NCBI GenBank assembly: GCA_028284225.1
Contig: JANQSD010000022.1
Coordinates: 1 to 64,000 of the forward strand
Direction of reading: 5' to 3'
DNA from: Arenicellales bacterium
GTDB taxonomy: Bacteria > Pseudomonadota > Gammaproteobacteria > Arenicellales > JAHEKD01
DNA length: 64,000 nucleotides
The position numbers were made by a program, and so were the translations under genes. Below, one piece after another: positions 1-64,000 of the stretch; position 1 is the stretch's first letter; each line of letters begins with the position of its first letter. The notes under the pieces were generated by a model that saw only the letters and a list, made by a program, of their open reading frames with translations, was not told the DNA's origin and did no database searches.

Positions 1-1
1 T

Positions 2-103
2 TATTCACTTGCTATTATCTATGCGCTGTTTATTAGCATAAGTAGCCTTTTTGTTATGAGGATACTATTACGATCTGATGTTAAACATGAATTTAGCGCC
101 TAA
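2..103 (+). CDS. C-terminal end of a small membrane protein (integron cassette-type gene), cut by window start
   Basis: An open frame runs from the window edge to a TAA at 101-103, giving 33 residues. About 22 hydrophobic residues form one probable transmembrane helix, followed by a short charged tail ending in EFSA. The stop codon lies inside the first core box of the attC-like site at 98-154, which is the normal arrangement for an integron gene cassette. The start is outside the window, so neither family nor length can be judged. This could be a chance open frame, but the overlap of its stop with the attC box argues for a real cassette gene. Confidence 0.45.
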   Translation, partial: YSLAIIYALFISISSLFVMRILLRSDVKHEFSA

Positions 104-154
104 CAAGACAGCCCAACCTACCGCTGACGCGTCGGTTGGCTTCAAACGTTAGGA
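98..154 (+). other. attC: attC-like recombination site (integron cassette 3' end)
   Basis: The left core box GCCTAAC (98-104, matches RYYYAAC) and the right core box GTTAGGA (148-154, one mismatch to GTTRRRY) are complementary over six bases. Inside them, AGCCCAACC and GGTTGGCT pair with one extra-helical base, and the remaining centre can form a short loop. The flanks TAACAA on the left and CAAACGTTAG on the right have the strand polarity of known attC sites such as that of aadA. Length is 57 bp. No second attC and no integrase gene were seen in the window, so this is the last or an isolated site of an array to the left. Confidence 0.75.
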
Positions 155-167
155 TGCACTAATAAAG

Positions 168-608
168 ATGCAGATACGCATAGCAGGGATAAATGACTAT
201 AAGCAGATACTGAATCTTATGCGTCAATTAAATCCGTTGGACCAGGAAGTAGCGGATGTCGAACTTAAAGTATTTGAAGAAATTATCGAGTCAACGTATC
301 TGAATTTAATTGTGGCTGAAGATGATGGCATTCTGCTAGGTTCATGCTACTTAAACATCATTCCAAATATGACTCGGGGTGGACGACCTTACGCGGTTAT
401 CGAAAATGTCATCACTGATGAAAAATATAGAAACCAGGGAATCGGAAAAGCCATGATGAACGAAGCGATCAATAAAGCCTGGCGTGCAGGCTGTTATAAA
501 ATCATGTTATTAACAGGTCGCAATAATGAGTCAACCCACAGGTTTTATCAACGTTGTGGATTCAGTGCTGATCAAAAGCAGGCATATGTAATGAGAGCGG
601 ATGGTTGA
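168..608 (+). CDS. GNAT family N-acetyltransferase
   Basis: Single-domain GNAT protein of 146 residues. The acetyl-CoA binding signature is visible as RNQGIGKAMM (motif A, about residues 88-97), followed by a helix and the ATHRFYQRCGF-like C-terminal motif (residues about 122-132) typical of the fold. Substrate unknown. The ATG lies 13 bp after the attC site, the usual spacing of a cassette gene, and GNAT proteins are common integron cargo. The gene overlaps the next start by 8 bp, so it heads a four-gene plus-strand run. No strong ribosome binding site is visible; translation may rely on coupling or on a site inside the attC flank. Confidence 0.85.
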   Translation: MQIRIAGINDYKQILNLMRQLNPLDQEVADVELKVFEEIIESTYLNLIVAEDDGILLGSCYLNIIPNMTRGGRPYAVIENVITDEKYRNQGIGKAMMNEAINKAWRAGCYKIMLLTGRNNESTHRFYQRCGFSADQKQAYVMRADG

Positions 609-1161
609 GGGTTTTGTGAAATACGAATCTCGAATTAAATCCTGGTTGCAAGGTGATGCGTATCGGATGCAAGCTTTACAAACGGCATTAGATTTAAACC
701 TCAGTGACTGGTGTATAGCCGCAGGCTTCGTTCGTAATTTGGTTTGGGATAAACAGCATGGATATGAGGCATTAACACCTTTAAATGATCTTGACTTAAT
801 TTACTTTGATGCTTTTAATTGCGAAGAAAAAACGGACAAGGAGTATGAATCTAAACTAAAAACTATGGACGGAAACCCTTGGTCTGTTAAAAATCAAGCC
901 AGAATGCATCAGCGAAACGACGATGCACCATATACATCAACAACCGACGCAATGAGTTATTGGGTTGAGGTAGAAACAGCAGTAGGTGCCAGATTAACAA
1001 ACAACAGTGAAATTGAAATTCTTGCACCGTTTAGTCTAGAGTCTCTATTTAATAACAGTATCACGATTAATTCTAAACGTAAAAAATTGTCAGACTTTAA
1101 TGAAAGAATCAAAAATAAAAACTGGTTAGTGAATTGGCCGAATCTGCAAGTAATTATTTAG
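601..1161 (+). CDS. Nucleotidyltransferase-like protein (NTP_transf_6/COG3575 type)
   Basis: A 186-residue protein. The motifs GFVRNLVWD (residues about 42-50) and NDLDLIYFD (about 62-70) match the active-site glycine region and acidic pair of the minimal nucleotidyltransferase family once called DUF925. A conserved YWVEVETAVGARL segment (about 121-133) and the LAPFSLESLF segment (about 142-151) are also typical. The substrate is not known for this family. The start codon overlaps the end of the upstream acetyltransferase gene and the stop lies 7 bp before the next gene, so the genes are probably co-transcribed. The gene is AT-rich compared with the atp region, consistent with acquired DNA. 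Confidence 0.7.
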   Translation: MVEGFVKYESRIKSWLQGDAYRMQALQTALDLNLSDWCIAAGFVRNLVWDKQHGYEALTPLNDLDLIYFDAFNCEEKTDKEYESKLKTMDGNPWSVKNQARMHQRNDDAPYTSTTDAMSYWVEVETAVGARLTNNSEIEILAPFSLESLFNNSITINSKRKKLSDFNERIKNKNWLVNWPNLQVII

Positions 1162-1168
1162 CAAGACC

Positions 1169-1738
1169 ATGAAATTCATCATCATTTTTGGGCCACCTGC
1201 TGTTGGTAAAATGACAGTAGGTTATGAATTAGCCAAGCTAACGGGGTTGAAGCTCTTTCATAATCATATGACGATTGATTTTGTGTCTCAATTTTTTGAA
1301 TGGGGCAAACCTGGGTTTGAATTAGTCGATGAATTCAGATTAAGAATCTTTGAGAAAATGGCACAAAGTGATCAAGCTGGTTTGATATTTACTTATGTTT
1401 GGGCGTTAGATGATGAAACAGATAATAATTTTGTTGAAAAAAGTCGAGCTATTTTTTCTCAGCAAGGAGCAAGTATTTATTTCGTTGAACTTTACGCGGG
1501 TTTAGACGAGAGGCTAAAAAGAAATAAAACCGAATTCCGTTTATCGCAGAAAAGACCCAAACGTGACCTCAAGCGATCAGAAGAATTATTGTTACGGGAT
1601 GAGTAGCATGTAATGAACACTAATGATGATTTCATTTATCCAGATAAGCATTTAAAGATCGATAATACGCATTTGTCGGCAAGTGAAGTTGCACAGCAAA
1701 TAATTACACATTTCAATATAGATAAAACAAATGCTTGA
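1169..1738 (+). pseudogene. AAA/shikimate kinase-like P-loop protein interrupted by an in-frame amber stop
   Basis: The first 145 codons encode a P-loop protein: GPPAVGKMTVG (residues 8-18) is the Walker A motif, and the LKLFHNHMTIDF segment is typical of a small kinase-like family. A TAG at 1604-1606 ends the frame after LLLRDE. The same frame then continues for 43 sense codons with segments such as MNTNDDF and KIDNTHLS, which is the expected C-terminal part of this family, to a TGA at 1736-1738. The TAG therefore looks like a point mutation, possibly from a glutamine or lysine codon, in an otherwise intact gene. The annotation spans the ancestral frame; the shortened protein would end at 1606. 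The ancestral frame overlaps the next gene by 8 bp. Confidence 0.75.
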
Positions 1739-2384
1739 ATGTGTAATTTTTGATCTGGATGGTTTGTTAGTCGATTCTGAACTACTACAATTTCGTTCCT
1801 ACCAACAGGCGTTTGCTCAAAACGGTCATTTCATAACAGAAAGCGATTGGCAGCGCTGGCTCAAGGTTAGTGTGGCTGTATATGGGTGGATTGAATTAGA
1901 CAAGTTAGATTTAGATCCAGAAAAAATCCGGGCGGACAAAAAAATTATTTACGATCAGATGATTGATGAAGAACTGACTATAAAGCCAGGTGCTGAGAAG
2001 TTGGTTAAAGAGTTGTCTAATTATGCGCGTCTTTGCGTGGCATCAGGTTCAAGAATCGAGTCAATAAAACGTTGTCTGGAAAAATTCAATTTAGATAACT
2101 ATTTTGAAGCGTTTTATTCAGCAGGTTCCGTTACACATTCCAAACCACATCCTGATGTATATTTGTATGCTTTGGAGCAAATGCGGGTTAATTGTGAACA
2201 GGCTATTGCAATTGAGGATTCTCCCCAGGGTTTGACATCGGCAAAAGCGGCGGGATTAAGATGTGTCGTTTGTCCTGATAGTAGCAATCCATTATCTGAG
2301 TCAGAATTCACTAAGGCAGACAAACTAGTTAACTCCTTGAAAGAGTTAAGCCATGCTGAACTTGTTAAAATGATCTCTGGTTAA
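1731..2384 (+). CDS. HAD superfamily IA hydrolase (beta-phosphoglucomutase/phosphatase-like)
   Basis: A 217-residue haloacid dehalogenase-type phosphatase. Motif I is FDLDGLLVDSE (residues 7-17) with the nucleophile and acid aspartates, motif II is the VASGS segment (about 103-107), motif III lysine is in HSKPHPDVY (about 135-143), and motif IV is IEDSPQG (about 161-167). The cap lies between motifs I and II, which is subfamily IA. Members act on sugar phosphates, glycolate phosphate or nucleotides; the substrate here cannot be told. It ends the four-gene run and starts inside the end of the P-loop gene. Confidence 0.85.
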   Translation: MLECVIFDLDGLLVDSELLQFRSYQQAFAQNGHFITESDWQRWLKVSVAVYGWIELDKLDLDPEKIRADKKIIYDQMIDEELTIKPGAEKLVKELSNYARLCVASGSRIESIKRCLEKFNLDNYFEAFYSAGSVTHSKPHPDVYLYALEQMRVNCEQAIAIEDSPQGLTSAKAAGLRCVVCPDSSNPLSESEFTKADKLVNSLKELSHAELVKMISG

Positions 2385-2467
2385 TCGCCTCAATAATATA
2401 AGGTTATCAACGAGTCAGTTTAAGCATAACAACTATAGTGTTAATGCCTTGATTCATAAGTCGAATG

Positions 2468-2785
2468 CTAAATCTTGTATCGCTTTTTAAGATAGACTTT
2501 GACATTGGAACGTTCGATCCAACTAAGCAACTTGCCTAATTCACCTTTGCGTCTTAATTTAGGTAGCAGGTCGCGAGCAATTTGCTGATCAAGTTCGATA
2601 GCGTATAAGGGGCATTGATCACAAGCCAGTTTACGTTGGAATGTTTTTTTCCCTTGTTCATATTGATTTTGTTTTGCTCTGTCGACACCGCCTGAACCAG
2701 AAGCATAGCTGGTGTTTGCCAAGAATATAGTTAATAGGCAGACGAAAAAAACCAAAACAAGATTTGAACGATTAGCGTGATTCAT
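2468..2785 (-). CDS. Small exported protein of unknown function with a Cys-x2-Cys motif
   Basis: A 105-residue protein with a clear signal peptide: basic N-terminus, hydrophobic stretch LVLVFFVCLLTIFLA and a probable cleavage after SYA (about residues 27-29). The mature part is basic and contains ACDQCPLY, a CxxC pair that could bind metal or heme or take part in thiol exchange, followed by a helical stretch rich in Lys and Arg. I do not recognise the family. It is transcribed away from the GT-C gene that follows and is probably monocistronic. Confidence 0.55.
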   Translation of the reverse strand: MNHANRSNLVLVFFVCLLTIFLANTSYASGSGGVDRAKQNQYEQGKKTFQRKLACDQCPLYAIELDQQIARDLLPKLRRKGELGKLLSWIERSNVKVYLKKRYKI

Positions 2786-2862
2786 GATCAGATATAATAT
2801 TTAAATTAAGAAACGTTATAGACACTGCTGTTCAACATAAAGTTCCAGATTATCTTTATCTG

Positions 2863-4140
2863 TTGGCAATCGGTTTGTCGGCAGCGGGATATTTATTCTG
2901 GATTGTCAAAGGTTCAGCGCAAGTTGATTTAATTCAACTGTTATCGGTGGGCGTATTAAGCAGCGCCGTCTTGTTTATGTTTTGGTTTTATTTAAACAAG
3001 ATCAATAGAACAATTACCTTCACTCAGTTAATCGGCGCAGCAGTTTTTTTGCGGCTATTGGCGATTATAGGCGATCCGATTTTAGAAGATGATTACTTCC
3101 GATATTTGCTGGATGGTTGCGTGTATTACCACTATGGCACGCCATACGGTATCAGCCCTGAATCGCTGTTCATTAATAATAATTTGCCGTCAATCTGCCA
3201 GGGTTTATTGGATAATGTTAATAATCCGGATTACCCAACAATCTACGCGCCGGTTTTGCAATACGTATTTTTATTGGCCCATATTATTTCACCAACCGAT
3301 ATTGATGTACTGCAAGTTATCAATGCATTGTTTGATCTAGGAATCATTCTAATTTTGACGCGTTGGGTAAGTTTAAACTGGGTCATGCTTTATGCCTGGC
3401 ATCCACTGGTTATTAAAGAGGCTGTTTTTACGGCTCATCCTGATGTCATCACTGTTTTTTTTATCCTTTTTGCCGGATGGTTGTTGTCACAAAAGCGCTA
3501 TACATTCACGGCTATCTGTCTAGCCATAGCACTGGCCAGCAAAATTTTTGCAGTGGTTCTGATACCGTTTATGTTGATAAAACTTAGTTGGCGCTATTGG
3601 CTGGTGTTCGTCATTACATTAATTGTTTTGTATATTCCATTTATTATTCAAACAAAAACAGACATCGCGGTGTTGGTTCAATTCGCTCAAAACTGGAGTT
3701 TCAACGCCAGCCTATTTTATTTATTTGACCATTATTTTAGTGATGACATTGCACGCTATGCATTAGCTTTTTTATTTGTGCTCGGCTGGCTAGTATTGTT
3801 TATTAATTACTTGTTCGGAAAAAGTAACCAAACACCGTTTTTTCGAGCGGACTTGGTTATTGCTTTGTTATTAGCAGTATCACCGGTCGTTAATGCCTGG
3901 TACATGCTTTGGTTATTGCCGTTTGCCTGTATATACCCGAGTCTGTGGGTCTGGGTGGCTAGTGTGAGTATGTGGTTCAGTTATATTATTGGTCTTCACC
4001 TTGAACAAAATGTAATCGCTGCTTATCAACAACCCTGGTGGGGTTGGGCGTTGGTGTATTTACCTATCATGGCTGCGATGGGTTGGCAATTCGTTCAAGC
4101 TTACATGGTAAGGGATAAGTTTGAGCACAGAACTAATTGA
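2863..4140 (+). CDS. Polytopic GT-C type membrane glycosyltransferase (mannosyltransferase-like)
   Basis: About 425 residues with ten or more hydrophobic segments. The conserved loop EDDYFRYLLDG (residues about 73-83) resembles the acidic motif in the first large loop of GT-C glycosyltransferases that use polyprenyl-phosphate sugars. NPDYPTIYAPVLQ and the AWHPLVIKE segment also fit that superfamily. The partner GT2 gene, which could make the lipid-linked donor, converges on it and overlaps its end by 8 bp. The start is uncertain: the TTG at 2863 has no ribosome binding site, the frame is open back to 2788, and no ATG is available there. Acceptor unknown. Confidence 0.65.
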   Translation: MAIGLSAAGYLFWIVKGSAQVDLIQLLSVGVLSSAVLFMFWFYLNKINRTITFTQLIGAAVFLRLLAIIGDPILEDDYFRYLLDGCVYYHYGTPYGISPESLFINNNLPSICQGLLDNVNNPDYPTIYAPVLQYVFLLAHIISPTDIDVLQVINALFDLGIILILTRWVSLNWVMLYAWHPLVIKEAVFTAHPDVITVFFILFAGWLLSQKRYTFTAICLAIALASKIFAVVLIPFMLIKLSWRYWLVFVITLIVLYIPFIIQTKTDIAVLVQFAQNWSFNASLFYLFDHYFSDDIARYALAFLFVLGWLVLFINYLFGKSNQTPFFRADLVIALLLAVSPVVNAWYMLWLLPFACIYPSLWVWVASVSMWFSYIIGLHLEQNVIAAYQQPWWGWALVYLPIMAAMGWQFVQAYMVRDKFEHRTN

Positions 4141-4828
4141 TATGAAACATTCGGCTGCGAAACGTCCAGATAAGAATTTTATAACCGGCTAATAATGAGC
4201 CCTTTATAGTACCGGAAATTTTCGACTTACCAATACGCGCCCGATAGCGCACCGGAATTTCTCGAATCTTTAACCCATGGTGCACAGCCTTTATTTGCAT
4301 TTCAATTGTCCAGCCGTAATCTTGATCCGACATATTGAGCTGTCTCAATTGCTTTGCAACAATGGCACGCATAGGGCCCAAATCGGTATAGTAAAAACCG
4401 ATAAATTGATGCATTAAGCGACAAACCAAATGGTTCCCAACGCGTTGTAGTCTGGTTAAAACAGGTTTTTGCAGGTCTGATTCATGCCGTGAGCCGACTA
4501 CGAACTCTGCATTATGCAGACAAATAGGTTGCAACACGTTGATGATATCTTCAGGATAATCACTGTAATCAGCATCCATAAAGGCGATGATATCGTAATT
4601 TTTGGCAGCTTTAATTCCGGTAAGACAGGCTGAGCCATAACCGCGGCGATGCTCGTTAACGACTCTGGCTCCCAGGTTTTGTGCGATTCGTGCAGTGTTA
4701 TCTGATGAACCATTATCAACAACAATAATCTGGTCGATTTGTGCCGGGATTTCTTTCAAAACATAAGCAATGGACTTTTCTTCATTCAGGGCAGGAATGA
4801 TGAGTGCAATGGTAAGACCGTTAATCAT
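4133..4828 (-). CDS. Family 2 glycosyltransferase (dolichol-phosphate mannosyltransferase-like)
   Basis: A 231-residue GT-A fold enzyme without membrane segments. The N-terminal IIPALNEEKSI (residues 10-20), VDNGSSDNT (about 37-45) and the metal-binding DADYSD (about 85-90) are the hallmarks of DPM1-like GT2 enzymes, which transfer a sugar from a nucleotide to a polyprenyl phosphate. It overlaps DUF547 upstream by 4 bp (ATGA), so the two form one operon, and it converges on the GT-C gene, its plausible user. No C-terminal GtrA-like membrane domain is present. Confidence 0.85.
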   Translation of the reverse strand: MINGLTIALIIPALNEEKSIAYVLKEIPAQIDQIIVVDNGSSDNTARIAQNLGARVVNEHRRGYGSACLTGIKAAKNYDIIAFMDADYSDYPEDIINVLQPICLHNAEFVVGSRHESDLQKPVLTRLQRVGNHLVCRLMHQFIGFYYTDLGPMRAIVAKQLRQLNMSDQDYGWTIEMQIKAVHHGLKIREIPVRYRARIGKSKISGTIKGSLLAGYKILIWTFRSRMFHIN

Positions 4829-5649
4829 GATTTATCATTAATCGCCCAATCGTAGTGGTAATCACTGATCTGGGTGAGTTGCTCTAGTTTTTCTGCCAAT
4901 GAATCCTCCGCATAATCAATAAGATGATCAAATAGATCTTGCTGGGTGCCAAAATCACTGGCAAACCATTTATATAAGCTGGATATTTGCAGTTTGCCGT
5001 CAATGATATTTACTCCTCTGGGATGATTAATGTATTGCTCGGCACCCAGATCGAGCAATTCTTCTAGATTGTCAGCGGTAAATGCTTGTGCTTGTAAATT
5101 CGGACAGCCAATCGAGGCGCAATTCACACCATAATGCACACGAGGGTCCTGATAAATCGGCCGCAAAATTTTATGCTCTATATCATCCAGGCTTAATGGC
5201 TCTGTTAAAATTTGGATACGTTTTTTGGTCCAGGGCCCACGCTTTAAAAAAGGTGAGTCGATTGTTTTGATTGAATCAACGGGATAGGCGTCAAGTACAA
5301 CCTGAATTGTCAGCGCATTGTACAGATTGATCCAATAGGCCATTTGCTCAACAGAGTTCAATTCTGATACGCGGGTTTGCTCTAGATTACTTAGATAAGC
5401 AGCTAATTGCACCTTATCTTCTTGAGATACACTTTTATAGTCGAATTTGCTGACTTCACCTTCAGATTCGTGAACATATTTTTCGAGTAGTGCGTCCCAG
5501 GGTTGATGATCGACTTTGATTATGGAGCTTTCATCAGCTATAGAAAAATCATTTTGGAGTTTGCTGTTTTTAGGCCACAATGCCACCAATATGGCAATCA
5601 TTGCCATACTAGCGACAAACCAGGTAATGCGTTTGGAGACTTTCCTCAT
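4825..5649 (-). CDS. DUF547 domain protein with N-terminal membrane anchor
   Basis: A 274-residue protein with one N-terminal hydrophobic segment (about residues 10-25), either an uncleaved anchor or a signal, so the domain faces the periplasm. The DUF547 core is recognisable from FDYKSV, AYWINLYNALTIQ, the GPWTKKRI segment and HYGVNCASIGCPNL, which holds two conserved Cys residues. The function is unknown; the family is widespread in marine bacteria and plants. It is translationally coupled to the downstream GT2 gene, hinting at a role in envelope glycan assembly, but that is only context. Confidence 0.8.
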   Translation of the reverse strand: MRKVSKRITWFVASMAMIAILVALWPKNSKLQNDFSIADESSIIKVDHQPWDALLEKYVHESEGEVSKFDYKSVSQEDKVQLAAYLSNLEQTRVSELNSVEQMAYWINLYNALTIQVVLDAYPVDSIKTIDSPFLKRGPWTKKRIQILTEPLSLDDIEHKILRPIYQDPRVHYGVNCASIGCPNLQAQAFTADNLEELLDLGAEQYINHPRGVNIIDGKLQISSLYKWFASDFGTQQDLFDHLIDYAEDSLAEKLEQLTQISDYHYDWAINDKS

Positions 5650-5761
5650 AATAATAATAACGTTGAAGCCTTTTTGTAAGACTGGTGAATTGCAGAAAAG
5701 TGCCTGATTTTTTTAGTCAGCTGGCTTAATGCCAGTCTATTATATGGTTGAAATACGGAAA

Positions 5762-7060
5762 TTAAATCGGCAATTTATCCCGCAGTTGATAAACAGCAAT
5801 ACTCGGTGCCAGGAACCAGGGTTTGCCGTTATAGTAAGGGCGGGACTGGAATTTGACGTTGGCCAGAGGTGTTTCGCCTTCTTTATTCCCTATAACCTGA
5901 AGGCCAATCTTGCGACCAAAGTAACTGGCAAGAGATACACCCGAGCCACAATATCCCATGCAGAAATACATACCGTCATGTTTGCCGATATGCGGCATGG
6001 TATCGAAAGTAAACGCCACATAACCCATCCAGGTGTGGGAGATTTTAGTAGTTTTTAATTGTGGGAAAACCTCACACATTCGCTGGTGCAAAATCGGGGC
6101 GCTTTTCATTGGGTCGCCTTCACTTAAAGCAACTCGTCCGCCGTATAGAATACGCTTATGTTGCGGGCAGGCGCGGTAGTAATAAACCAAAGAACGACTA
6201 TCGACGATAACACGTCGGGTCGGCAATAGTTCATCCATTAATTCCAAGGGCAGTGGTTCAGTGGCGATGATGTAGCTGCCGATAGGAATCACCCGTCGTT
6301 TTAACCAGGGAAACAGCTTACCGGTATAGCCGTTTGTGGCAATCACTACATCATCAGCAATAACCTGACCACTTGCTGTGGTGATTAAAAACCCGCCATT
6401 GTGTTTTTTAATATCGGTTACTTCACAGTTGCCGATGGTTTGTGCGCCTGCTTCGCGTGCAATTCGCAATAATTCCAGTGAGTATTTGCCGGGGTGCAAT
6501 GCGCCAACATCAGGGTAAACTTTGCCACCGTGATAAAAATCGGTGCCTATTTCCTGACGGGTATCTTTGGGATCAACAATAAAGTAAGGCAATTTTAAAT
6601 AATCCAGCTCATCTTTTTGTTCTTTATATTTGACCATGAGTTTGAATTGGCGAGCATTATGAGCGCCATAAAAACGGCCGCTGCGGGTCCAGTCGATATC
6701 CAGGTTTTCATGTTTGACCAATTGATCAATATAGTTAAGTGCATTCAGGCCTTCTTGCAATACACCTTTAGCCGCCTCGGTGCCGATTCGCTTGGCCAAT
6801 GGTGCAAATTCAGGCTTTAAGCTGTTACTGACATGCCCGCCGTTGCGTGAGCTGCAACCCCAACCGATGGTTTCTTTATCCAATACCAGTGTTGATCGTC
6901 CTGCTCTGGCAGTTTCGATCGCTGCGTTAAGCCCTGTATAACCTGAACCGATAATTACAACATCAGCGGCTTTGGGTAATGTCTGCGTTTCCGGATCGGG
7001 TCTGGGTGCGTCATCCCACCAGTAGGGTTGTGTCTTAATATCAGAAGTAAACAAACCCAT
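5762..7060 (-). CDS. FAD-dependent amine/amino acid oxidoreductase (DAO family, PuuB-like)
   Basis: About 432 residues. The dinucleotide-binding motif VVIIGSGYTGLNAAIE (near residue 35) binds FAD, a second flavin motif SRNGGHVSNS follows, and the C-terminal YCGSGVSLASYFG segment completes the DAO fold. It is closest in outline to gamma-glutamylputrescine oxidase and related amine or aminophosphonate oxidases; the substrate cannot be fixed. It is the last gene of a minus-strand operon with a VOC protein and a peroxiredoxin (gaps of 9 and 6 bp). DAO enzymes release hydrogen peroxide, so the peroxiredoxin partner makes sense. An ATG at 7058-7060 was preferred over an upstream TTG. Confidence 0.85.
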   Translation of the reverse strand: MGLFTSDIKTQPYWWDDAPRPDPETQTLPKAADVVIIGSGYTGLNAAIETARAGRSTLVLDKETIGWGCSSRNGGHVSNSLKPEFAPLAKRIGTEAAKGVLQEGLNALNYIDQLVKHENLDIDWTRSGRFYGAHNARQFKLMVKYKEQKDELDYLKLPYFIVDPKDTRQEIGTDFYHGGKVYPDVGALHPGKYSLELLRIAREAGAQTIGNCEVTDIKKHNGGFLITTASGQVIADDVVIATNGYTGKLFPWLKRRVIPIGSYIIATEPLPLELMDELLPTRRVIVDSRSLVYYYRACPQHKRILYGGRVALSEGDPMKSAPILHQRMCEVFPQLKTTKISHTWMGYVAFTFDTMPHIGKHDGMYFCMGYCGSGVSLASYFGRKIGLQVIGNKEGETPLANVKFQSRPYYNGKPWFLAPSIAVYQLRDKLPI

Positions 7061-7069
7061 AGTCAAAAT

Positions 7070-7486
7070 CTAGGATAATCGTTCCCAAAATCCATATTCG
7101 ACGATTTCAATGCTGTGCTGATCAGGATCACGGAAATAAAATGATTTTTTACCGCTGGGCCAGTCAATTTCACTTTCGATTTCAATATCCAGATCAATGA
7201 TCATTTGTTTATGTTGTTCATAGTCACCTTCAGCTGCTTCAAATGCAATATGACCGCGGCCGTGAGTTGCATGCGAGGGAATAAAGTTGCCATTGACGGT
7301 GATGTTTTGATCTTCGGTGTAGCTGCGATCAAAAATAATCAACATTGTACGACCGATTTTAAAGAACAAGGAACGACCTTTAGTGCCTGAGATTAATTCC
7401 AGCCCGAGTTTATCTTGATAAAACATCTGCATGGCATCAAGATCATCGGTATAGAGGGCAGTTTCAATAACACCGGTTAAGTTCAT
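7070..7486 (-). CDS. VOC superfamily protein (glyoxalase/dioxygenase fold)
   Basis: A 138-residue protein with the paired beta-alpha-beta-beta-beta modules of the vicinal oxygen chelate fold. ETALYTDDL with MQMFYQDKLGLEL opens the first half, HATHGRGHIAFEA supplies the central metal-ligand histidine, and FYFRDPDQHSIEIVEYG closes the second half with a conserved His/Glu. The exact reaction (glyoxalase, isomerase, dioxygenase) cannot be read. It lies between the peroxiredoxin and FAD oxidase genes with very short gaps, so it probably handles a substrate or product of the same pathway. Confidence 0.85.
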   Translation of the reverse strand: MNLTGVIETALYTDDLDAMQMFYQDKLGLELISGTKGRSLFFKIGRTMLIIFDRSYTEDQNITVNGNFIPSHATHGRGHIAFEAAEGDYEQHKQMIIDLDIEIESEIDWPSGKKSFYFRDPDQHSIEIVEYGFWERLS

Positions 7487-7492
7487 ATCAAA

Positions 7493-8050
7493 CTATTCAC
7501 AATCTTTTAACCAATCAATTACGTCTTGTGCGTTTTGATCAGGGGGAAAGACCGGATAAAACACTTTTTTAATCATGGCATTTTCTGTGATTAAGGTTAC
7601 TCGCTTATACAAATCCATACCTGCTGTTTTAAAGGTAGGTAAGTTTAGTTCGGCTTTTAATTGCAGTGATTCATCGCTGAGTAATTCAAATGGTAAATGC
7701 AGCCGCTGCTTTGCTTCACATTGATAATCACTGGATTGGGCGCTGATTCCAAAAACCTGTGCACCTAAATCTGTTAATTCCTGTTTATGATCTCTAAAAG
7801 AGCAAGATTGAGGCGTGCAGCCGCGAGCACCGGGAATACCATCCCAGCCATCGGGTAATGGCACATCGGGCCGACCCGTCATAGGATAAAAATACAGCAC
7901 CGTTTTTTCGGTGAGTTGGGATAGATTGATTTGAGTATTAGAAGTCGTGGTTAAACTTAAATCCGGCAACTTCATATTAATCAAATGATCGCATGCGCCA
8001 TCATCTTCAGGTATAGGCAAATCATCAGGCAAGGAAGTCAGTTGAGACAT
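7493..8050 (-). CDS. PrxQ/BCP-type peroxiredoxin
   Basis: A 185-residue thioredoxin-fold peroxidase. The peroxidatic cysteine (Cys78) and resolving cysteine (Cys83) stand five apart in GCTPQSCSFRDH, the atypical 2-Cys spacing of E. coli BCP. FYPMTG in place of the usual FYPKDFTPGC lead and an inserted loop rich in Pro and Gly before the active site make this a divergent subgroup. It reduces hydrogen peroxide or organic peroxides in the cytoplasm. It is first in the operon with the VOC and FAD oxidase genes and probably removes peroxide made by that oxidase. Its promoter region is shared with the divergent lipocalin gene. Confidence 0.85.
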   Translation of the reverse strand: MSQLTSLPDDLPIPEDDGACDHLINMKLPDLSLTTTSNTQINLSQLTEKTVLYFYPMTGRPDVPLPDGWDGIPGARGCTPQSCSFRDHKQELTDLGAQVFGISAQSSDYQCEAKQRLHLPFELLSDESLQLKAELNLPTFKTAGMDLYKRVTLITENAMIKKVFYPVFPPDQNAQDVIDWLKDCE

Positions 8051-8135
8051 ATAACAAGACCAAGGTTATCCAACTGCTACTGTAAAACAAATTCGTATTA
8101 GTGACTATCTTGTTTGGTTAATTTATTATCTGGTG

Positions 8136-8657
8136 ATGCGATTTATAGTACTTGTTTCGACATTGATGTTGCTGACCGGTTGTTTGGGTTACCCAGCATC
8201 AGTCCAGCCTGTGCAGAATTTTGAGTTAAACAGGTATTTAGGAAAATGGTACGAAATTGCCCGTCTCGATCATCGCTTTGAACGTGGTCTGGAACAAGTT
8301 AGTGCCGAATATTCGATGCGTGAGGACGGAGGTGTTAAAGTCCTAAATCGCGGTTTTGATACCGAGAAAAGTGAATGGAAACAGGCAATCGGCAAGGCAT
8401 ATTTTGTTGAGGACAACACAACAGGTTACTTAAAGGTTTCATTTTTTGGTCCATTTTATGGGTCCTATGTGATTTTTGAGTTGGATCATCAAAACTATCA
8501 ATATGCGTTTATTTCAGGTCCAAAAACTTCTTATTTATGGTTTTTATCCCGTACTCCAAAGGTTAGCGACGAGTTATTGGACAAATTTTACACTTTGGCT
8601 CAAAGCAAGGGTTTTGACACTGGCGAATTGATTTTGGTGACCCAAGTTGATGAATAA
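8136..8657 (+). CDS. blc: Bacterial lipocalin (outer membrane lipoprotein Blc)
   Basis: About 173 residues. A lipoprotein signal peptide ends in the lipobox LLTGC, so the mature protein is lipid-anchored. The lipocalin signature ELNRYLGKWYEIARLDHRFE follows directly, and YLWFLSRTPKVSDELLDKF is the conserved C-terminal region. Blc-type lipocalins bind fatty acids or lysophospholipids at the outer membrane and help in membrane repair under stress. I chose the ATG at 8136 rather than the GTG one codon earlier. It overlaps the downstream methyltransferase start by 8 bp. Confidence 0.9.
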   Translation: MRFIVLVSTLMLLTGCLGYPASVQPVQNFELNRYLGKWYEIARLDHRFERGLEQVSAEYSMREDGGVKVLNRGFDTEKSEWKQAIGKAYFVEDNTTGYLKVSFFGPFYGSYVIFELDHQNYQYAFISGPKTSYLWFLSRTPKVSDELLDKFYTLAQSKGFDTGELILVTQVDE

Positions 8658-9285
8658 AAAACCCAATAAAGCTAAACAATTTTTAAGAGAAGCCTATGCC
8701 ACAGATGATGAAGCTGCTCAGCTGGCGTTTTATCAAAAATGGGCTGAAGATTATGATGCTCAAATGATGGAGGGTCTGGATTACCTGTCACCAGAGAAAA
8801 TTGCACAAGTTTTGACCAACCATTTCACTGAAAAAGACGGTTTGGTGCTGGACATTGGTTGTGGCACCGGTCTGACAGCCAGTGCTTTAGTCAATCTTGG
8901 TTACACAAATATAGACGGATTGGATTATTCAGCCGAAATGGTGGAAGTTGCCCAACAAAAAGCAATTTACCGAGAATTGTATGTGGCTGATTTAAACCAG
9001 CCTTTGGAGTTCGAGAGTCATACCTATGCCGCAATCGTTTCTTCCGGAACCTTCACTCATGGTCATGTTGGAGCAGAGCCATTAGATGAGTTAGTCCGAA
9101 TCCTAAAGCCGGGCGGTTTTCTGGCTTGTACGGTTCATCAAGATTTGTGGAAAAAAAGTGGCTTTGAGGCTAAATTCAGTGCGCTTGAGTCAGCCAATCA
9201 ACTTAAAGAGGTAGAGCGAGCAATGGGCAGATACTTCAAAGATGGTGAGCGTGAGGGTTGGTTTTGTGTTTTTCAGAGGATTTAA
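8650..9285 (+). CDS. SAM-dependent class I methyltransferase
   Basis: About 211 residues. The SAM-binding motif I is VLDIGCGTGLTASAL (residues about 71-85), motif II acidic residue is in DGLDYSAEMVEVA, and ILKPGGFLACTVH is motif post-II/III. It resembles the UbiE/Williams-Beuren-like small-molecule methyltransferases; the substrate is unknown. It is translationally coupled to the lipocalin gene, an unusual partner. ATG at 8650 was chosen over a TTG one codon earlier. Confidence 0.8.
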   Translation: MNKKPNKAKQFLREAYATDDEAAQLAFYQKWAEDYDAQMMEGLDYLSPEKIAQVLTNHFTEKDGLVLDIGCGTGLTASALVNLGYTNIDGLDYSAEMVEVAQQKAIYRELYVADLNQPLEFESHTYAAIVSSGTFTHGHVGAEPLDELVRILKPGGFLACTVHQDLWKKSGFEAKFSALESANQLKEVERAMGRYFKDGEREGWFCVFQRI

Positions 9286-9348
9286 TTACCACTGGCAATT
9301 ATTCGAAGTGATGCAAACCGGATTAACTTTGAAGGTATTCACCGGGAA

Positions 9349-9951
9349 ATGAAACGGGCACTAAATAACGCCGGTTACTTTTTTGACCAGCACCAGATAA
9401 ATCAACTGTGCCAATACCAAACGGAATTATTTCGCTGGAATCAGAAGATTAATTTGACCTCTATTGATGAAGAACACTTCATCAGTCATCATTTGCTGGA
9501 TAGTTTATCGGTTGCTACAGAACTAAAAGGTGGTCATGTGCTTGATCTGGGCACTGGGGGAGGTTTACCCGGTGTACCGTTAGCGGTTACGCTGCTTGAA
9601 AAATCATTCACCTTGTTAGATGCACGTAATAAGAAAATTCAATTTCTTGATTTTGTCAAAAACAAGCTTGAACTGGTCAATATTCATCCCATACACCAGC
9701 GTGCCGAAGCACACCAGCCAGTGTCGTTGTATGATACGGTTGTTACAAGGGCATTTTCCTCGTTAACAGAAATTTACCGTCTGGCCAAACCGTTAATCAA
9801 TAAATCCGGTCGAATCATCGCTATGAAAGGACGCTATCCAGCGCAAGAATTAACCGACTTAGAACACATCGGTGTGAACTATGAGGTAAAATCGGTCGAT
9901 GTGTCGGGTCTCGATGCTGAGCGACACTTGATCATAATCGATAACGAATAG
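9349..9951 (+). CDS. rsmG: 16S rRNA (guanine527-N7)-methyltransferase RsmG
   Basis: A 200-residue protein, close to the 207 of E. coli RsmG (GidB). Conserved blocks are FRWNQKINLTSI (about 29-40), HHLLDSLSV (about 47-55), the SAM motif LDLGTGGGLPGVPLA (about 65-79) and VVTRAFSSL (about 131-139). It methylates G527 of 16S rRNA in the 530 loop. It precedes parA-parB as in many proteobacteria, but mnmG, its usual upstream neighbour, is absent. The stop lies 5 bp before the parA ATG, so it is the first gene of the rsmG-parA-parB operon. Confidence 0.95.
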   Translation: MKRALNNAGYFFDQHQINQLCQYQTELFRWNQKINLTSIDEEHFISHHLLDSLSVATELKGGHVLDLGTGGGLPGVPLAVTLLEKSFTLLDARNKKIQFLDFVKNKLELVNIHPIHQRAEAHQPVSLYDTVVTRAFSSLTEIYRLAKPLINKSGRIIAMKGRYPAQELTDLEHIGVNYEVKSVDVSGLDAERHLIIIDNE

Positions 9952-9956
9952 ATGTA

Positions 9957-11039
9957 ATGCCGATAGCGAAAATTATTGCAGTCACCAATCAAAAGGGCGG
10001 TGTGGGTAAAACAACGACCTGCATCAACCTGTGTGCAGCATTGGTCAATATCGGTCGCAAAGTCATGATTATTGATCTTGATCCACAGGGTAATGCGACC
10101 GTGGGTTGCGGGGTGATGAAAAATGAATTTGAGGCGGGTACCTATGATGTTTTATTGGGCGAAGCCGATATTGGTGAGGCTATCGAGAAAACTGAAACAG
10201 GTATTGATATCTTGGCTGCCAACGATGATTTGTCCGGCGCACAAATCGAAATGCTGCAGCTGCCGGACCGGGAAGTCAGGCTCAAAGCGATACTGATGCA
10301 AGTCGAGAATAATTACGATTATGTTTTTATCGATTGTCCGCCCTCATTAAATATTCTGACCATTAATGCTCTGGCAGCCGCCAAATCCGTGTTAATCCCG
10401 ATTCAGTGTGAATATTATGCTCTGGAAGGCTTGAGTGCACTTGTAAGCACCATCGATAAAATAAAATATACACTCAATCCGGGACTTAAAATCGAGGGGT
10501 TACTGCGAACCATGTATGATGGCCGTAATACCTTGTCTATTGAGGTTTCTGAGCAACTTATCGAGTATTTCCCAGGTAAAGTCTATAAAACATTTATCCC
10601 GCGCAATGTGCGAGTGGCAGAAGCGCCGGGTTACGGTACTTCTGTGATCGAATACGACAAAACCTCCAAGGGTGCTACAGCTTATCTAAATTTGGCCGGG
10701 GAGTTTTTGATTCGCCAGAACCAACCCGATGAAGATGAAGAACAAGCAAGCGAGGAAGATGACACCACAGTTGATATTGAGGAACAACCTGATTTTAGTG
10801 GTGCATTAACTACGGCACAGGTAAGCAACGAAACTCAAACGCCGGAGACTGAACCTGAAAAAACCGAATTACCTCTAGAAAATTCAACCATGCGAGCGCA
10901 TTCTGAACCTGAGCAACATAAAGGTGACAGCACCAGCGAACGCCAGGATCAGGAAAATAAGCAGCCAGACTCACAAACACAGGGTGAATCACCAGAACCA
11001 CTGGACCAGCCGAAACCGTTAACCAATACATCAATATGA
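9957..11039 (+). CDS. parA: Chromosome partitioning ATPase ParA (Soj) with long acidic C-terminal tail
   Basis: The deviant Walker A motif KGGVGKTTTCIN is near residues 11-22, DLDPQGNAT near 40 and FIDCPPSLN near 120, as in Soj-type ParA. The ATPase domain ends near residue 257. A further 100 or so residues rich in Glu, Asp, Gln, Pro, Ser and Thr follow, with no predicted fold; ordinary chromosomal ParA is about 255-265 residues. ParA binds DNA non-specifically and moves ParB-parS complexes. The gene overlaps parB by 4 bp (ATGA). The tail reads as continuous frame into the parB start, so it is not an annotation artefact at the start side. Confidence 0.95.
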   Translation: MPIAKIIAVTNQKGGVGKTTTCINLCAALVNIGRKVMIIDLDPQGNATVGCGVMKNEFEAGTYDVLLGEADIGEAIEKTETGIDILAANDDLSGAQIEMLQLPDREVRLKAILMQVENNYDYVFIDCPPSLNILTINALAAAKSVLIPIQCEYYALEGLSALVSTIDKIKYTLNPGLKIEGLLRTMYDGRNTLSIEVSEQLIEYFPGKVYKTFIPRNVRVAEAPGYGTSVIEYDKTSKGATAYLNLAGEFLIRQNQPDEDEEQASEEDDTTVDIEEQPDFSGALTTAQVSNETQTPETEPEKTELPLENSTMRAHSEPEQHKGDSTSERQDQENKQPDSQTQGESPEPLDQPKPLTNTSI

Positions 11040-11944
11040 ATGCAAAAAAGAATCGATTAGGCCGAGGATTAGATGCGCTACTGGGCGAAGTGCGTAAAGA
11101 ACCAACGGCGAGTGAAAACGGCACCGCCACTTCAGTTGCCAGTGAAGATTCAACAGCTATTGTAGAGAAATCACCCTACAAAACTATCCCGGTTGATTTA
11201 CTCGATACCGGCAGTTATCAGCCCCGTACTCACATGGATGAGCAAGCATTAGAAGAGTTGGCCGGTTCAATTAAATCTGAGGGATTGATTCAGCCTATCC
11301 TGGTGCGCTCAAAACCGGGCGGTCGCTATGAGATTCTGGCTGGGCACAGGCGCTGGCGTGCCAGTCAGCGTGCCGGACTACAAGCAATTCCGGCGGTGGT
11401 CAAGGAAGTGTCTGACCAGGCAGCCTTGGCTGTAGCGTTGATTGAAAATATTCAACGCGAAGACCTGAACCCAATCGAAGAGGCAATGGGTTTAAAGCGG
11501 CTAATGGATGAGTTTGGGGCAACGCATGAACAAATCGCCACTCAAATCGGCCGCTCGCGTACGGCAGTGACCAATTTATTGAGATTGCTAAGTTTGAATC
11601 CTCAGGTTCGTGATCATCTCGAATCAGGTGAACTGGATATGGGTCATGCCCGGGCCCTATTATCGTTGTCTGATAATGAACAGATTTCATTATCGAAAAT
11701 GATTATTTCGCGTGGACTAACGGTGCGCGATACTGAGAAAAAAGTGAGGCAAATGCAAACGGCTGGCTCAAAAAGCCGAATCTCTCATCTGACCAAAGAT
11801 GCAGATGTATTGCGCCTGGAATCTGAGCTTTCCGATAAGCTGGCAGCTAAAGTCAGCATTCAGCAAGGCCGTAAAAAAGGCAAATTAGTGATCGAATATC
11901 ACAGTTTGGATGAATTGGATGGCATCCTCAAACGTATAAGTTAA
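11036..11944 (+). CDS. parB: Chromosome partitioning protein ParB (Spo0J)
   Basis: A 302-residue CTP-dependent DNA clamp. The N-terminal KKNRLGRGLDALLGE is the ParA-stimulating peptide. TGSYQPRT, the CTP-binding GRYEILAGHRRWRA (about residues 96-109) and ENIQREDLNPIEEA follow, then a helix-turn-helix around TATQIGRSRTAVTNLLRLL that reads parS, and a C-terminal dimer domain. It nucleates on parS and spreads. It is coupled to parA by a 4-bp overlap. I saw no perfect parS palindrome in the window by eye. Confidence 0.95.
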   Translation: MNAKKNRLGRGLDALLGEVRKEPTASENGTATSVASEDSTAIVEKSPYKTIPVDLLDTGSYQPRTHMDEQALEELAGSIKSEGLIQPILVRSKPGGRYEILAGHRRWRASQRAGLQAIPAVVKEVSDQAALAVALIENIQREDLNPIEEAMGLKRLMDEFGATHEQIATQIGRSRTAVTNLLRLLSLNPQVRDHLESGELDMGHARALLSLSDNEQISLSKMIISRGLTVRDTEKKVRQMQTAGSKSRISHLTKDADVLRLESELSDKLAAKVSIQQGRKKGKLVIEYHSLDELDGILKRIS

Positions 11945-11957
11945 TCAGGGTCGGTTG

Positions 11958-12179
11958 TTATAGACGCTTTTTAAGATGGTTAACGATGATTTGAAGCAGG
12001 ATCATAACTGAAAGAAATAGTGCTATTAAGCAACTGAAAACCCCTAAAGGAAGAAAAAAACTTTCCTGAAGCACGCCGTCTTTATCCACGTAACCATAAA
12101 ATTTGTTTTCTAAAAGCAGACTGGTTATTCCAATGAAAAAGAAAAAACAAACAATAAATAATTTGACTTTAAGCCTCAA
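11958..12179 (-). CDS. Small DUF3955-like membrane protein
   Basis: A 73-residue protein with two hydrophobic segments separated by ENKFYGYVDKDGVLQESFFLPLG, a loop that matches the DUF3955 family as I remember it. The function is unknown. The start is a TTG with no visible ribosome binding site; no in-frame ATG is near. It lies on the opposite strand between parB and atpI and faces the end of parB. A perfect inverted repeat sits just upstream (12190-12221). Confidence 0.6.
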   Translation of the reverse strand: MRLKVKLFIVCFFFFIGITSLLLENKFYGYVDKDGVLQESFFLPLGVFSCLIALFLSVMILLQIIVNHLKKRL

Positions 12180-12189
12180 AAGCAGCGCT

Positions 12190-12221
12190 AATTGTTATAA
12201 AACCGGAAGTTTATAACAATT
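12190..12221. repeat. Perfect 12-bp inverted repeat, 8-nt spacer
   Basis: AATTGTTATAAA at 12190-12201 and its exact complement at 12210-12221 flank ACCGGAAG. It lies 11 bp upstream of the DUF3955 start. It could be an operator for that gene, or a weak hairpin on the plus strand, but no T-tract characteristic of a terminator follows. Confidence 0.6.
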
Positions 12222-12516
12222 ATTTTGAATTTCGCCTTAACAGGGCAGCAATAGCTTTGCAGATGTCGCAACTGGCCTGAACACAGCTCGAATGTAAAAA
12301 GATTAACGCTGAAATGCAAAAACAGCAGGAAAGTATCGATTCATCGCTGGGTTTATTAAAAACTTATCAGCAAGCCCAAGTGCGTCACTAGCGCTAGCTT
12401 GGCTAAAAAATTACGCTCTTTTAAATAAAATCATAAAAACAAATGTCCATACCCGGTCTTTGTAAAGGCTATTTCTTCCTGTAAACCACAATTATATTGA
12501 CTATACCCGCAATAGC

Positions 12517-12545
12517 TTGACCCCGTGCATTGTCGCTAATATACT
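12517..12545 (+). promoter_or_regulatory. Sigma-70 promoter of the atp operon
   Basis: TTGACC (12517-12522) and TATACT (12540-12545) are separated by 17 bp, an excellent match to the sigma-70 consensus. The predicted transcript starts near 12552, about 60 bp before the atpI ATG. The gap 12180-12612 otherwise holds only the inverted repeat at 12190 and a degenerate coil-like reading frame (about 12255-12391) that I do not call. Confidence 0.7.
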
Positions 12546-12612
12546 TCGGTTTCGCTGGAATACCTCAGGGTATAAAGGCTGAAAAAGATTACTTTTAATC
12601 GGAACCAGTTCA

Positions 12613-12984
12613 ATGACACGAGATTCTGACCGGCTGCATATTGCAGTACGGGTCATTTTGTTACAGGTTCTGGTCGCTATAGCGGTTGCGGCAGTTGTGT
12701 TTGCCATAAAAGGATGGGTAGCGGGATATTCTATTATGCTAGGAGCCTTAACCAGCATTATTCCCACGGCAGCATCCTCAATCATAGCGTTTAAGTTGAA
12801 CGATCAGGATGCCAATATGATCCTGGTGGCTTTTTACTCAGGTGCGATAATCAAGTATCTGCTGGCAGCGGCCTTGATTGGTTTGATTATTGTAGTAGTA
12901 AAACCGCTGGAACCGGTAATGGTTCTGGTGGGATTTATAGCAACACAGTTGGCAATGCTATTTGCCCCGTTGCTGAACAAGTAG
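12613..12984 (+). CDS. atpI: ATP synthase accessory protein I (AtpI)
   Basis: A 123-residue protein with four predicted membrane helices; the central GYSIMLGALTSIIPTAASS segment is typical of AtpI. The family helps assemble the c-ring and has been linked to Mg/Ca uptake; it is not essential for ATP synthesis. It is the first gene of atpIBEFHAGDC, with atpB starting 23 bp downstream. Confidence 0.85.
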   Translation: MTRDSDRLHIAVRVILLQVLVAIAVAAVVFAIKGWVAGYSIMLGALTSIIPTAASSIIAFKLNDQDANMILVAFYSGAIIKYLLAAALIGLIIVVVKPLEPVMVLVGFIATQLAMLFAPLLNK

Positions 12985-13007
12985 GACTTATATACAAGAG
13001 AATTTAA

Positions 13008-13880
<873 letters not shown>

Positions 13881-13913
13881 GGTAACTGTAACATTTAACT
13901 TTTTAACATTTAA

Positions 13914-14165
<252 letters not shown>

Positions 14166-14203
14166 TCAATATTGTTCGTACTGACATTTAACGGAGAAAC
14201 GAG

Positions 14204-14674
14204 ATGAATATTAATCTCACTCTAATTGGGCAGATGATCGTCTTTGTGATTTTCGTCTGGTTTACCAAAAAATATGTCTGGACACCAATCATCAATGCAT
14301 TAGCAGAACGTCGTGCCAAAATCGCTGATGGTCTGGCTGCCGCTGAAAAAGGTCAGCAAGCGCAGGCTCTGGGCGAAGAACAGGCACAACAAGTCATTGC
14401 CGAAGCCAAAACTCAAGCTGCTGAGATTTTAAGCAAAGCGGAAAAGCGCGGTGGTGAAATTGTTGATGAAGCCAAAGATGGAGCCAAAGCCGAGGGTGAA
14501 CGTATTCTGGCTGCAGCTCGTGGTGAAATCGACAAAGAGCTGAATATGGCCAAGGAACAGCTTCGTGGTCAAGTAGCAGCATTGTCGGTTGAAGGCGCTT
14601 CAAAAATCCTTGCACGTGAGGTCGATGCCTCAGTGCATGCCGACATGCTTGATGATTTGGCAGCCAAACTATAG
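14204..14674 (+). CDS. atpF: ATP synthase F0 subunit b
   Basis: 156 residues, the same length as E. coli b. One N-terminal membrane helix (residues about 5-25) is followed by KKYVWTPI and a long Ala/Glu/Lys/Gln-rich coiled coil, the peripheral stalk that holds F1 against rotation. A GGAG ribosome binding site precedes the ATG. Only one b-type gene is present, so the stalk is a b2 homodimer rather than b/b-prime. Confidence 0.96.
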
Positions 14675-14686
14675 GGATTGAGCTGA

Positions 14687-15223
14687 ATGTCCGAGATAAG
14701 CACCATAGCACGACCTTATGCCAAAGCGCTGTTTGATCTGGCGTCAGAAGGACAGGGTTTTGATCGTTGGTCTGATACATTGGCGTTGTTGAGTAACATC
14801 ATCGCAGATGAAACCATGCAATCACTGGTTGAAGACCCGTTTGCAGACAAATCCAAGCTGTCGGAACTGATCAAATCGGTTTGTGCAGACAAGATAGATG
14901 AACAAGGCTCTAACTTGATAGACACCTTGATCGAAAACGGTCGACTCAATACTATCGGCGCCATAGCTTCACGTTATGAAGAACTCAGGGCCGAAGCTGA
15001 ATCGATGGTTGAAGCAGATGTTGAATCTGCATTGCCATTGGATGAGGCTCAACTGGAGAAGCTCAGCACATCGCTGGAAAAACATTTTGGTAAAAAAGTA
15101 AAACTTAATCCTAGTGTTAACGAGGATTTAATGGGTGGCATTTTGATCCGAGCCGGTGACACAGTCATCGACGGATCAGTACGCACCAAACTGGAAAAAT
15201 TGGCAAGCACAATCCGTGCTTGA
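14687..15223 (+). CDS. atpH: ATP synthase F1 subunit delta
   Basis: 178 residues against 177 in E. coli. The N-terminal IARPYAKALFDLA motif binds the top of the alpha subunits, and the C-terminal MGGILIRAGDTVIDGSVRTKL segment contacts the b-dimer. Delta links the peripheral stalk to F1. It starts 12 bp after atpF, within the operon. Confidence 0.96.
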   Translation: MSEISTIARPYAKALFDLASEGQGFDRWSDTLALLSNIIADETMQSLVEDPFADKSKLSELIKSVCADKIDEQGSNLIDTLIENGRLNTIGAIASRYEELRAEAESMVEADVESALPLDEAQLEKLSTSLEKHFGKKVKLNPSVNEDLMGGILIRAGDTVIDGSVRTKLEKLASTIRA

Positions 15224-15246
15224 TTTAGAGGATAACGAATATGTCC

Positions 15247-16788
15247 ATGCAATTAAGCCCTTCAGAAATCAGTGAACTGATTAAACAACGCATTGCCGGC
15301 TTTGATACGGCAGCGGAATCTCGCAATGAAGGAACGGTCGTCAGCCTGACGGACGGTATCACCCGAATCCATGGTCTGGCCGATGCGCTACAAGGCGAGA
15401 TGTTGGAATTCCCAAACGATACCTTTGGTCTGGCTCTTAACCTGGAACAAGATTCAGTCGGTGCGGTAATCCTGGGTGATTATGAGCACATCACTGAAGG
15501 CGACAAGGTTAAATGTACCGGTCGTATTCTTGAGGTGCCAGTCGGTGAAGGTTTATTAGGCCGTGTTGTTGATGCATTGGGTAATCCGATCGACGGTAAA
15601 GGTCCGATTACATCACAAGGTACGTCTCCAATCGAGAAAGTGGCTCCGGGTGTTATCACGCGTCAAAGTGTAGACCAACCTGTGCAAACAGGCCTGAAGT
15701 CGATTGACTCAATGGTGCCAATTGGCCGTGGTCAGCGTGAGTTGATCATCGGTGACCGCCAAACAGGTAAAACTGCGGTAGCTATTGATGCGATCATCAA
15801 TCAGAAAGGCACGGGTATCAAATGTATCTACGTCGCGGTAGGTCAAAAAGCCTCTTCAATTGCAGGCGTTGTACGCAAGCTTGAAGAACACGATGCCATG
15901 GAGCACACCATTGTTGTCGCAGCTTCAGCAGCAGAAAGTGCGGCCATGCAATACATTGCTCCCTATTCGGGTTGTTCAATGGGTGAATATTTCCGTGATA
16001 AAGGTGAAGATGCATTAATCATTTATGATGATTTGACCAAGCAGGCCTGGGCCTACCGTCAGGTTTCATTGTTGTTAAGACGCCCTCCAGGCCGTGAAGC
16101 GTATCCTGGTGATGTTTTCTACTTGCATTCTCGCTTGTTGGAGCGCTCTTCGCGAGTCAACGAGGATTTCGTCAGCAAAGCAACAGATGGTGCTGTAACA
16201 GGTAAAACAGGTTCACTAACAGCATTACCGATCATTGAAACCCAAGCCGGTGACGTATCAGCTTTCGTACCTACCAACGTAATCTCGATTACCGACGGGC
16301 AGATATTCCTGGAGTCGGACTTGTTTAATGCGGGTATCCGTCCGGCGATCAATGCAGGCTTGTCCGTATCACGTGTAGGTGGTGCGGCACAAACCAAAAT
16401 CGTCAAGAAACTTGGTGGTGGTGTTCGTTTAGCGCTAGCGCAGTATCGCGAATTGGCGGCTTTCTCACAGTTCGCTTCGGATTTGGACGAGGCAACACGA
16501 AAGCAGTTAGAGCGTGGCCAGCGTGTTACTGAATTGATGAAACAAAAGCAGTATAGCCCAATGTCAGTGGCGGAAATGTCATTGTCGCTGTTTGCGGCCA
16601 ATGAAGGTTTCCTGGATGACGTTGACGTTAACAAAGTGGTTGACTGTGAAGCGGCCATGCAAGCCTATGTCAAATCAAATCACGGCGGCTTGCTGGATAA
16701 AATTAACGAATCGTTTGACTACAATGATGAAATCGAAGCCGGTTTAAGAGAAGCGGTCGAAGACTTTAAGACCAACGGTTCCTGGTAA
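15247..16788 (+). CDS. atpA: ATP synthase F1 subunit alpha
   Basis: 513 residues from the ATG at 15247, exactly the E. coli length; another ATG two codons earlier (15241) is possible and lies at a better distance from the AGAGG site. Walker A GDRQTGKT is near residue 170, Walker B LIIYDDL near 265, and the arginine finger region VSRVGGAAQ near 375. Alpha carries the non-catalytic nucleotide sites and supplies the finger to beta. Confidence 0.97.
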
Positions 16789-16802
16789 GCGGATAATCAA
16801 TC

Positions 16803-17669
16803 ATGGCAGTCGGAAAAGAAATTCGGGTTAAGATCAAGAGTATCCAGAATACTCAAAAGATCACCAAGGCCATGGAAATGGTGGCGGCCAGCAAAATGCG
16901 CCGCGCCCAGGATCGTATGTATGCTGCACGGCCATATGCGGAAAAAATCCTCAACGTCGTGCGTCACATGGCTGAAGCCAATGCAGAGTACAAACATCCG
17001 TTTTTGATCGAGCGTGAGCAAGTCAAACGAGTGGGTTACATTGTAGTGACTTCCGATCGCGGTCTTTGTGGTGGTTTGAATGTAAATTTATTCCGTACTT
17101 TGCTGCCAGAACTTAAAGCTTGGCACGATCAAAACGTTGAAATTGATGTTTGTGCTATCGGCAATAAGGGTCTGGCGTTTTTCAAGCGTTTCGGTGCCAA
17201 TATTGTTTCACAAGCAACTCATATTGGTGATGCGCCATCGATAAATGATTTGATCGGTTCAATTAAAATCATGTTGGATGCCTATGAAGAAGGCGAGATT
17301 GACAAGATTTATGTGGTGTATAACGACTTTATCAACACGATGACGCAAAAGCCAACCGTCGAGCAGTTGGTCCCAGCACATGTAGAAGAGCCGGACGAAG
17401 CTTTGGCAGGGCATTGGGATTATATTTATGAGCCTGATGCTAAACCGGTGATGGACGCGCTGTTGACACGTTATTTAGAGGCTGAAGTTTATAAAGCTGT
17501 GGTTGAAAACATTGCCAGCGAACAAGCATCGCGAATGGTGGCCATGAAAGCAGCAACCGATAACGCAGGTAATTTAATTGACGAATTGCAGCTGGTCTAT
17601 AACAAAGCCAGACAAGCAGCAATTACCCAGGAAATTTCTGAAATCGTCGGCGGTGCGGCGGCGGTTTAG
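16803..17669 (+). CDS. atpG: ATP synthase F1 subunit gamma
   Basis: 288 residues against 287 in E. coli. The N-terminal [20 protein letters not shown] helix and the C-terminal [18 protein letters not shown] helix form the central coiled coil rotating inside alpha3beta3. [10 protein letters not shown] is the conserved Rossmann-like middle. No cyanobacterial or chloroplast-type redox insertion is present. It starts 14 bp after atpA. Confidence 0.97.
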
Positions 17670-17699
17670 GACTAATATATAAGTTTAAGAGGAAACTAG

Positions 17700-19082
<1,383 letters not shown>

Positions 19083-19097
19083 CAACAGGTTAGTTAA

Positions 19098-19520
19098 ATG
19101 GCAGCAACATTTCATGTCGACATAGTCAGCGCTGAAAGCGAAATTTGGTCCGGCACAGCTGGTGCTTTATTCGCTATTGGTGAAATGGGAGAACTCGGTA
19201 TTTATCCGCGTCACACACCATTATTAACCAAACTCAATCCTGGCGAAGTGCGTGTGCAAAAGGAAGACGGTAGCGAAGAAGAATTTTATATCTCTGGTGG
19301 TTTGCTGGAAGTACAACCCCATCACGTTACAGTCCTCTCCGATACTGCTGTTCGTGCCGAAGATTTGGATGAAGCAGCAGCTTTGGAAGCTCAGAAAAAA
19401 GCCGAACAAGCCATGAAAGACACAAAATCAGATATGGACTTTGCCAAAGCTAAAGCTGAACTCATTGATGCAGCTGCGCAGTTACAAACTATCCAGAAGT
19501 TACGTAAGCGTCGAAAATAA
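19098..19520 (+). CDS. atpC: ATP synthase F1 subunit epsilon
   Basis: 140 residues. The N-terminal beta-sandwich contains [19 protein letters not shown]-like sequence ([20 protein letters not shown] starts near residue 25), and the C-terminal part is a two-helix region that can inhibit hydrolysis. It ends in a basic cluster RKRRK. It is the last gene of the operon; an intrinsic terminator follows 20 bp after the stop. Confidence 0.96.
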
Positions 19521-19540
19521 GACTTAAACTTTTTCAAATA

Positions 19541-19565
19541 AAAGGCCGCTTATCGCGGCCTTTTC
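19541..19565 (+). terminator. Intrinsic terminator of the atp operon
   Basis: The stem AAGGCCGC/GCGGCCTT with loop TTATC is GC-rich and followed by a short T-run. It lies directly after atpC and before the separate metallophosphoesterase gene. Confidence 0.85.
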
Positions 19566-19631
19566 CATTTCCACATTGTTAAGTATTTTGTGATAGTTTT
19601 CATTATTTAGTCGAAGTTTTATTTCAGCGAG

Positions 19632-20417
19632 ATGAAAATTATTTGGTTAACAGATATACACGTCAGACCCCAAAACAAAACAAATTTTGGCTTTGATCCA
19701 ATTTGTCGACTCGAAACTGCTGTTAGTTATATACAAAATCATCACTTAGATGCAGATTATTGTGTTTTAACTGGTGACCTAACTGAAGACGGAGATGCTG
19801 ACAGCTATAAACTTGTCGATAAAATAATGTCACGGCTACCTTTCGCTTATTTATCGATACCGGGTAATCATGATGATCGAGAAGTAATGAGGCAGTATAT
19901 TGCTTTACCGGCTGATACCTGCCCAAATTTTATCCAGTATTCGATCACAAAGAATAACTGTAGGCTTATCATGTTAGATACGCTTTACGATGGCTTCGAT
20001 GAGGGTTTGCTGTGCGATCATCGTCTTGATTGGTTGCGGCATGAGCTTACTCGTGATCAATCTACCTCCACGTACGTATTTTGTCATCACCATCCAATCA
20101 GTCTGCACTTGCCCATGCAAGATGGCATTCGTTTAATGCAAGGTGAGAAATTATTAGAGATACTAACAAAGGCTGAAAATGTTAAACATTTATTCTTTGG
20201 TCATATTCATCGATCCGTAAGTGGCAGTTTGGGTAGTTTAGGTTTTACGGCATTACAATCTACAGCTTTTTCAGCTCCTTTGCCTTATCCAGATTGGAGT
20301 TGGGAAACGTTTGCGCCATCTCAAGAACCGCCGCAGCTTGGTATTGTTCACATGTCATCAGAAAATGTTATTGTGCATTTTCAACAGTTTTGTGAGGCGA
20401 ATGACTGCCTGAAATAA
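19632..20417 (+). CDS. Calcineurin-like metallophosphoesterase (CpdA/class III phosphodiesterase-like)
   Basis: A 261-residue dimetal phosphoesterase. All five metal motifs are seen in order: TDIH (residues 7-10), GDLTEDGD (near 48), GNHDD (near 77), CHHHP (near 155) and GHIH (near 195). The layout matches E. coli CpdA, the 3',5'-cAMP phosphodiesterase, and glycerophosphodiesterase relatives. Without biochemical data, cAMP as substrate is a likely but unproved guess. Monocistronic, after the atp terminator. Confidence 0.85.
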   Translation: MKIIWLTDIHVRPQNKTNFGFDPICRLETAVSYIQNHHLDADYCVLTGDLTEDGDADSYKLVDKIMSRLPFAYLSIPGNHDDREVMRQYIALPADTCPNFIQYSITKNNCRLIMLDTLYDGFDEGLLCDHRLDWLRHELTRDQSTSTYVFCHHHPISLHLPMQDGIRLMQGEKLLEILTKAENVKHLFFGHIHRSVSGSLGSLGFTALQSTAFSAPLPYPDWSWETFAPSQEPPQLGIVHMSSENVIVHFQQFCEANDCLK

Positions 20418-20459
20418 ATTAGTAGATGACATATGCCATCATTTTGTCTATTTCGAATT

Positions 20460-20834
20460 CTATTCCACAAAAGTTGCTGAAAAAGTACTATCCCCAAGAA
20501 AAGGGTTTCCATGGGTTATACCGTTTATGACTCCCCTAGAGACAGAACCCTCGAACATTTCAAAAGGCCAATTTCGTCTAATCTTGAAACTATTTCCCTC
20601 TAACTTTCCATAGACCACAATGTTATCTTCATCGACTATTTTAACTTTACTATTATTGTAAATATAAATCGTCAATGGAGATTCACGAGAACCGAAGTAT
20701 GCTATCCCTCTATATGTCCCAGTGTGGATATTGTTTGTATCGACGCCACTATTTTCAAGATTGGTGTCAAGGTTAGAGCAAGCAGTCAATAACATTGCTA
20801 AGATGCTAACAATTGAAATAAAAAGTTTATTCAT
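20460..20834 (-). CDS. Lipoprotein of unknown function, paralogue A
   Basis: A 124-residue protein with a lipoprotein signal ending in LLTAC (Cys19). The mature part is a small beta-rich domain: GTYRGIAYFGSRESPLTIYI, VKIVDEDNIVVYGKLEGNSFKI and ITHGNPFLGDSTFSATFVE. The same blocks recur in the neighbour upstream, so the two arose by tandem duplication. I do not recognise the family; the pattern of short strands suggests a small beta-barrel or sandwich at a membrane. Gap of 30 bp from the paralogue. Confidence 0.65.
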   Translation of the reverse strand: MNKLFISIVSILAMLLTACSNLDTNLENSGVDTNNIHTGTYRGIAYFGSRESPLTIYIYNNSKVKIVDEDNIVVYGKLEGNSFKIRRNWPFEMFEGSVSRGVINGITHGNPFLGDSTFSATFVE

Positions 20835-20864
20835 CTAGTTGTTTTCTAATTGGATTTTGAATCT

Positions 20865-21242
20865 TCATTCAGAAAGCGTTGCTTCAAAAGTACCATTTCC
20901 GAGAAAACGATTTCCGTAGGTAATACCTGAAATTTTTGACTCTATTATCGTTCCTTTAAACACCATCGGCGAACTACCATAGCGTTTAACGGTGAATTTA
21001 TCACCTTCTAGTTGACCGTTTGCAGCAAGATTATCAACATCGACAATTTTTATTTTGCCAGCGGTACTGATATGAATTTTTAAGGGAAAAACCCCTGATT
21101 TAAAGGTTTCGGTACCACTATAGATTCCAGCATAAGGAGTTAGTGAAGCCGATGAGTCTGAATCTGATGCAGTTGGATTGGTTATACAGCCAGAAAACGA
21201 TAGTAGAAAACTGATCATCATGACCACAACAAGTTTATGCAT
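20865..21242 (-). CDS. Lipoprotein of unknown function, paralogue B
   Basis: A 125-residue protein with a lipoprotein signal ending in LSFSGC (Cys19). The mature domain, YAGIYSGTETFKSGVFPLKI, KIKIVDVDNLAANGQLEGDKFTV and ISGITYGNRFLGNGTFEATLSE, aligns block by block with paralogue A. It is first in the pair and probably carries the promoter for both. The Ser/Asp-rich linker after the lipid-modified Cys suggests the domain is held away from the membrane. Function unknown. Confidence 0.65.
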   Translation of the reverse strand: MHKLVVVMMISFLLSFSGCITNPTASDSDSSASLTPYAGIYSGTETFKSGVFPLKIHISTAGKIKIVDVDNLAANGQLEGDKFTVKRYGSSPMVFKGTIIESKISGITYGNRFLGNGTFEATLSE

Positions 21243-21376
21243 TTCTATTCCCTTTATACTTTGAAGAAACTATAACCTGATAGTTGTTATTAATAGTTAT
21301 CCGATCATGCTATTTTGGTTTTTGCAATTTAGAAAAGGTGCCATAATGACGTTTTGTTGCATGGTCCTGTAAAAAC

Positions 21377-22375
21377 CTAAAAATCGTGGCGAAGTCCGAA
21401 TAAGTAAATGTCTGCTTCACTACCGTCAACCAGATCAGCATTTGTTCCTTCAAACCATAAACGGGTACGACTACTAAGGCTGTGATACAACCCTAAAACA
21501 ACACCATCACCATCTATACTACCGTCTGAACCATCGTTACTACCGTCCCAGTATTGAATGAATATACGATTAGAATCGCCAACGTTAAAACCGGTATTGA
21601 TTGTCCAAAAGCTTCGATCGACGCCAGCATCGTCTTGTTCTAATGTTTGGTAACCAAGATTCATAGTATAACCATCGCCACTATAACTGGCGGCAATACC
21701 AAATCGATCACGCGAATCAGCTGTTAGTTCAGAATCAACTTCACCATCGCCATCGGAGTCAATGCCAACTTCTTCGGAATCATAAGCTGCAGCTAAAAGC
21801 ACAGGTCCAATATTGTAACTGCCGCCGATAGACCATCGATCAATGTTATCGTTAGCGGGATTATCTCCATCAACAACCACTTGGGCACTTAAGCCAACAG
21901 GCCCAAAGTTACCGATATACTGAATTGAATTATCAGAACGATAATCACCACCCACATAGGCACTATAACCGTAAAAACCGAGTGAGTATGTTGGATCAAG
22001 GTAAGTTCCGACGGTGTTATAAAAAGTACTCCAGATCGATCCTGCCCTAAATTCACCGAATCCACCTCTCAAACCGACGTAGCTCAGACGTTGAGTGGGA
22101 CCAGCTGCGGCTGAACGTAAACTGCCTTCATCTGAGTTCACTCGAAACTCATAGCGGTATACCGCTGCTAAACCATTACCCAGGTCTTCTTCACCACGGA
22201 TACCAAAACGTGAAGTAATATCAGCTAAATCAGTTGTAGTATTGTTGGCAGAATCATCTACGCTGATAGCAAGATTAATGCGCCCATAAAGGCTAGATCC
22301 CGACTCTTGAGCTTGTGATGATAGTGGTGCGATAAGTGTGCTTGAAACAGCTAAAGCGATAAATTTTTTGTTCAT
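21377..22375 (-). CDS. Gram-negative general porin (OmpC/Omp32-like)
   Basis: A 332-residue outer membrane beta-barrel. The signal peptide ends near SSQAQ (residue 23). SSLYGRINLAISVDD is the typical first strand, SRFGIRGEEDLGNGLAAVYRYE the second and third, LSYVGLRGGFGEFRAGS leads to the constriction loop, and the protein ends in a terminal Phe (GLRHDF), the Bam signal. One loop carries a DxDxDG calcium-type motif near residue 206. The ATG at 22375 has an upstream GGGAAG; an in-frame TTG at 22396 is rejected. Confidence 0.88.
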   Translation of the reverse strand: MNKKFIALAVSSTLIAPLSSQAQESGSSLYGRINLAISVDDSANNTTTDLADITSRFGIRGEEDLGNGLAAVYRYEFRVNSDEGSLRSAAAGPTQRLSYVGLRGGFGEFRAGSIWSTFYNTVGTYLDPTYSLGFYGYSAYVGGDYRSDNSIQYIGNFGPVGLSAQVVVDGDNPANDNIDRWSIGGSYNIGPVLLAAAYDSEEVGIDSDGDGEVDSELTADSRDRFGIAASYSGDGYTMNLGYQTLEQDDAGVDRSFWTINTGFNVGDSNRIFIQYWDGSNDGSDGSIDGDGVVLGLYHSLSSRTRLWFEGTNADLVDGSEADIYLFGLRHDF

Positions 22376-22533
22376 GATTTCTGAACTTCCCTTCAAATAG
22401 TTGCTTGAGTTATTAATATAGCGTTGAGCCAGAGTTGAAAAGTTATCTGATATTGCTAACTTTTCGATTAATTGGAATTATTATTCAAACTTAGATTAAT
22501 GTTGTAATCTGCAATTCGTTATAATGGATTTCT

Positions 22534-23490
22534 ATGACCGTTCTTTATCCTGAGTCAAGATATTCTAAGCGCCTGAATCAGGTATTGAACTTTGCGAGTC
22601 AGAACAATCACAAATATTTAAAATTAGATTTGCTTGCTGATATAGCTTGTATGTCTAAATATCATTTTACTCGAATTTTTCGTGATCAACTTGGGGAGTC
22701 CCCGATCCAATTTTTAAAACGTATCCGCTTGGAAAGGGCAGCTTGTCTAATTCGAAATCAATATTTACCCATATCCGAAATTGCTATTAATTCTGGATTT
22801 ACATCGAATCAAACCTTTACGAGAGAATTTGGCAAGAAATTCGATTCGGGTCCTCGACGATTCAGATTAAATCACCTCAATCAGGTAGAACAAAACAATG
22901 GAGTAAGTTCGATAGTTTCTTCTTTTAAAGAATTTCATAATATTGGCATTAATCATAATTTGGGAGAATCAGCTGAGAAAGTTAAGATCGTTAGGATGGC
23001 ACCCACTAAAGTTGCCTATGTTCGCAGCATCGGCCGATACGGTGGTTGTAATGAAATCGGTAAAGCAATGTGCGCTATTCGAGACTGGGCCTTAGAAACG
23101 GGGCACTGGCATGATGACACTGAGATTATCGGTGCCAGTTGGGATTATTCGAGTATGACTCCTGAGACGATGTGCAGATATGATTCATGTGTTCCTGTGC
23201 CGAATGATTTTGTCAACAATTCAGGAATATCTACTCAAATAATTCCAGGCGGCTTATATGCTGTAGCTCAAATACCTTATCGGTCTATTAAAGATGCTTG
23301 TTTGATTTGGCACTGGTTTTCGTTAACGTTGAGAACTGCGGCAAGATTTAAAAATTATGTTGCCAAGTTATACACAGGTCCTTGGTATGAAATATATAAA
23401 CGAGATCCTTGTACAGGCAAGTCTATGGCGGAACTATATGCTTATCTATACAGCGGTAACAAAAAATCTGATTATATTTACAGGCTGTAG
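22534..23490 (+). CDS. AraC-type regulator with C-terminal GyrI-like domain
   Basis: 318 residues. The N-terminal 110 or so hold two helix-turn-helix units of the AraC family (LDLLADIACMSKYHFTRIFRDQ and ISEIAINSGFTSNQTFTREFGK). The C-terminal part, from VKIVRMAPTKVAYVRSIGRYGG, is the GyrI/SbmC-like effector-binding fold, which binds drugs or small molecules. This order is that of the Rob/SoxS-GyrI class. It is divergent from the porin gene, an obvious candidate target. Confidence 0.85.
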   Translation: MTVLYPESRYSKRLNQVLNFASQNNHKYLKLDLLADIACMSKYHFTRIFRDQLGESPIQFLKRIRLERAACLIRNQYLPISEIAINSGFTSNQTFTREFGKKFDSGPRRFRLNHLNQVEQNNGVSSIVSSFKEFHNIGINHNLGESAEKVKIVRMAPTKVAYVRSIGRYGGCNEIGKAMCAIRDWALETGHWHDDTEIIGASWDYSSMTPETMCRYDSCVPVPNDFVNNSGISTQIIPGGLYAVAQIPYRSIKDACLIWHWFSLTLRTAARFKNYVAKLYTGPWYEIYKRDPCTGKSMAELYAYLYSGNKKSDYIYRL

Positions 23491-23616
23491 TTTAGTTTGT
23501 TTATGATGAGTGAAAATTAAGCATTAAGTTCATTTGAATCCGAACCTTGAGTTATTCAGGGCTAGGTGTATTCAAGATCAGTACGGTTCATTTACCGATA
23601 ACACTGAATGCATTCG

Positions 23617-24525
23617 TCAAAGTTCTATTTCATGCAATATCCAATCCCGAAAAGCAGCGACTTTAGAGTATTTAAGATGGTGTTCCGGGTAGACTAGGTA
23701 ATAGCAGAAATTTGAGCTTTTTTCATATTCACCGCTAAAAAGTTGAATGAGTCTGCCATTTTTTATGTCGTTACTAGCGACCTGTGCATCAACTAATGTC
23801 ACACCCTGGCCATCAATTGCAGCCTGTAAAACCAAGGCATCCTGATTAAAGTGAATACCCTCAATAGTATGGCCGTTTTTTACGCCTGCAGCTTTAAGCC
23901 AGGCTTGCCAATTGGTTGGTGAATCATTATCGGTAGCCCAGGTGTTATGCAAAAGTACCTGGTGATGTAAATCTTCGGGGGTGTTGAGTGGATAGTTGCC
24001 ATCAAGCAATGTAGGGCTGCACACGGGAATAATTCGTTCAGTAATCAGACAATCTGCGATCAAGCCAGGGTATTGGCCGTTACCATAACGTAGTGCAACA
24101 TCAACATTGTCATGCTCGAAATCGACAAGGATGTCTGTCGCATCAATACGAATTTCATATTCAGGTGCAGAAGCTCTAAAATGATCAAGCCTGGGTAATA
24201 ACCATTTTGCACCAAAACCGGGAGGGACGGATACGATCAATAATTTATCAGAATACCGATTTCTCAACACATTATCGGCTTGCGAGAGGGTGTCAAAACC
24301 TTCTCTTAATATCGGTAAAATACTTTCGCCAGCTGCAGTTAATTTAATCGCCCTTGTTAATCGTTTAAACAGTTTTACATCAAAATAATCTTCTAACAGC
24401 TTTACTTGCTGACTAATTGCCGCCGGGGTCACATTTAATTCTTCAGCCGCCTTAGTAAAGCTTAAATGCCTTGCAGATGCTTCAAAAGCCCGCAAACTGT
24501 TTAATGGTGGCAGTTGTCTGTACAT
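23617..24525 (-). CDS. LysR family transcriptional regulator (GcvA-like)
   Basis: 302 residues. The N-terminal helix-turn-helix LRAFEASARHLSFTKAAEELNVTPAAISQQVKLLE-like region (split here: SFTKAAEELNVTPAAISQQ, residues about 22-40) is very close to GcvA/AmpR regulators. The C-terminal part is a periplasmic-binding-type effector domain. The RQLPPLNSLRAFEA start is typical of the GcvA group. It is divergent from the DUF1127/PhzF genes, which it may control. Confidence 0.88.
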   Translation of the reverse strand: MYRQLPPLNSLRAFEASARHLSFTKAAEELNVTPAAISQQVKLLEDYFDVKLFKRLTRAIKLTAAGESILPILREGFDTLSQADNVLRNRYSDKLLIVSVPPGFGAKWLLPRLDHFRASAPEYEIRIDATDILVDFEHDNVDVALRYGNGQYPGLIADCLITERIIPVCSPTLLDGNYPLNTPEDLHHQVLLHNTWATDNDSPTNWQAWLKAAGVKNGHTIEGIHFNQDALVLQAAIDGQGVTLVDAQVASNDIKNGRLIQLFSGEYEKSSNFCYYLVYPEHHLKYSKVAAFRDWILHEIEL

Positions 24526-24674
24526 TTTATGTTAAAGAAATTCTTAACTATAAGTTCAGATATTCTCGTTTGTTAAAACAGTAAAAATCAATAATATAAA
24601 GGCTAACGGTAAGCTTTTAATCATAAACATGATTAATATTTTATTGAATATATCAATTTTTTAGGAGAATAGCT

Positions 24675-25076
24675 ATGTACTGGTGGATAAAAGACGTATT
24701 TGTGGACAGATATTCGAATACTGAAATTGAATACAGACAGTCAACCCAACAACCTAAGGTGAATCTAATGTCAGAATTATTAGCAAATGTCGTAAATGGG
24801 CTTATAGTATTTAAACAATCTTATCAACAACGTAAGATGCTTAAACAGGCAGCAAAAGAACTCAGTACGCGTACTGATCATCAATTGGAAGACATGGGAT
24901 TAACCCGTGAAGCCTTATATTTAATGAGCAAAGGTAAGCGCCCATTGAGATATACGGACAGTGCCTATGAGCGAACCAAACCACAAGTTTTTGAGCTTGT
25001 ATCAAATCAAGCCGTAAACAAAAAACTTATAAACAAACAGAATGTTGATGAGCAACGATTCAATCGAGCAGCTTGA
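24675..25076 (+). CDS. DUF1127 (YjiS-like) domain protein
   Basis: A 133-residue protein, longer than the usual 50-75 residues. The DUF1127 signature is in the middle: QRKMLKQAAKELSTRTDHQLEDMGLTR (residues about 55-81), a helix with Leu and the D-x-G-hydrophobic-x-R/T end. Such proteins have been linked to RNA turnover and phosphate or nutrient responses in alphaproteobacteria. The N- and C-terminal extensions are unrecognised. A good AGGAG site precedes the ATG. It lies just upstream of phzF-like with a 13-bp gap, so the genes are probably co-expressed. Confidence 0.75.
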   Translation: MYWWIKDVFVDRYSNTEIEYRQSTQQPKVNLMSELLANVVNGLIVFKQSYQQRKMLKQAAKELSTRTDHQLEDMGLTREALYLMSKGKRPLRYTDSAYERTKPQVFELVSNQAVNKKLINKQNVDEQRFNRAA

Positions 25077-25089
25077 TAGGGGTGCAAGT

Positions 25090-25926
25090 ATGACTGAAGA
25101 GTTACATCGATTGACCGCTTTTAGTACCGATTCTGAGGGCGGTAACCCCGCAGGTGTCTGGATCGGCAACGAATTACCTGATCCAGACACAATGCAGGCC
25201 ATAGCAAAACAAGTCGGTTATTCAGAAACGGCTTTTTTAGCACCGAAAACAGGCAAGCGCAGAACAGTTCGCTACTATAGTCCTGAAGCGGAGGTGCCTT
25301 TTTGTGGGCATGTGACTATAGCGAGCGGTGTTGTTTTGGGAAATGCTGAGGGCGATGGAACTTATCTATTAGACAGTATTGTTGGTGAAATTCCGGTCGA
25401 GGCATCCAGTAAGAACGGCATAAAGCAAGCATCGTTGACATCAGTTGAACCCAAATACGAGCAACCGTCAGAGCAATTGTTAAAGCAAGTATTAGCAACC
25501 TTAAATTGGCAAACAGATGAATTGGATAATTCAATTCCACCGGCGCTAGCTTATGCAGGTGCCTGGCATTTTGTGATTGCAGCGGGTTCAAAACAAAGAC
25601 TGGATCAGCTTGACTATGATTTCGATCAGCTTAAATCGCTGATGTTGGAGAATGACCTGACCACCATTCAATTAGTATGGCGTGAAAATCAAACCTTGTT
25701 TCACTCGCGTAATCCCTTCCCGGTGGGCGGGGTGGTGGAAGACCCAGCAACCGGTGCCGCCGCAGCCGCGCTTGGTGGTTATCTACGAGAATCCGGGCTG
25801 CTGCAAGTGCCTGCAACTGTAAATATTCGCCAAGGTGAAGTCATGGGCAGGCCCAGCCAGATCGACGTGGACATACCGCTTCAAGGTGGTATTACGGTGA
25901 CCGGAGCAGCGGTTAAATTAAGCTAG
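25090..25926 (+). CDS. PhzF family isomerase/epimerase-like protein
   Basis: About 278 residues with the PhzF fold: TAFSTDSEGGNPAGVW (N-terminal), QVGYSETAFLAP with the catalytic-type Glu, VRYYSPEAEVPFCGHVTIA, and GGVVEDPATGAAAAALGGYL in the second lobe. Members act on small aromatic or hydroxy acids or have unknown substrates. The ATG at 25090 has an AGGGG site at the right distance; an ATG at 25042 lies inside the DUF1127 gene and is rejected. Confidence 0.85.
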   Translation: MTEELHRLTAFSTDSEGGNPAGVWIGNELPDPDTMQAIAKQVGYSETAFLAPKTGKRRTVRYYSPEAEVPFCGHVTIASGVVLGNAEGDGTYLLDSIVGEIPVEASSKNGIKQASLTSVEPKYEQPSEQLLKQVLATLNWQTDELDNSIPPALAYAGAWHFVIAAGSKQRLDQLDYDFDQLKSLMLENDLTTIQLVWRENQTLFHSRNPFPVGGVVEDPATGAAAAALGGYLRESGLLQVPATVNIRQGEVMGRPSQIDVDIPLQGGITVTGAAVKLS

Positions 25927-25994
25927 AAAAATTATATTTAAGCTGTATCCAGTGCTAATATTGCCGCATTTAGTAAAGCGACTAGGGTGCAGTA

Positions 25995-27233
25995 GTGAAA
26001 CCGCTGGATTTAGATTTTATTCGAGCTCAGTTTCCGGCTTATCAGAATGAAGAAACAGCCGGATGGGCATATATGGAAAATGCGGGCGGTTCTCTGGTGC
26101 CGTCTCAGGTTACCGATAAGTTAATTCATTTTTATACCAAAACCAAGGTTCAGCCTTACTCCGGCTACGGTCCTTCTGATCAGGCCGGTGAGGCGATGGA
26201 CAGGAGTCATCGCCTATTGGCCGAGGCGATTAATGCCCAGCCGGAAGAAATTAGTTTTGGGCCTTCAACTACTCAGAACACTTATGTGATGGCCCAGGCA
26301 ATAGCCGAAGAACTTAAACCCGGTGATGAAATCATTGTGACTAACCAGGATCATGAAGCCAATATTGGTGCCTGGAGACGCCTGGAAAATAGAGGTGCGA
26401 CAATTCGTGAGTGGCAGGTTGATCGACAAACAGGCCTATTAGATCCGGAAAATCTATATCCACTGTTAAACGACAAGACAAAATTAGTTTGTTTTACCCA
26501 TTGCTCCAATATTGCGGCTACCATCAATCCTGTTAAAGCAATTGCCAAAGCAGCTCACGAGGTTGATGCAAAAGTAGTCGTAGATGCGGTTTCATATGCA
26601 CCGCATTGCCTGGCAGATGTCAAACAGCTAGATGTCGATTTTTATTTATTCAGCCTCTATAAAACCTACGGTCCACATCTGGGTCTGATCTATGGCAAGC
26701 AGGAACATATGCACAATATTGCTAACCAGGGGCATTTTTTTAATCAAGATTATTTAGGTAAACGACTCACACCTGCCGGCCCAAATCATGCTGAAATCGG
26801 TTGTGCTGGGGGTATAGTGGATTACTTTACTGATGTTTATCAGCATCACTTCGGTGACACCAATGGTAGTGTTAGAACGCAGGTTGACGCGATTTTTAAT
26901 TTATTCGGGCAACATGAGCAAACCTTGATGGAGCCCTTGCTGGCCTGTTTAAATACCAAGCAGCACGTCAAAGTAGTGGGTTTGCCGGTCGCAGATCACG
27001 AGCGGCGGGCACCAACAATTGCGTTTTATTCCAACAAGATGAAATCAGCTGATATCGCCCAGGCCTTGATTGATGCCAAGATCGGTCCGGGACAAAGTCA
27101 TTTTTATGCCTACCGTTTAATTGATAATTTGGGTATTGATACTGACGATGGCGTGGTCAGATTATCCTTGGTGCACTATAACTCGGCAGAGGATGTTGAG
27201 CGTGCAGTTGCCGTACTGGATACAATCCTGTAA
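25995..27233 (+). CDS. Class V aminotransferase (cysteine desulfurase-like PLP enzyme)
   Basis: A 412-residue fold type I PLP enzyme. ENAGGSLVPSQV opens the domain, TTQNTYVMAQAI lies near the cofactor phosphate, CFTHCSNIAATINPV and VVVDAVSYAPH provide the Asp below the ring, and the PLP lysine is in SLYKTYGPHLG (about residue 223). It matches the uncharacterised branch of the class V family related to SufS/kynureninase; no catalytic-loop Cys characteristic of SufS or IscS was found, so desulfurase activity is doubtful. Confidence 0.85.
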   Translation: MKPLDLDFIRAQFPAYQNEETAGWAYMENAGGSLVPSQVTDKLIHFYTKTKVQPYSGYGPSDQAGEAMDRSHRLLAEAINAQPEEISFGPSTTQNTYVMAQAIAEELKPGDEIIVTNQDHEANIGAWRRLENRGATIREWQVDRQTGLLDPENLYPLLNDKTKLVCFTHCSNIAATINPVKAIAKAAHEVDAKVVVDAVSYAPHCLADVKQLDVDFYLFSLYKTYGPHLGLIYGKQEHMHNIANQGHFFNQDYLGKRLTPAGPNHAEIGCAGGIVDYFTDVYQHHFGDTNGSVRTQVDAIFNLFGQHEQTLMEPLLACLNTKQHVKVVGLPVADHERRAPTIAFYSNKMKSADIAQALIDAKIGPGQSHFYAYRLIDNLGIDTDDGVVRLSLVHYNSAEDVERAVAVLDTIL

Positions 27234-27304
27234 CCGGCGATTTGTAAATAACGGGTCTGGGTTTATACTGCTTATATAACCACTAAGCTACAGAGGCCAG
27301 AACT

Positions 27305-27715
27305 ATGACAGCTAAAATCAAACATTACCAAAACGACGATATTACGGTTGTTTGGAAACCTGAGTTATGTATCCATTCGAAAAAATGCTTTCATGGATTA
27401 CCTGATGTGTTTAACCCGAATCAAAGGCCCTGGGTAAATCTGGATGGTGCAACGAATACATCGATTATTGAGCAAGTTAAGGTTTGCCCGTCTGGTGCGT
27501 TGTCACTAGATAACGATAATGTTGATCAAAACAGCGAGACTAACGTTACAGTAACCAAGGCAGGGCCGTTGCTAGTAGACGGAAACCTCAGTATTACCCA
27601 GACCGATGGTGAGGTTGTACAAAAACAGGGCATGACAGCATTTTGCCGTTGTGGAGCATCAAGCAACAAACCGTTTTGTGACGGTAGTCATAAACAAATT
27701 GAGTTTGATACTTAA
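27305..27715 (+). CDS. Two-domain Fe-S protein (4Fe-4S mono-cluster domain plus CDGSH)
   Basis: 136 residues. The first half, ITVVWKPELCIHSKKCFHGLPDVF with CPSGAL, is the divergent ferredoxin-like domain often called Fer4_19. The second, CRCGASSNKPFCDGSH (near residue 116), is a classical CDGSH 2Fe-2S motif with 3 Cys and 1 His ligands. Similar two-domain proteins are common in bacteria; their partners are unknown, but a redox or Fe-S transfer role is likely. It follows the class V aminotransferase gene with a gap of about 70 bp. Confidence 0.88.
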   Translation: MTAKIKHYQNDDITVVWKPELCIHSKKCFHGLPDVFNPNQRPWVNLDGATNTSIIEQVKVCPSGALSLDNDNVDQNSETNVTVTKAGPLLVDGNLSITQTDGEVVQKQGMTAFCRCGASSNKPFCDGSHKQIEFDT

Positions 27716-27738
27716 ATCCGGATTAATCTGTTGGATTG

Positions 27739-27930
27739 ATGAAAAAACGATCAGCAGCCAGCGGTATTGATTCAAACTTTGGGCTTAGCGATGAACAGAT
27801 TTACACAATTATTATGCTGCGTCGCTACCAAAGACTGGATGTCAATAAGATTGCACGTCGCTTTGGAATCAGCGCAGCACAAGTCAGAAAACTAATTGCC
27901 CGACGCACTCGATCCGATTGTTGCGGCTAA
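27739..27930 (+). CDS. Small helix-turn-helix protein, orphan
   Basis: A 63-residue protein starting at the ATG 27739; the TTG one codon earlier is rejected. SDEQIYTIIMLRRYQRLDVNKIARRFGISAAQVRKLIARRTR forms a three-helix DNA-binding unit like those of sigma-70 region 4 or Trp-repressor-like proteins. A C-terminal Cys pair (CCG) is at the end. It is convergent with the MerR gene. Role unknown. Confidence 0.6.
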   Translation: MKKRSAASGIDSNFGLSDEQIYTIIMLRRYQRLDVNKIARRFGISAAQVRKLIARRTRSDCCG

Positions 27931-27945
27931 AATGAGTTCTAGGTG

Positions 27946-28338
27946 TTACTGGTCTTCAGCCAGCTTCGATAAGGTTGGGCAATATTTGTAATCTTCGCTT
28001 TCGCATTCAGCACACATTTTCTCGAGAGTGCGTTTAATTGCTCTATACTCTTTAATTTTATTATTCACTCGTTCAAGATGTTTAGTCGTTAATTGATGAA
28101 CTTTTTTACAAGGATTCGATTTCGAATATGTCAGCAATATCATTTCGCGAATTTCTTTTTGACTGAAACCCAAGTGTTTTAATTTACGAATCAATTTAAG
28201 CTGATTAAGGTCTTTGGTGGTGTAATTTCTATATCCGTTTGCTGCTCGGGTTGCTCTTGGTAACAACCCTATACTTTCGTAATAACGAATTGTCTCAACA
28301 TGACAGCCTGCTAACTTTGCCATCTTACTAATTAACAT
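27946..28338 (-). CDS. MerR family regulator with metal-binding type cysteines
   Basis: 130 residues. The N-terminal winged helix is LISKMAKLAGCHVETIRYYESIGLLP (first helix-turn-helix) then NGYRNYTTKDLNQLKLIRKLKHLGF. After the dimer helix the C-terminus has Cys in NPCKK and CAECESEDYKYCPTL. That cysteine set resembles MerR/PbrR/CadR heavy-metal sensors, but the loop is longer than in CueR. No metal-efflux gene is next to it; the decayed CDF gene 10 kb away could be a former target. Confidence 0.8.
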   Translation of the reverse strand: MLISKMAKLAGCHVETIRYYESIGLLPRATRAANGYRNYTTKDLNQLKLIRKLKHLGFSQKEIREMILLTYSKSNPCKKVHQLTTKHLERVNNKIKEYRAIKRTLEKMCAECESEDYKYCPTLSKLAEDQ

Positions 28339-28460
28339 ATTGACCCCACAGCTACTATGGAGACTATTATATGTTTATTGAAAAATTTTTACAGGGTTGG
28401 GTATTTCTTCGTCGAAAGGGTAAGTTTGGTCAGGCATTGTAATGTAAATCGCTCACTTTT

Positions 28461-28526
28461 AGCATTGTGGGAGGGGTAGATTCGGCATTCCCCCTACGAT
28501 TTTAAATGTCGAATCCCCACAATGCT
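28461..28526. repeat. Long imperfect inverted repeat between rhomboid and MerR genes
   Basis: AGCATTGTGGG (28461-28471) pairs with CCCACAATGCT (28516-28526), and GATTCGGCATT (28479-28489) pairs with AATGTCGAATC (28505-28515) with one wobble pair. The centre carries the complementary runs GAGGGG and CCCCCT. The element is about 66 bp and resembles a MITE or a stable 3' hairpin of the rhomboid gene; no T-tract characteristic of a terminator follows on the minus strand. Confidence 0.65.
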
Positions 28527-28607
28527 ATTATGAAATAACATCATATTTAGGTAACTCATTGACTGGTTACAAAATTCACAATATTCCAAAAAATATGGGG
28601 ATAGGTT

Positions 28608-29309
28608 TTACTTAATCGCTTCCATAGGATTATGTAATTTAAACGCTGGATTTTTGAAAAAAGGAATTAAAAACATACCGGCGATAAAACCACCGATGTG
28701 GGCACCAAAGGCTACACCGCCACCTTCTTGCTGGACGAAAACAGAGCTGAATATTTGCAACCCAAACCAGAATGCAAGTACCCACAATGCTTTCATACGG
28801 ACTGTCTGAATAAAAAATCCAAGCGGAATACCCACAAGTACTTTTGCCCGTGGGTAGAGTAACAAATAAGCTCCCAATACCCCGGAGATAGCACCACTGG
28901 CACCGACCATTGGAATCTCGGAACTGGGATCAGGCAGAGCCTGGGCATAGACAGCGGCGACACCGCACAGCAAATAAAAAGCAATGAATTTGACGTGCCC
29001 CATAGAATCTTCGATGTTGTTACCAAATATCCACAGATAAAGCATGTTACCGATCAGATGCATCCATCCGCCGTGTAAAAACATCGACGAAAAAATAGTG
29101 GCATAAGTAGGTACCCAAATAAGATCGGGGGGCAGCTCAGCATCACCAAGCAATATTGCAGGAATCACCCCCAGGGCATAGACGACTATTTGCTGACCGC
29201 GTGGGTCATGAGTAAACTGCCATAAAAAAGTCAGCACACACAGCACTATAAACACAATAGTGACAACAGGTTTTATTGAAGTAGGATTGTCGTCGTGGAG
29301 TGGAATCAT
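28608..29309 (-). CDS. Rhomboid intramembrane serine protease
   Basis: 233 residues with six membrane helices. The catalytic Ser138 is in GASGAISG, the His204 partner is in GGGVAFGAHIGGFIAG, and HGGWMHLIGNMLYLWIFG is the conserved helix-2 motif including the oxyanion-type His and Asn. It cleaves transmembrane proteins within the bilayer. No cytoplasmic N-terminal GlpG domain is present, so it is of the compact type. An imperfect palindrome follows at 28461. Confidence 0.92.
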   Translation of the reverse strand: MIPLHDDNPTSIKPVVTIVFIVLCVLTFLWQFTHDPRGQQIVVYALGVIPAILLGDAELPPDLIWVPTYATIFSSMFLHGGWMHLIGNMLYLWIFGNNIEDSMGHVKFIAFYLLCGVAAVYAQALPDPSSEIPMVGASGAISGVLGAYLLLYPRAKVLVGIPLGFFIQTVRMKALWVLAFWFGLQIFSSVFVQQEGGGVAFGAHIGGFIAGMFLIPFFKNPAFKLHNPMEAIK

Positions 29310-29418
29310 GGCGTGTGTTTGATTTTTGAGTTAAGTATAAACTAAAAATATATTTGCACAGGGTTTTGTAACACTGTTATACATCAACAGCAGTTAACAA
29401 CAGTGGTATAGTGTTGTG

Positions 29419-30387
29419 ATGCGGCTGTTTAAATCTAAATTTCCGGCTATTCCAACAAGCGAAATAACACCGGAATTGATTTACAAGAACCGTCGACAGT
29501 TTATCAAACAAGCTACAGCGTTAAGCTTGGCAGCAACTTATCCGCTGAATGTATCTTGGTCATCCCAGCAGCAGCCGGAAAAAATTTTTAATCAGTTACC
29601 CAAGAGTAAATTCAGCACTGAAGAAGAGTTGACGGATTACAAAAAAGTGATCAGTTACAACAATTTTTATGAATTTGGGTTAGGCAAGACAACAATTGCC
29701 GAACTGGCACAAAACTTTAAGCCAAGGCCATGGACGCTGAGTGTTGAAGGCGAATGCGATAAACCTAAAATCTGGGATATCGATGAGTTGATAAAACAAT
29801 TTCCCGTTGAGGAGCGCATTTATCGATTACGCTGTGTCGAAGCCTGGTCGATGGTGATTCCCTGGGTGGGGTTCGAGCTCAACAAGCTGATTAAAGCCAG
29901 CCAACCCACCAGCAATGCAAAATATATTGCCTTTGAGACTTTGCATGACAAAGAGCAGATGCCGGGTCAGAGATTCAAGCTTTTGGGCTATGTTTTACCC
30001 TGGCCTTATCGGGAAGGGTTGCGTATGGACGAAGCCCTGCATCCACTGACTATTCTCAGCGTTGGCCTATATGGCGAGGTTTTGCCTAAGCAAAACGGCG
30101 CACCCATTCGGCTTATTGTGCCCTGGAAATATGGCTTTAAGAGTATTAAGTCGATTATTAAAATTAAATTCACCAAACGAGAACCCTATGCTACTTGGCA
30201 TAGAACCAACCCTGAAGAATATGGTTTTTATGCCAATGTAAACCCCGAAGTTGATCATCCACGCTGGAGCCAGGCGAAAGAGCGGCGAATCGGAGAGTTT
30301 TTTAAGCGTCCTACTTTGATGTTTAACGGTTATGCTGAGCAAGTCGCGAGTATGTACAAATACATGGATCTAACTCGGCGCTTTTGA
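29419..30387 (+). CDS. msrP: Protein-methionine-sulfoxide reductase, molybdopterin subunit MsrP (YedY)
   Basis: 322 residues. The Tat signal is [12 protein letters not shown], the molybdenum-ligand Cys is in [18 protein letters not shown] (near residue 133), and the C-terminal blocks [14 protein letters not shown] and [23 protein letters not shown] match E. coli MsrP closely. It repairs oxidised methionines in periplasmic proteins. The usual partner heme membrane protein gene msrQ is not next to it; a MarC-family gene follows instead. ATG 29419 preferred over an upstream GTG. Confidence 0.95.
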
Positions 30388-30456
30388 ACGGCATCAGACA
30401 TGAGAAAATCAACTAAAAGCGCTGCAATAACAAGACAAAACCAATAAAATTCTGTC

Positions 30457-31086
30457 ATGCTCGATACTTTTATTATTTCATTTACTACGTTTTTTGCGAC
30501 TATCGGACCGTTCGATGTGGCCGCTATGTTTGCAGTGCTCACGGGGAGTTCTCCAGCGAAATTCAAGCGTTCGATGGCCGTCAAAGGAACATTAATCGCC
30601 GCGATAGTGTTATTGGTTTTTGCGATTTTCGGTGATGTATTATTGAATCGTCTTGGTATTACCCTTGCTGCACTACGTACAGCGGGTGGTATCTTGCTAT
30701 TGTTGATTGGAATTAATATGGTGTTTGCCGTTAGCACCGGCGGTACCAGTACTACCGGGGAAGAACAAGAAGAGGCGATTCATAAAACCGACATCGCTGT
30801 ATTTCCATTGGCTACGCCCTTGATTGCCGGTCCAGGGGCGATGGGTGCAGCAATTCTATTGATGGCAAATACGCAGGGCGACCATAAATTGCAAACCGCA
30901 GTTTTACTTGGTTTAGCAGCCATTTTAGTCGCCACATTGATTTGTATGTTGCTCGCTACTCAATTACAACGGTTATTGGGTGTAACGGGGTTGCAAGTGA
31001 TTAGCCGGGTATTTGGTGTGTTGCTTACAGCTTTAGCTGTTCAGTTCATTTTCGATGGAATCGCCGAGAGCGCATTGTTATCTTAG
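30457..31086 (+). CDS. MarC family integral membrane protein (YhgN-like)
   Basis: 209 residues with six hydrophobic segments. The FATIGPFDVAAMFAVLTG opening and FPLATPLIAGPGAMGAAI central loop are the two pseudo-repeats of the UPF0056/MarC family, which resembles transporter folds. Members have been linked to antibiotic tolerance and amino acid export, but no substrate is firm. It lies 69 bp after msrP on the same strand and 23 bp before the PLP lyase gene. Confidence 0.88.
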   Translation: MLDTFIISFTTFFATIGPFDVAAMFAVLTGSSPAKFKRSMAVKGTLIAAIVLLVFAIFGDVLLNRLGITLAALRTAGGILLLLIGINMVFAVSTGGTSTTGEEQEEAIHKTDIAVFPLATPLIAGPGAMGAAILLMANTQGDHKLQTAVLLGLAAILVATLICMLLATQLQRLLGVTGLQVISRVFGVLLTALAVQFIFDGIAESALLS

Positions 31087-31109
31087 CTTAAGTACATAGA
31101 GATTAGTAC

Positions 31110-32264
31110 ATGGAAAAAGCACATAAACTTCACCCTCAAACTATAGCTGCCCAGGCCTTAGGCGAAATCTGCCCAGTGACCGGAGCGGTTATTCCACCTG
31201 TGCAACTGGCAACAACCTTTGCTCGCGATAAAAATTATCAGCAGCGTGATGGACGTGAGTATATTCGCGATACATCACCCACGGTTGAGCAGGCTGAAAA
31301 GATAATTTGTGCTTTGGAGAAGGGTGAGGATGCATTGATGTTCCCATCCGGGCTTAGTGCCTGCACAGCTGCTTTTCATACTTTAAAGCAAGGGGATCAT
31401 ATTGTTATCGCCCAGACGCTTTATCACGGCGTGACACATTGGGCTCAGGAATTTTCCGAGCATTATGGTTTGTCGGTGAGTCAGTTCGATGCCACCGATC
31501 CTGATTCACTCAAACAGGTGATTCAGCCGGGTAAAACTAAAATTGTCTGGCTGGAAATACTGGCCAATCCAACCTGGGTAGTTGCAGATGTAGGGGCCAT
31601 TGCAGCAATCGCCCATCAGGCCGGTGCGCTGCTGGGTGTTGATGCCACAGTGACGACACCGGTACTGTGTCAGCCACTTGATTTGGGTGCGGATCTAGTT
31701 GCCCATGCTGCCACAAAATATTTGAATGGGCACTCAGATGTGCTGGCTGGCCTATTAATTTGCAAACAAGCTGGGACTGAAACCTGGCAGCGCATTTGCG
31801 ATTATCGCAAACTGGCTGGACCCATGCCTGGTGCCCGCGATGCGTATCAACTAATTCGGGGAATGAAAACAGTTTACCTGCGTGTTCAAAAACAATCCGA
31901 CAATGCTCTGGTAGTGGCTAAAATGCTGGAAAAACATCCGGCAGTTGAACAGGTCTATTATCCTGGTTTGCCAAGTAGTCCTTATCATTCTCTCGTGAAC
32001 AAACAACTGCAAGGTGGATTTGGCGGAATGCTGTCGATTCTGGTCAAAGGTGGCAAAGATGAGGCCATTAAGGTGGCGACTTCAACCCACATCTGGAAAC
32101 CTGCAACATCACTGGGTGGTGTCGAAAGCCTGATTGAGCATCGTAAAACCAGTGAAGGGAATATTACCGACACACCTGATAATCTGTTGCGCCTGTCTAC
32201 GGGTATTGAACATATCGACGATTTAATGGGTGATCTGAATCAAGCCTTATCGACTATTTTGTAA
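31110..32264 (+). CDS. Trans-sulfuration family PLP enzyme (cystathionine/methionine lyase-like)
   Basis: 384 residues of the Cys/Met metabolism PLP family. FPSGLSACTAAFHTLKQGDH, EILANPTWVVADV and the PLP lysine in HAATKYLNGHSDVLAG (Lys203) are diagnostic, and the SLGGVESLIEHRKT segment binds the substrate carboxylate. The usual SNP..TNP loop is ILANPTW here, as in MetC-like beta-lyases. Cystathionine beta-lyase is the best guess, but gamma-lyase or methionine lyase cannot be excluded. It is contiguous with the hydrolase gene (TAAATG). Confidence 0.85.
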   Translation: MEKAHKLHPQTIAAQALGEICPVTGAVIPPVQLATTFARDKNYQQRDGREYIRDTSPTVEQAEKIICALEKGEDALMFPSGLSACTAAFHTLKQGDHIVIAQTLYHGVTHWAQEFSEHYGLSVSQFDATDPDSLKQVIQPGKTKIVWLEILANPTWVVADVGAIAAIAHQAGALLGVDATVTTPVLCQPLDLGADLVAHAATKYLNGHSDVLAGLLICKQAGTETWQRICDYRKLAGPMPGARDAYQLIRGMKTVYLRVQKQSDNALVVAKMLEKHPAVEQVYYPGLPSSPYHSLVNKQLQGGFGGMLSILVKGGKDEAIKVATSTHIWKPATSLGGVESLIEHRKTSEGNITDTPDNLLRLSTGIEHIDDLMGDLNQALSTIL

Positions 32265-33035
32265 ATGAAAGGTTTTTATTTGGCTGCTTTGTCGCTATTG
32301 CTGATCAGTTGTTCTGCCGTCAAAACCACACCAACAAAGCAAGGGTTAATCGAGCTTAATGCCAGTGCCAGTGACACAATAGTTATTATTTATAACCATG
32401 GTACTAGAAATCCAAGGAAAAAAGAGCGCTGTGATGCCAGTTACAACCAGATTCCCGCATCGCTTAAAGACATTGAGTCAAATCGCTTACTGATTTATTT
32501 TTTGTGCTCAGTCGCAACCGAAGGTGAAGGTCCTGAACATGCAGGTAATCAGGTTTATGCCAGGATGTATGAAATCGAACAAGCACTGGATAAGCTTTTG
32601 CAACAAGGTATTCAAGCGCGACATATTTTTCTGGCCGGTCATTCCAAAGGTGCCTGGTCGTCGTTGATGCTGATGAACCTGGTGGATAAAAAATTCAATG
32701 CTGCAATCTTGTTTGCACCGGCATTAGCTAATCGACGCAGCCAACAGACCCATCCCTGGTGGCGTAATGAAGTTCGGCCCAGGCAAATTAAGCAAATGCT
32801 TACAGCGCAAAAAATAGAAGCGCTGATTTTTGCCTATCGGGACGATGAATATAATCGACCCCAGGATTTACAGTTCTTGATCGATCGCTATCCTGACAGC
32901 GTTGAAATAATCGGTTATCGCTGTGCCTATAAATACACGCACAATACCCATTTGCATGATTGCAGACAATCCCAGATCAGTAAACAGATAACGGATTATA
33001 TTAACCAACAAATTCAACAGTGGCCACTCAATTGA
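32265..33035 (+). CDS. Predicted alpha/beta-hydrolase lipoprotein
   Basis: 256 residues. A lipoprotein signal ends in LLISC (Cys16). The first strand leads to IIYNHGTRNP, and the nucleophile elbow is AGHSKGAWSS (Ser127). A strand-loop with FAYRDDEYNRP supplies a possible acid, and a His near the end (NTHLHDC) could complete the triad. It resembles dienelactone hydrolase-like or unclassified periplasmic esterases. Two Cys pairs may form disulfides. It begins immediately after the lyase stop, so the two are translated from one message. Confidence 0.75.
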   Translation: MKGFYLAALSLLLISCSAVKTTPTKQGLIELNASASDTIVIIYNHGTRNPRKKERCDASYNQIPASLKDIESNRLLIYFLCSVATEGEGPEHAGNQVYARMYEIEQALDKLLQQGIQARHIFLAGHSKGAWSSLMLMNLVDKKFNAAILFAPALANRRSQQTHPWWRNEVRPRQIKQMLTAQKIEALIFAYRDDEYNRPQDLQFLIDRYPDSVEIIGYRCAYKYTHNTHLHDCRQSQISKQITDYINQQIQQWPLN

Positions 33036-33137
33036 TCCCAATAGCGAATTGTCAGAAATACCGTTTTCCGTTCTTGGCAGTGCCTTCTTGCTGGTATTAA
33101 AAAGCCTAATCCGATTATCCTAGAATCAGCCAGGTAA

Positions 33138-34175
33138 TTATTCCAGCGGTTGGTTATCACATTGATGAGCAGGATCTTGTTGGTCAGTATGAACCAGCGT
33201 GTTAATGCTGACATGTGGCCATCGAATCAAGCCTGACTGACCGTCGCGTCGATCAAAAAAATCCAGGAACACGAGCTGCGAATATTGCATCACTAATAAC
33301 GGTTTATCATTGTCGTCCGTTTCCTCCAGCTCATGAATCCACATGGTGAACTTCATTTCAGTCGCATTGGCTTGCTTGACAATAAACGGGATGTTGACAA
33401 TCCCTGCATTCTGTAAGGTTGTATCAACATGCAGGATTGTTGAACGAACCACCGGCATTGCATTAAGCGCGTCCTGTAACAGTTTATTTGGATGAACCGG
33501 ATCAAATAACCCTTCAAATAAGTTGATATTAAAATGGTTATAAGGGGCTAGATAAGGATGGCTTAAATCAGTTGACGGTGCTCCAATTGGTAATCCGCTA
33601 ATATCAGGAATGGTTGGTTTTCCATTGACTTCGTCACTTATACCCAGTGCCAGCAAAGAATCTCCATGTGGAACTGTTCCCAGCCTGGCAATGTCAATAT
33701 TTGCTGTATTCTCATTGATGATATGTAACCATAGCCCCGGTTCATGATGAATGGGTGCACAAACAGGGCCTCGAGTCTCATCAGAACTACGTGGAAAGTC
33801 ATCAACAGCAATTTGGTTGATAGTCTGAACATAATCAAGAGCCATTAACTTTTGATCCGTATCAACAGAAGTCCCGCTGGGGGGCAAACTAATTCCGCGA
33901 TTTGGAACCGGTCCATCAATTTGGGAAAAGTTAAGCAATTCATCATACTGATTGACTAATAATCGATAATTGATGGGGCTATCCGGATTAGTTGCGAATG
34001 GTAACGCAATCATGTTCCAGCCTCTGCCTGGAAGACTTTTCCAATTGCCTGGCAGTTGTTTTAAAGGTCCTAGTAGTTTTTCTGTATCTTCAACATTTGC
34101 TACTGACTGGATATTGTCATAGACACGTCGGTTAGTATTCTTGGAAAGCGCTGATTCAATTTCTTTATTAAACAT
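33138..34175 (-). CDS. Uncharacterised protein, possibly a heme-binding/FABP-like beta-barrel
   Basis: 345 residues without signal peptide or membrane segments. LGPLKQLPGNWKSLPGRGWNMIALPF near residue 34, PNRGISLPPSG, HHEPGLWLHIINE (near 145) and ARLGTVPHGDSLLALG recall a family annotated in other bacteria as heme-binding or nitrobindin-like (LPGxW opening). The link is from memory of family motifs and is not certain. It stands alone, convergent with the hydrolase gene, and a MITE-like element lies 46 bp upstream of its start. Confidence 0.5.
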   Translation of the reverse strand: MFNKEIESALSKNTNRRVYDNIQSVANVEDTEKLLGPLKQLPGNWKSLPGRGWNMIALPFATNPDSPINYRLLVNQYDELLNFSQIDGPVPNRGISLPPSGTSVDTDQKLMALDYVQTINQIAVDDFPRSSDETRGPVCAPIHHEPGLWLHIINENTANIDIARLGTVPHGDSLLALGISDEVNGKPTIPDISGLPIGAPSTDLSHPYLAPYNHFNINLFEGLFDPVHPNKLLQDALNAMPVVRSTILHVDTTLQNAGIVNIPFIVKQANATEMKFTMWIHELEETDDNDKPLLVMQYSQLVFLDFFDRRDGQSGLIRWPHVSINTLVHTDQQDPAHQCDNQPLE

Positions 34176-34220
34176 ATATATCTCCTCGGCTAAGTTGTAA
34201 TAGTTATAAATTTATTTATT

Positions 34221-34318
34221 AGAACCTATCTCAAAATGTTCATTTACGATGAGTAAACTGGGCTTTTTCTCTCTTTTGCCTCATCTGAACGTCGCTCGAC
34301 CATTTTGAGATAGGTTCT
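34221..34318. mobile_element. MITE-like element, family 1 copy A
   Basis: Perfect 18-bp terminal inverted repeats AGAACCTATCTCAAAATG / CATTTTGAGATAGGTTCT bound a 98-bp element without a gene. A shorter relative with near-identical ends and a shared internal CTGAACnTCGCTCGAC segment lies at 61035-61102. It fills part of the gap 34176-34566 upstream of glmU. The rest of that gap is AT-rich and I see no gene or firm promoter in it, apart from a possible TATACT box just before the glmU start. Confidence 0.75.
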
Positions 34319-34566
34319 TTTACCTCATTGAGGCTTTTTATCTATATACACTATTTTGTAAAAAACTTCGGTGTTAAAACGCACAATTAATGATAATCAA
34401 TTAATTTTTTCTTGAATTCATAGTTTTTATCTTTAGAAAGCGTTAGATAATTAACAGGTTATATATTCGATTTTGTCTGTTAACGACACCCAACAACCGC
34501 CGAGGTCGACAAGATAAGTGGTTAACGGGCATTTATGAATAGCGGACAGTCGATTATACTTTGCGC

Positions 34567-35928
34567 ATGAATCTTGAGACCGTCATTTTAGCAGCAGGTA
34601 AGGGTACACGGATGTATTCCAATCGACCCAAGGTGTTGCATGGGCTTTCCGGCAAGCCCATGCTTGAATATGTGCTTGATGCTGCTGTGGCTATTAATTC
34701 TACAGCCATACATGTGGTTTACGGTCATGGCGGCGATTTACTCAAGCAACGATTTTCAGACAGGGACGTCACCTGGGTTTGCCAGACAGAACAGAAAGGC
34801 ACAGGTCATGCGGTTGCACAGGCCATGCTCGGTCTCAATGATAATAGTGTCGTTTTGGTCCTCTATGGGGATGTGCCCATGATCAAACCTTCATCATTGG
34901 GACCGCTGATAGATATAGCACAAAAGAATAAATTAGCGTTGTTAACAATAGAGCTGGATGAACCCGGTGCCCTAGGGCGTATCATACGCGATGACAAAAA
35001 TAAAATAGTTGCTATCAGAGAATATAAAGATGCCGACGCAGCAGAACGTCAAATTACCGAAATTAATACAGGCGTTGTTGCGGCTAAAGCAAAGCTGTTA
35101 AAACAATGGTTAAATCGGATTGATAACAATAATGCTCAACAGGAATATTATCTAACCGATATTGTTCAATTAGCCGTTGCGGATCATATTCCTGTTGAAT
35201 CAATTAATCCTCAGACGGCGTTAGAAATTCAGGGCGTAAACAGCAAGCTCGAACTGGCTGAACTTGAGAGAATGCATCAACAGCAACAAGCCAGAACACT
35301 CATGCAGCAGGGCTTGACGATTGTTGATCCGGCCCGATTTGATTTACACGGTCAGCTGGATTTTGGTCGAGATTGTAAAGTTGATATCAATGTTATTATA
35401 CAAGGGCATTGTAAATTCGGTGATAACGTCAAAGTGGGTCCTGGCTGCATAGTAAGAAATGCCCAAATTGATGACGATTCGGTGATTGAGCCGTTCTCAA
35501 TAATTGAAGACTCGCAAATCGGCAGTCATTGCAGTGTTGGGCCCTATGCCCGATTAAGACCAGGCTCATCACTATTGCAAAGCAGCAAAATCGGCAATTT
35601 TGTTGAAGTTAAAAACTCCATCATTGGCGTCAATAGCAAGGCTAATCATTTAAGTTATGTGGGTGATGCACAAGTCGGTAAGGATGTAAATATCGGTGCC
35701 GGCGTGATTACCTGTAATTATGACGGCGCCAATAAGCATAAAACAATTATTGGTGATAATGTGCATATCGGTTCTGATTGCCAGCTGGTTGCACCGGTCA
35801 CTGTAAGTGACAATGCAACTATAGGTGCCGGCACGACTGTGTATAACGATGCGCCGGAGAATGAACTAACAGTTAATAAAAAAGAGCAAATTGTATTAGC
35901 GGGTTGGAAGCGACCACAAAAAAATTGA
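34567..35928 (+). CDS. glmU: Bifunctional N-acetylglucosamine-1-phosphate uridyltransferase/glucosamine-1-phosphate acetyltransferase
   Basis: 453 residues, close to the 456 of E. coli GlmU. The N-terminal pyrophosphorylase domain has LAAGKGTRMYSNRPKVLHGLSGKPM, YGDVPMI and EINTGV; the C-terminal left-handed beta-helix carries hexapeptide repeats, YARLRPGSSL and NYDGANKHKT with the acetyltransferase His region. It makes UDP-GlcNAc for peptidoglycan and LPS. ATG at 34567 gives the family length; a TTG two codons earlier is rejected. It lies 10 bp before glmS. Confidence 0.97.
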   Translation: MNLETVILAAGKGTRMYSNRPKVLHGLSGKPMLEYVLDAAVAINSTAIHVVYGHGGDLLKQRFSDRDVTWVCQTEQKGTGHAVAQAMLGLNDNSVVLVLYGDVPMIKPSSLGPLIDIAQKNKLALLTIELDEPGALGRIIRDDKNKIVAIREYKDADAAERQITEINTGVVAAKAKLLKQWLNRIDNNNAQQEYYLTDIVQLAVADHIPVESINPQTALEIQGVNSKLELAELERMHQQQQARTLMQQGLTIVDPARFDLHGQLDFGRDCKVDINVIIQGHCKFGDNVKVGPGCIVRNAQIDDDSVIEPFSIIEDSQIGSHCSVGPYARLRPGSSLLQSSKIGNFVEVKNSIIGVNSKANHLSYVGDAQVGKDVNIGAGVITCNYDGANKHKTIIGDNVHIGSDCQLVAPVTVSDNATIGAGTTVYNDAPENELTVNKKEQIVLAGWKRPQKN

Positions 35929-35938
35929 AGGTTAGATT

Positions 35939-37765
35939 ATGTGTGGCATTGTTGGAGCAGTAGCAAAATCAAATATCGTACCGATGTTAATCGATGGCCT
36001 TAAGCGGCTTGAATATAGAGGTTATGACTCAGCCGGTGTGGCCGTTATCAAGGATCAATCCATTCAACGTCGAGTTAATGTTGGACGCGTTGCTCAACTC
36101 GAACAAGATATTGATTTTGATCAATTTAAAGCGTTAACAGGAATTGCTCACACTCGCTGGGCAACGCATGGCGGTGTGACGGAAGGCAATGCCCACCCAC
36201 ATATTAGCAAAAATAACGTGGCGCTGGTACATAATGGTATTATTGAAAACCATCAAGAGCTTAGGGAAGAGCTCACAGCCAAAGGCTATAACTTTTATTC
36301 AGAAACAGATACAGAAGTCATCGTTAATAAAGTTGATGATTTTATTAGTCAAGGATCCGATTTACTCGAAGCAGTGCAAAAAACCGTTGCGCTGTTAAAA
36401 GGTGCTTATGCGTTAGGTGTAATTTGTCTTTCAGAATCGGGTCGCTTGATCGGTGCCCGATCCAGAAGTCCCTTGTTGGTCGGCATTAAAGATAATGAAG
36501 CGTTTCTGGGTTCTGACATGTCGGCTTTGATTGCTGTGACTAATCAGTTCATGGTTATGGACGATGGGGATATTGTCGACATCAACAACGGTCAGGTTAC
36601 GCTTTACAATAGCGACGGTGATGTTGTTGAGCGAGATGTGAAAACCAGTTCACTTTCGGCTAATGCGATAGAACTGGGCCAGTATAACCATTACATGCAA
36701 AAAGAAATCTTCGAACAAGGCCAGGCTATCGCCGATACCTTGGAAGGTCGTATCTCTGCAGATAAAGTACTTGAACAGTCTTTTGGTCACGAAGCAGCGC
36801 ATATTTTTGATCAAACTGAATCCGTACAAATCATTGCCTGCGGCACCAGTTATTATTCCGGATTAGTAGCTCGCAATTGGTTTGAAAAGTTCGGTATGCG
36901 CTGTGATGTGGATATTGCGACGGAATTTTCCTCCCGACCGCATGTTGTACCTGAAGATGCGCTAGTTGTTACGATCTCGCAATCGGGGGAAACCATCGAT
37001 ACCTTGACGGCTTTAGAGAAGGCGAAAAAATGGGGATATAAATATTCACTGACAATCTGCAATGCACCAGAAAGTTCACTGGTGCGTACATCAGATTTAG
37101 TTTTTATGACTCATGCCGGGCCGGAAATAGGTGTAGCCTCAACCAAGGCATTTACCACTCAATTGGTTTCGCTATTGTTATTAGCGATTGTTATCGGCCG
37201 GCGCAGAACGCTTGAAGAAAAGACTGAGCATTCCCTGGTTAACGAACTGAGGAGTTTGCCGGTAAAAGTGGAACAGGCCCTGGCTCAAGATCAGCAGATT
37301 GCTAAACTGGCGCAGCGATTTGCTGACAAGCATCATGCATTATTTTTAGGAAGAGGGTTACATTTTCCAATTGCATTGGAAGGTGCACTCAAGCTTAAAG
37401 AAATTTCTTATATTCATGCAGAAGCCTATCCAGCCGGTGAACTCAAGCATGGTCCTTTGGCGTTGGTCGATTCACAAATGCCGGTCATTGCCGTTGCGCC
37501 GAATAATAATTTACTTGAGAAAATCAAATCCAATATCCAGGAAGTTCGAGCCCGTGGTGGTCAGTTGATTGTTTTTGCTGACCAAGAGTCCGGCATGGAT
37601 GCAGATGCCGGGATCGAGGTGATTAATGTTGCACCCGTGGATGACACCATCTCGCCCATAATTTATGTTATTCCGCTACAGCTGCTGGCCTACCATGTGG
37701 CTGTCATTAAAGGTACTGATATAGACAAACCGCGCAATCTGGCCAAGTCCGTTACGGTTGAATAG
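35939..37765 (+). CDS. glmS: Glutamine-fructose-6-phosphate aminotransferase (isomerizing)
   Basis: 608 residues, as E. coli GlmS. The Met is removed to expose Cys1 in MCGIVGAV, the glutaminase nucleophile. HTRWATHGGVTEGNAHPH is the glutaminase core; the two SIS domains contain ACGTSYYSG and SQSGETIDT, and the C-terminus ends in DKPRNLAKSVTVE. It makes glucosamine-6-phosphate, feeding GlmU. Operon with glmU. No glmS ribozyme-like leader is expected or seen. Confidence 0.98.
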   Translation: MCGIVGAVAKSNIVPMLIDGLKRLEYRGYDSAGVAVIKDQSIQRRVNVGRVAQLEQDIDFDQFKALTGIAHTRWATHGGVTEGNAHPHISKNNVALVHNGIIENHQELREELTAKGYNFYSETDTEVIVNKVDDFISQGSDLLEAVQKTVALLKGAYALGVICLSESGRLIGARSRSPLLVGIKDNEAFLGSDMSALIAVTNQFMVMDDGDIVDINNGQVTLYNSDGDVVERDVKTSSLSANAIELGQYNHYMQKEIFEQGQAIADTLEGRISADKVLEQSFGHEAAHIFDQTESVQIIACGTSYYSGLVARNWFEKFGMRCDVDIATEFSSRPHVVPEDALVVTISQSGETIDTLTALEKAKKWGYKYSLTICNAPESSLVRTSDLVFMTHAGPEIGVASTKAFTTQLVSLLLLAIVIGRRRTLEEKTEHSLVNELRSLPVKVEQALAQDQQIAKLAQRFADKHHALFLGRGLHFPIALEGALKLKEISYIHAEAYPAGELKHGPLALVDSQMPVIAVAPNNNLLEKIKSNIQEVRARGGQLIVFADQESGMDADAGIEVINVAPVDDTISPIIYVIPLQLLAYHVAVIKGTDIDKPRNLAKSVTVE

Positions 37766-37793
37766 CACGAGTCGAATTTGGTTGTGTTAGCGT

Positions 37794-38189
37794 ATGAATG
37801 ACGAATGGTTAAATATCTTTAGTGAGAGTTTGCATTGCTGTACAAATAATCCCAAATTTCTGGATGAATTTTATTCGCAATTTATCACAAGCTCTGAAGA
37901 AGTTAAGGATAAATTTAAGAATACAGATATGGAAAGATAAAAAAAGATGTTATTGCTTTCTTTATCAAACATGCTGATTGCCTACGAAAGATCGGAAGTG
38001 TTATTGGAAATTGCGATCAAACATGATGCTCAACATCATGATATTAAGCCTCATTTATATTTGTTGTGGCTGGATAGTTTGATTGCAGCAGTAAGCGATA
38101 GTGATCCCTTATTTGACAATAAAATAGAAAAAGCCTGGCGCATTGTTATGCAAAAAGGTATTGATTATATGATTGGTCAGTACCAGTGA
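37794..38189 (+). pseudogene. Globin gene interrupted by an in-frame ochre stop
   Basis: The frame starts at ATG 37794 and gives 48 residues ending FKNTDMER, then TAA at 37938-37940, then continues in frame as KKMLLLSLSNMLIAYE to a TGA at 38187-38189 (132 codons in all). The two parts together match a small bacterial globin family of about 130 residues in which RQKKML is expected, so the TAA most likely replaced a CAA glutamine codon. The proximal-histidine region is in IAIKHDAQHHDIKPHLYLLWLDSL. With the stop the protein is probably not made. It follows glmS by 28 bp. Confidence 0.8.
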
Positions 38190-38364
38190 ATAATAGAGTT
38201 GCATATGTGACAGTAATCTAGACAATTGTAGCTGATGATCACCTTGCGCATTAGAGTTGTCGCCACAATAATGAAAGATTTGCCGGTATTTTACTCATCA
38301 GACCCGGCTTACTTACATAGAGAATTTTGCCAATCGGGCTATCATTAAGCTGGCGTTCACTCAA

Positions 38365-38473
38365 AGATCAGCATTCGTTCAGTGATGCTGATCTATACTG
38401 CACCCATACATAGAAAAACTTCCTCTCCTCTCTTGTGTCAATGAACGCCCAGCTAGTCTGGGCGTTCTTTTTT
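38365..38473 (+). ncRNA. Candidate small RNA: stem-loop, C/U-rich linker, intrinsic terminator
   Basis: A perfect 10-bp stem (AGATCAGCAT / ATGCTGATCT at 38365-38374 and 38385-38394) is followed by an unstructured C/T-rich stretch containing TCCTCTCC, complementary to Shine-Dalgarno sequences, and then by a strong intrinsic terminator. No gene reads into this terminator on the plus strand except the broken globin 250 bp upstream, so the layout is that of a Hfq-type sRNA. The 5' end and promoter are not clear; nothing else is visible in 38190-38360. Confidence 0.4.
38443..38473 (+). terminator. Strong intrinsic terminator
   Basis: GAACGCCCAG (38443-38452), loop CTAGT, CTGGGCGTTC (38458-38467) and six T residues. 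It is a textbook rho-independent terminator on the plus strand. Confidence 0.9.
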
Positions 38474-38547
38474 ATGTGCAAAAATTAAACTGAGTATTAA
38501 TCCGAAATCTGCAATAAGAATTTATTGCAGTTTTTCTTCTCACCACG

Positions 38548-38824
38548 ATGTCTATGATTTTTCTGCAATTTTCAGTATTCCCTTTGAACTGGCCGTTAGT
38601 ACACTGTCAGTTATGGATAGAAATGATGGTGGGTTTAGCGTTATAGAAGGTACAGATAGTTTAACCACAACCGGCCAGTATTGACCATGCACGCAGATGT
38701 GGATGAAGGTGTTGACCATAACTCGATTCAGGATCGTATCCATGGTTTATTAAAGGACAAATTCAATATAGCCCATGCGACAGTTCAGCTTGAATGCGGA
38801 CGCTGTGCTGAAAACAATTGCTAA
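38548..38824 (+). pseudogene. Decayed C-terminal remnant of a cation diffusion facilitator (CzcD-like)
   Basis: The end of the region, from ATG 38687, reads as MHADVDEGVDHNSI, then DRIHGLLKDKFNIAHATVQLE and two Cys in CGRCAENNC to TAA 38822-38824; this is the cytoplasmic C-terminal domain of CDF metal transporters (the VDEG.DH..., F.I.H.T.Q.E pattern). Just upstream, another frame gives ELAVSTLSVMDRNDGG and SLTTT before a stop, consistent with the preceding part after a frameshift. The membrane domain is missing. It is a non-functional fragment. Confidence 0.6.
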
Positions 38825-38833
38825 GCGGGGGTA

Positions 38834-39415
38834 TCAGTGGTTAAGGGTTTGTGCAAGTTGTTGAGCTGCTTTTTTGGAGTCTGATCGCAGTTGATTTATA
38901 TCGCCTAATAATGAAAGCGAGTCGACGTTAAAGTAAATACCCAATATCCCTGAAGCAACGACTTGTAACGATTTTGATGATGCTTGTTTAAACTCAAGCT
39001 TGAGTTCGGATTTGATGAGCTTAAGAACAGATCCAATGATATCAAGTAACTTTGATGTTAATTCTTGATTATCTGTTGCTGCGGCGATTAATGCTTCGGT
39101 AACCAGAACGAAATTCCGGTCTGAAAATTCACCATCAAATAGTCGGTCTAAAAAAGTTTTAAATCTATTTTTTTCCGGTAAATCAGTTGACAGTAGCTTT
39201 ATATAAGTTGCTGATTTCTGTTGATAGCGTTCTATTAAACTAGTAACTAGTACTTGGCGATTACCAACATGATGACGGATTAAAGGCCTGGCCAGCCCGG
39301 CTTCAGCGGCAACCTGTTCCAGAGTTGCACCGTTTAATCCATAGCAAGCAACACAACGTTCGAATGCATCCAGAATTTCCTCGAAGCGCTCTTTTTTTAA
39401 ACTGGGTCGACCCAT
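38834..39415 (-). CDS. TetR family transcriptional repressor
   Basis: 193 residues. The helix-turn-helix lies at NGATLEQVAAEAGLARPLIRHHVGNR (residues about 28-53), followed by the usual ligand-binding helices. It is divergent from the Rieske oxygenase operon, and a perfect 18-bp palindrome sits in the 84-bp intergenic region overlapping the start of that operon's promoter region, so it is very probably the local repressor. The ligand would be the oxygenase substrate or product. Confidence 0.88.
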   Translation of the reverse strand: MGRPSLKKERFEEILDAFERCVACYGLNGATLEQVAAEAGLARPLIRHHVGNRQVLVTSLIERYQQKSATYIKLLSTDLPEKNRFKTFLDRLFDGEFSDRNFVLVTEALIAAATDNQELTSKLLDIIGSVLKLIKSELKLEFKQASSKSLQVVASGILGIYFNVDSLSLLGDINQLRSDSKKAAQQLAQTLNH

Positions 39416-39433
39416 AGGTTGGTTTGATATCTA

Positions 39434-39462
39434 TTGCAAGAGCATGATAAAGCATGTATGAT
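39434..39462 (+). promoter_or_regulatory. Sigma-70 promoter of the Rieske oxygenase operon
   Basis: TTGCAA (39434-39439) and TATGAT (39457-39462) with a 17-bp spacer. It lies 38 bp before the first start codon and immediately upstream of the palindrome, whose occupation would block the transcription start. Confidence 0.55.
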
Positions 39463-39464
39463 TT

Positions 39465-39482
39465 ATTGTCAATATTGACAAT
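39465..39482. promoter_or_regulatory. Palindromic TetR operator
   Basis: ATTGTCAATATTGACAAT is a perfect 18-bp palindrome placed just after the -10 box of the divergent oxygenase operon and 50 bp upstream of the tetR start, the normal position of a TetR operator. Confidence 0.75.
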
Positions 39483-39499
39483 TTACTATCAAGCAAATC

Positions 39500-39751
39500 A
39501 TGCAATTAAAATGGAAAACCATTGTAGCCTTGGCAATCGTCTATGCGGCGGTTGTATTTGGATGGAGCTGGGTTTGGGGGTTGTTGTTCATCATGTGGAC
39601 AATACCGGCGCTTTATTCAGGTCAAACACATCTGGTCGAGCCAATCAGCCGGGATGAAAGTCCATTGCTGTTCTGGTTAATTATCGCTACCTGGATTGGT
39701 TTGAGTGTTTTTATGATTGCCGATGATTTGCTGCCGTTGCTAGGATCCTGA
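39500..39751 (+). CDS. Small two-helix membrane protein of the Rieske operon
   Basis: 83 residues with two hydrophobic segments (about residues 7-37 and 56-72) separated by SGQTHLVEPISRDES. It is first in the operon, 2 bp before the oxygenase start. I do not recognise the family. It might anchor the oxygenase or form part of an uptake or export system for its substrate. The HLVEPISRDESP loop resembles small proteins found beside other Rieske oxygenases, but this is only an impression. Confidence 0.65.
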   Translation: MQLKWKTIVALAIVYAAVVFGWSWVWGLLFIMWTIPALYSGQTHLVEPISRDESPLLFWLIIATWIGLSVFMIADDLLPLLGS

Positions 39752-39753
39752 CT

Positions 39754-40917
39754 ATGAGCGAGAAAAAAATGATGCATGTTTTGCCGCTTGAGGCATATAC
39801 CTCGCAAGCGTGGTTTGACCGTGAGCAGGAGATGATTTTTTCGAAAACCTGGGCGTATGCAGGTTTTGCTGAAGACATCAGCGAACCGGGCCAATATATT
39901 TCAGTGCAAGCAGGCTTAAACAACATTTTCATCGTTATGGGGCGTGACCGACGCTTGCGGGCTTTTCACAATATTTGCCGCCATCGTGGCACGCAGCTTA
40001 TTCGCGCTGTAGGAAAAGCCCAAAAAGCCTTAACCTGTCCTTATCATGACTGGACCTATGATCTTGAGGGTAATTTGATTTCCGTACCGGAAGAGCAGAG
40101 CGAATTTAAAGATCTGGATAAAAGTTGTCTGGGTTTAAAAAAAGCGTCGGTGGATATGTGGCGAGGTATGTTGTTTGTACATCCTAATCCGGATGCCGGT
40201 TCGATTATGGAGTGGTTTGGTGAGGTGGAACCACACTTGGGTCCTCATAATATAGAAGAACTGGTGGAATATCCTGATGCCAGGGTTGAATACGAGATAA
40301 AAGCCAACTGGAAAATCGTAGTCGAAAACTATATCGATGTTTATCATCTTGCCCATCTTCATTCGGGTACCCTGGCAATGTACGATCACGCCAAGGCAGA
40401 GTATGGGTTTTTCGGTCCTCATTATGCATTTTGGGAACCCTTGTCAGAGGATTATGCGAAAGATATTGAGAAAAATGCACCGACCCCTTTGGTTTTGCCG
40501 CTGGATCAACTCGGTGCCTCGGTGCCAATGTTGTTTCCGGGGATAGGCCTGGCTGAAAGTGAATCTAATTGGGCGACATTTATTATTACCCCGCTTGGAC
40601 CGCAGTTAAGTCGGGTAGAAAATCGGGTCAGATTAAAAAATGCATCAGAGTGGGAGTTTCAAAAACAGCAGTGGCGTTCGGCAAGTTTCTGGAGCAAATC
40701 TATTAAAGGTAAATATTCCCCCGAGGCAGCCGAACATGACGATGATCCGATGGCTTCAGGTGATTTCACAGCCGAAGATATTTATGCCTGTGAGCAACAG
40801 CAAAAATCGTTAAAAAGCCCGTACTTTGAAGTCGGTGCATCAGCGCAGAACGGCGAGAGTCCGGTCAGGCAACACCAGCAAGTAGTGCTCGACTTTGTTG
40901 AGGGTCGTTATCTGTGA
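39754..40917 (+). CDS. Rieske non-heme iron oxygenase, alpha subunit
   Basis: 387 residues. The Rieske 2Fe-2S ligands are Cys75-x-His77 and Cys95-x2-His98 (ICRHRG and CPYHDWTYD). The catalytic iron triad is likely Asp195/His198/His203 region in ENYIDVYHLAHLH: the bridging Asp195 and His198 and His203 follow the D-x2-H-x4-H pattern, and the third ligand lies further on. It resembles the aromatic/quaternary-amine (glycine betaine, carnitine) oxygenase branch. It is followed by its reductase with a 4-bp overlap, so it is an alpha-only, two-component enzyme. Substrate unknown. Confidence 0.88.
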   Translation: MSEKKMMHVLPLEAYTSQAWFDREQEMIFSKTWAYAGFAEDISEPGQYISVQAGLNNIFIVMGRDRRLRAFHNICRHRGTQLIRAVGKAQKALTCPYHDWTYDLEGNLISVPEEQSEFKDLDKSCLGLKKASVDMWRGMLFVHPNPDAGSIMEWFGEVEPHLGPHNIEELVEYPDARVEYEIKANWKIVVENYIDVYHLAHLHSGTLAMYDHAKAEYGFFGPHYAFWEPLSEDYAKDIEKNAPTPLVLPLDQLGASVPMLFPGIGLAESESNWATFIITPLGPQLSRVENRVRLKNASEWEFQKQQWRSASFWSKSIKGKYSPEAAEHDDDPMASGDFTAEDIYACEQQQKSLKSPYFEVGASAQNGESPVRQHQQVVLDFVEGRYL

Positions 40918-41972
40918 GTGATTTTCATCGATTAAAGGTTCAGGACACAAAATCCCTGATAGGCGGTATGGCGAAGTCAGTCATGTTTGAGGTCTCAACT
41001 GAGTTGACGGAAACCTTTCTCTGGAAAGCCGGTCAACATCTGACTTTGCGCTTCGAACTGAATGGTGAGGAGCAGCGTCGATCCTACTCGATCTCATCAT
41101 CACCATTTTCCGGTGATCCACTGCGAATCACAGTCAAACGGGTTAAGGATGGTTTGGTTTCAAACCACATCAATGATAATGTTAAAGCCGGTGACATCAT
41201 TGAAGTTATGCCGCCTTTTGGTGGGTTTTATCTTGAGCCTGGGGAAACCAAGCGCCGTACCCATTATTTCTTCGGTGCCGGAAGCGGTATCACGCCCTTA
41301 TTCTCGATGTTGGATTCAGTCATGTGTGCGGAGCCTTATTCTGTAGCATATCTGGCTTACGGCAATAAAAATCACAAAAGCATAATTTTTAAGGATGAGT
41401 TTGATGCGTTATGTGATGCTAATAAAGATCGACTGGCGGTATTGCATGTAATTTCCGATTCTTCCTTGTGGTCCGGTTTCACGCCATGGCGCAAAGGCAT
41501 TATCGACAAAGCAGCTATTGAAGCATTGATCAATGAAAATCCACCCTATGCCCAGGACGCCCAGTATTATATTTGCGGACCAGGTGGTATGAACACAGCT
41601 GTTAAAACCGCGTTGATGAGTTTTGATGTGCCTGCAGATCGAATTCATATGGAAAGCTATGGTGGAATGGTTGAGGTTGATGATTCTGTTAAGGGCCGGG
41701 CAGCTAAGGTCGAAATCGCACTGCAAGGGCAGACACATTTGATCAATATGGCCGCGGACCAAACAGTTTTGCAAGCAGCAAGAGCTGCCGGTTTGTCACC
41801 GCCGTTTTCCTGTCAGTCAGGTGTATGCGGTGCTTGTCGAGGCAAGTTAAACAAAGGCACGGTACACATGCGCGCCAGCATGGCACTGGAAGATAAAGAA
41901 ATACAGCAGGGAGCGATATTAACCTGTCAGTCTGTAGCGACTTCTGATTCGCTAAGTATTAGTTATGGGTGA
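40914..41972 (+). CDS. Ferredoxin reductase of the Rieske oxygenase (FAD/NAD plus 2Fe-2S)
   Basis: 352 residues. The N-terminal FAD domain has RRSYSISSSP (near 63-72), the NAD(P) domain has GSGITPLFSML and YYICGPGGMN, and the C-terminal plant-type ferredoxin has CQSGVCGACRGKL and a final TCQS Cys (C-x4-C-x2-C...C). This order, FNR then ferredoxin, is that of GbcB/CntB-type reductases. It passes electrons from NAD(P)H to the oxygenase. GTG start, coupled to the oxygenase stop. Confidence 0.92.
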   Translation: MSDFHRLKVQDTKSLIGGMAKSVMFEVSTELTETFLWKAGQHLTLRFELNGEEQRRSYSISSSPFSGDPLRITVKRVKDGLVSNHINDNVKAGDIIEVMPPFGGFYLEPGETKRRTHYFFGAGSGITPLFSMLDSVMCAEPYSVAYLAYGNKNHKSIIFKDEFDALCDANKDRLAVLHVISDSSLWSGFTPWRKGIIDKAAIEALINENPPYAQDAQYYICGPGGMNTAVKTALMSFDVPADRIHMESYGGMVEVDDSVKGRAAKVEIALQGQTHLINMAADQTVLQAARAAGLSPPFSCQSGVCGACRGKLNKGTVHMRASMALEDKEIQQGAILTCQSVATSDSLSISYG

Positions 41973-41992
41973 TATTAACTCTCAATTATGTT

Positions 41993-43318
41993 TTACATTG
42001 AAGTAAGTACATCTCGAACATTTTCAAACGCATTTTTTAATTGATTTTTGGGAATGCCACCGAATGCTAGTCTTAAAGCCTGTGGTGTCGCGTCTGTGAC
42101 GGTGAATGGTATGGCAGATGAGACAGCTATTCCCTGTGAAGTAAGTTGAGTGATTATCGGTTCGGCTCGTTGACCGTCGCTAAGATCGAGCCATGCAAAG
42201 CTGCCATAGCGGTGAGACTTAATTGCTGTATCCTTAAGAATCTTATGACATAAACGTTGTCGATTTGCACCGTCAAGTCTTCGTTTTTGTTCAGAAATTT
42301 CTAAGGTGCCATCCTCAATCCAGCTTGTCACAAGTGCTGATATTAAAGCAGGAGCATTCCAAGTAGTTGCCCGGATGGCATGGGACAGCGAATCGATGTA
42401 GTTTGTGGGAGCGATGAGATAACCAAGGCGCAGCCCTGTTGCGATGCTCTTTGAAAAGCTGCCGACATGAATGGTTTTGTCCGGTGCGAGTTCGATTAAA
42501 CTCGATGGTGGTTCTGGTTCAAGGAATGCATAGGCACTGTCCTCAATAATCAAAAGGTCGTGTTGATCGGCGACATCTATCAGCCGTAAACGGGTCCTTT
42601 CGTCCATCACTGTGCCAAGTGGATTATGGACAGTCGGCATTAAATAAACTGCGCGTAACTTATGTTGTTGGCATTGCTGTTCTAGTGCATCAGGACTCAT
42701 TACTCCATTAATACTCTCAATAGGAATCAGGTTCAGACCATGAAGTGCAGCGACAGATTTAAAGCCTGGATAAGTTAACGGATCTGTTGCAATAACGTCA
42801 CCAGGATTAAAAATACTGAGCGCTGTTATGGCCAGGCCATGTTGACCTCCGGAAGTGATTAATAAACGTTCCGGCGAAACTGTACCCAACGATTGATTGA
42901 GATAGGTGGCAATGATTTTCCGCTCATGAGGTCTACCACCGTGTGGCTGATAACGGAGCATGGCTTCAAGGTCACCGGCAGTTGCAAGACGCTTAAGTCC
43001 GGATCGTAATATTTCAGGATCTGCAGAGTCACCGGGCATATTGAATACTAGATCGAGTAAACCATCACAGGTAGTTTGTTCAACACCAAGTGTCAAAGGC
43101 ACTCCCTGATCGCGCACAAATACACCTCGCCCAGTCTCTCCTACGATTAAGCCGCGGCGTTGAAGTTCTCTGTAGGCGCGCGTTGCAGTTGCAAGCGCAA
43201 CACCATGCTGCTCGGCAAACAATCTGTGTGTGGGGAGTCGGCTGCCAGGAGTTAAATATCCATTCTGGATTGAATCAGCAAGAGTATTTGCAAGTTCTAT
43301 GTATCGGGCTCTGCGCAT
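41993..43318 (-). CDS. MocR/PdxR-type regulator (GntR helix-turn-helix fused to aminotransferase domain)
   Basis: About 441 residues from the ATG at 43318. The N-terminal winged helix is IQNGYLTPGSRLPTHRLFAEQ then ATATRAYRELQRRGLI, followed by a linker and a fold type I aminotransferase-like domain with SGGQHGLAITAL, YPGFKS, the PLP Lys in VGSFSKSIATGLRLGYL and YGSFAWLDL. MocR proteins sense PLP or amines, e.g. PdxR or GabR. The longer frame to 43405 would overlap the MFS start and is rejected. It is divergent from the MFS gene, a likely target. Confidence 0.88.
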   Translation of the reverse strand: MRRARYIELANTLADSIQNGYLTPGSRLPTHRLFAEQHGVALATATRAYRELQRRGLIVGETGRGVFVRDQGVPLTLGVEQTTCDGLLDLVFNMPGDSADPEILRSGLKRLATAGDLEAMLRYQPHGGRPHERKIIATYLNQSLGTVSPERLLITSGGQHGLAITALSIFNPGDVIATDPLTYPGFKSVAALHGLNLIPIESINGVMSPDALEQQCQQHKLRAVYLMPTVHNPLGTVMDERTRLRLIDVADQHDLLIIEDSAYAFLEPEPPSSLIELAPDKTIHVGSFSKSIATGLRLGYLIAPTNYIDSLSHAIRATTWNAPALISALVTSWIEDGTLEISEQKRRLDGANRQRLCHKILKDTAIKSHRYGSFAWLDLSDGQRAEPIITQLTSQGIAVSSAIPFTVTDATPQALRLAFGGIPKNQLKNAFENVRDVLTSM

Positions 43319-43389
43319 ATATTCACTGTAATTAGTACAATAAATAAATTGTATCAAAAATAAAATCATGCCACCATAGCAAACTGTTA

Positions 43390-44568
43390 ATGAAATTGGA
43401 AACAAATATGCCTAATTTTCTGTCTACAGCTCTGCTTGCATTGATATTGTTTACAACAACTTATGCCGTAAATCTTCAGGCGCCGTTATATGATGTTTAT
43501 GCAAGTGAAAGTAATGTCGGAGCAACTGCGGTAACCATTGCTTTTGCGGCTTACGTGGCTGGATTAATGCCGACCTTGCTTTTGCTCGGTGGCTTGTCGG
43601 ACCGCATTGGTCGTCGTCTACCAATTTCGATAGCCCTGTTGCTGACAATAGCAGCGACCTCGCTTTTAGTCGTACGACCAAACTGGGGGAGTCTTGTTAT
43701 CGCCAGAGTAATGCTTGGTATTGCCACTGCTCTGGCAACGACTGCAGGTACAGCCTATATGACGGAGATAGTAGGTTCTGAAAATTCACGACAGGCTGCG
43801 CTAATCGTAACTTCTTCAACTTCACTCGGTTTCGGTGGAGGTGCATTGGCCACCGGCCTAAGTCTGGCACTCCAGGGACAAACTTTCATGCCATTCAGTT
43901 TTATTGCGTTATTTCTAATAGCCCCAGTTCTTGCGTTGGCTGCATTCATACTACCCCCGGTTGATAAGCCAAAACGTGTTTCCCTTCTGCGCTTACCCGT
44001 ATTCTCGGCTGGAACCTGGGTATTCGGTGTTGCTATGGCTCTGGCCTGGTCAACAACAGGAATGACAATCGCAGTTGTGCCACTGGAATTGAAAAATCAT
44101 GGTCTTGGTGGTTGGACAGGCCTTGTCATTTTTCTGTCAATCTTTACGGGCTTTCTCTGTCAGCCGATAGCCCGTAGAATGACTAACCTAAGAGCGCTTA
44201 CTTTGGGTTTTATATTAGTACCGTTGGGCTTTTTAGTGTTGCTTACGGGCGTATGGACTGGATCACTTATCCTTGTATTAGTAGGAACGGGAATTACCAG
44301 CGCAGCAAGTTATGGATTCACCTATTTAGCTGCATTATCTGAAGTATCGCTTAGAGCGCCAGATAACCGGGCCAGGGCGACTGCAGGTCTTTTTGTTTAC
44401 GCTTATGTTGGGTTCTCAATTCCTACAATTGCTAGCGGTCTAATAGCTGACCTTTTCGGTCTGCTTCCAGCAATGGTCATTTTCTCACTAGCTCTGATAA
44501 TCATAACAGCGGTCACAGTCATCCTCTGGTTGAGATCCATTTGGCTACAGAATACCGTATTTGTTTGA
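43390..44568 (+). CDS. MFS transporter
   Basis: About 392 residues with 12 hydrophobic segments. GGLSDRIGRRLPISIAL (near residue 73) is the MFS loop 2-3 signature. The last helices are less conserved. A second Met (43408) is an equally possible start. It is divergent from the MocR regulator, so its substrate may be an amine or vitamin-like compound, but this is context only. Confidence 0.85.
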   Translation: MKLETNMPNFLSTALLALILFTTTYAVNLQAPLYDVYASESNVGATAVTIAFAAYVAGLMPTLLLLGGLSDRIGRRLPISIALLLTIAATSLLVVRPNWGSLVIARVMLGIATALATTAGTAYMTEIVGSENSRQAALIVTSSTSLGFGGGALATGLSLALQGQTFMPFSFIALFLIAPVLALAAFILPPVDKPKRVSLLRLPVFSAGTWVFGVAMALAWSTTGMTIAVVPLELKNHGLGGWTGLVIFLSIFTGFLCQPIARRMTNLRALTLGFILVPLGFLVLLTGVWTGSLILVLVGTGITSAASYGFTYLAALSEVSLRAPDNRARATAGLFVYAYVGFSIPTIASGLIADLFGLLPAMVIFSLALIIITAVTVILWLRSIWLQNTVFV

Positions 44569-44647
44569 AAATTAAGCTTACCTGTAGAGTACAACCGGTA
44601 GAATAGATAACCTTTATTGAACTAATACAGCGATTTTATTTTAAGTC

Positions 44648-46186
44648 CTAAGTTCTTGGACCTTTATATTCCTTGATGCCTTGTGGACCAAGCATGAAGT
44701 TAGTCAGATTACGATCAACGTGTAGCATTTTATGTGATAACAAGGCTTGGGCGTAGTCTCGAACCCGGTTTTGATGTTTGGGTGAATTTGCGATGTTGTT
44801 GAGTTCATGCGGGTCATTTTTTAAATCAAATAACAAAGGCGGCAATGCAGCGAAATGAACATATTTATAATCTTTATCGCGGATCACATTCAGGCAACAC
44901 TGGTCAGGTTTGAGTTTTAACTGAGTTTCATAAAACAGGGTCGCAGGATTGCGAAAGTCAAATTCGTAAAAGGCAAAATCACGGTGAGTTATGATTTCTG
45001 TTGCATTAATTTGAGGATGAAGTGACTGACCTGACAAGGTTTGCGGGATTTCACAGTCCAACCAATCAAGAATAGTTGGCATAATGTCGACGGATTCTGT
45101 CAAGTCATGTACCGGTTTACTTGAAATGTTTCCATCAGAAGCACAAGGGTCACGAATAATAAGTGGAATATGATAAGAGGCATCAAAGAATCCATTTTTG
45201 CCCCAGCACCAATGTTCACCTAATTGTTCACCATGGTCACTGGTAAAGATGATAAGTGTATTGTCCCATTGCCCGATTTGTTTCAGATGATTAAAAAGCC
45301 GGCCAAGATGGTGATCAACCTCAGAAATCAAACCGTAATATATCGCTGTCATTTTGCGAAGTTCATCATCACTAATAGTTTGGGTATTGATATCCGGCGT
45401 ATATTGACCAATACGGTTTTGATCTTCCAGCCAAGCTGCTAAATATGGGTGACTCTGACGTTCTGCCTGTCGATCTTTCAACCTTGATGGGACAGGGATG
45501 TCATCAGGTGAATACATATTGTTAAATGGTGTTGGTGCGATCAGCGGTGGATGCGGCTTTAAGACCACGCCATGAATAAACCATGGGTCGTGAGTGGCTG
45601 TTGTATATCCAATAATTTGATCAACAATAAATGCAGTATCACTGTCTTCGGATTTGTAACTGGCCGCATCAGTAGAAAAACCATTAGCGTGACGGTCTTT
45701 GGCTCGATATAAATCGTATAAGTCAGCGGGTAATTGATAACCCTTGTTTGCAAGTTCCTCGCCCCAGTAATCCAAACATTCTTCATTCAAAACCGCCTCA
45801 ACATCAAACCCGGGCAAGATGCCTTCATACGTTTTCAAGCGCGGATCATTGCTCGCCAAGCCTCTTGGATCAACGCTGGAGTCGGTATAACCGAACAGTA
45901 CCGGGCGATAGCCAGCTTTTTGTGCTTCTTTAGCGATGTTAGTGAAGCGGGCGTCAAGTGGTGTACCGTTTCTAACCGAGCGATGATTCATTGCATACAA
46001 GCCGGTTAGTAAAGAAGTTCTTGCCGGACCACATGGGCAAGTTGTCGTAAAGTGGTTATGGAAAACCACGCTGTCTTGGGCCAGTTTATCAAGATTAGGC
46101 GTTTTAACAATCGGGTGGCCCTGAAAGCCAAGACAATCAGCCCGCCACTGATCAATCGCTAAAAACAGAACATTCTTATGTTTCAT
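44648..46186 (-). CDS. Phosphonate monoester hydrolase/type I sulfatase-like enzyme
   Basis: 512 residues of the alkaline phosphatase/arylsulfatase superfamily. The formylglycine precursor is Cys52 in CGPARTSLLTG (C-x-P-x-R), metal ligands include Asp12 in AIDQWRADC and the later TSDHGEQLGEH, and HPPLIAP, YYGLISEVDHHLG and TLIIFTSDHG match phosphonate monoester hydrolases of Rhizobium/Burkholderia closely in my memory of that family. The enzyme would release phosphonates from esters and so feed the phn genes. It needs a formylglycine-generating enzyme, which was not seen here. It follows the AraC gene by 34 bp, same strand. Confidence 0.8.
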   Translation of the reverse strand: MKHKNVLFLAIDQWRADCLGFQGHPIVKTPNLDKLAQDSVVFHNHFTTTCPCGPARTSLLTGLYAMNHRSVRNGTPLDARFTNIAKEAQKAGYRPVLFGYTDSSVDPRGLASNDPRLKTYEGILPGFDVEAVLNEECLDYWGEELANKGYQLPADLYDLYRAKDRHANGFSTDAASYKSEDSDTAFIVDQIIGYTTATHDPWFIHGVVLKPHPPLIAPTPFNNMYSPDDIPVPSRLKDRQAERQSHPYLAAWLEDQNRIGQYTPDINTQTISDDELRKMTAIYYGLISEVDHHLGRLFNHLKQIGQWDNTLIIFTSDHGEQLGEHWCWGKNGFFDASYHIPLIIRDPCASDGNISSKPVHDLTESVDIMPTILDWLDCEIPQTLSGQSLHPQINATEIITHRDFAFYEFDFRNPATLFYETQLKLKPDQCCLNVIRDKDYKYVHFAALPPLLFDLKNDPHELNNIANSPKHQNRVRDYAQALLSHKMLHVDRNLTNFMLGPQGIKEYKGPRT

Positions 46187-46220
46187 GAAAATGGAAGATT
46201 TAAAATATCAGGTACTAGAT

Positions 46221-47072
46221 TTATAACTCGTTCAAATATTGTAGCGGCGTAATACCGACTCGTTGCTTAAAAACACGGTGCATATGGCTTTGGTGGCTGA
46301 AGCCGCATTCCTGCGATATTTGTGATAAGGGCATCTTTGTGAGTAAGGACTTTACTTTTTCGATGCGCAATTCCATAAGATAATCATGCGGACTAATGCC
46401 GTTGCTTTGCTTAAACATTCTTTGTAAATGAAATTCACTTAACTCGGCCAGCGACGATAACGATTCTAATGTGATTGTCTGGCTGAAATGGCTGTACATA
46501 TAATCCTTTAGTTGCCGATTAATTGCGGGACTTAAGCCACCTTTATAGTTGCGTTTCCTTTTTAGTGTTAATGATAATAATGCATCAAATAGTTTGTTAA
46601 TCGCTGTTTCTTTTTTTAAGTGGGATTCATGATTAACAGTATTAATGAGTTGATGAATCGAGCTTTTAAGGTTTAAATCATCACAAAAGGTAAGTTCGGG
46701 CACGTTAAAGGTTAATGGTTCGATGTCATATGTTTTAGCAACAAACCGCCGTATTGCCTTATCGGAAAAATAAAAGTGAAATAAGTTAATGTCGCCGCTA
46801 ACAAACCAGCTGGAGTCGCTATCCTCGGGTAACAGACAAATTGCGTCTTTATGACCATAACCGACACTGCAATCAGTGCGTGTAGTGCGGTAACCGCCTT
46901 CAAGGTATAACGACAGGGTATGGGCTTTATTGCAGTGGTAATCAATGTAGGAATCCTTATTGATCCAATTAGCAAAGCCAATCTCCTGATTGAAAACATG
47001 GCCATATAACAATTGTGCACCTGCTTGTTCTAAAGCTTGATAAGTGGTGATGTTATGTAACGCTGAAAACAT
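46221..47072 (-). CDS. AraC family transcriptional regulator
   Basis: About 283 residues from ATG 47072; a TTG at 47156 and an ATG at 47114 are also in frame. The N-terminal part is an AraC-type effector domain (cupin-like: DYHCNKAHTLSLYLEGGYRT), and the C-terminus has two helix-turn-helix units (ITLESLSSLAELSEFHLQRMFKQ and LSQISQECGFSHQSHMHRVFKQ). It is just upstream of the phosphonate monoester hydrolase gene on the same strand, so it probably controls it and the divergent EamA gene. Confidence 0.85.
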   Translation of the reverse strand: MFSALHNITTYQALEQAGAQLLYGHVFNQEIGFANWINKDSYIDYHCNKAHTLSLYLEGGYRTTRTDCSVGYGHKDAICLLPEDSDSSWFVSGDINLFHFYFSDKAIRRFVAKTYDIEPLTFNVPELTFCDDLNLKSSIHQLINTVNHESHLKKETAINKLFDALLSLTLKRKRNYKGGLSPAINRQLKDYMYSHFSQTITLESLSSLAELSEFHLQRMFKQSNGISPHDYLMELRIEKVKSLLTKMPLSQISQECGFSHQSHMHRVFKQRVGITPLQYLNEL

Positions 47073-47200
47073 CTGGCCATTTAGAAAATTGCAATACCAG
47101 CCAACAATAAACATTTCAACATCAGAAAACAATAAGTGCTTTGAAAATAACCGCAAGATTATGCAATACCTCCAGGCACCGATAAATTATTCTGGTTTTT

Positions 47201-48079
47201 ATGAACAGTTTTCTTTACATAAGTATTGTGCTGATCTGGGGTTCTACCTGGATTGCTATCTATTTTCAATTAGGTGAGGTTCCAATCTTAGTTTCGATAT
47301 TTTATAGATTTGTTCTGGCGAGTCTTTTATTAATGCCGTTTATGATCTTGACTAAACGTCTGCAAAAGGAGACCTGGGAAGATCATGGCTTTTTTGCATT
47401 ACAGGGATTATGTTTGTTTTCATTGAATTTTGTCTGTTTTTATTATGCAACCAGTTATATCAGCAGCGGCTTGGTATCTGTTATTTTCTCATTAGCCTGC
47501 ATTTACAATGCCGTAAATAATTGGATTTTTTATAAAGAACCGATTACCAAAACCATGCTGATCGGAAGTTTATTCGGGGTAATCGGTTTAAGTCTGATTT
47601 TTTATCCGGAGTTTAAGCAAACGCATTTTAATCTAAACAGCCTTAAAGGCATCGCCCTGTCATTGCTGGGCACGCTGTTTTTCTCCTTGGCTAACATTAT
47701 TTCCAAGCGCCACAGTATTAAGGGCATAAAGCCGTATACGTCAATTTCTTACGGAATGATTTACGGTTCCATAGTGCTCTTATTGCTTGTTGTCATTATG
47801 AATCAGTCCTGGGTATTTTCTTATCAGCTCAGTTATGTTTCTTCGCTGATTTACTTGAGTACGTTTGGGACAATTGTTGCATTTGTCATGTATTTGACTC
47901 TAGTTGCCCGTATTGGCCCATCGCAAGCTGCTTATGCAACCGTGTTGTTCCCGATTGTCGCACTTTTCTTTTCAAGTATATTTGAAGATTACCGTTGGAA
48001 TATTATTAGTTCAATAGGTTTGTTATTGGTGATAACGGGTAATATTATCGTCAATTTATATAGGTTTAAGCGATCATAG
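47201..48079 (+). CDS. EamA/DMT family transporter
   Basis: 292 residues with ten hydrophobic segments. LIWGSTWIAIYF opens the first EamA repeat and SLLGTLFFSLANIISKRHS the second. Exporter of a small metabolite or amino acid is the usual role in this family. It is divergent from the AraC gene with a short intergenic region and convergent with the phn LysR gene; it may be part of the phosphonate locus or a separate amine exporter. Confidence 0.88.
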   Translation: MNSFLYISIVLIWGSTWIAIYFQLGEVPILVSIFYRFVLASLLLMPFMILTKRLQKETWEDHGFFALQGLCLFSLNFVCFYYATSYISSGLVSVIFSLACIYNAVNNWIFYKEPITKTMLIGSLFGVIGLSLIFYPEFKQTHFNLNSLKGIALSLLGTLFFSLANIISKRHSIKGIKPYTSISYGMIYGSIVLLLLVVIMNQSWVFSYQLSYVSSLIYLSTFGTIVAFVMYLTLVARIGPSQAAYATVLFPIVALFFSSIFEDYRWNIISSIGLLLVITGNIIVNLYRFKRS

Positions 48080-48143
48080 ACTTAACAGGCCAAAGAACAA
48101 CCAGTAAAAATAGACATACTTGTGGTGCTAAAATTGTTAATTC

Positions 48144-49016
48144 TTATTGACGCAGGGCAGCATTAAAAAACTGCTTAATAATATTTTCATCTTTACGCTT
48201 ATCCAAGCAGACTAGAAACTCAGTGTGTTTGCTTTTTACATCACGAATCAGTAACGGGTGTAATCGTTTATCATGGCCGAATTCACTTTCTGAAACGATA
48301 CCGATACCGAAGCCGGCCGCTACGGCTTCACGTACACCTTCGCGACTGCTAATCACAGACACTTTGTCAGGATTGAGTTGGAGGTTTCTATTTTTTAAAA
48401 TCGTTTCAAAGCGGGATCGCGTGCTTGAACCTTTCTCGCGTAACACAATATTTTCGTCTATTAGTTCTTTTATTTTAATGCTGCGTTTTTTTGTCCAGGG
48501 ATGATTAACGTCCACAAAGACAATAAGATGGTCAGATTGTAATTTTTGACTGTATAACCGACTGCTGGGCTTTGTATCGGGCAGAAGTATTAAGTCAAAC
48601 TTACGTGACTTCAAAGATTCCTGTAATTGTCTGGAGTTACCAAAGTCAACTTGTAATTTCACTTCTGCAAATTTTTTCTTAAAGGTTTTCATTAACGGGA
48701 TAATCAAAAATGGTGAGTCAGCACCGATACGCAATGTCCCTGAAATCTTGGATTCCTTACTCAGCAATAGCTGTTCAGCTTGAGTTTCAAGATCAAAAAT
48801 TCTTTTAGTAATTTGATGCAAAGAGTGGCCAAAGACGGTTAAACCAACACCTCGGCCGCGCCGCTCAAACAAATCGATTTGATAGCGGGATTCTAATTCT
48901 TTGACCTGGGCTGACAATGTGGGCTGTGAAACATGATAGGCTTCAGCCGCTAATGAGAAACTGCCTTCTGAAGCGACGATATGGAAAGCACGCAAACAAG
49001 TTCTATTTATAGTCAT
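48144..49016 (-). CDS. LysR family regulator of the phn operon
   Basis: 290 residues. The winged helix is AFHIVASEGSFSLAAEAYHVSQPTLSAQVKELE-type (conserved SFSLAAEAYHVSQPTLSAQ, residues about 17-35). The effector domain follows. It resembles the CysB/PhnR-type LysR proteins next to phnW in other bacteria. It is divergent from phnW with an 89-bp intergenic region holding a perfect inverted repeat with the T-N-A pattern of LysR sites, so it is the likely 2-AEP-responsive activator. Confidence 0.9.
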   Translation of the reverse strand: MTINRTCLRAFHIVASEGSFSLAAEAYHVSQPTLSAQVKELESRYQIDLFERRGRGVGLTVFGHSLHQITKRIFDLETQAEQLLLSKESKISGTLRIGADSPFLIIPLMKTFKKKFAEVKLQVDFGNSRQLQESLKSRKFDLILLPDTKPSSRLYSQKLQSDHLIVFVDVNHPWTKKRSIKIKELIDENIVLREKGSSTRSRFETILKNRNLQLNPDKVSVISSREGVREAVAAGFGIGIVSESEFGHDKRLHPLLIRDVKSKHTEFLVCLDKRKDENIIKQFFNAALRQ

Positions 49017-49021
49017 AATCT

Positions 49022-49042
49022 ATATTATAGTATTAATAATAT
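49022..49042. promoter_or_regulatory. LysR-type binding site upstream of phnW
   Basis: ATATTAT (49022-49028) and its exact complement ATAATAT (49036-49042) with a 7-bp centre. It lies immediately upstream of the phnW promoter and overlaps the start region of the lysR gene, the usual layout of an activator site that also represses its own gene. Confidence 0.6.
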
Positions 49043-49045
49043 CGA

Positions 49046-49073
49046 TTGAATAAATAATTAATTTCTCTATAGT
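49046..49073 (+). promoter_or_regulatory. Promoter of the phnWAY operon
   Basis: TTGAAT (49046-49051) and TATAGT (49068-49073) with a 16-bp spacer, directly after the LysR site. No Pho-box repeat was found in the region. Confidence 0.45.
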
Positions 49074-49105
49074 TAATCTTCCTAGTACGGATAATGGAAT
49101 GACTA

Positions 49106-50227
49106 ATGCAGCGCGATATTCAAGAACCCTGGTTGTTTACCCCGGGTCCCTTAACGACTTCAAAGACTGTGAAACATGCGATGTTGGTGGATTATGGCTC
49201 TCGCGACAATAAATTTATCCAAGTTAACGCATCGATCCGGCGCAGACTGGTCGATATCATAAATGGCAGGGATGAGTTTGTCTGTGTTCCACTGCAAGGT
49301 AGTGGCACTTTCTCGGTTGAAGCCATGATAGGTACCTTGGTTCCGTCTGCCGGCAAGTTATTAGTACTGGTGAATGGTGCTTACGGCAAGCGCATTACAA
49401 AAATCTGTGACTATTATGGTCGGGATTATGTGGTAAACGAAACTGCAGAAGATGAACCGGTAGACCTTGATGCCCTTGAACAACGTTTATCAGAAGATGT
49501 TGATATTACTCATGTAATTGTCGTACATTGTGAAACCACCTCTGGAATTTTGAATCCAGTAGCCGAAGTTGCAACTATTACAGCCAGGCATAATTGTAAA
49601 CTGCTTGTTGATGCCATGAGCGCTTTTGGCGCGATTGAACTGGATGCTCAAAAAATTCCATTTTCCGCCGTTGTTGCATCAAGCAATAAATGCCTGGAAG
49701 GTGTGCCGGGCATGGGATTTTGTCTAGTCAGAAAGGCTGACCTTGAACAGTGTAAAGGCAATTCAGTTTCACTGAGTCTGGATTTATATGATCAATGGGT
49801 AGCTATGGAAACTAATTCGCAATGGCGTTTTACACCACCGACGCATGTGTTATTGGCATTTAATCAAGCTTTGGATGAGTTTGATGCCGAAGGTGGCGTG
49901 CAAGGACGGGGTGCGCGTTATCAACAAAATTGCGATATTCTGATGCAGGGCATGATCGATATGGGGTTTCAGCCATTATTAAAACCGGAACTGCAGGCAC
50001 CGATTATTCTGACTTTCCACACTCCGTCCGATCCGAATTTTGACTTTCAGGTTTTCTATGATGGCCTTAGTGAACGGGGTTATGTTATTTACCCCGGTAA
50101 GCTGACTGTCGCAGATAGCTTTAGAGTGGGTTGTATTGGCCGGCTTGATAGTGAACACATGCATGGTGTATTAGCTGCGATTCGAGAAGTATTGGATTTG
50201 AATAACATCAAGCAGTGTGCTGCTTGA
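49106..50227 (+). CDS. phnW: 2-aminoethylphosphonate-pyruvate transaminase PhnW
   Basis: 373 residues. FTPGPLTTSKTVKHAML and the YGSRD opening are typical of PhnW, VVHCETTSGILNPV and LVDAMSAFGAIELD lie at the cofactor, and the PLP lysine is Lys195 in ASSNKCLEGVPG. It moves the amino group from 2-AEP to pyruvate, giving phosphonoacetaldehyde and alanine. It is first in phnW-phnA-phnY, here with phnY rather than a PhnX phosphonatase, so carbon leaves as acetate. Confidence 0.95.
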   Translation: MQRDIQEPWLFTPGPLTTSKTVKHAMLVDYGSRDNKFIQVNASIRRRLVDIINGRDEFVCVPLQGSGTFSVEAMIGTLVPSAGKLLVLVNGAYGKRITKICDYYGRDYVVNETAEDEPVDLDALEQRLSEDVDITHVIVVHCETTSGILNPVAEVATITARHNCKLLVDAMSAFGAIELDAQKIPFSAVVASSNKCLEGVPGMGFCLVRKADLEQCKGNSVSLSLDLYDQWVAMETNSQWRFTPPTHVLLAFNQALDEFDAEGGVQGRGARYQQNCDILMQGMIDMGFQPLLKPELQAPIILTFHTPSDPNFDFQVFYDGLSERGYVIYPGKLTVADSFRVGCIGRLDSEHMHGVLAAIREVLDLNNIKQCAA

Positions 50228-50252
50228 CTAAACCTAGGAAGATTTAAGCGAT

Positions 50253-51515
50253 ATGAAAAACATCTCCGCAACAGTAAATAACCGGCACTATAACTTACCG
50301 GATAAACCCGTCGTTGTTGTTTGCATTGATGGTAGTGAGCCAGATTATGAGGCTTCGGATAATGGTGGATATATCGAGCGAGCAATAGCAGCGGGTAAAA
50401 TGCCGTTCACTAAATGGATGTTTGAAAACGGTACGGTGACTACTGCACATTCTCAAATTCCAAGTTTCACTAATCCTAATAACCTATCCATCATTACCGG
50501 TGCCCCACCTTTGGTGCATGGCATCTCAGGTAATTACTTTTATGATCGTGATGCCGATGAAGAAATCATGATGAACCACACTCGCTTTATGAGAGCACCA
50601 ACAATCATGCAAGGTTTATATGAAGCAGGAGCAAAAGTTGCAGTTATCACTGCTAAGGATAAATTGCGAACGCTGTTAGGCAATGGTCTTGAGTTTGATG
50701 ATGGTCGGGCGATTTGTTTTTCTGCAGAACGGGCGGATGAGGCCACATTAGCAGGGAACGGCATTGAGAATGTTCTCGATATGGTGGGGTTAGCTTTACC
50801 GGAAGTCTACAGTGGTGATTTGAGTGAGTTTGTTTTTGCTGCCGGAGTGAAATTGGTTGACCAATTTAAACCGGATGTGATGTATTTATCCACTACTGAT
50901 TACATTCAACATAAGTTTGCGCCGGGCAGTGAGGGTGCTAATCAGTTTTATAGCATGATGGATAGCTATTGGCAGCAACTCCATGATCGGGGTGTGATCT
51001 TAGCGTTGACAGCAGATCATGGTATGAAAGCCAAGCATGACTCACAGGGCAACAGCAATGCGATTTACCTCAGTGACCTGCTCGATAGCTGGATAGGTGC
51101 AGGCACTCACCGCGTTATTCTACCGATTACCGATCCCTATGTATTACATCACGGTGCCCTGGGTGGATTCGCAACAATTTACATTGATAACGCAGATCGT
51201 ATTGCTGAGGTAACTGAAAAATTAATACATACCCCGGGCATTGACTATGTGATGGATAGTGATAGCGCTTGCGATGAATTGGGTTTACCGCGTGATCGTG
51301 TCGGCGACATTATTGTCACCTGTGAAGGCCATACCACTCTCGGTACCACACCAGCACGGCATGATTTATCGAAAATGAAAGAGCCGCTAAGATCACACGG
51401 TGGTTTTAGTGAACAAACAGTGCCTTTTATGATTAACGCTAAATTTGCGGAAGACCTTTCCGCACGTTATTTAAGAAATTTTGATATTTTTGATGTTGCT
51501 ATTAATAGTGTTTAA
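50253..51515 (+). CDS. phnA: Phosphonoacetate hydrolase PhnA
   Basis: 420 residues of the alkaline phosphatase superfamily. Zinc ligand Asp26 is in VVCIDGSEPDYEA, the nucleophile is probably Thr73 in PSFTNPNNLSI, further ligands lie in STTDYIQHKF and LTADHGMKAKHD, and the last His is in LRSHGG. It cleaves phosphonoacetate to acetate and phosphate, the C-P bond-breaking step of the PhnWYA route. It starts 25 bp after phnW. AGGAAG is 11 bp before the ATG. Confidence 0.93.
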   Translation: MKNISATVNNRHYNLPDKPVVVVCIDGSEPDYEASDNGGYIERAIAAGKMPFTKWMFENGTVTTAHSQIPSFTNPNNLSIITGAPPLVHGISGNYFYDRDADEEIMMNHTRFMRAPTIMQGLYEAGAKVAVITAKDKLRTLLGNGLEFDDGRAICFSAERADEATLAGNGIENVLDMVGLALPEVYSGDLSEFVFAAGVKLVDQFKPDVMYLSTTDYIQHKFAPGSEGANQFYSMMDSYWQQLHDRGVILALTADHGMKAKHDSQGNSNAIYLSDLLDSWIGAGTHRVILPITDPYVLHHGALGGFATIYIDNADRIAEVTEKLIHTPGIDYVMDSDSACDELGLPRDRVGDIIVTCEGHTTLGTTPARHDLSKMKEPLRSHGGFSEQTVPFMINAKFAEDLSARYLRNFDIFDVAINSV

Positions 51516-51527
51516 AGGAGCAGATTG

Positions 51528-52949
51528 ATGAGTGTAAGACATGAACCCATGCGGATTGCCGGTGAACTAATTGACGCTAAAGACAAAATAGAAGTTTTTA
51601 ATCCTTATAACAACGAAGTAGTCGGTACAGTTCCCGCCGGTTCAGCTGAAGACGTTAAACGAGCTTTTCAAATTGCTGGTGACTATCAGCCAACCTTAAC
51701 GCGTTATGAGCGTCAGGAAATACTATTTACGACGGCGAAAAAGCTGGTTGAACGCAGGGATGAAATCTCCGATTTAATTACTTGCGAACTGGGCATTTCA
51801 AAAAAGGATTCTGTTTATGAAGTAGGCAGGGCTTATGATGTTTTCTCTTTAGCCGCACAATTATCTATTCTGGATGATGGTGAAATATTTTCTTGTGATA
51901 TTACCCCGCATGGAAAAGCCCGCAAGATTTATACACTTCGTGAGCCTTTACGAGCCCTTTCAGCGATCACGCCTTTTAATCACCCATTAAATATGGTGGC
52001 ACATAAAATTGCCCCGGCTATTGCTACTAATAATTGTATGGTGGTTAAACCAACAGAGTTAACACCGCTGACCGCCTTGATCTTGGCTGACGTTTTATAT
52101 GATGCCGGCTTACCACCGCAAATGCTTTCAGTGGTTACTGGGTGGCCTGAGAATGTCGGTAATGAGATGTTAACTAACGAAAATATTGAACTGATTACTT
52201 TCACCGGTGGCGTGCCGGTAGGCAAATTAATTGCGAATACCGCAGGTTACCGGCGTACTGTCTTAGAACTGGGAGGGAATTCACCTCTGATTGTTATGGA
52301 AGATGCTGATCTGGATAAAGCCGCAGAGTTAGCCGTTGCTGGGGCAACCAAAAATTCCGGTCAGCGTTGCACGGCGGTCAAACGAATTTTATGTCTTGAT
52401 TCCATCGCCGATGATTTTGTCCCTTTGCTTGTCGAAAAAGCAGCCAAGCTTAAATACGGCGACCCGATGGACCCTGAGACAGACGTGGGTACCGTCATTA
52501 ACGAGGCTGCGGCGACGATGTTCCAGAATCGTGTGATTGATGCCGTCGATAAAGGTGCGAAGTTACTTCACGGTAATAATCGGGAAGGCGCTGTTTTTCC
52601 ACCAACAGTTGTTGATCATGTGCCTTATGACTGCGAGTTGGTTCGAGAAGAAACATTTGGTCCGGCTATTCCGGTGATTCGTTGTAAAGATATTGACGAT
52701 ATCATTGCAATCAGCAACTCAACCGCTTTTGGTTTGTCTTCAGGCGTGTGCACCAATCGTCTGGATTATATTACTCGATTTATTAACGAGTTAAGAACCG
52801 GCACAGTCAATATTTGGGAAGTTCCAGGTTATCGGATTGAAATGTCACCATTTGGCGGAATAAAAGATTCCGGTCTTGGCTATAAAGAAGGTGTGGTCGA
52901 GGCTATGAAATCGTTCACTAACATTAAAACTTACTCATTGCCTTGGTAA
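51528..52949 (+). CDS. phnY: Phosphonoacetaldehyde dehydrogenase PhnY
   Basis: About 473 residues of the ALDH superfamily. [12 protein letters not shown] (Glu near 247) and [10 protein letters not shown] (catalytic Cys near 281) are in place, and [20 protein letters not shown] and [11 protein letters not shown] are typical ALDH blocks. It oxidises phosphonoacetaldehyde to phosphonoacetate with NAD, linking PhnW to PhnA. The ATG at 51528 has an ideal AAAGGAG at 51514-51520, which overlaps the end of phnA. Confidence 0.92.
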
Positions 52950-53043
52950 AAACCGGGGAAAAACAGTAACAACTAAATTCAATTTAAATATGGTTGTAAC
53001 ATTTGGTAAATACTATAAACGTTTTATTCACAGGAGATCAAAG

Positions 53044-54060
53044 ATGAAAACATTAAAATCTATAGTAAGCTGTTTGGCAATTATTGCCTTCAGCTTAGCA
53101 AACGCGCAAACAGAGTTAACTGTTTACACGGCAGTTGAGGCAGAAGATCTAAAGAAATATGCCGACCGTTTTAACGAAGATCATCCGGATATCAAAATCA
53201 ACTGGGTTAGGGATTCAACGGGTATTGTTACGGCTAAATTATTAGCTGAAAAAGAAAACCCGCAGGCTGATGTTATCTGGGGGCTTGCTGCCACAAGCTT
53301 ACTTCTAATGAAAGGTGAAGGCATGCTTGAGGCTTATAGCCCTAATGGCGTTGATGCCCTTGATCCTAAATTTGTTGATAAATCAGATCCACCAACCTGG
53401 ACAGGAATGGATGCCTGGGTTGCGGCTATTTGTGTTAATACTGTCGAGCAGGAGAAATACGGATTTGCTACACCAACTTCCTGGCAAGACTTAACTAAAC
53501 CAGAATATAAAGACCATGTGGCTATGCCTAATCCAAGCTCGTCAGGAACGGGCTTTTTGGATGTATCAAGCTGGTTACAAATTTTCGGTGAAGAAGATGG
53601 CTGGAAATTTATGGATGGCTTGCATGAAAATATTCACCATTACACTCATTCAGGTTCCAAACCGTGTAAGCAAGCTGCTCGTGGTGAAGTGCCCATAGGC
53701 GTTTCATTTGCTTTCCGTGGTGCGAAATCAAAAGCTGAGGGCGCACCCATTGAGATTATTATTCCTGAAGAAGGTATAGGCTGGGATATGGAAGCCACAG
53801 CAATTGTAAAAGGAACTGATAATCTGGAAGCAGCAAAAACACTGGTTGACTGGTCCATTTCTGAAAAGGCCAATAAAATGTATAACGAAGGCTATGCGGT
53901 TATAGGCATTCAAAGTTTGGCTAAACCAGTCGAACATTTCCCGGAAAACATTCCTGAAAAAATGATCGATAATGATTTTGAGTGGGCAGCCGCTAATCGC
54001 AAAGCAATTTTGGCTGAGTGGCAATCTCGTTACGATTCTAAATCTGAACCTAAAAGTTAA
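53044..54060 (+). CDS. Periplasmic binding protein of a 2-AEP-type ABC transporter (AepX/PhnS-like)
   Basis: About 338 residues. A signal peptide ends near ANAQ (residue 20). The mature protein is an Fe/phosphonate-type cluster F binding protein: TVYTAVEAEDLKKYADRF, DVIWGLAATSLLLM, GTGFLDVSSWLQIFGEEDGWKF and SDYVAYAVIG-like C-terminus (here NEGYAVIGIQ). The place after phnWAY makes 2-AEP the natural ligand. ATG 53044 with CAGGAG upstream is preferred to an upstream start at 52990. A hairpin terminator follows before the ATPase gene. Confidence 0.85.
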   Translation: MKTLKSIVSCLAIIAFSLANAQTELTVYTAVEAEDLKKYADRFNEDHPDIKINWVRDSTGIVTAKLLAEKENPQADVIWGLAATSLLLMKGEGMLEAYSPNGVDALDPKFVDKSDPPTWTGMDAWVAAICVNTVEQEKYGFATPTSWQDLTKPEYKDHVAMPNPSSSGTGFLDVSSWLQIFGEEDGWKFMDGLHENIHHYTHSGSKPCKQAARGEVPIGVSFAFRGAKSKAEGAPIEIIIPEEGIGWDMEATAIVKGTDNLEAAKTLVDWSISEKANKMYNEGYAVIGIQSLAKPVEHFPENIPEKMIDNDFEWAAANRKAILAEWQSRYDSKSEPKS

Positions 54061-54076
54061 TTTAGATGATTTGGCA

Positions 54077-54116
54077 GGCTGGTGAAAATTATTATCACCA
54101 GCCTTGAATTTTTTTT
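54077..54116 (+). terminator. Attenuating terminator between binding protein and ATPase genes
   Basis: GGCTGGTGA (54077-54085) and TCACCAGCC (54095-54103) form a 9-bp stem followed by TTGAA and an 8-base T-run that reaches the ATPase start codon at 54117. Such a hairpin lowers expression of the membrane genes relative to the binding protein. Confidence 0.75.
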
Positions 54117-55202
54117 ATGTCTATAAACAAAGCAAGTCATTATCTTGTCATCGAAAACCTGACCAAAAGGTTTGGTGAGTTCGTTGCTCTTCAAGATATC
54201 AACCTTAATATTAATGAAAGCGAATTCGTTTGTTTTTTAGGTCCATCCGGTTGTGGTAAAACCACTTTGTTACGAGCTATAGCTGGATTGGATTTACAAT
54301 CCAGCGGGAACATTTTTCAGGCAGGTAAAGATATTTCAGTGTTACCGCCGTCAGGCCGTGACTTTGGAATCGTATTTCAATCTTATGCTTTGTTTCCGAA
54401 TTTAACTGTGGCCAAGAACGTATCTTACGGACTGGAAAATGCCAAGATACCTAAAGATCAGATTAATAAGCGCGTTAATGAATTGCTAGAAATGGTAGGT
54501 TTGCCTGAAAAAGCCAACGCTTATCCGGCAAATCTTTCGGGCGGACAGCAACAGCGCATCGCTTTGGCACGAGCCTTAGCAACTTCACCAAGTTTATTAT
54601 TGCTTGATGAGCCCTTGTCCGCACTTGACGCAAAAGTAAGAGTGTTCTTACGACATGAAATAAAGCAGTTACAACGAAAACTCGGGGTAACTACAATCAT
54701 GGTGACACATGATCAGGAAGAAGCCCTGACCATGGCAGATCGAATTGTTGTGATGAAACAGGGGGTGATTGAACAAATAGGCTCACCCAATGAAATTTAT
54801 CAGCAACCTAAGTCGGTATTTGTAGCTGACTTTATTGGTACTATGAATTTTTTTGAAGCGCAAGTGATGGCAGATAATCAAATTAAAATCGGTGAGCTTC
54901 AATTCGAACATGATTCAAATATCGATACGGTTGTCGGTGAACGAGTGACTGCTGCGGTCCGTCCGGAAGAATTTGTAATTTCTCAACAGGTAGAATCTTC
55001 TGAACATAAAATTGAAGCAACCATTAGAGAAATTGAATTTCTGGGCAGTCTGGTCAGACTAAGGCTTAGTAGCAAACAGATGCAGGCAAAATCGTTCATC
55101 ATGAATATTGAAGAACGAATGTTTCGTGCCAATGCCTTGGATGAAGGGGATACGATTAGCCTTTCGGTTATCACCAGCCCAAGACTATATCCGCATGACT
55201 AA
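54117..55202 (+). CDS. ABC transporter ATPase of the 2-AEP-type system (AepV/PhnT-like)
   Basis: 361 residues. Walker A GPSGCGKTTLL (near residue 42), the Q-loop FQSYALFP, the signature LSGGQQQRIALA (near 140), Walker B LLLLDEPLSALD and the H-loop VTHDQEEALTMAD are all present, with a C-terminal TOBE-like regulatory part (AAVRPEEF). It drives uptake with the fused permease. It begins directly after the terminator T-run and so has no normal ribosome binding site upstream; TTTTTTT precedes the ATG. Confidence 0.92.
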   Translation: MSINKASHYLVIENLTKRFGEFVALQDINLNINESEFVCFLGPSGCGKTTLLRAIAGLDLQSSGNIFQAGKDISVLPPSGRDFGIVFQSYALFPNLTVAKNVSYGLENAKIPKDQINKRVNELLEMVGLPEKANAYPANLSGGQQQRIALARALATSPSLLLLDEPLSALDAKVRVFLRHEIKQLQRKLGVTTIMVTHDQEEALTMADRIVVMKQGVIEQIGSPNEIYQQPKSVFVADFIGTMNFFEAQVMADNQIKIGELQFEHDSNIDTVVGERVTAAVRPEEFVISQQVESSEHKIEATIREIEFLGSLVRLRLSSKQMQAKSFIMNIEERMFRANALDEGDTISLSVITSPRLYPHD

Positions 55203-55208
55203 CTAATC

Positions 55209-56912
55209 ATGGCTGAAGCGATTGCTAAATCAGGGGCAGAGTTAAAACAAAAATTAAGCCGTGATGATGTACTAATGCGCGGCTTGATTGCTGTTGTGGG
55301 GCTGTATTTGCTCGTGACTTTAGTGTTGCCATTATATGCAATGTTGTCAAAGAGCTTTAAGGATCACGATGGAAATTTCATCGGCTTAGCGAACTATATT
55401 GAGTATTTTTCAACACCGGCTTTATCTGCATCAATTGTCAACAGCCTGTTTATTGCCTCAATAACCACCTTTATTACATTAACGTTGGCATTTGGATTAG
55501 CTTACGGGCTAATGCGCAGTAATATGCCTTTTAAAGCATTCTTCAAAATTGTCGCCATGGTGCCAATATTAGTGCCTTCTTTGCTGCCTGGAATCGCATT
55601 GGTTTATCTATTTGGCCGGCAGGGGTTTATGAATTGGGCCTTATTTGGTCATGATATATACGGCCCGATTGGCATAGTTATTGCTGAGGTTTTTTTCACT
55701 CTGCCTCATGCCTTGATTATATTAACCACCGCGTTCTCCATTTCTGACGCTCGTCTCTATGAGGCAGCTCAGGTGTTAAATGCCAGTAAATTTAAGATAT
55801 TCTGGACCGTAACTCTACCAGGTGCACGCTACGGTGTAATAAGCGCAGCTTTTGTCGTTTTTACCCTCGCCATCACTGATTTTGGTGCACCAAAAGTAAT
55901 TGGTGGAGACTTCAATGTATTAGCGACAGACATCTATAAGCAAGTTATAGGCCAACAGAATTTTGAAATGGGTGCCGTAGTCAGTGTCGTGCTATTAATT
56001 CCGGCAGCATTGGCGTTTTTTGTTGATCGTATTGTACAAAAAAAACAGGTTGCTTTGTTGACTTCGCGTGCTGTTGCCTACGAGCCAAAACCAAACAAGT
56101 TATTTGACCATTGTATGTTGGCATATGCGATTTTATTTTCGGTGTTTATTCTGGGTATGATAGCGGTGTGTCAATATGCTGCTTTGGTTAAATTCTATCC
56201 GTATAATCTGTCATTAAGCCTGAAAAATTACAATTTTGACCTCATGGATGGAGGTGGATGGGCGGCATATTGGAATTCACTTAAGATGGCGGGTCTGACA
56301 GCCGTAATAGGTACTTGTATTATTTTTGTTGGCGCCTATGTAGTTGAAAAAGTTCGTGGTTTCACACAGGGTCGAATGTTGTTTCAATTTTTGGCTATGT
56401 TACCTATGGCGGTTCCTGGCCTGGTATTGGGCTTGGCCTATATTTTCTTTTTCAATAGTCCTGCTAACCCGCTGAATACCTTGTACCACACTATGGCTAT
56501 TCTGGTGATTAGCACGATTACCCACTTTTATACAGTGAGTCATCTAACTGCTACTACAGCCTTAAAGCAAATGGACAGTGAATTTGAAGATGTTTCTGCG
56601 TCTTTAAAACAGCCGGTGTTTAAAATGTTCAGGCAGGTCACTGTGCCTGTCAGTATGCCAGCGATATTGGATATCAGCATTTATCTGTTTGTGAATGCAA
56701 TGACAACGGTGTCAGCCGTGGTATTTCTTTATGGTCCGGATACTAATCTGGCTTCTGTTGCAGTGCTTAATATGGATGATGCCGGTGATATTGCACCTGC
56801 GGCAGCAATGGGAATGATGATTTTCTACACTGCGGCGGGGGTGAAATTACTGCATTATTTTTCCACTCTTGGCCTTTATAAAAGTACGCAAAGGTGGCGT
56901 TCAAAGTCATAA
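55209..56912 (+). CDS. Fused ABC transporter permease of the 2-AEP-type system (AepW/PhnU-like)
   Basis: 567 residues with about 12 hydrophobic segments, i.e. two six-helix permease units in one chain. The first EAA loop is EAAQVLNASKFKIFWTVTLPG (near residue 190), and the second, in the C-terminal half, is FEDVSASLKQPVFKMFRQVTVP. Fused permeases of this kind serve Fe(III) and 2-AEP systems. It starts 7 bp after the ATPase gene and ends the transport operon. Confidence 0.92.
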   Translation: MAEAIAKSGAELKQKLSRDDVLMRGLIAVVGLYLLVTLVLPLYAMLSKSFKDHDGNFIGLANYIEYFSTPALSASIVNSLFIASITTFITLTLAFGLAYGLMRSNMPFKAFFKIVAMVPILVPSLLPGIALVYLFGRQGFMNWALFGHDIYGPIGIVIAEVFFTLPHALIILTTAFSISDARLYEAAQVLNASKFKIFWTVTLPGARYGVISAAFVVFTLAITDFGAPKVIGGDFNVLATDIYKQVIGQQNFEMGAVVSVVLLIPAALAFFVDRIVQKKQVALLTSRAVAYEPKPNKLFDHCMLAYAILFSVFILGMIAVCQYAALVKFYPYNLSLSLKNYNFDLMDGGGWAAYWNSLKMAGLTAVIGTCIIFVGAYVVEKVRGFTQGRMLFQFLAMLPMAVPGLVLGLAYIFFFNSPANPLNTLYHTMAILVISTITHFYTVSHLTATTALKQMDSEFEDVSASLKQPVFKMFRQVTVPVSMPAILDISIYLFVNAMTTVSAVVFLYGPDTNLASVAVLNMDDAGDIAPAAAMGMMIFYTAAGVKLLHYFSTLGLYKSTQRWRSKS

Positions 56913-57029
56913 TATAGTGTATTGTTAATTTAAGCACTTCTTGACTCAGGGTTCCTGCCCGGAAATTTATCGATAATAAAAAGCTCAATAAAAACAAATA
57001 AATAGATGATAAGAATGAACAAATGCAGC

Positions 57030-57058
57030 TTTACATGCATGGCAAGATAATGTATAAC
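57030..57058 (+). promoter_or_regulatory. Promoter of the DUF47-PiT operon
   Basis: TTTACA (57030-57035) and TATAAC (57053-57058) with a 17-bp spacer. It gives the phosphate transport pair its own transcription start between the phn transporter and the DUF47 gene. Confidence 0.5.
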
Positions 57059-57089
57059 TATGTATATACAATGTAATATATATGTATAG

Positions 57090-57770
57090 ATGTTTTTAGC
57101 GAATAGAAAAGAACAAAATGGCCGCTTTACATTATTTAGACGAACTAAAAAATTGGAGAGTCGCATTGATGAATTTCTCGATAATATGGTTGAGGCCGCG
57201 TTGCTGTTCAGGCGTGGGATCAAGATTTACCTCAAACGTGGAATCACCGATGAGTTTGAAGAATGTCTTGAAAAAGCTGAGGAGTTAGAAAATCGTAATG
57301 ATGAGCTGCGCCGGCGTATAGAAACAGAGCTTTACCTCAATACCCTAATACCGGAGTCAAGAGAGGACGTTCTGCGGTTGTTAGAGCATATTGATGATCT
57401 GGTAAATTTAGTTGAAGCAAATTTATTCAGATTTTCCATTCAGCAACCGGATATTCCTGATCATTTGAAAAATGGATTTAGAGATTTAACTAAAATTGTA
57501 GTTGAGTGTCTGGAGGAAGTAGTTAAAGCTGCCCGCGCGTTTTTTCGTGATTACAGTAGCGTCAGAGATTTCAATAGTAAGGTGATTTTTTTTGAAACTG
57601 AAGCGGACAAAGTCAGTACCAGGATACAAAGAGAAGTTTTTGACAGCGATCTGTCCCTGGAAAACAAACGCCATTTGATTTATTTCGTTGAAAAAATCGA
57701 TGATCTGGCTAACGGTGCAGAAGATATAGCCGATGAGTTAAATATCTATGCGATTAAACTTAAGGTTTGA
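57090..57770 (+). CDS. DUF47/PhoU-like regulator of PiT transporter
   Basis: 226 residues, almost entirely helical, with the PhoU-like/TIGR00153 pattern: RRTKKLESRIDEFLDNMVEAALLF and KVIFFETEADKVSTRIQREVFDSDLSLENKRHLIYFVEKIDDLANGAEDIAD. The acidic clusters bind metal. In other bacteria this gene is almost always fused or paired with a PiT transporter and modulates it. Here it is 4 bp before pit. No good ribosome binding site precedes the ATG; an in-frame start further in is possible. Confidence 0.88.
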   Translation: MFLANRKEQNGRFTLFRRTKKLESRIDEFLDNMVEAALLFRRGIKIYLKRGITDEFEECLEKAEELENRNDELRRRIETELYLNTLIPESREDVLRLLEHIDDLVNLVEANLFRFSIQQPDIPDHLKNGFRDLTKIVVECLEEVVKAARAFFRDYSSVRDFNSKVIFFETEADKVSTRIQREVFDSDLSLENKRHLIYFVEKIDDLANGAEDIADELNIYAIKLKV

Positions 57771-57773
57771 GGT

Positions 57774-58823
57774 ATGGATTTATCGATTCTGATTTATTTA
57801 TCCAGCGGGCTGTTCTTGGGCTGGTCGTTAGGTTCGAATGACGCGGCTAATGTTTTCGGCATAGCGGTTGCGACCGGAATGGTCCAGTTCAAAACAGCAG
57901 CAATAATTTGCTCAATCTTTGTCATTTTGGGGGCGGTAATCAGTGGTTCTGGCGGTGCCTCGACGTTAAGTCGGTTGGGCCATATTAATACTATGAGTGG
58001 CGCCTTTATGGTGACCCTGGCAGCAGCGGTCACCGTTTATAACATGGTTAAGCTAAAACTGCCTTCCTCTACAACCCAGGCCATAATTGGAGGTATCGTG
58101 GGCTGGAATCTTTATGCCGGTAAGCCAACAGACATGCAAGTATTAATGAAAATCACCATGACTTGGGTGCTTTGTCCACTGTTGGCAGCAGCCATTGCAA
58201 TACTGTTATATAAATTGCTGACTTTTTTATTGAGTCGACTAAAAATTCACTTGTTAACCATGGATATGTACACCCGGTTTGGTTTGATAATTGCTGGTGC
58301 ATTTGGTTCATATAGTCTGGGTGCAAATAACATAGCTAATGTGATGGGTGTGTTCGTTGATGTTTTACCATTTACCGATGCCGTGGTCGGACCATATACA
58401 TTTACCTCGGTCCAACAACTATTTTTGTTGGGTGCATGCGCCATTGCTGTTGGTGTTTTTACCTATTCATATAAAATGATGTTAACAGTTGGTGGAGAGC
58501 TTTCAGTTTTATCGCCTATAGCGGCTTGGGTCGTGGTAGTCGCGCATTCGTTTGTTCTTTTTGCTTTTGCATCTCAAGGCATCAAAACATTTCTTGAGTC
58601 TAATCATCTACCCAGTTTGTTATTAGTGCCGGTGTCCAGTACGCAGGCAGTTGTCGGTGCTATTGTTGGATTAGGATTAATCACTAATCGGCAAAGCATT
58701 CGTTGGGGAAAGATTTCACAGATTTTTGTTAGCTGGCTGGTGACACCCATCACGGCTGCTTTAATTTGCTTTATTAGTCTATTTTTTTTACAAAATGTAT
58801 TTAATCAAACGGTTTATCAATAA
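57774..58823 (+). CDS. pit: PiT family inorganic phosphate transporter
   Basis: 349 residues with ten or so membrane segments. Both family signatures are present: GSNDAANVFG (near residue 21) and GANNIANVMG (near 184), with the SSTTQAIIGGIVGWN and PVSSTQAVVGAIVGLG repeats. It moves phosphate with a cation, usually H+ or Na+. Paired with DUF47. In a 2-AEP operon it may take up Pi or release the Pi formed by PhnA; direction cannot be read from sequence. Confidence 0.93.
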   Translation: MDLSILIYLSSGLFLGWSLGSNDAANVFGIAVATGMVQFKTAAIICSIFVILGAVISGSGGASTLSRLGHINTMSGAFMVTLAAAVTVYNMVKLKLPSSTTQAIIGGIVGWNLYAGKPTDMQVLMKITMTWVLCPLLAAAIAILLYKLLTFLLSRLKIHLLTMDMYTRFGLIIAGAFGSYSLGANNIANVMGVFVDVLPFTDAVVGPYTFTSVQQLFLLGACAIAVGVFTYSYKMMLTVGGELSVLSPIAAWVVVVAHSFVLFAFASQGIKTFLESNHLPSLLLVPVSSTQAVVGAIVGLGLITNRQSIRWGKISQIFVSWLVTPITAALICFISLFFLQNVFNQTVYQ

Positions 58824-58834
58824 ACCTGAGACGA

Positions 58835-59317
58835 TTGTCATTGCTCATTGTTTTTTGTATCGTTAGTGTTTTAATTATTGTTTATTTCATGCCAAGACCA
58901 AAAATCCGCCGGGACATTAACTGGAAATTATTATTACTGATTATTGGATTGCCGGTAGTCGGGTTGGTGTTCCTAGGTGAATACGTAGGTTGGCCACAGT
59001 TGCTTATAGGGCTTGGTTTATTTTGTGGTCTGCTTTTTCTGATTAAACTTATTAATAAATCCCGTCGGCGTGCAGCACTGATGGAGAAGTATGGCGATAA
59101 GGATTTGGTTAAAGATATTGAACAGGGCTATTATTGGCAAGGACAAACTGCTGATCAACTCAAGGATGCACTTGGTGAGCCGGAAGATATTGATGTGAAG
59201 GTCTTAAAAACCAAAACGAAATCCGTGTGGAAGTACAATCATCTTGGTGGTAATCGTTATGGGCTAAGAATAAACCTCGATGATGCTGTGGTTATCGGAT
59301 GGGATCAGAAAGATTAG
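58835..59317 (+). CDS. Membrane protein with C-terminal SmpA/OmlA-like domain, unknown function
   Basis: About 160 residues from a TTG start (58835). Three hydrophobic segments at the N-terminus are followed by a soluble part GYYWQGQTADQLKDALGEPEDIDVKVLKTKTKSVWKYN, which has the small BamE/OmlA-like pattern (G.T..Q....G.P). It lies 11 bp after pit and may be part of that operon. Function unknown. The TTG start has no strong ribosome binding site. Confidence 0.55.
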   Translation: MSLLIVFCIVSVLIIVYFMPRPKIRRDINWKLLLLIIGLPVVGLVFLGEYVGWPQLLIGLGLFCGLLFLIKLINKSRRRAALMEKYGDKDLVKDIEQGYYWQGQTADQLKDALGEPEDIDVKVLKTKTKSVWKYNHLGGNRYGLRINLDDAVVIGWDQKD

Positions 59318-59325
59318 TAAATAGT

Positions 59326-59529
59326 TTAAATAATAATTACAACGATTAGAGCGAGTAACAATAAGAAAATAACGGGCCAGGAAAGATAAGGGAAAACATG
59401 CTTGTAAATGTGTTTGCCGCAGGTGTTACAGGTATAAGCTTTGCCTGGAAACCAGAAATGAATAAATCGCTCACGTGGTGTTTTATACACACGCTCAAAA
59501 TCACTCTTGCCACATTTTGAACAGTCCAA
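59326..59529 (-). CDS. Small zinc-ribbon membrane protein
   Basis: 67 residues. DCSKCGKSDF and YTCNTCGKHI form a four-Cys zinc ribbon, and the C-terminal third is one hydrophobic helix. Such proteins are common and uncharacterised. It is convergent with the preceding gene with a gap of 8 bp. Confidence 0.6.
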   Translation of the reverse strand: MDCSKCGKSDFERVYKTPRERFIHFWFPGKAYTCNTCGKHIYKHVFPYLSWPVIFLLLLALIVVIII

Positions 59530-59727
59530 AAGACCACCACCGCCAAAATTCTTAAATCAAAATCACCGAAGAAAGGTCCGTTTGGAATTATTAGACTGAC
59601 CGTCACTCCTTTAGTTTTTTTATTATAACAAAGTCTATTGGTTAGCTACTTAACTTTAATAAAAAATCGTCATACATTATTTATACAAGTTGCTTTATAT
59701 GAAGTATAAATTTGTATTAGAATGCCC

Positions 59728-59995
59728 AGGGTCTATTGCCCATTGCTAAAATCATCTCGCTGGGATGGGTTTGGGCTCAATCGAGGCAGGCTGAACGTGA
59801 TATAGTTATTCTATATGAGTGAAGCCTAACGGTGAGTGAGCCCAAACCCACCCCAGCCCGACGGGTTAGCCTGGAAAAACGCCCTGAACTGCGTTGCTTG
59901 TCGTTCATTTGGAATGACCAAACCACACTCCTCGCGTCTTGTCAGGTCATTTTTCCAGACAAACGAGACGGTTTTAGCAATGGGCAACAGACCCT
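59728..59995. mobile_element. MITE-like element, family 2 (268 bp)
   Basis: Terminal inverted repeats of 24 bp with one mismatch, starting AGGGTCTATTGCCCATTGCT and ending with its complement, enclose a second pair of inverted segments (GGGTTTGGGCTCA near 59769 and TGAGCCCAAACCC near 59838). A reading frame crosses it but has no domain and is not called. Target duplications are not obvious. Together with 59530-59727 and 59996-60019, which show nothing, it fills the gap before the small gene at 60020. Confidence 0.75.
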
Positions 59996-60019
59996 AGTCC
60001 TTAATGGAGAACAAAAAAT

Positions 60020-60187
60020 ATGTTAAGCAATATTAGCAAAGGTAAACTTACGGCGGCGGTAGCAGCAGGATTGTTTTTTGTCTTTAATCAGGGTGTATTT
60101 CATTATCTTTTTGTAATGGCATTATTGTGTTTTCCGGTTTATTTACTGATCAATAGATGGTTAGATTCATTCGACCAAGATAATTAA
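60020..60187 (+). CDS. 55-residue membrane protein, unknown
   Basis: ATG at 60020 with GGAGA 11-15 bp upstream, TAA at 60185-60187. The protein starts MLSNISKGKLTAAVAAGLFF, has two hydrophobic stretches and ends in DSFDQDN. Too short for family assignment; the good ribosome binding site and typical membrane composition support it. It starts 25 bp after the MITE. Confidence 0.5.
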   Translation: MLSNISKGKLTAAVAAGLFFVFNQGVFHYLFVMALLCFPVYLLINRWLDSFDQDN

Positions 60188-60450
60188 GCTGCTGATTTTT
60201 ACATTAGTATTACAAAATATCCGCTATTTTACTTATTGCTCAAACTTGTAAAAGTTTCGTAACAATCCGTTCCTATAATCGCTACAGCTAAAAATAACCG
60301 AGCAGAAAATATTGTTCCCGCGCTTGTTTTCTTTTGCATTTGCAGGTTTGTTGTTGATGGTTACATCAAGGTTCATGACAGCTGTCCTGATCAATGAACT
60401 AAGAATTGATCAATTGAGTTGTGACATTTGAGATATATTCTAATATCTCA

Positions 60451-60484
60451 GTGTCATAGTTTTGTCATATAAGTGGTTTATAAA
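60451..60484 (+). promoter_or_regulatory. Pho box with -10 element upstream of the ArsC-like gene
   Basis: Two TGTCAT repeats at 60452-60457 and 60463-60468 are 11 bp apart, the exact spacing of PhoB half-sites, and a TATAAA box (60479-60484) follows 10 bp after the second. The start codon is 29 bp further on. An inverted GAGATAT/ATATCTC pair lies just upstream (60430-60449). The rest of 60188-60450 holds nothing I can name. Confidence 0.65.
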
Positions 60485-60513
60485 TTGACCTGAACAATTG
60501 CGAATTAACAATT

Positions 60514-61011
60514 ATGAACGAACAAACTCATTACAACGTATTATTCTTGTGTACCGGCAATTCGGCCCGTAGCATCATGGCAGAGTGTATTTTAAACCGC
60601 GCGGGCCGGGGCAGATTCACGGCTTATAGTGCCGGTAGCATGCCTAAGGGAGAAATTCATCCGCATGCAATCAACACACTCAAACTAAATAATTTCATTA
60701 CCGATGAATTACGCTCTAAAGACTGGGATGAGTTTGCGCAGCCTGACTCGCCCAAATTGGATTTCGTGTTTACGTTATGTGATTCAGCTGCAGCAGAAAC
60801 CTGTCCGGTCTGGCCGAGTCAGCCCATGACTGCTCACTGGGGGTTGCCTGATCCTGCTGCAGTAGAAGGAACAGATCCACACAAGGCAATTGCTTTTGCA
60901 CGAGCATTCGGCATGTTGACCAACAGGATTGAAATATTTGTCAGCTTACCGATTAGTTCATTAGATAATTTGACACTGAAAGCCCGATTACAGGATATCG
61001 GCAAAGCTTAA
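60514..61011 (+). CDS. Arsenate reductase/low-molecular-weight tyrosine phosphatase-like protein
   Basis: 165 residues. The P-loop LFLCTGNSARSIMAE (Cys near residue 14) with the CX5R nucleophile motif, SAGS, and the later GLPDPAA acidic loop match the LMW-PTP family, arsenate reductase branch. Cys in FTLCDSAAAETCPVW may act in thioredoxin-coupled recycling. It would reduce arsenate, a phosphate mimic, which suits its probable control by PhoB. Sequence alone does not separate phosphatase from arsenate reductase. Confidence 0.85.
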   Translation: MNEQTHYNVLFLCTGNSARSIMAECILNRAGRGRFTAYSAGSMPKGEIHPHAINTLKLNNFITDELRSKDWDEFAQPDSPKLDFVFTLCDSAAAETCPVWPSQPMTAHWGLPDPAAVEGTDPHKAIAFARAFGMLTNRIEIFVSLPISSLDNLTLKARLQDIGKA

Positions 61012-61034
61012 CAAGTTACTTTCATATCTAACTT

Positions 61035-61102
61035 AGAACCTACCTCAAAATGCTCACGTTTGCCTTGTCTGAACATCGCTCGACTATTTTGAGATGGGTG
61101 CT
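61035..61102. mobile_element. MITE-like element, family 1 copy B (short)
   Basis: AGAACCTACCTCAAAATG (61035-61052) and ATTTTGAGATGGGTGCT at the other end are near-identical to the 18-bp ends of the element at 34221-34318, and CTGAACATCGCTCGACTAT is shared with one or two changes. The middle is about 30 bp shorter. It sits between the ArsC-like gene and ppnN. Confidence 0.7.
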
Positions 61103-61168
61103 AATGATTTTTCTGGCATGTGCAAGACATGCCAGCGATAATAAATAAAACACTTTTATAAATTGAGA

Positions 61169-62533
61169 ATGAATCACGAGCTCGTTAATACCAGCATTCG
61201 TCCTGAAGAATTTCTTGACGTATTGTCCAAATCTGAAGTTTTGCGCCTGCTGGATAGCAGTAAGGGCGGATTATATGAATTGTTTCGAAATTGCTCGTTG
61301 GCTGTATTGAACTGCGGCAATGAGATGGATGACGGCAAAGAACTATTAGAACGCTATCAATCGTTTGAAATTAAGATTCATCAAACTCAGCGTGGTATCA
61401 AACTATACATTGATAATGCACCGGCAAGTGCCTTTGTTGAAGGCAGAATCATCAAAGGTATAGGTGAATTGGTATTTTCCGTTCTCAGAGATGTAGTTTA
61501 CATCGGCAATGAAATTGAGCTAGATAAGCTGACAACATCAGAGAGTTTAACTGATGCTGTGTTTCATATCCTGCGTAATGCTGGAGTGTTAACGAGTTCG
61601 CTTAAACCGAATATGGTTGTCTGTTGGGGAGGCCATTCAATATCACGTGAAGAATATGACTATTCAAAAGAAGTTGGGTATGAGTTAGGTTTGCGCGGTT
61701 TTGATATTTGTACGGGTTGCGGCCCTGGTGCGATGAAGGGCCCGATGAAGGGGGCAGCAATCGGGCATACCAAACAGCGGATTAAGGATGGCATTTATTT
61801 GGGTCTGTCCGAACCGGGGATTATTGCTGCAGAGGCTCCTAATCCAATGGTTAATAACCTGGTGATCATGCCGGATATAGAAAAACGTCTGGAAGCATTT
61901 GTCAGGTTAGGGCACGGCATAGTTGTTTTTCCCGGTGGGGTCGGTACCGCTGAAGAAATTCTTTATGTACTGGGAATTTTGTTACATCCGAAAAATCAAA
62001 AAATTCCCTTCCCACTAATTTTTACCGGACCGGAATCGGCCAAAGATTATTTTGCCCAAATTGATGCGTTTATCAAAGCCACTTTGGGTGAGCAAGCCGT
62101 TTCACGTTATCAAATAATTATTAATGATCCTACTGAAGTGGCCAGGAAGATTAAAAAGGGCATAAGAAAGGTAAGAAAGTTTCGCTTAAAAACTGATGAT
62201 GCGTTTTACTATAATTGGAGATTGCACATTGAGCACGAATTTCAATCCCCATTTATTCCCAACCATGAAAATATGGCCGCACTAGAAATCAAACAAACCA
62301 TGCAGCCGCATTTACTGGCAGTCAATTTACGCCGGGTTTTTTCAGGCATAGTAGCAGGCAATGTAAAGGATCAAGGTATTCGTGCAGTGGAAAAATTCGG
62401 CCATTATGAAATTAACGGAGATAAAGCGATTATGGAGTTACTTGATGAATTGTTAACTTCATTCGTTCAACAAAATCGCATGAAGTTACCTGGCACCAGA
62501 TACCATCCTTGCTATCGGATAATTCAAAACTAG
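61169..62533 (+). CDS. ppnN: Pyrimidine/purine nucleotide 5'-monophosphate nucleosidase PpnN (YgdH)
   Basis: About 454 residues of the LOG/PpnN family. An N-terminal regulatory region (SLAVLNCGNEMDDGKE) precedes the LOG-like core with GCGPGAMKGPMKGA and FPGGVGTAEEILYVL (PGGxGTxxE), and a C-terminal domain. It splits nucleoside monophosphates to base and ribose phosphate and is controlled by (p)ppGpp in E. coli. ATG at 61169 preferred over a TTG at 61163. Confidence 0.92.
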   Translation: MNHELVNTSIRPEEFLDVLSKSEVLRLLDSSKGGLYELFRNCSLAVLNCGNEMDDGKELLERYQSFEIKIHQTQRGIKLYIDNAPASAFVEGRIIKGIGELVFSVLRDVVYIGNEIELDKLTTSESLTDAVFHILRNAGVLTSSLKPNMVVCWGGHSISREEYDYSKEVGYELGLRGFDICTGCGPGAMKGPMKGAAIGHTKQRIKDGIYLGLSEPGIIAAEAPNPMVNNLVIMPDIEKRLEAFVRLGHGIVVFPGGVGTAEEILYVLGILLHPKNQKIPFPLIFTGPESAKDYFAQIDAFIKATLGEQAVSRYQIIINDPTEVARKIKKGIRKVRKFRLKTDDAFYYNWRLHIEHEFQSPFIPNHENMAALEIKQTMQPHLLAVNLRRVFSGIVAGNVKDQGIRAVEKFGHYEINGDKAIMELLDELLTSFVQQNRMKLPGTRYHPCYRIIQN

Positions 62534-63747
62534 TTTGTTGAATCAATAATTGTATTTGTTCTTGTTGAAATCAAAATTGAAATACTGCCATAAACCAAGA
62601 ATGCGATAGCCATTGGTAGTAATGACCCGTTCAGCCATTGACCGGCTAATGTACCCAGCAAAACCCCGATTACTGTTGAGATGAACCCGATTATCGATGC
62701 AGCTGTGCCGGCCAGCTTGCCCATGGGCTCCATGGCCAGGGAATGCTGATTCGGGAAAATAATACCAATTAAAAATAATAATCCGGCCATTAGGCCGATA
62801 AAAATCCAGGCTGGAGGCAGGCCATTGTACAGCCAGCAAGACACAACAAAAATCACGGATAGTCCGATGAATGAAAGTAAACCCATCTGGCTTAAATAAC
62901 GCATGCCCAGTTTGACCACCAGCCTTGAGTTCATATAACTCGCAAAGCCCATAAAAATAGCAATAAAACCAAAAATCAGGGCAAACTCATCGGCTAGACC
63001 ATAATATTGATCAAAAATAGGCTGTGATGCACTTAAATAAATATTGAACGCGCCGAAAATGCAACTCAACGCTAGTGTATAACCCATGGTAATGGGGTGA
63101 GTGATTACAGTCTTAATATTTGAAGATATTGTCGTAATGGTTAAGGGCTGACAGTTTTCCGGCGATAGCGTTTCGGGTAAACGTATAATCAGCCATAAAC
63201 TTAAAAATAAGGCCATCGCCGCCAGCATAATAAATATCCACTGCCAGGGTCCGAAAAACAAAATCCCCTGACCAATTGATGGTGCCAACACCGGAATAAT
63301 AATAAACACCATCATTGTCAGTGACATCAATTTGGCCATTTGCCGACCTTCTGTGAGGTCACGAATAATAGAAGAAGGTATGACTCGTGGTGCACCACCG
63401 CCAATCCCTTGGAAAAACCGAGCGATGATCAATGCGTGATACGAGGAGGAAGTGACAGCCACAAAGCTGGCAATAATAAAAATGGCTAAACCAACAAGCA
63501 GTATAGGTTTGCGACCAAAGCGATCGGCTAAAAACCCAAAAAATAATTGCGATAAGGCAAACCCCAGAAAAAACATGTTGACTACTAATTGCAAATCTTC
63601 CGGCTTGGATACGCCGAAGTCAGAGGTTATGTCCGGATTGGCCGGCAACATGGCGTCAATGCTCAACGCAGTCAATGCCATCAACATCGAAATTAATACG
63701 ATGAACTCTCTATAAGGTAGTTTAAAAGACCAATCGTTCTGAGGCAC
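62530..63747 (-). CDS. MFS multidrug transporter (Bcr/CflA family)
   Basis: 405 residues with 12 membrane segments. ADRFGRKPILLVGL (near residue 73) is the loop 2-3 motif and ARFFQGIGGGAPRVIPSSIIRDL the helix-4/5 motif C of the Bcr/CflA drug exporters. The start is a GTG. It converges on ppnN and overlaps its stop region by 4 bp. Confidence 0.9.
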   Translation of the reverse strand: MPQNDWSFKLPYREFIVLISMLMALTALSIDAMLPANPDITSDFGVSKPEDLQLVVNMFFLGFALSQLFFGFLADRFGRKPILLVGLAIFIIASFVAVTSSSYHALIIARFFQGIGGGAPRVIPSSIIRDLTEGRQMAKLMSLTMMVFIIIPVLAPSIGQGILFFGPWQWIFIMLAAMALFLSLWLIIRLPETLSPENCQPLTITTISSNIKTVITHPITMGYTLALSCIFGAFNIYLSASQPIFDQYYGLADEFALIFGFIAIFMGFASYMNSRLVVKLGMRYLSQMGLLSFIGLSVIFVVSCWLYNGLPPAWIFIGLMAGLLFLIGIIFPNQHSLAMEPMGKLAGTAASIIGFISTVIGVLLGTLAGQWLNGSLLPMAIAFLVYGSISILISTRTNTIIDSTN

Positions 63748-63961
63748 TGTAATTATTTTTACTAACTAACAAGCACTGGATTGTACGGTTTAAGTTAATA
63801 TCGTGCAGTGTTAATTGAGCCGCCAGTAAGATGTTACTTTGTTAACATTTTTGAGTTTTTAGTAACTAGACCAATATCAACTTAACCTTTGCCTGTTTTA
63901 AGTATCAAGACTTAATGCATAATAAGTAACTTTAGTTTAGACAACATGCAACTGAGTAATT

Positions 63962-64000
63962 ATGGTAATTGATCAAGCGACCTTAGTAACATATCTGATC
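63962..64000 (+). CDS. Start of a gene cut by the window end
   Basis: An ATG at 63962 opens a frame of 13 residues (MVIDQATLVTYLI) to the window edge. No strong ribosome binding site. The 214 bp before it are AT-rich without gene or terminator that I can see. It may be a real gene; nothing more can be said. Confidence 0.25.
   Translation, partial: MVIDQATLVTYLI

Follow-up and report, generated by a model that had tools for sequence, protein, structure and literature searches.

An attC site beside the replication origin of an Arenicellales bacterium probably closes a cassette array headed by an attI copy without an integrase gene

A contig of an Arenicellales bacterium begins with what looks like a single, isolated integron recombination site, which raises the question of whether a cassette array ends there and, if so, from where its integrase comes. 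The window, i.e. the whole stretch of 64,000 nucleotides that we analyzed, corresponds to positions 1-64000 of contig C8 (310,357 bp). Since its first base is the contig end, the 20 kb to its left cannot be scanned on the contig. At this edge the window contains:

2-103, forward strand: 3' end of the last cassette ORF, truncated at the contig end; its translation is hydrophobic, with 33 codons plus stop
98-154, forward strand: attC, with R'' at 98-104, L'' at 111-118, L' at 134-140 and R' at 148-154

The core boxes R'' (GCCTAAC) and R' (GTTAGGA) match the RYYYAAC and GTTRRRY types, the final R' base (A, not a pyrimidine) being off GTTRRRY, and six of the seven R' bases pair with R''. R'' also contains the TAA stop (101-103) of the truncated ORF. 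The L'' box (GCC-C-AACC) pairs with L' (GGTTGGC), leaving C114 unpaired and extra-helical by inspection. Folded as DNA, the bottom strand forms an imperfect hairpin (-11.6 kcal/mol, z -2.7), and recombination would be expected after G148. The first-pass annotation had described an attC-like site with two core boxes, an extra-helical base and a stop in the first box, and sequence, fold and model search all bear this out. A covariance model (R3), trained on 14 further attCs of this genome and two of a relative but without the window site, was run over the window as the annotation had advised. Its best match is 98-154, scoring 44.2 bits; E is 2.2e-9 in the unfiltered search of the entire window and 1.5e-7 genome-wide, and the runner-up in the window reaches 16.1 bits. 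The same search detects about 20 more attCs of this family in the genome. A sibling in the array of contig C7 (C7rc 928-980, on the reverse complement) is 91% identical to the window site over 53 bp, and further siblings lie at C7rc 12903-12959 (77%) and L026 13205-13261.

A second model (R2), made only from attCs of other families in relatives, mostly of a longer type, missed the window site (E 2.6). It also missed a true sibling attC from the same genome (E 1.4), so its failure here reflects the type of attC, and we dropped it as an independent detector, too specific to long sites. Model R1 includes the window site and was excluded as evidence. Rfam gave no match within the window. One model match, on contig C16, was discarded as chance because it sits in a coding gene. 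Separately, positions 1-5000 of C16 (L091) carry an IS3-like transposase beside a patatin-like phospholipase and genes that by eye resemble an anti-phage defence cluster.

Judged by its boxes, fold and model score, site 98-154 is a genuine integron gene-cassette attC, that of the last cassette at an array end. That it is a chance palindrome, as the E of 2.6 from R2 might suggest, is hardly credible, being refuted by the almost identical sites that this genome has in its cassette arrays and by the R3 E value of 2.2e-9 with the site outside training.

The annotation had also proposed that the window starts at the tail of an integron array, a view it would have given up given a poor score and no further attC or integrase within about 50 kb. 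We found 44.2 bits, some 20 additional attCs of the same family and, in the integrase search that it had suggested, one intact intI about 307 kb away on the same contig, all of which support the proposal. This gene, at the right end of C8, encodes 332 aa and scores 419 bits with TIGR02249 (cut-off 265). Its product can be aligned over its full length with 2a3v, the solved integron integrase of Vibrio cholerae, and keeps the catalytic motifs (R, H-R, H and Y). No second integron integrase above the cut-off occurs anywhere in the assembly.

Next to intI on C8 come attI and four complete cassettes in one direction (attCs at C8:308439-310269), encoding a DUF1353 protein and three unknowns; a fifth is cut by the contig end. 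In cassettes 1 and 2, an 11-bp stretch at the start is complementary to the R'' of the same cassette, and such pairing is a mark of cassette circles. The third attC has both boxes damaged by eye, yet it matches the model at 32 bits. By its predicted parts, the right end of C8 is a complete integron. The C7 contig (reverse-complemented), with about 30 co-directional genes over 19 kb and 15 model-supported attCs, probably continues this integron, together forming what we call array B. Along C7 we detected no gradient of attC decay toward the distal end (Spearman -0.19, p 0.49); distal junctions were more often without attC, but with p 0.18. Synteny around intI in relatives provided nothing useful.

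The leader between intI and the first cassette has two other copies in the genome, on C7 and C2. The C7 copy (C7rc 4607-4792; 86% identical over 188 bp) lies mid-array; from its sequence context, it may end a cassette of the delta-attI type or head a second array that has merged with this one. This copy (L074) sits behind five co-directional genes that lack attCs. The C2 copy (C2:127763-127805) is 88% identical over a 43-bp core (genome-wide E 9e-9) and ends at the crossover point between ACTG and TTA, where a cassette start follows, within 100 bp of the contig end. Upstream of the core identity is only about 50%; the rest of this leader aligns with both other copies better than all 1000 shuffles. 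All three copies retain a hairpin ahead of the attI core, its stem bases changed but still pairing:

L026 11705-11745: leader hairpin
C7rc 4630-4665: leader hairpin
L108 4638-4680: leader hairpin

Beside the C2 copy we found no trace of intI, and a search of this leader for a sigma-70-like promoter was negative. Elsewhere in the genome, two short arrays without intI (C1, about 120546-121838; C2, 106644-105812, minus strand) share a second leader of about 177 bp (79% identical, E 1.5e-36), also ending between ACTG and TTA. The idea that this second leader had diverged from the first was rejected, their alignment not exceeding shuffles.

The position of the window attC in the chromosome is indicated by a gene cluster downstream:

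9349-19520, forward strand: rsmG (gidB)-parA-parB-atp cluster, read from sequence and homology to relatives

This cluster normally follows mnmG adjoining oriC, and mnmG was located 0.1-6 kb upstream of rsmG in 8 of 12 relatives. In this assembly gyrB, dnaN, dnaA, rnpA, yidC, mnmE and mnmG (named from sequence) are carried by C2. The order toward its right end is dnaN and dnaA, then rnpA, yidC, mnmE and, further along, mnmG, a DUF547 gene at 126703-127503, the leader copy, the cassette start and the contig end. GC skew on C2 changes sign near 115 kb, becoming positive in the interval between dnaA and rnpA in which oriC would be expected, and is positive along nearly all of C8. From the mnmG-rsmG order in relatives and the skew, the right end of C2 should lead into the left end of C8, and we infer that the best joining runs from C2 through an array to the window attC. 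This joining would place the array in the mnmG-rsmG interval, at a distance of about 12 kb (plus the array itself) from oriC. No contig spans the two ends, and the stretch between them includes one or more unassembled cassette boundaries. At the far side of C2, positions 1-35000 have a G+C content of 0.32-0.38 compared with about 0.43 elsewhere and include a recombinase-like stretch (558-701); this region is a possible genomic island.

We consider it probable that attC 98-154 closes an array (array A) between mnmG and rsmG that is headed by the C2 attI copy, has no intI of its own and is served by IntI in trans. Array A would start at the C2 leader copy, with its hairpin and its core ending between ACTG and TTA. 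The sole IntI would be made at array B, which lies some 307 kb onward on the same replichore; it would bind the folded bottom strands of attCs and cut behind the G of GTT. Such an enzyme, acting in trans, could release cassettes from array A and integrate new ones at the attI copy on C2. The assembled evidence for array A consists of one attC at the left end of C8 and, provided that C2 and C8 are correctly joined, another cassette start at the C2 end; the assembled flanks (C2 right end and window) contain no intI. The assembly itself shows the attC, the single intI, the three leader copies and the gene order at the contig ends; we infer both the connection of C2 to C8 via an unassembled array and the action of IntI there.

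The alternative that fares best, to which we give a real but clearly minor share of belief, is that array A is a dead relict of a once complete integron, with intI lost and the leader and attC disused. The divergence of the C2 leader to about 50% outside the core, the A in place of a pyrimidine at the end of the window R' and the stop codon in a kinase gene behind the attC (see below) are consistent with decay. However, an attI core kept at 88% over 43 bp within a flanking leader at 50% is the pattern expected of a constrained site, and the window attC matches the attC family of the genome well.

A different alternative concerns the genes behind the attC:

168-608, forward strand: GNAT acetyltransferase
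601-1161, forward strand: PF06042 nucleotidyltransferase (NTP_transf_6)
1169-1738, forward strand: P-loop/shikimate-kinase-like gene, with an in-frame TAG at 1604-1606, 44 codons ahead of the next stop
1731-2384, forward strand: HAD-family hydrolase, last gene of the acquired string, its start overlapping the kinase stop by 8 bp
2424-2447, no strand assigned: palindrome GCATAACAACTATAGTGTTAATGC, following the HAD gene, at the expected position of an attC for the string
2863-4140, forward strand: membrane protein (glycosyltransferase-like), first well-conserved chromosomal gene past the array, in 33 of the 109 genomes of the order

By homology and distribution, the stretch 168-2384 is acquired DNA at the distal array end, without attCs of its own. 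The closest relative of the GNAT gene in the order, 60% identical, is an attC-flanked cassette in genome G045 (L048 21-449, attC from 452). The nucleotidyltransferase was found in none of the other genomes searched (109 genomes of the order), and the kinase, whose closest relatives (about 60% identical) are in Bacillota and Chloroflexota, is matched once, and weakly, among the other genomes of this set; the next gene, at 2863-4140, is widespread. We propose that these are foreign genes stuck at the distal end, led by a former cassette GNAT gene minus its attC; with that attC gone, the genes of the string would no longer excise.

The first-pass annotation had described four mutually overlapping genes, which is incorrect: overlaps (8 bp each) occur only at the GNAT/nucleotidyltransferase and kinase/HAD junctions, and nucleotidyltransferase and kinase are separated by 7 bp. 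It was right that no attC lies between them, as neither R2 nor R3 has a match within or behind the string, including the palindrome at 2424-2447. Its choice between a chromosomal operon and a multi-gene cassette does not stand as put, since the string is neither ancestral chromosome nor a demonstrated cassette. As an operon conserved elsewhere, GNAT-nucleotidyltransferase-kinase-HAD was rejected, with 0 of 80 kinase loci showing it. The palindrome resembles an attC reduced to its R boxes, a likeness that may be chance.

It is unlikely that 168-2384 constitutes a single large multi-gene cassette that is still mobile. The string does begin directly behind the R' box, its genes are in tight translational coupling, its ancestry is foreign, and the palindrome could, as a weak suggestion from its sequence, be a collapsed attC remnant; but attC models match neither between nor behind its genes, and the string is not conserved elsewhere.

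Another alternative is an array A without any attI. One or two cassettes may have been dropped by IntI at a chance chromosomal site, a scenario that we regard as quite unlikely. It would agree with the short arrays elsewhere in the genome (C1, 121 kb; C2, 106 kb), with published attG insertions and with the single attC visible at the window. If C2 and C8 are joined correctly, however, an attI copy heads the array, which then holds at least two cassettes, since the first cassette on C2 starts GTTATGTGT and this does not pair with the window R''.

We also find it very doubtful that the two ends of C8 are halves of one cassette, either in a circular C8 or with the window attC at the tail of the intI-bearing array. 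The terminal cassette at the right end starts GTTAGGCGC, which pairs over 9 bp with the window R'' (GCGCCTAAC), but pairing of this type occurs in 39 of 1123 unrelated cassette pairs of a relative's array, so that a match is expected by chance at about 3.5%. Another cassette of this genome, on C1, also starts GTTAGGCGC. The oriC-proximal rsmG-parAB-atp genes and the nearly uniform skew mark C8 as a piece of a replichore rather than a circle, and mnmG and the leader on C2 suit the left end of C8 better. GC skew, gene content and reading frame all led us to reject a circle closed through one split cassette, a direct join being out of frame.

Off-target insertion or loss of intI is the usual explanation for the conserved positions of CALINs (clusters of attC sites lacking an integron integrase), which are common. 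An array A headed by the C2 attI copy and served in trans would resemble CALINs in its attC cassettes, in having no local intI and in the presence of an intact intI at another place in the genome; it differs in probably starting at its own attI copy, and has one assembled attC against the formal threshold of two. The published routes to CALINs are off-target insertion, intI loss or rearrangement (PMC8618304), and in Xanthomonas they occupy conserved places (PMC12444791). For a CALIN that has an attI of its own, one precedent has been published, from a Shewanella prophage, likewise with one intI and two attI copies, the second heading an array without integrase. There both copies are in one prophage, whereas here they are chromosomal, about 300 kb apart and diverged outside the core, one of them beside oriC.

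Sedentary chromosomal integrons of the Vibrio and Xanthomonas type also have a chromosomal intI, attI and cassette array, with the recombinogenic bottom strands of attCs on the leading-strand template (PMC11023631). Analogously, both arrays here run with the leading strand according to GC skew. In contrast to those integrons, array DNA is here distributed among several loci, and additional leaders occur without intI. Delta-attI-type cassettes (PMC12901181) similarly place an attI within an array, as at C7rc 4607-4792, but those belong to mobile integrons and the present case is chromosomal, the C7 copy being a putative cassette end only. In the literature searched we found no description of a diverged set of chromosomal leader copies with one beside oriC.

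On the same sequence evidence it is conceivable, somewhat short of an even chance, that this genome has a distributed chromosomal integron, in which one integrase serves several docking platforms in one chromosome. Candidate platforms are the leaders at intI, in the C7 array and between mnmG and rsmG, and the second leader type at C1:120.7 kb and C2:106.5 kb. If so, cassettes could shuffle between loci of differing gene dosage. If function is not confirmed, the finding is that of a well-documented relict integron at oriC. The combination of one integrase with several leader copies suggests a testable alternative for the origin of CALINs, namely secondary attI platforms served in trans; if this is true, attI searches restricted to the neighbourhood of intI overlook such platforms.
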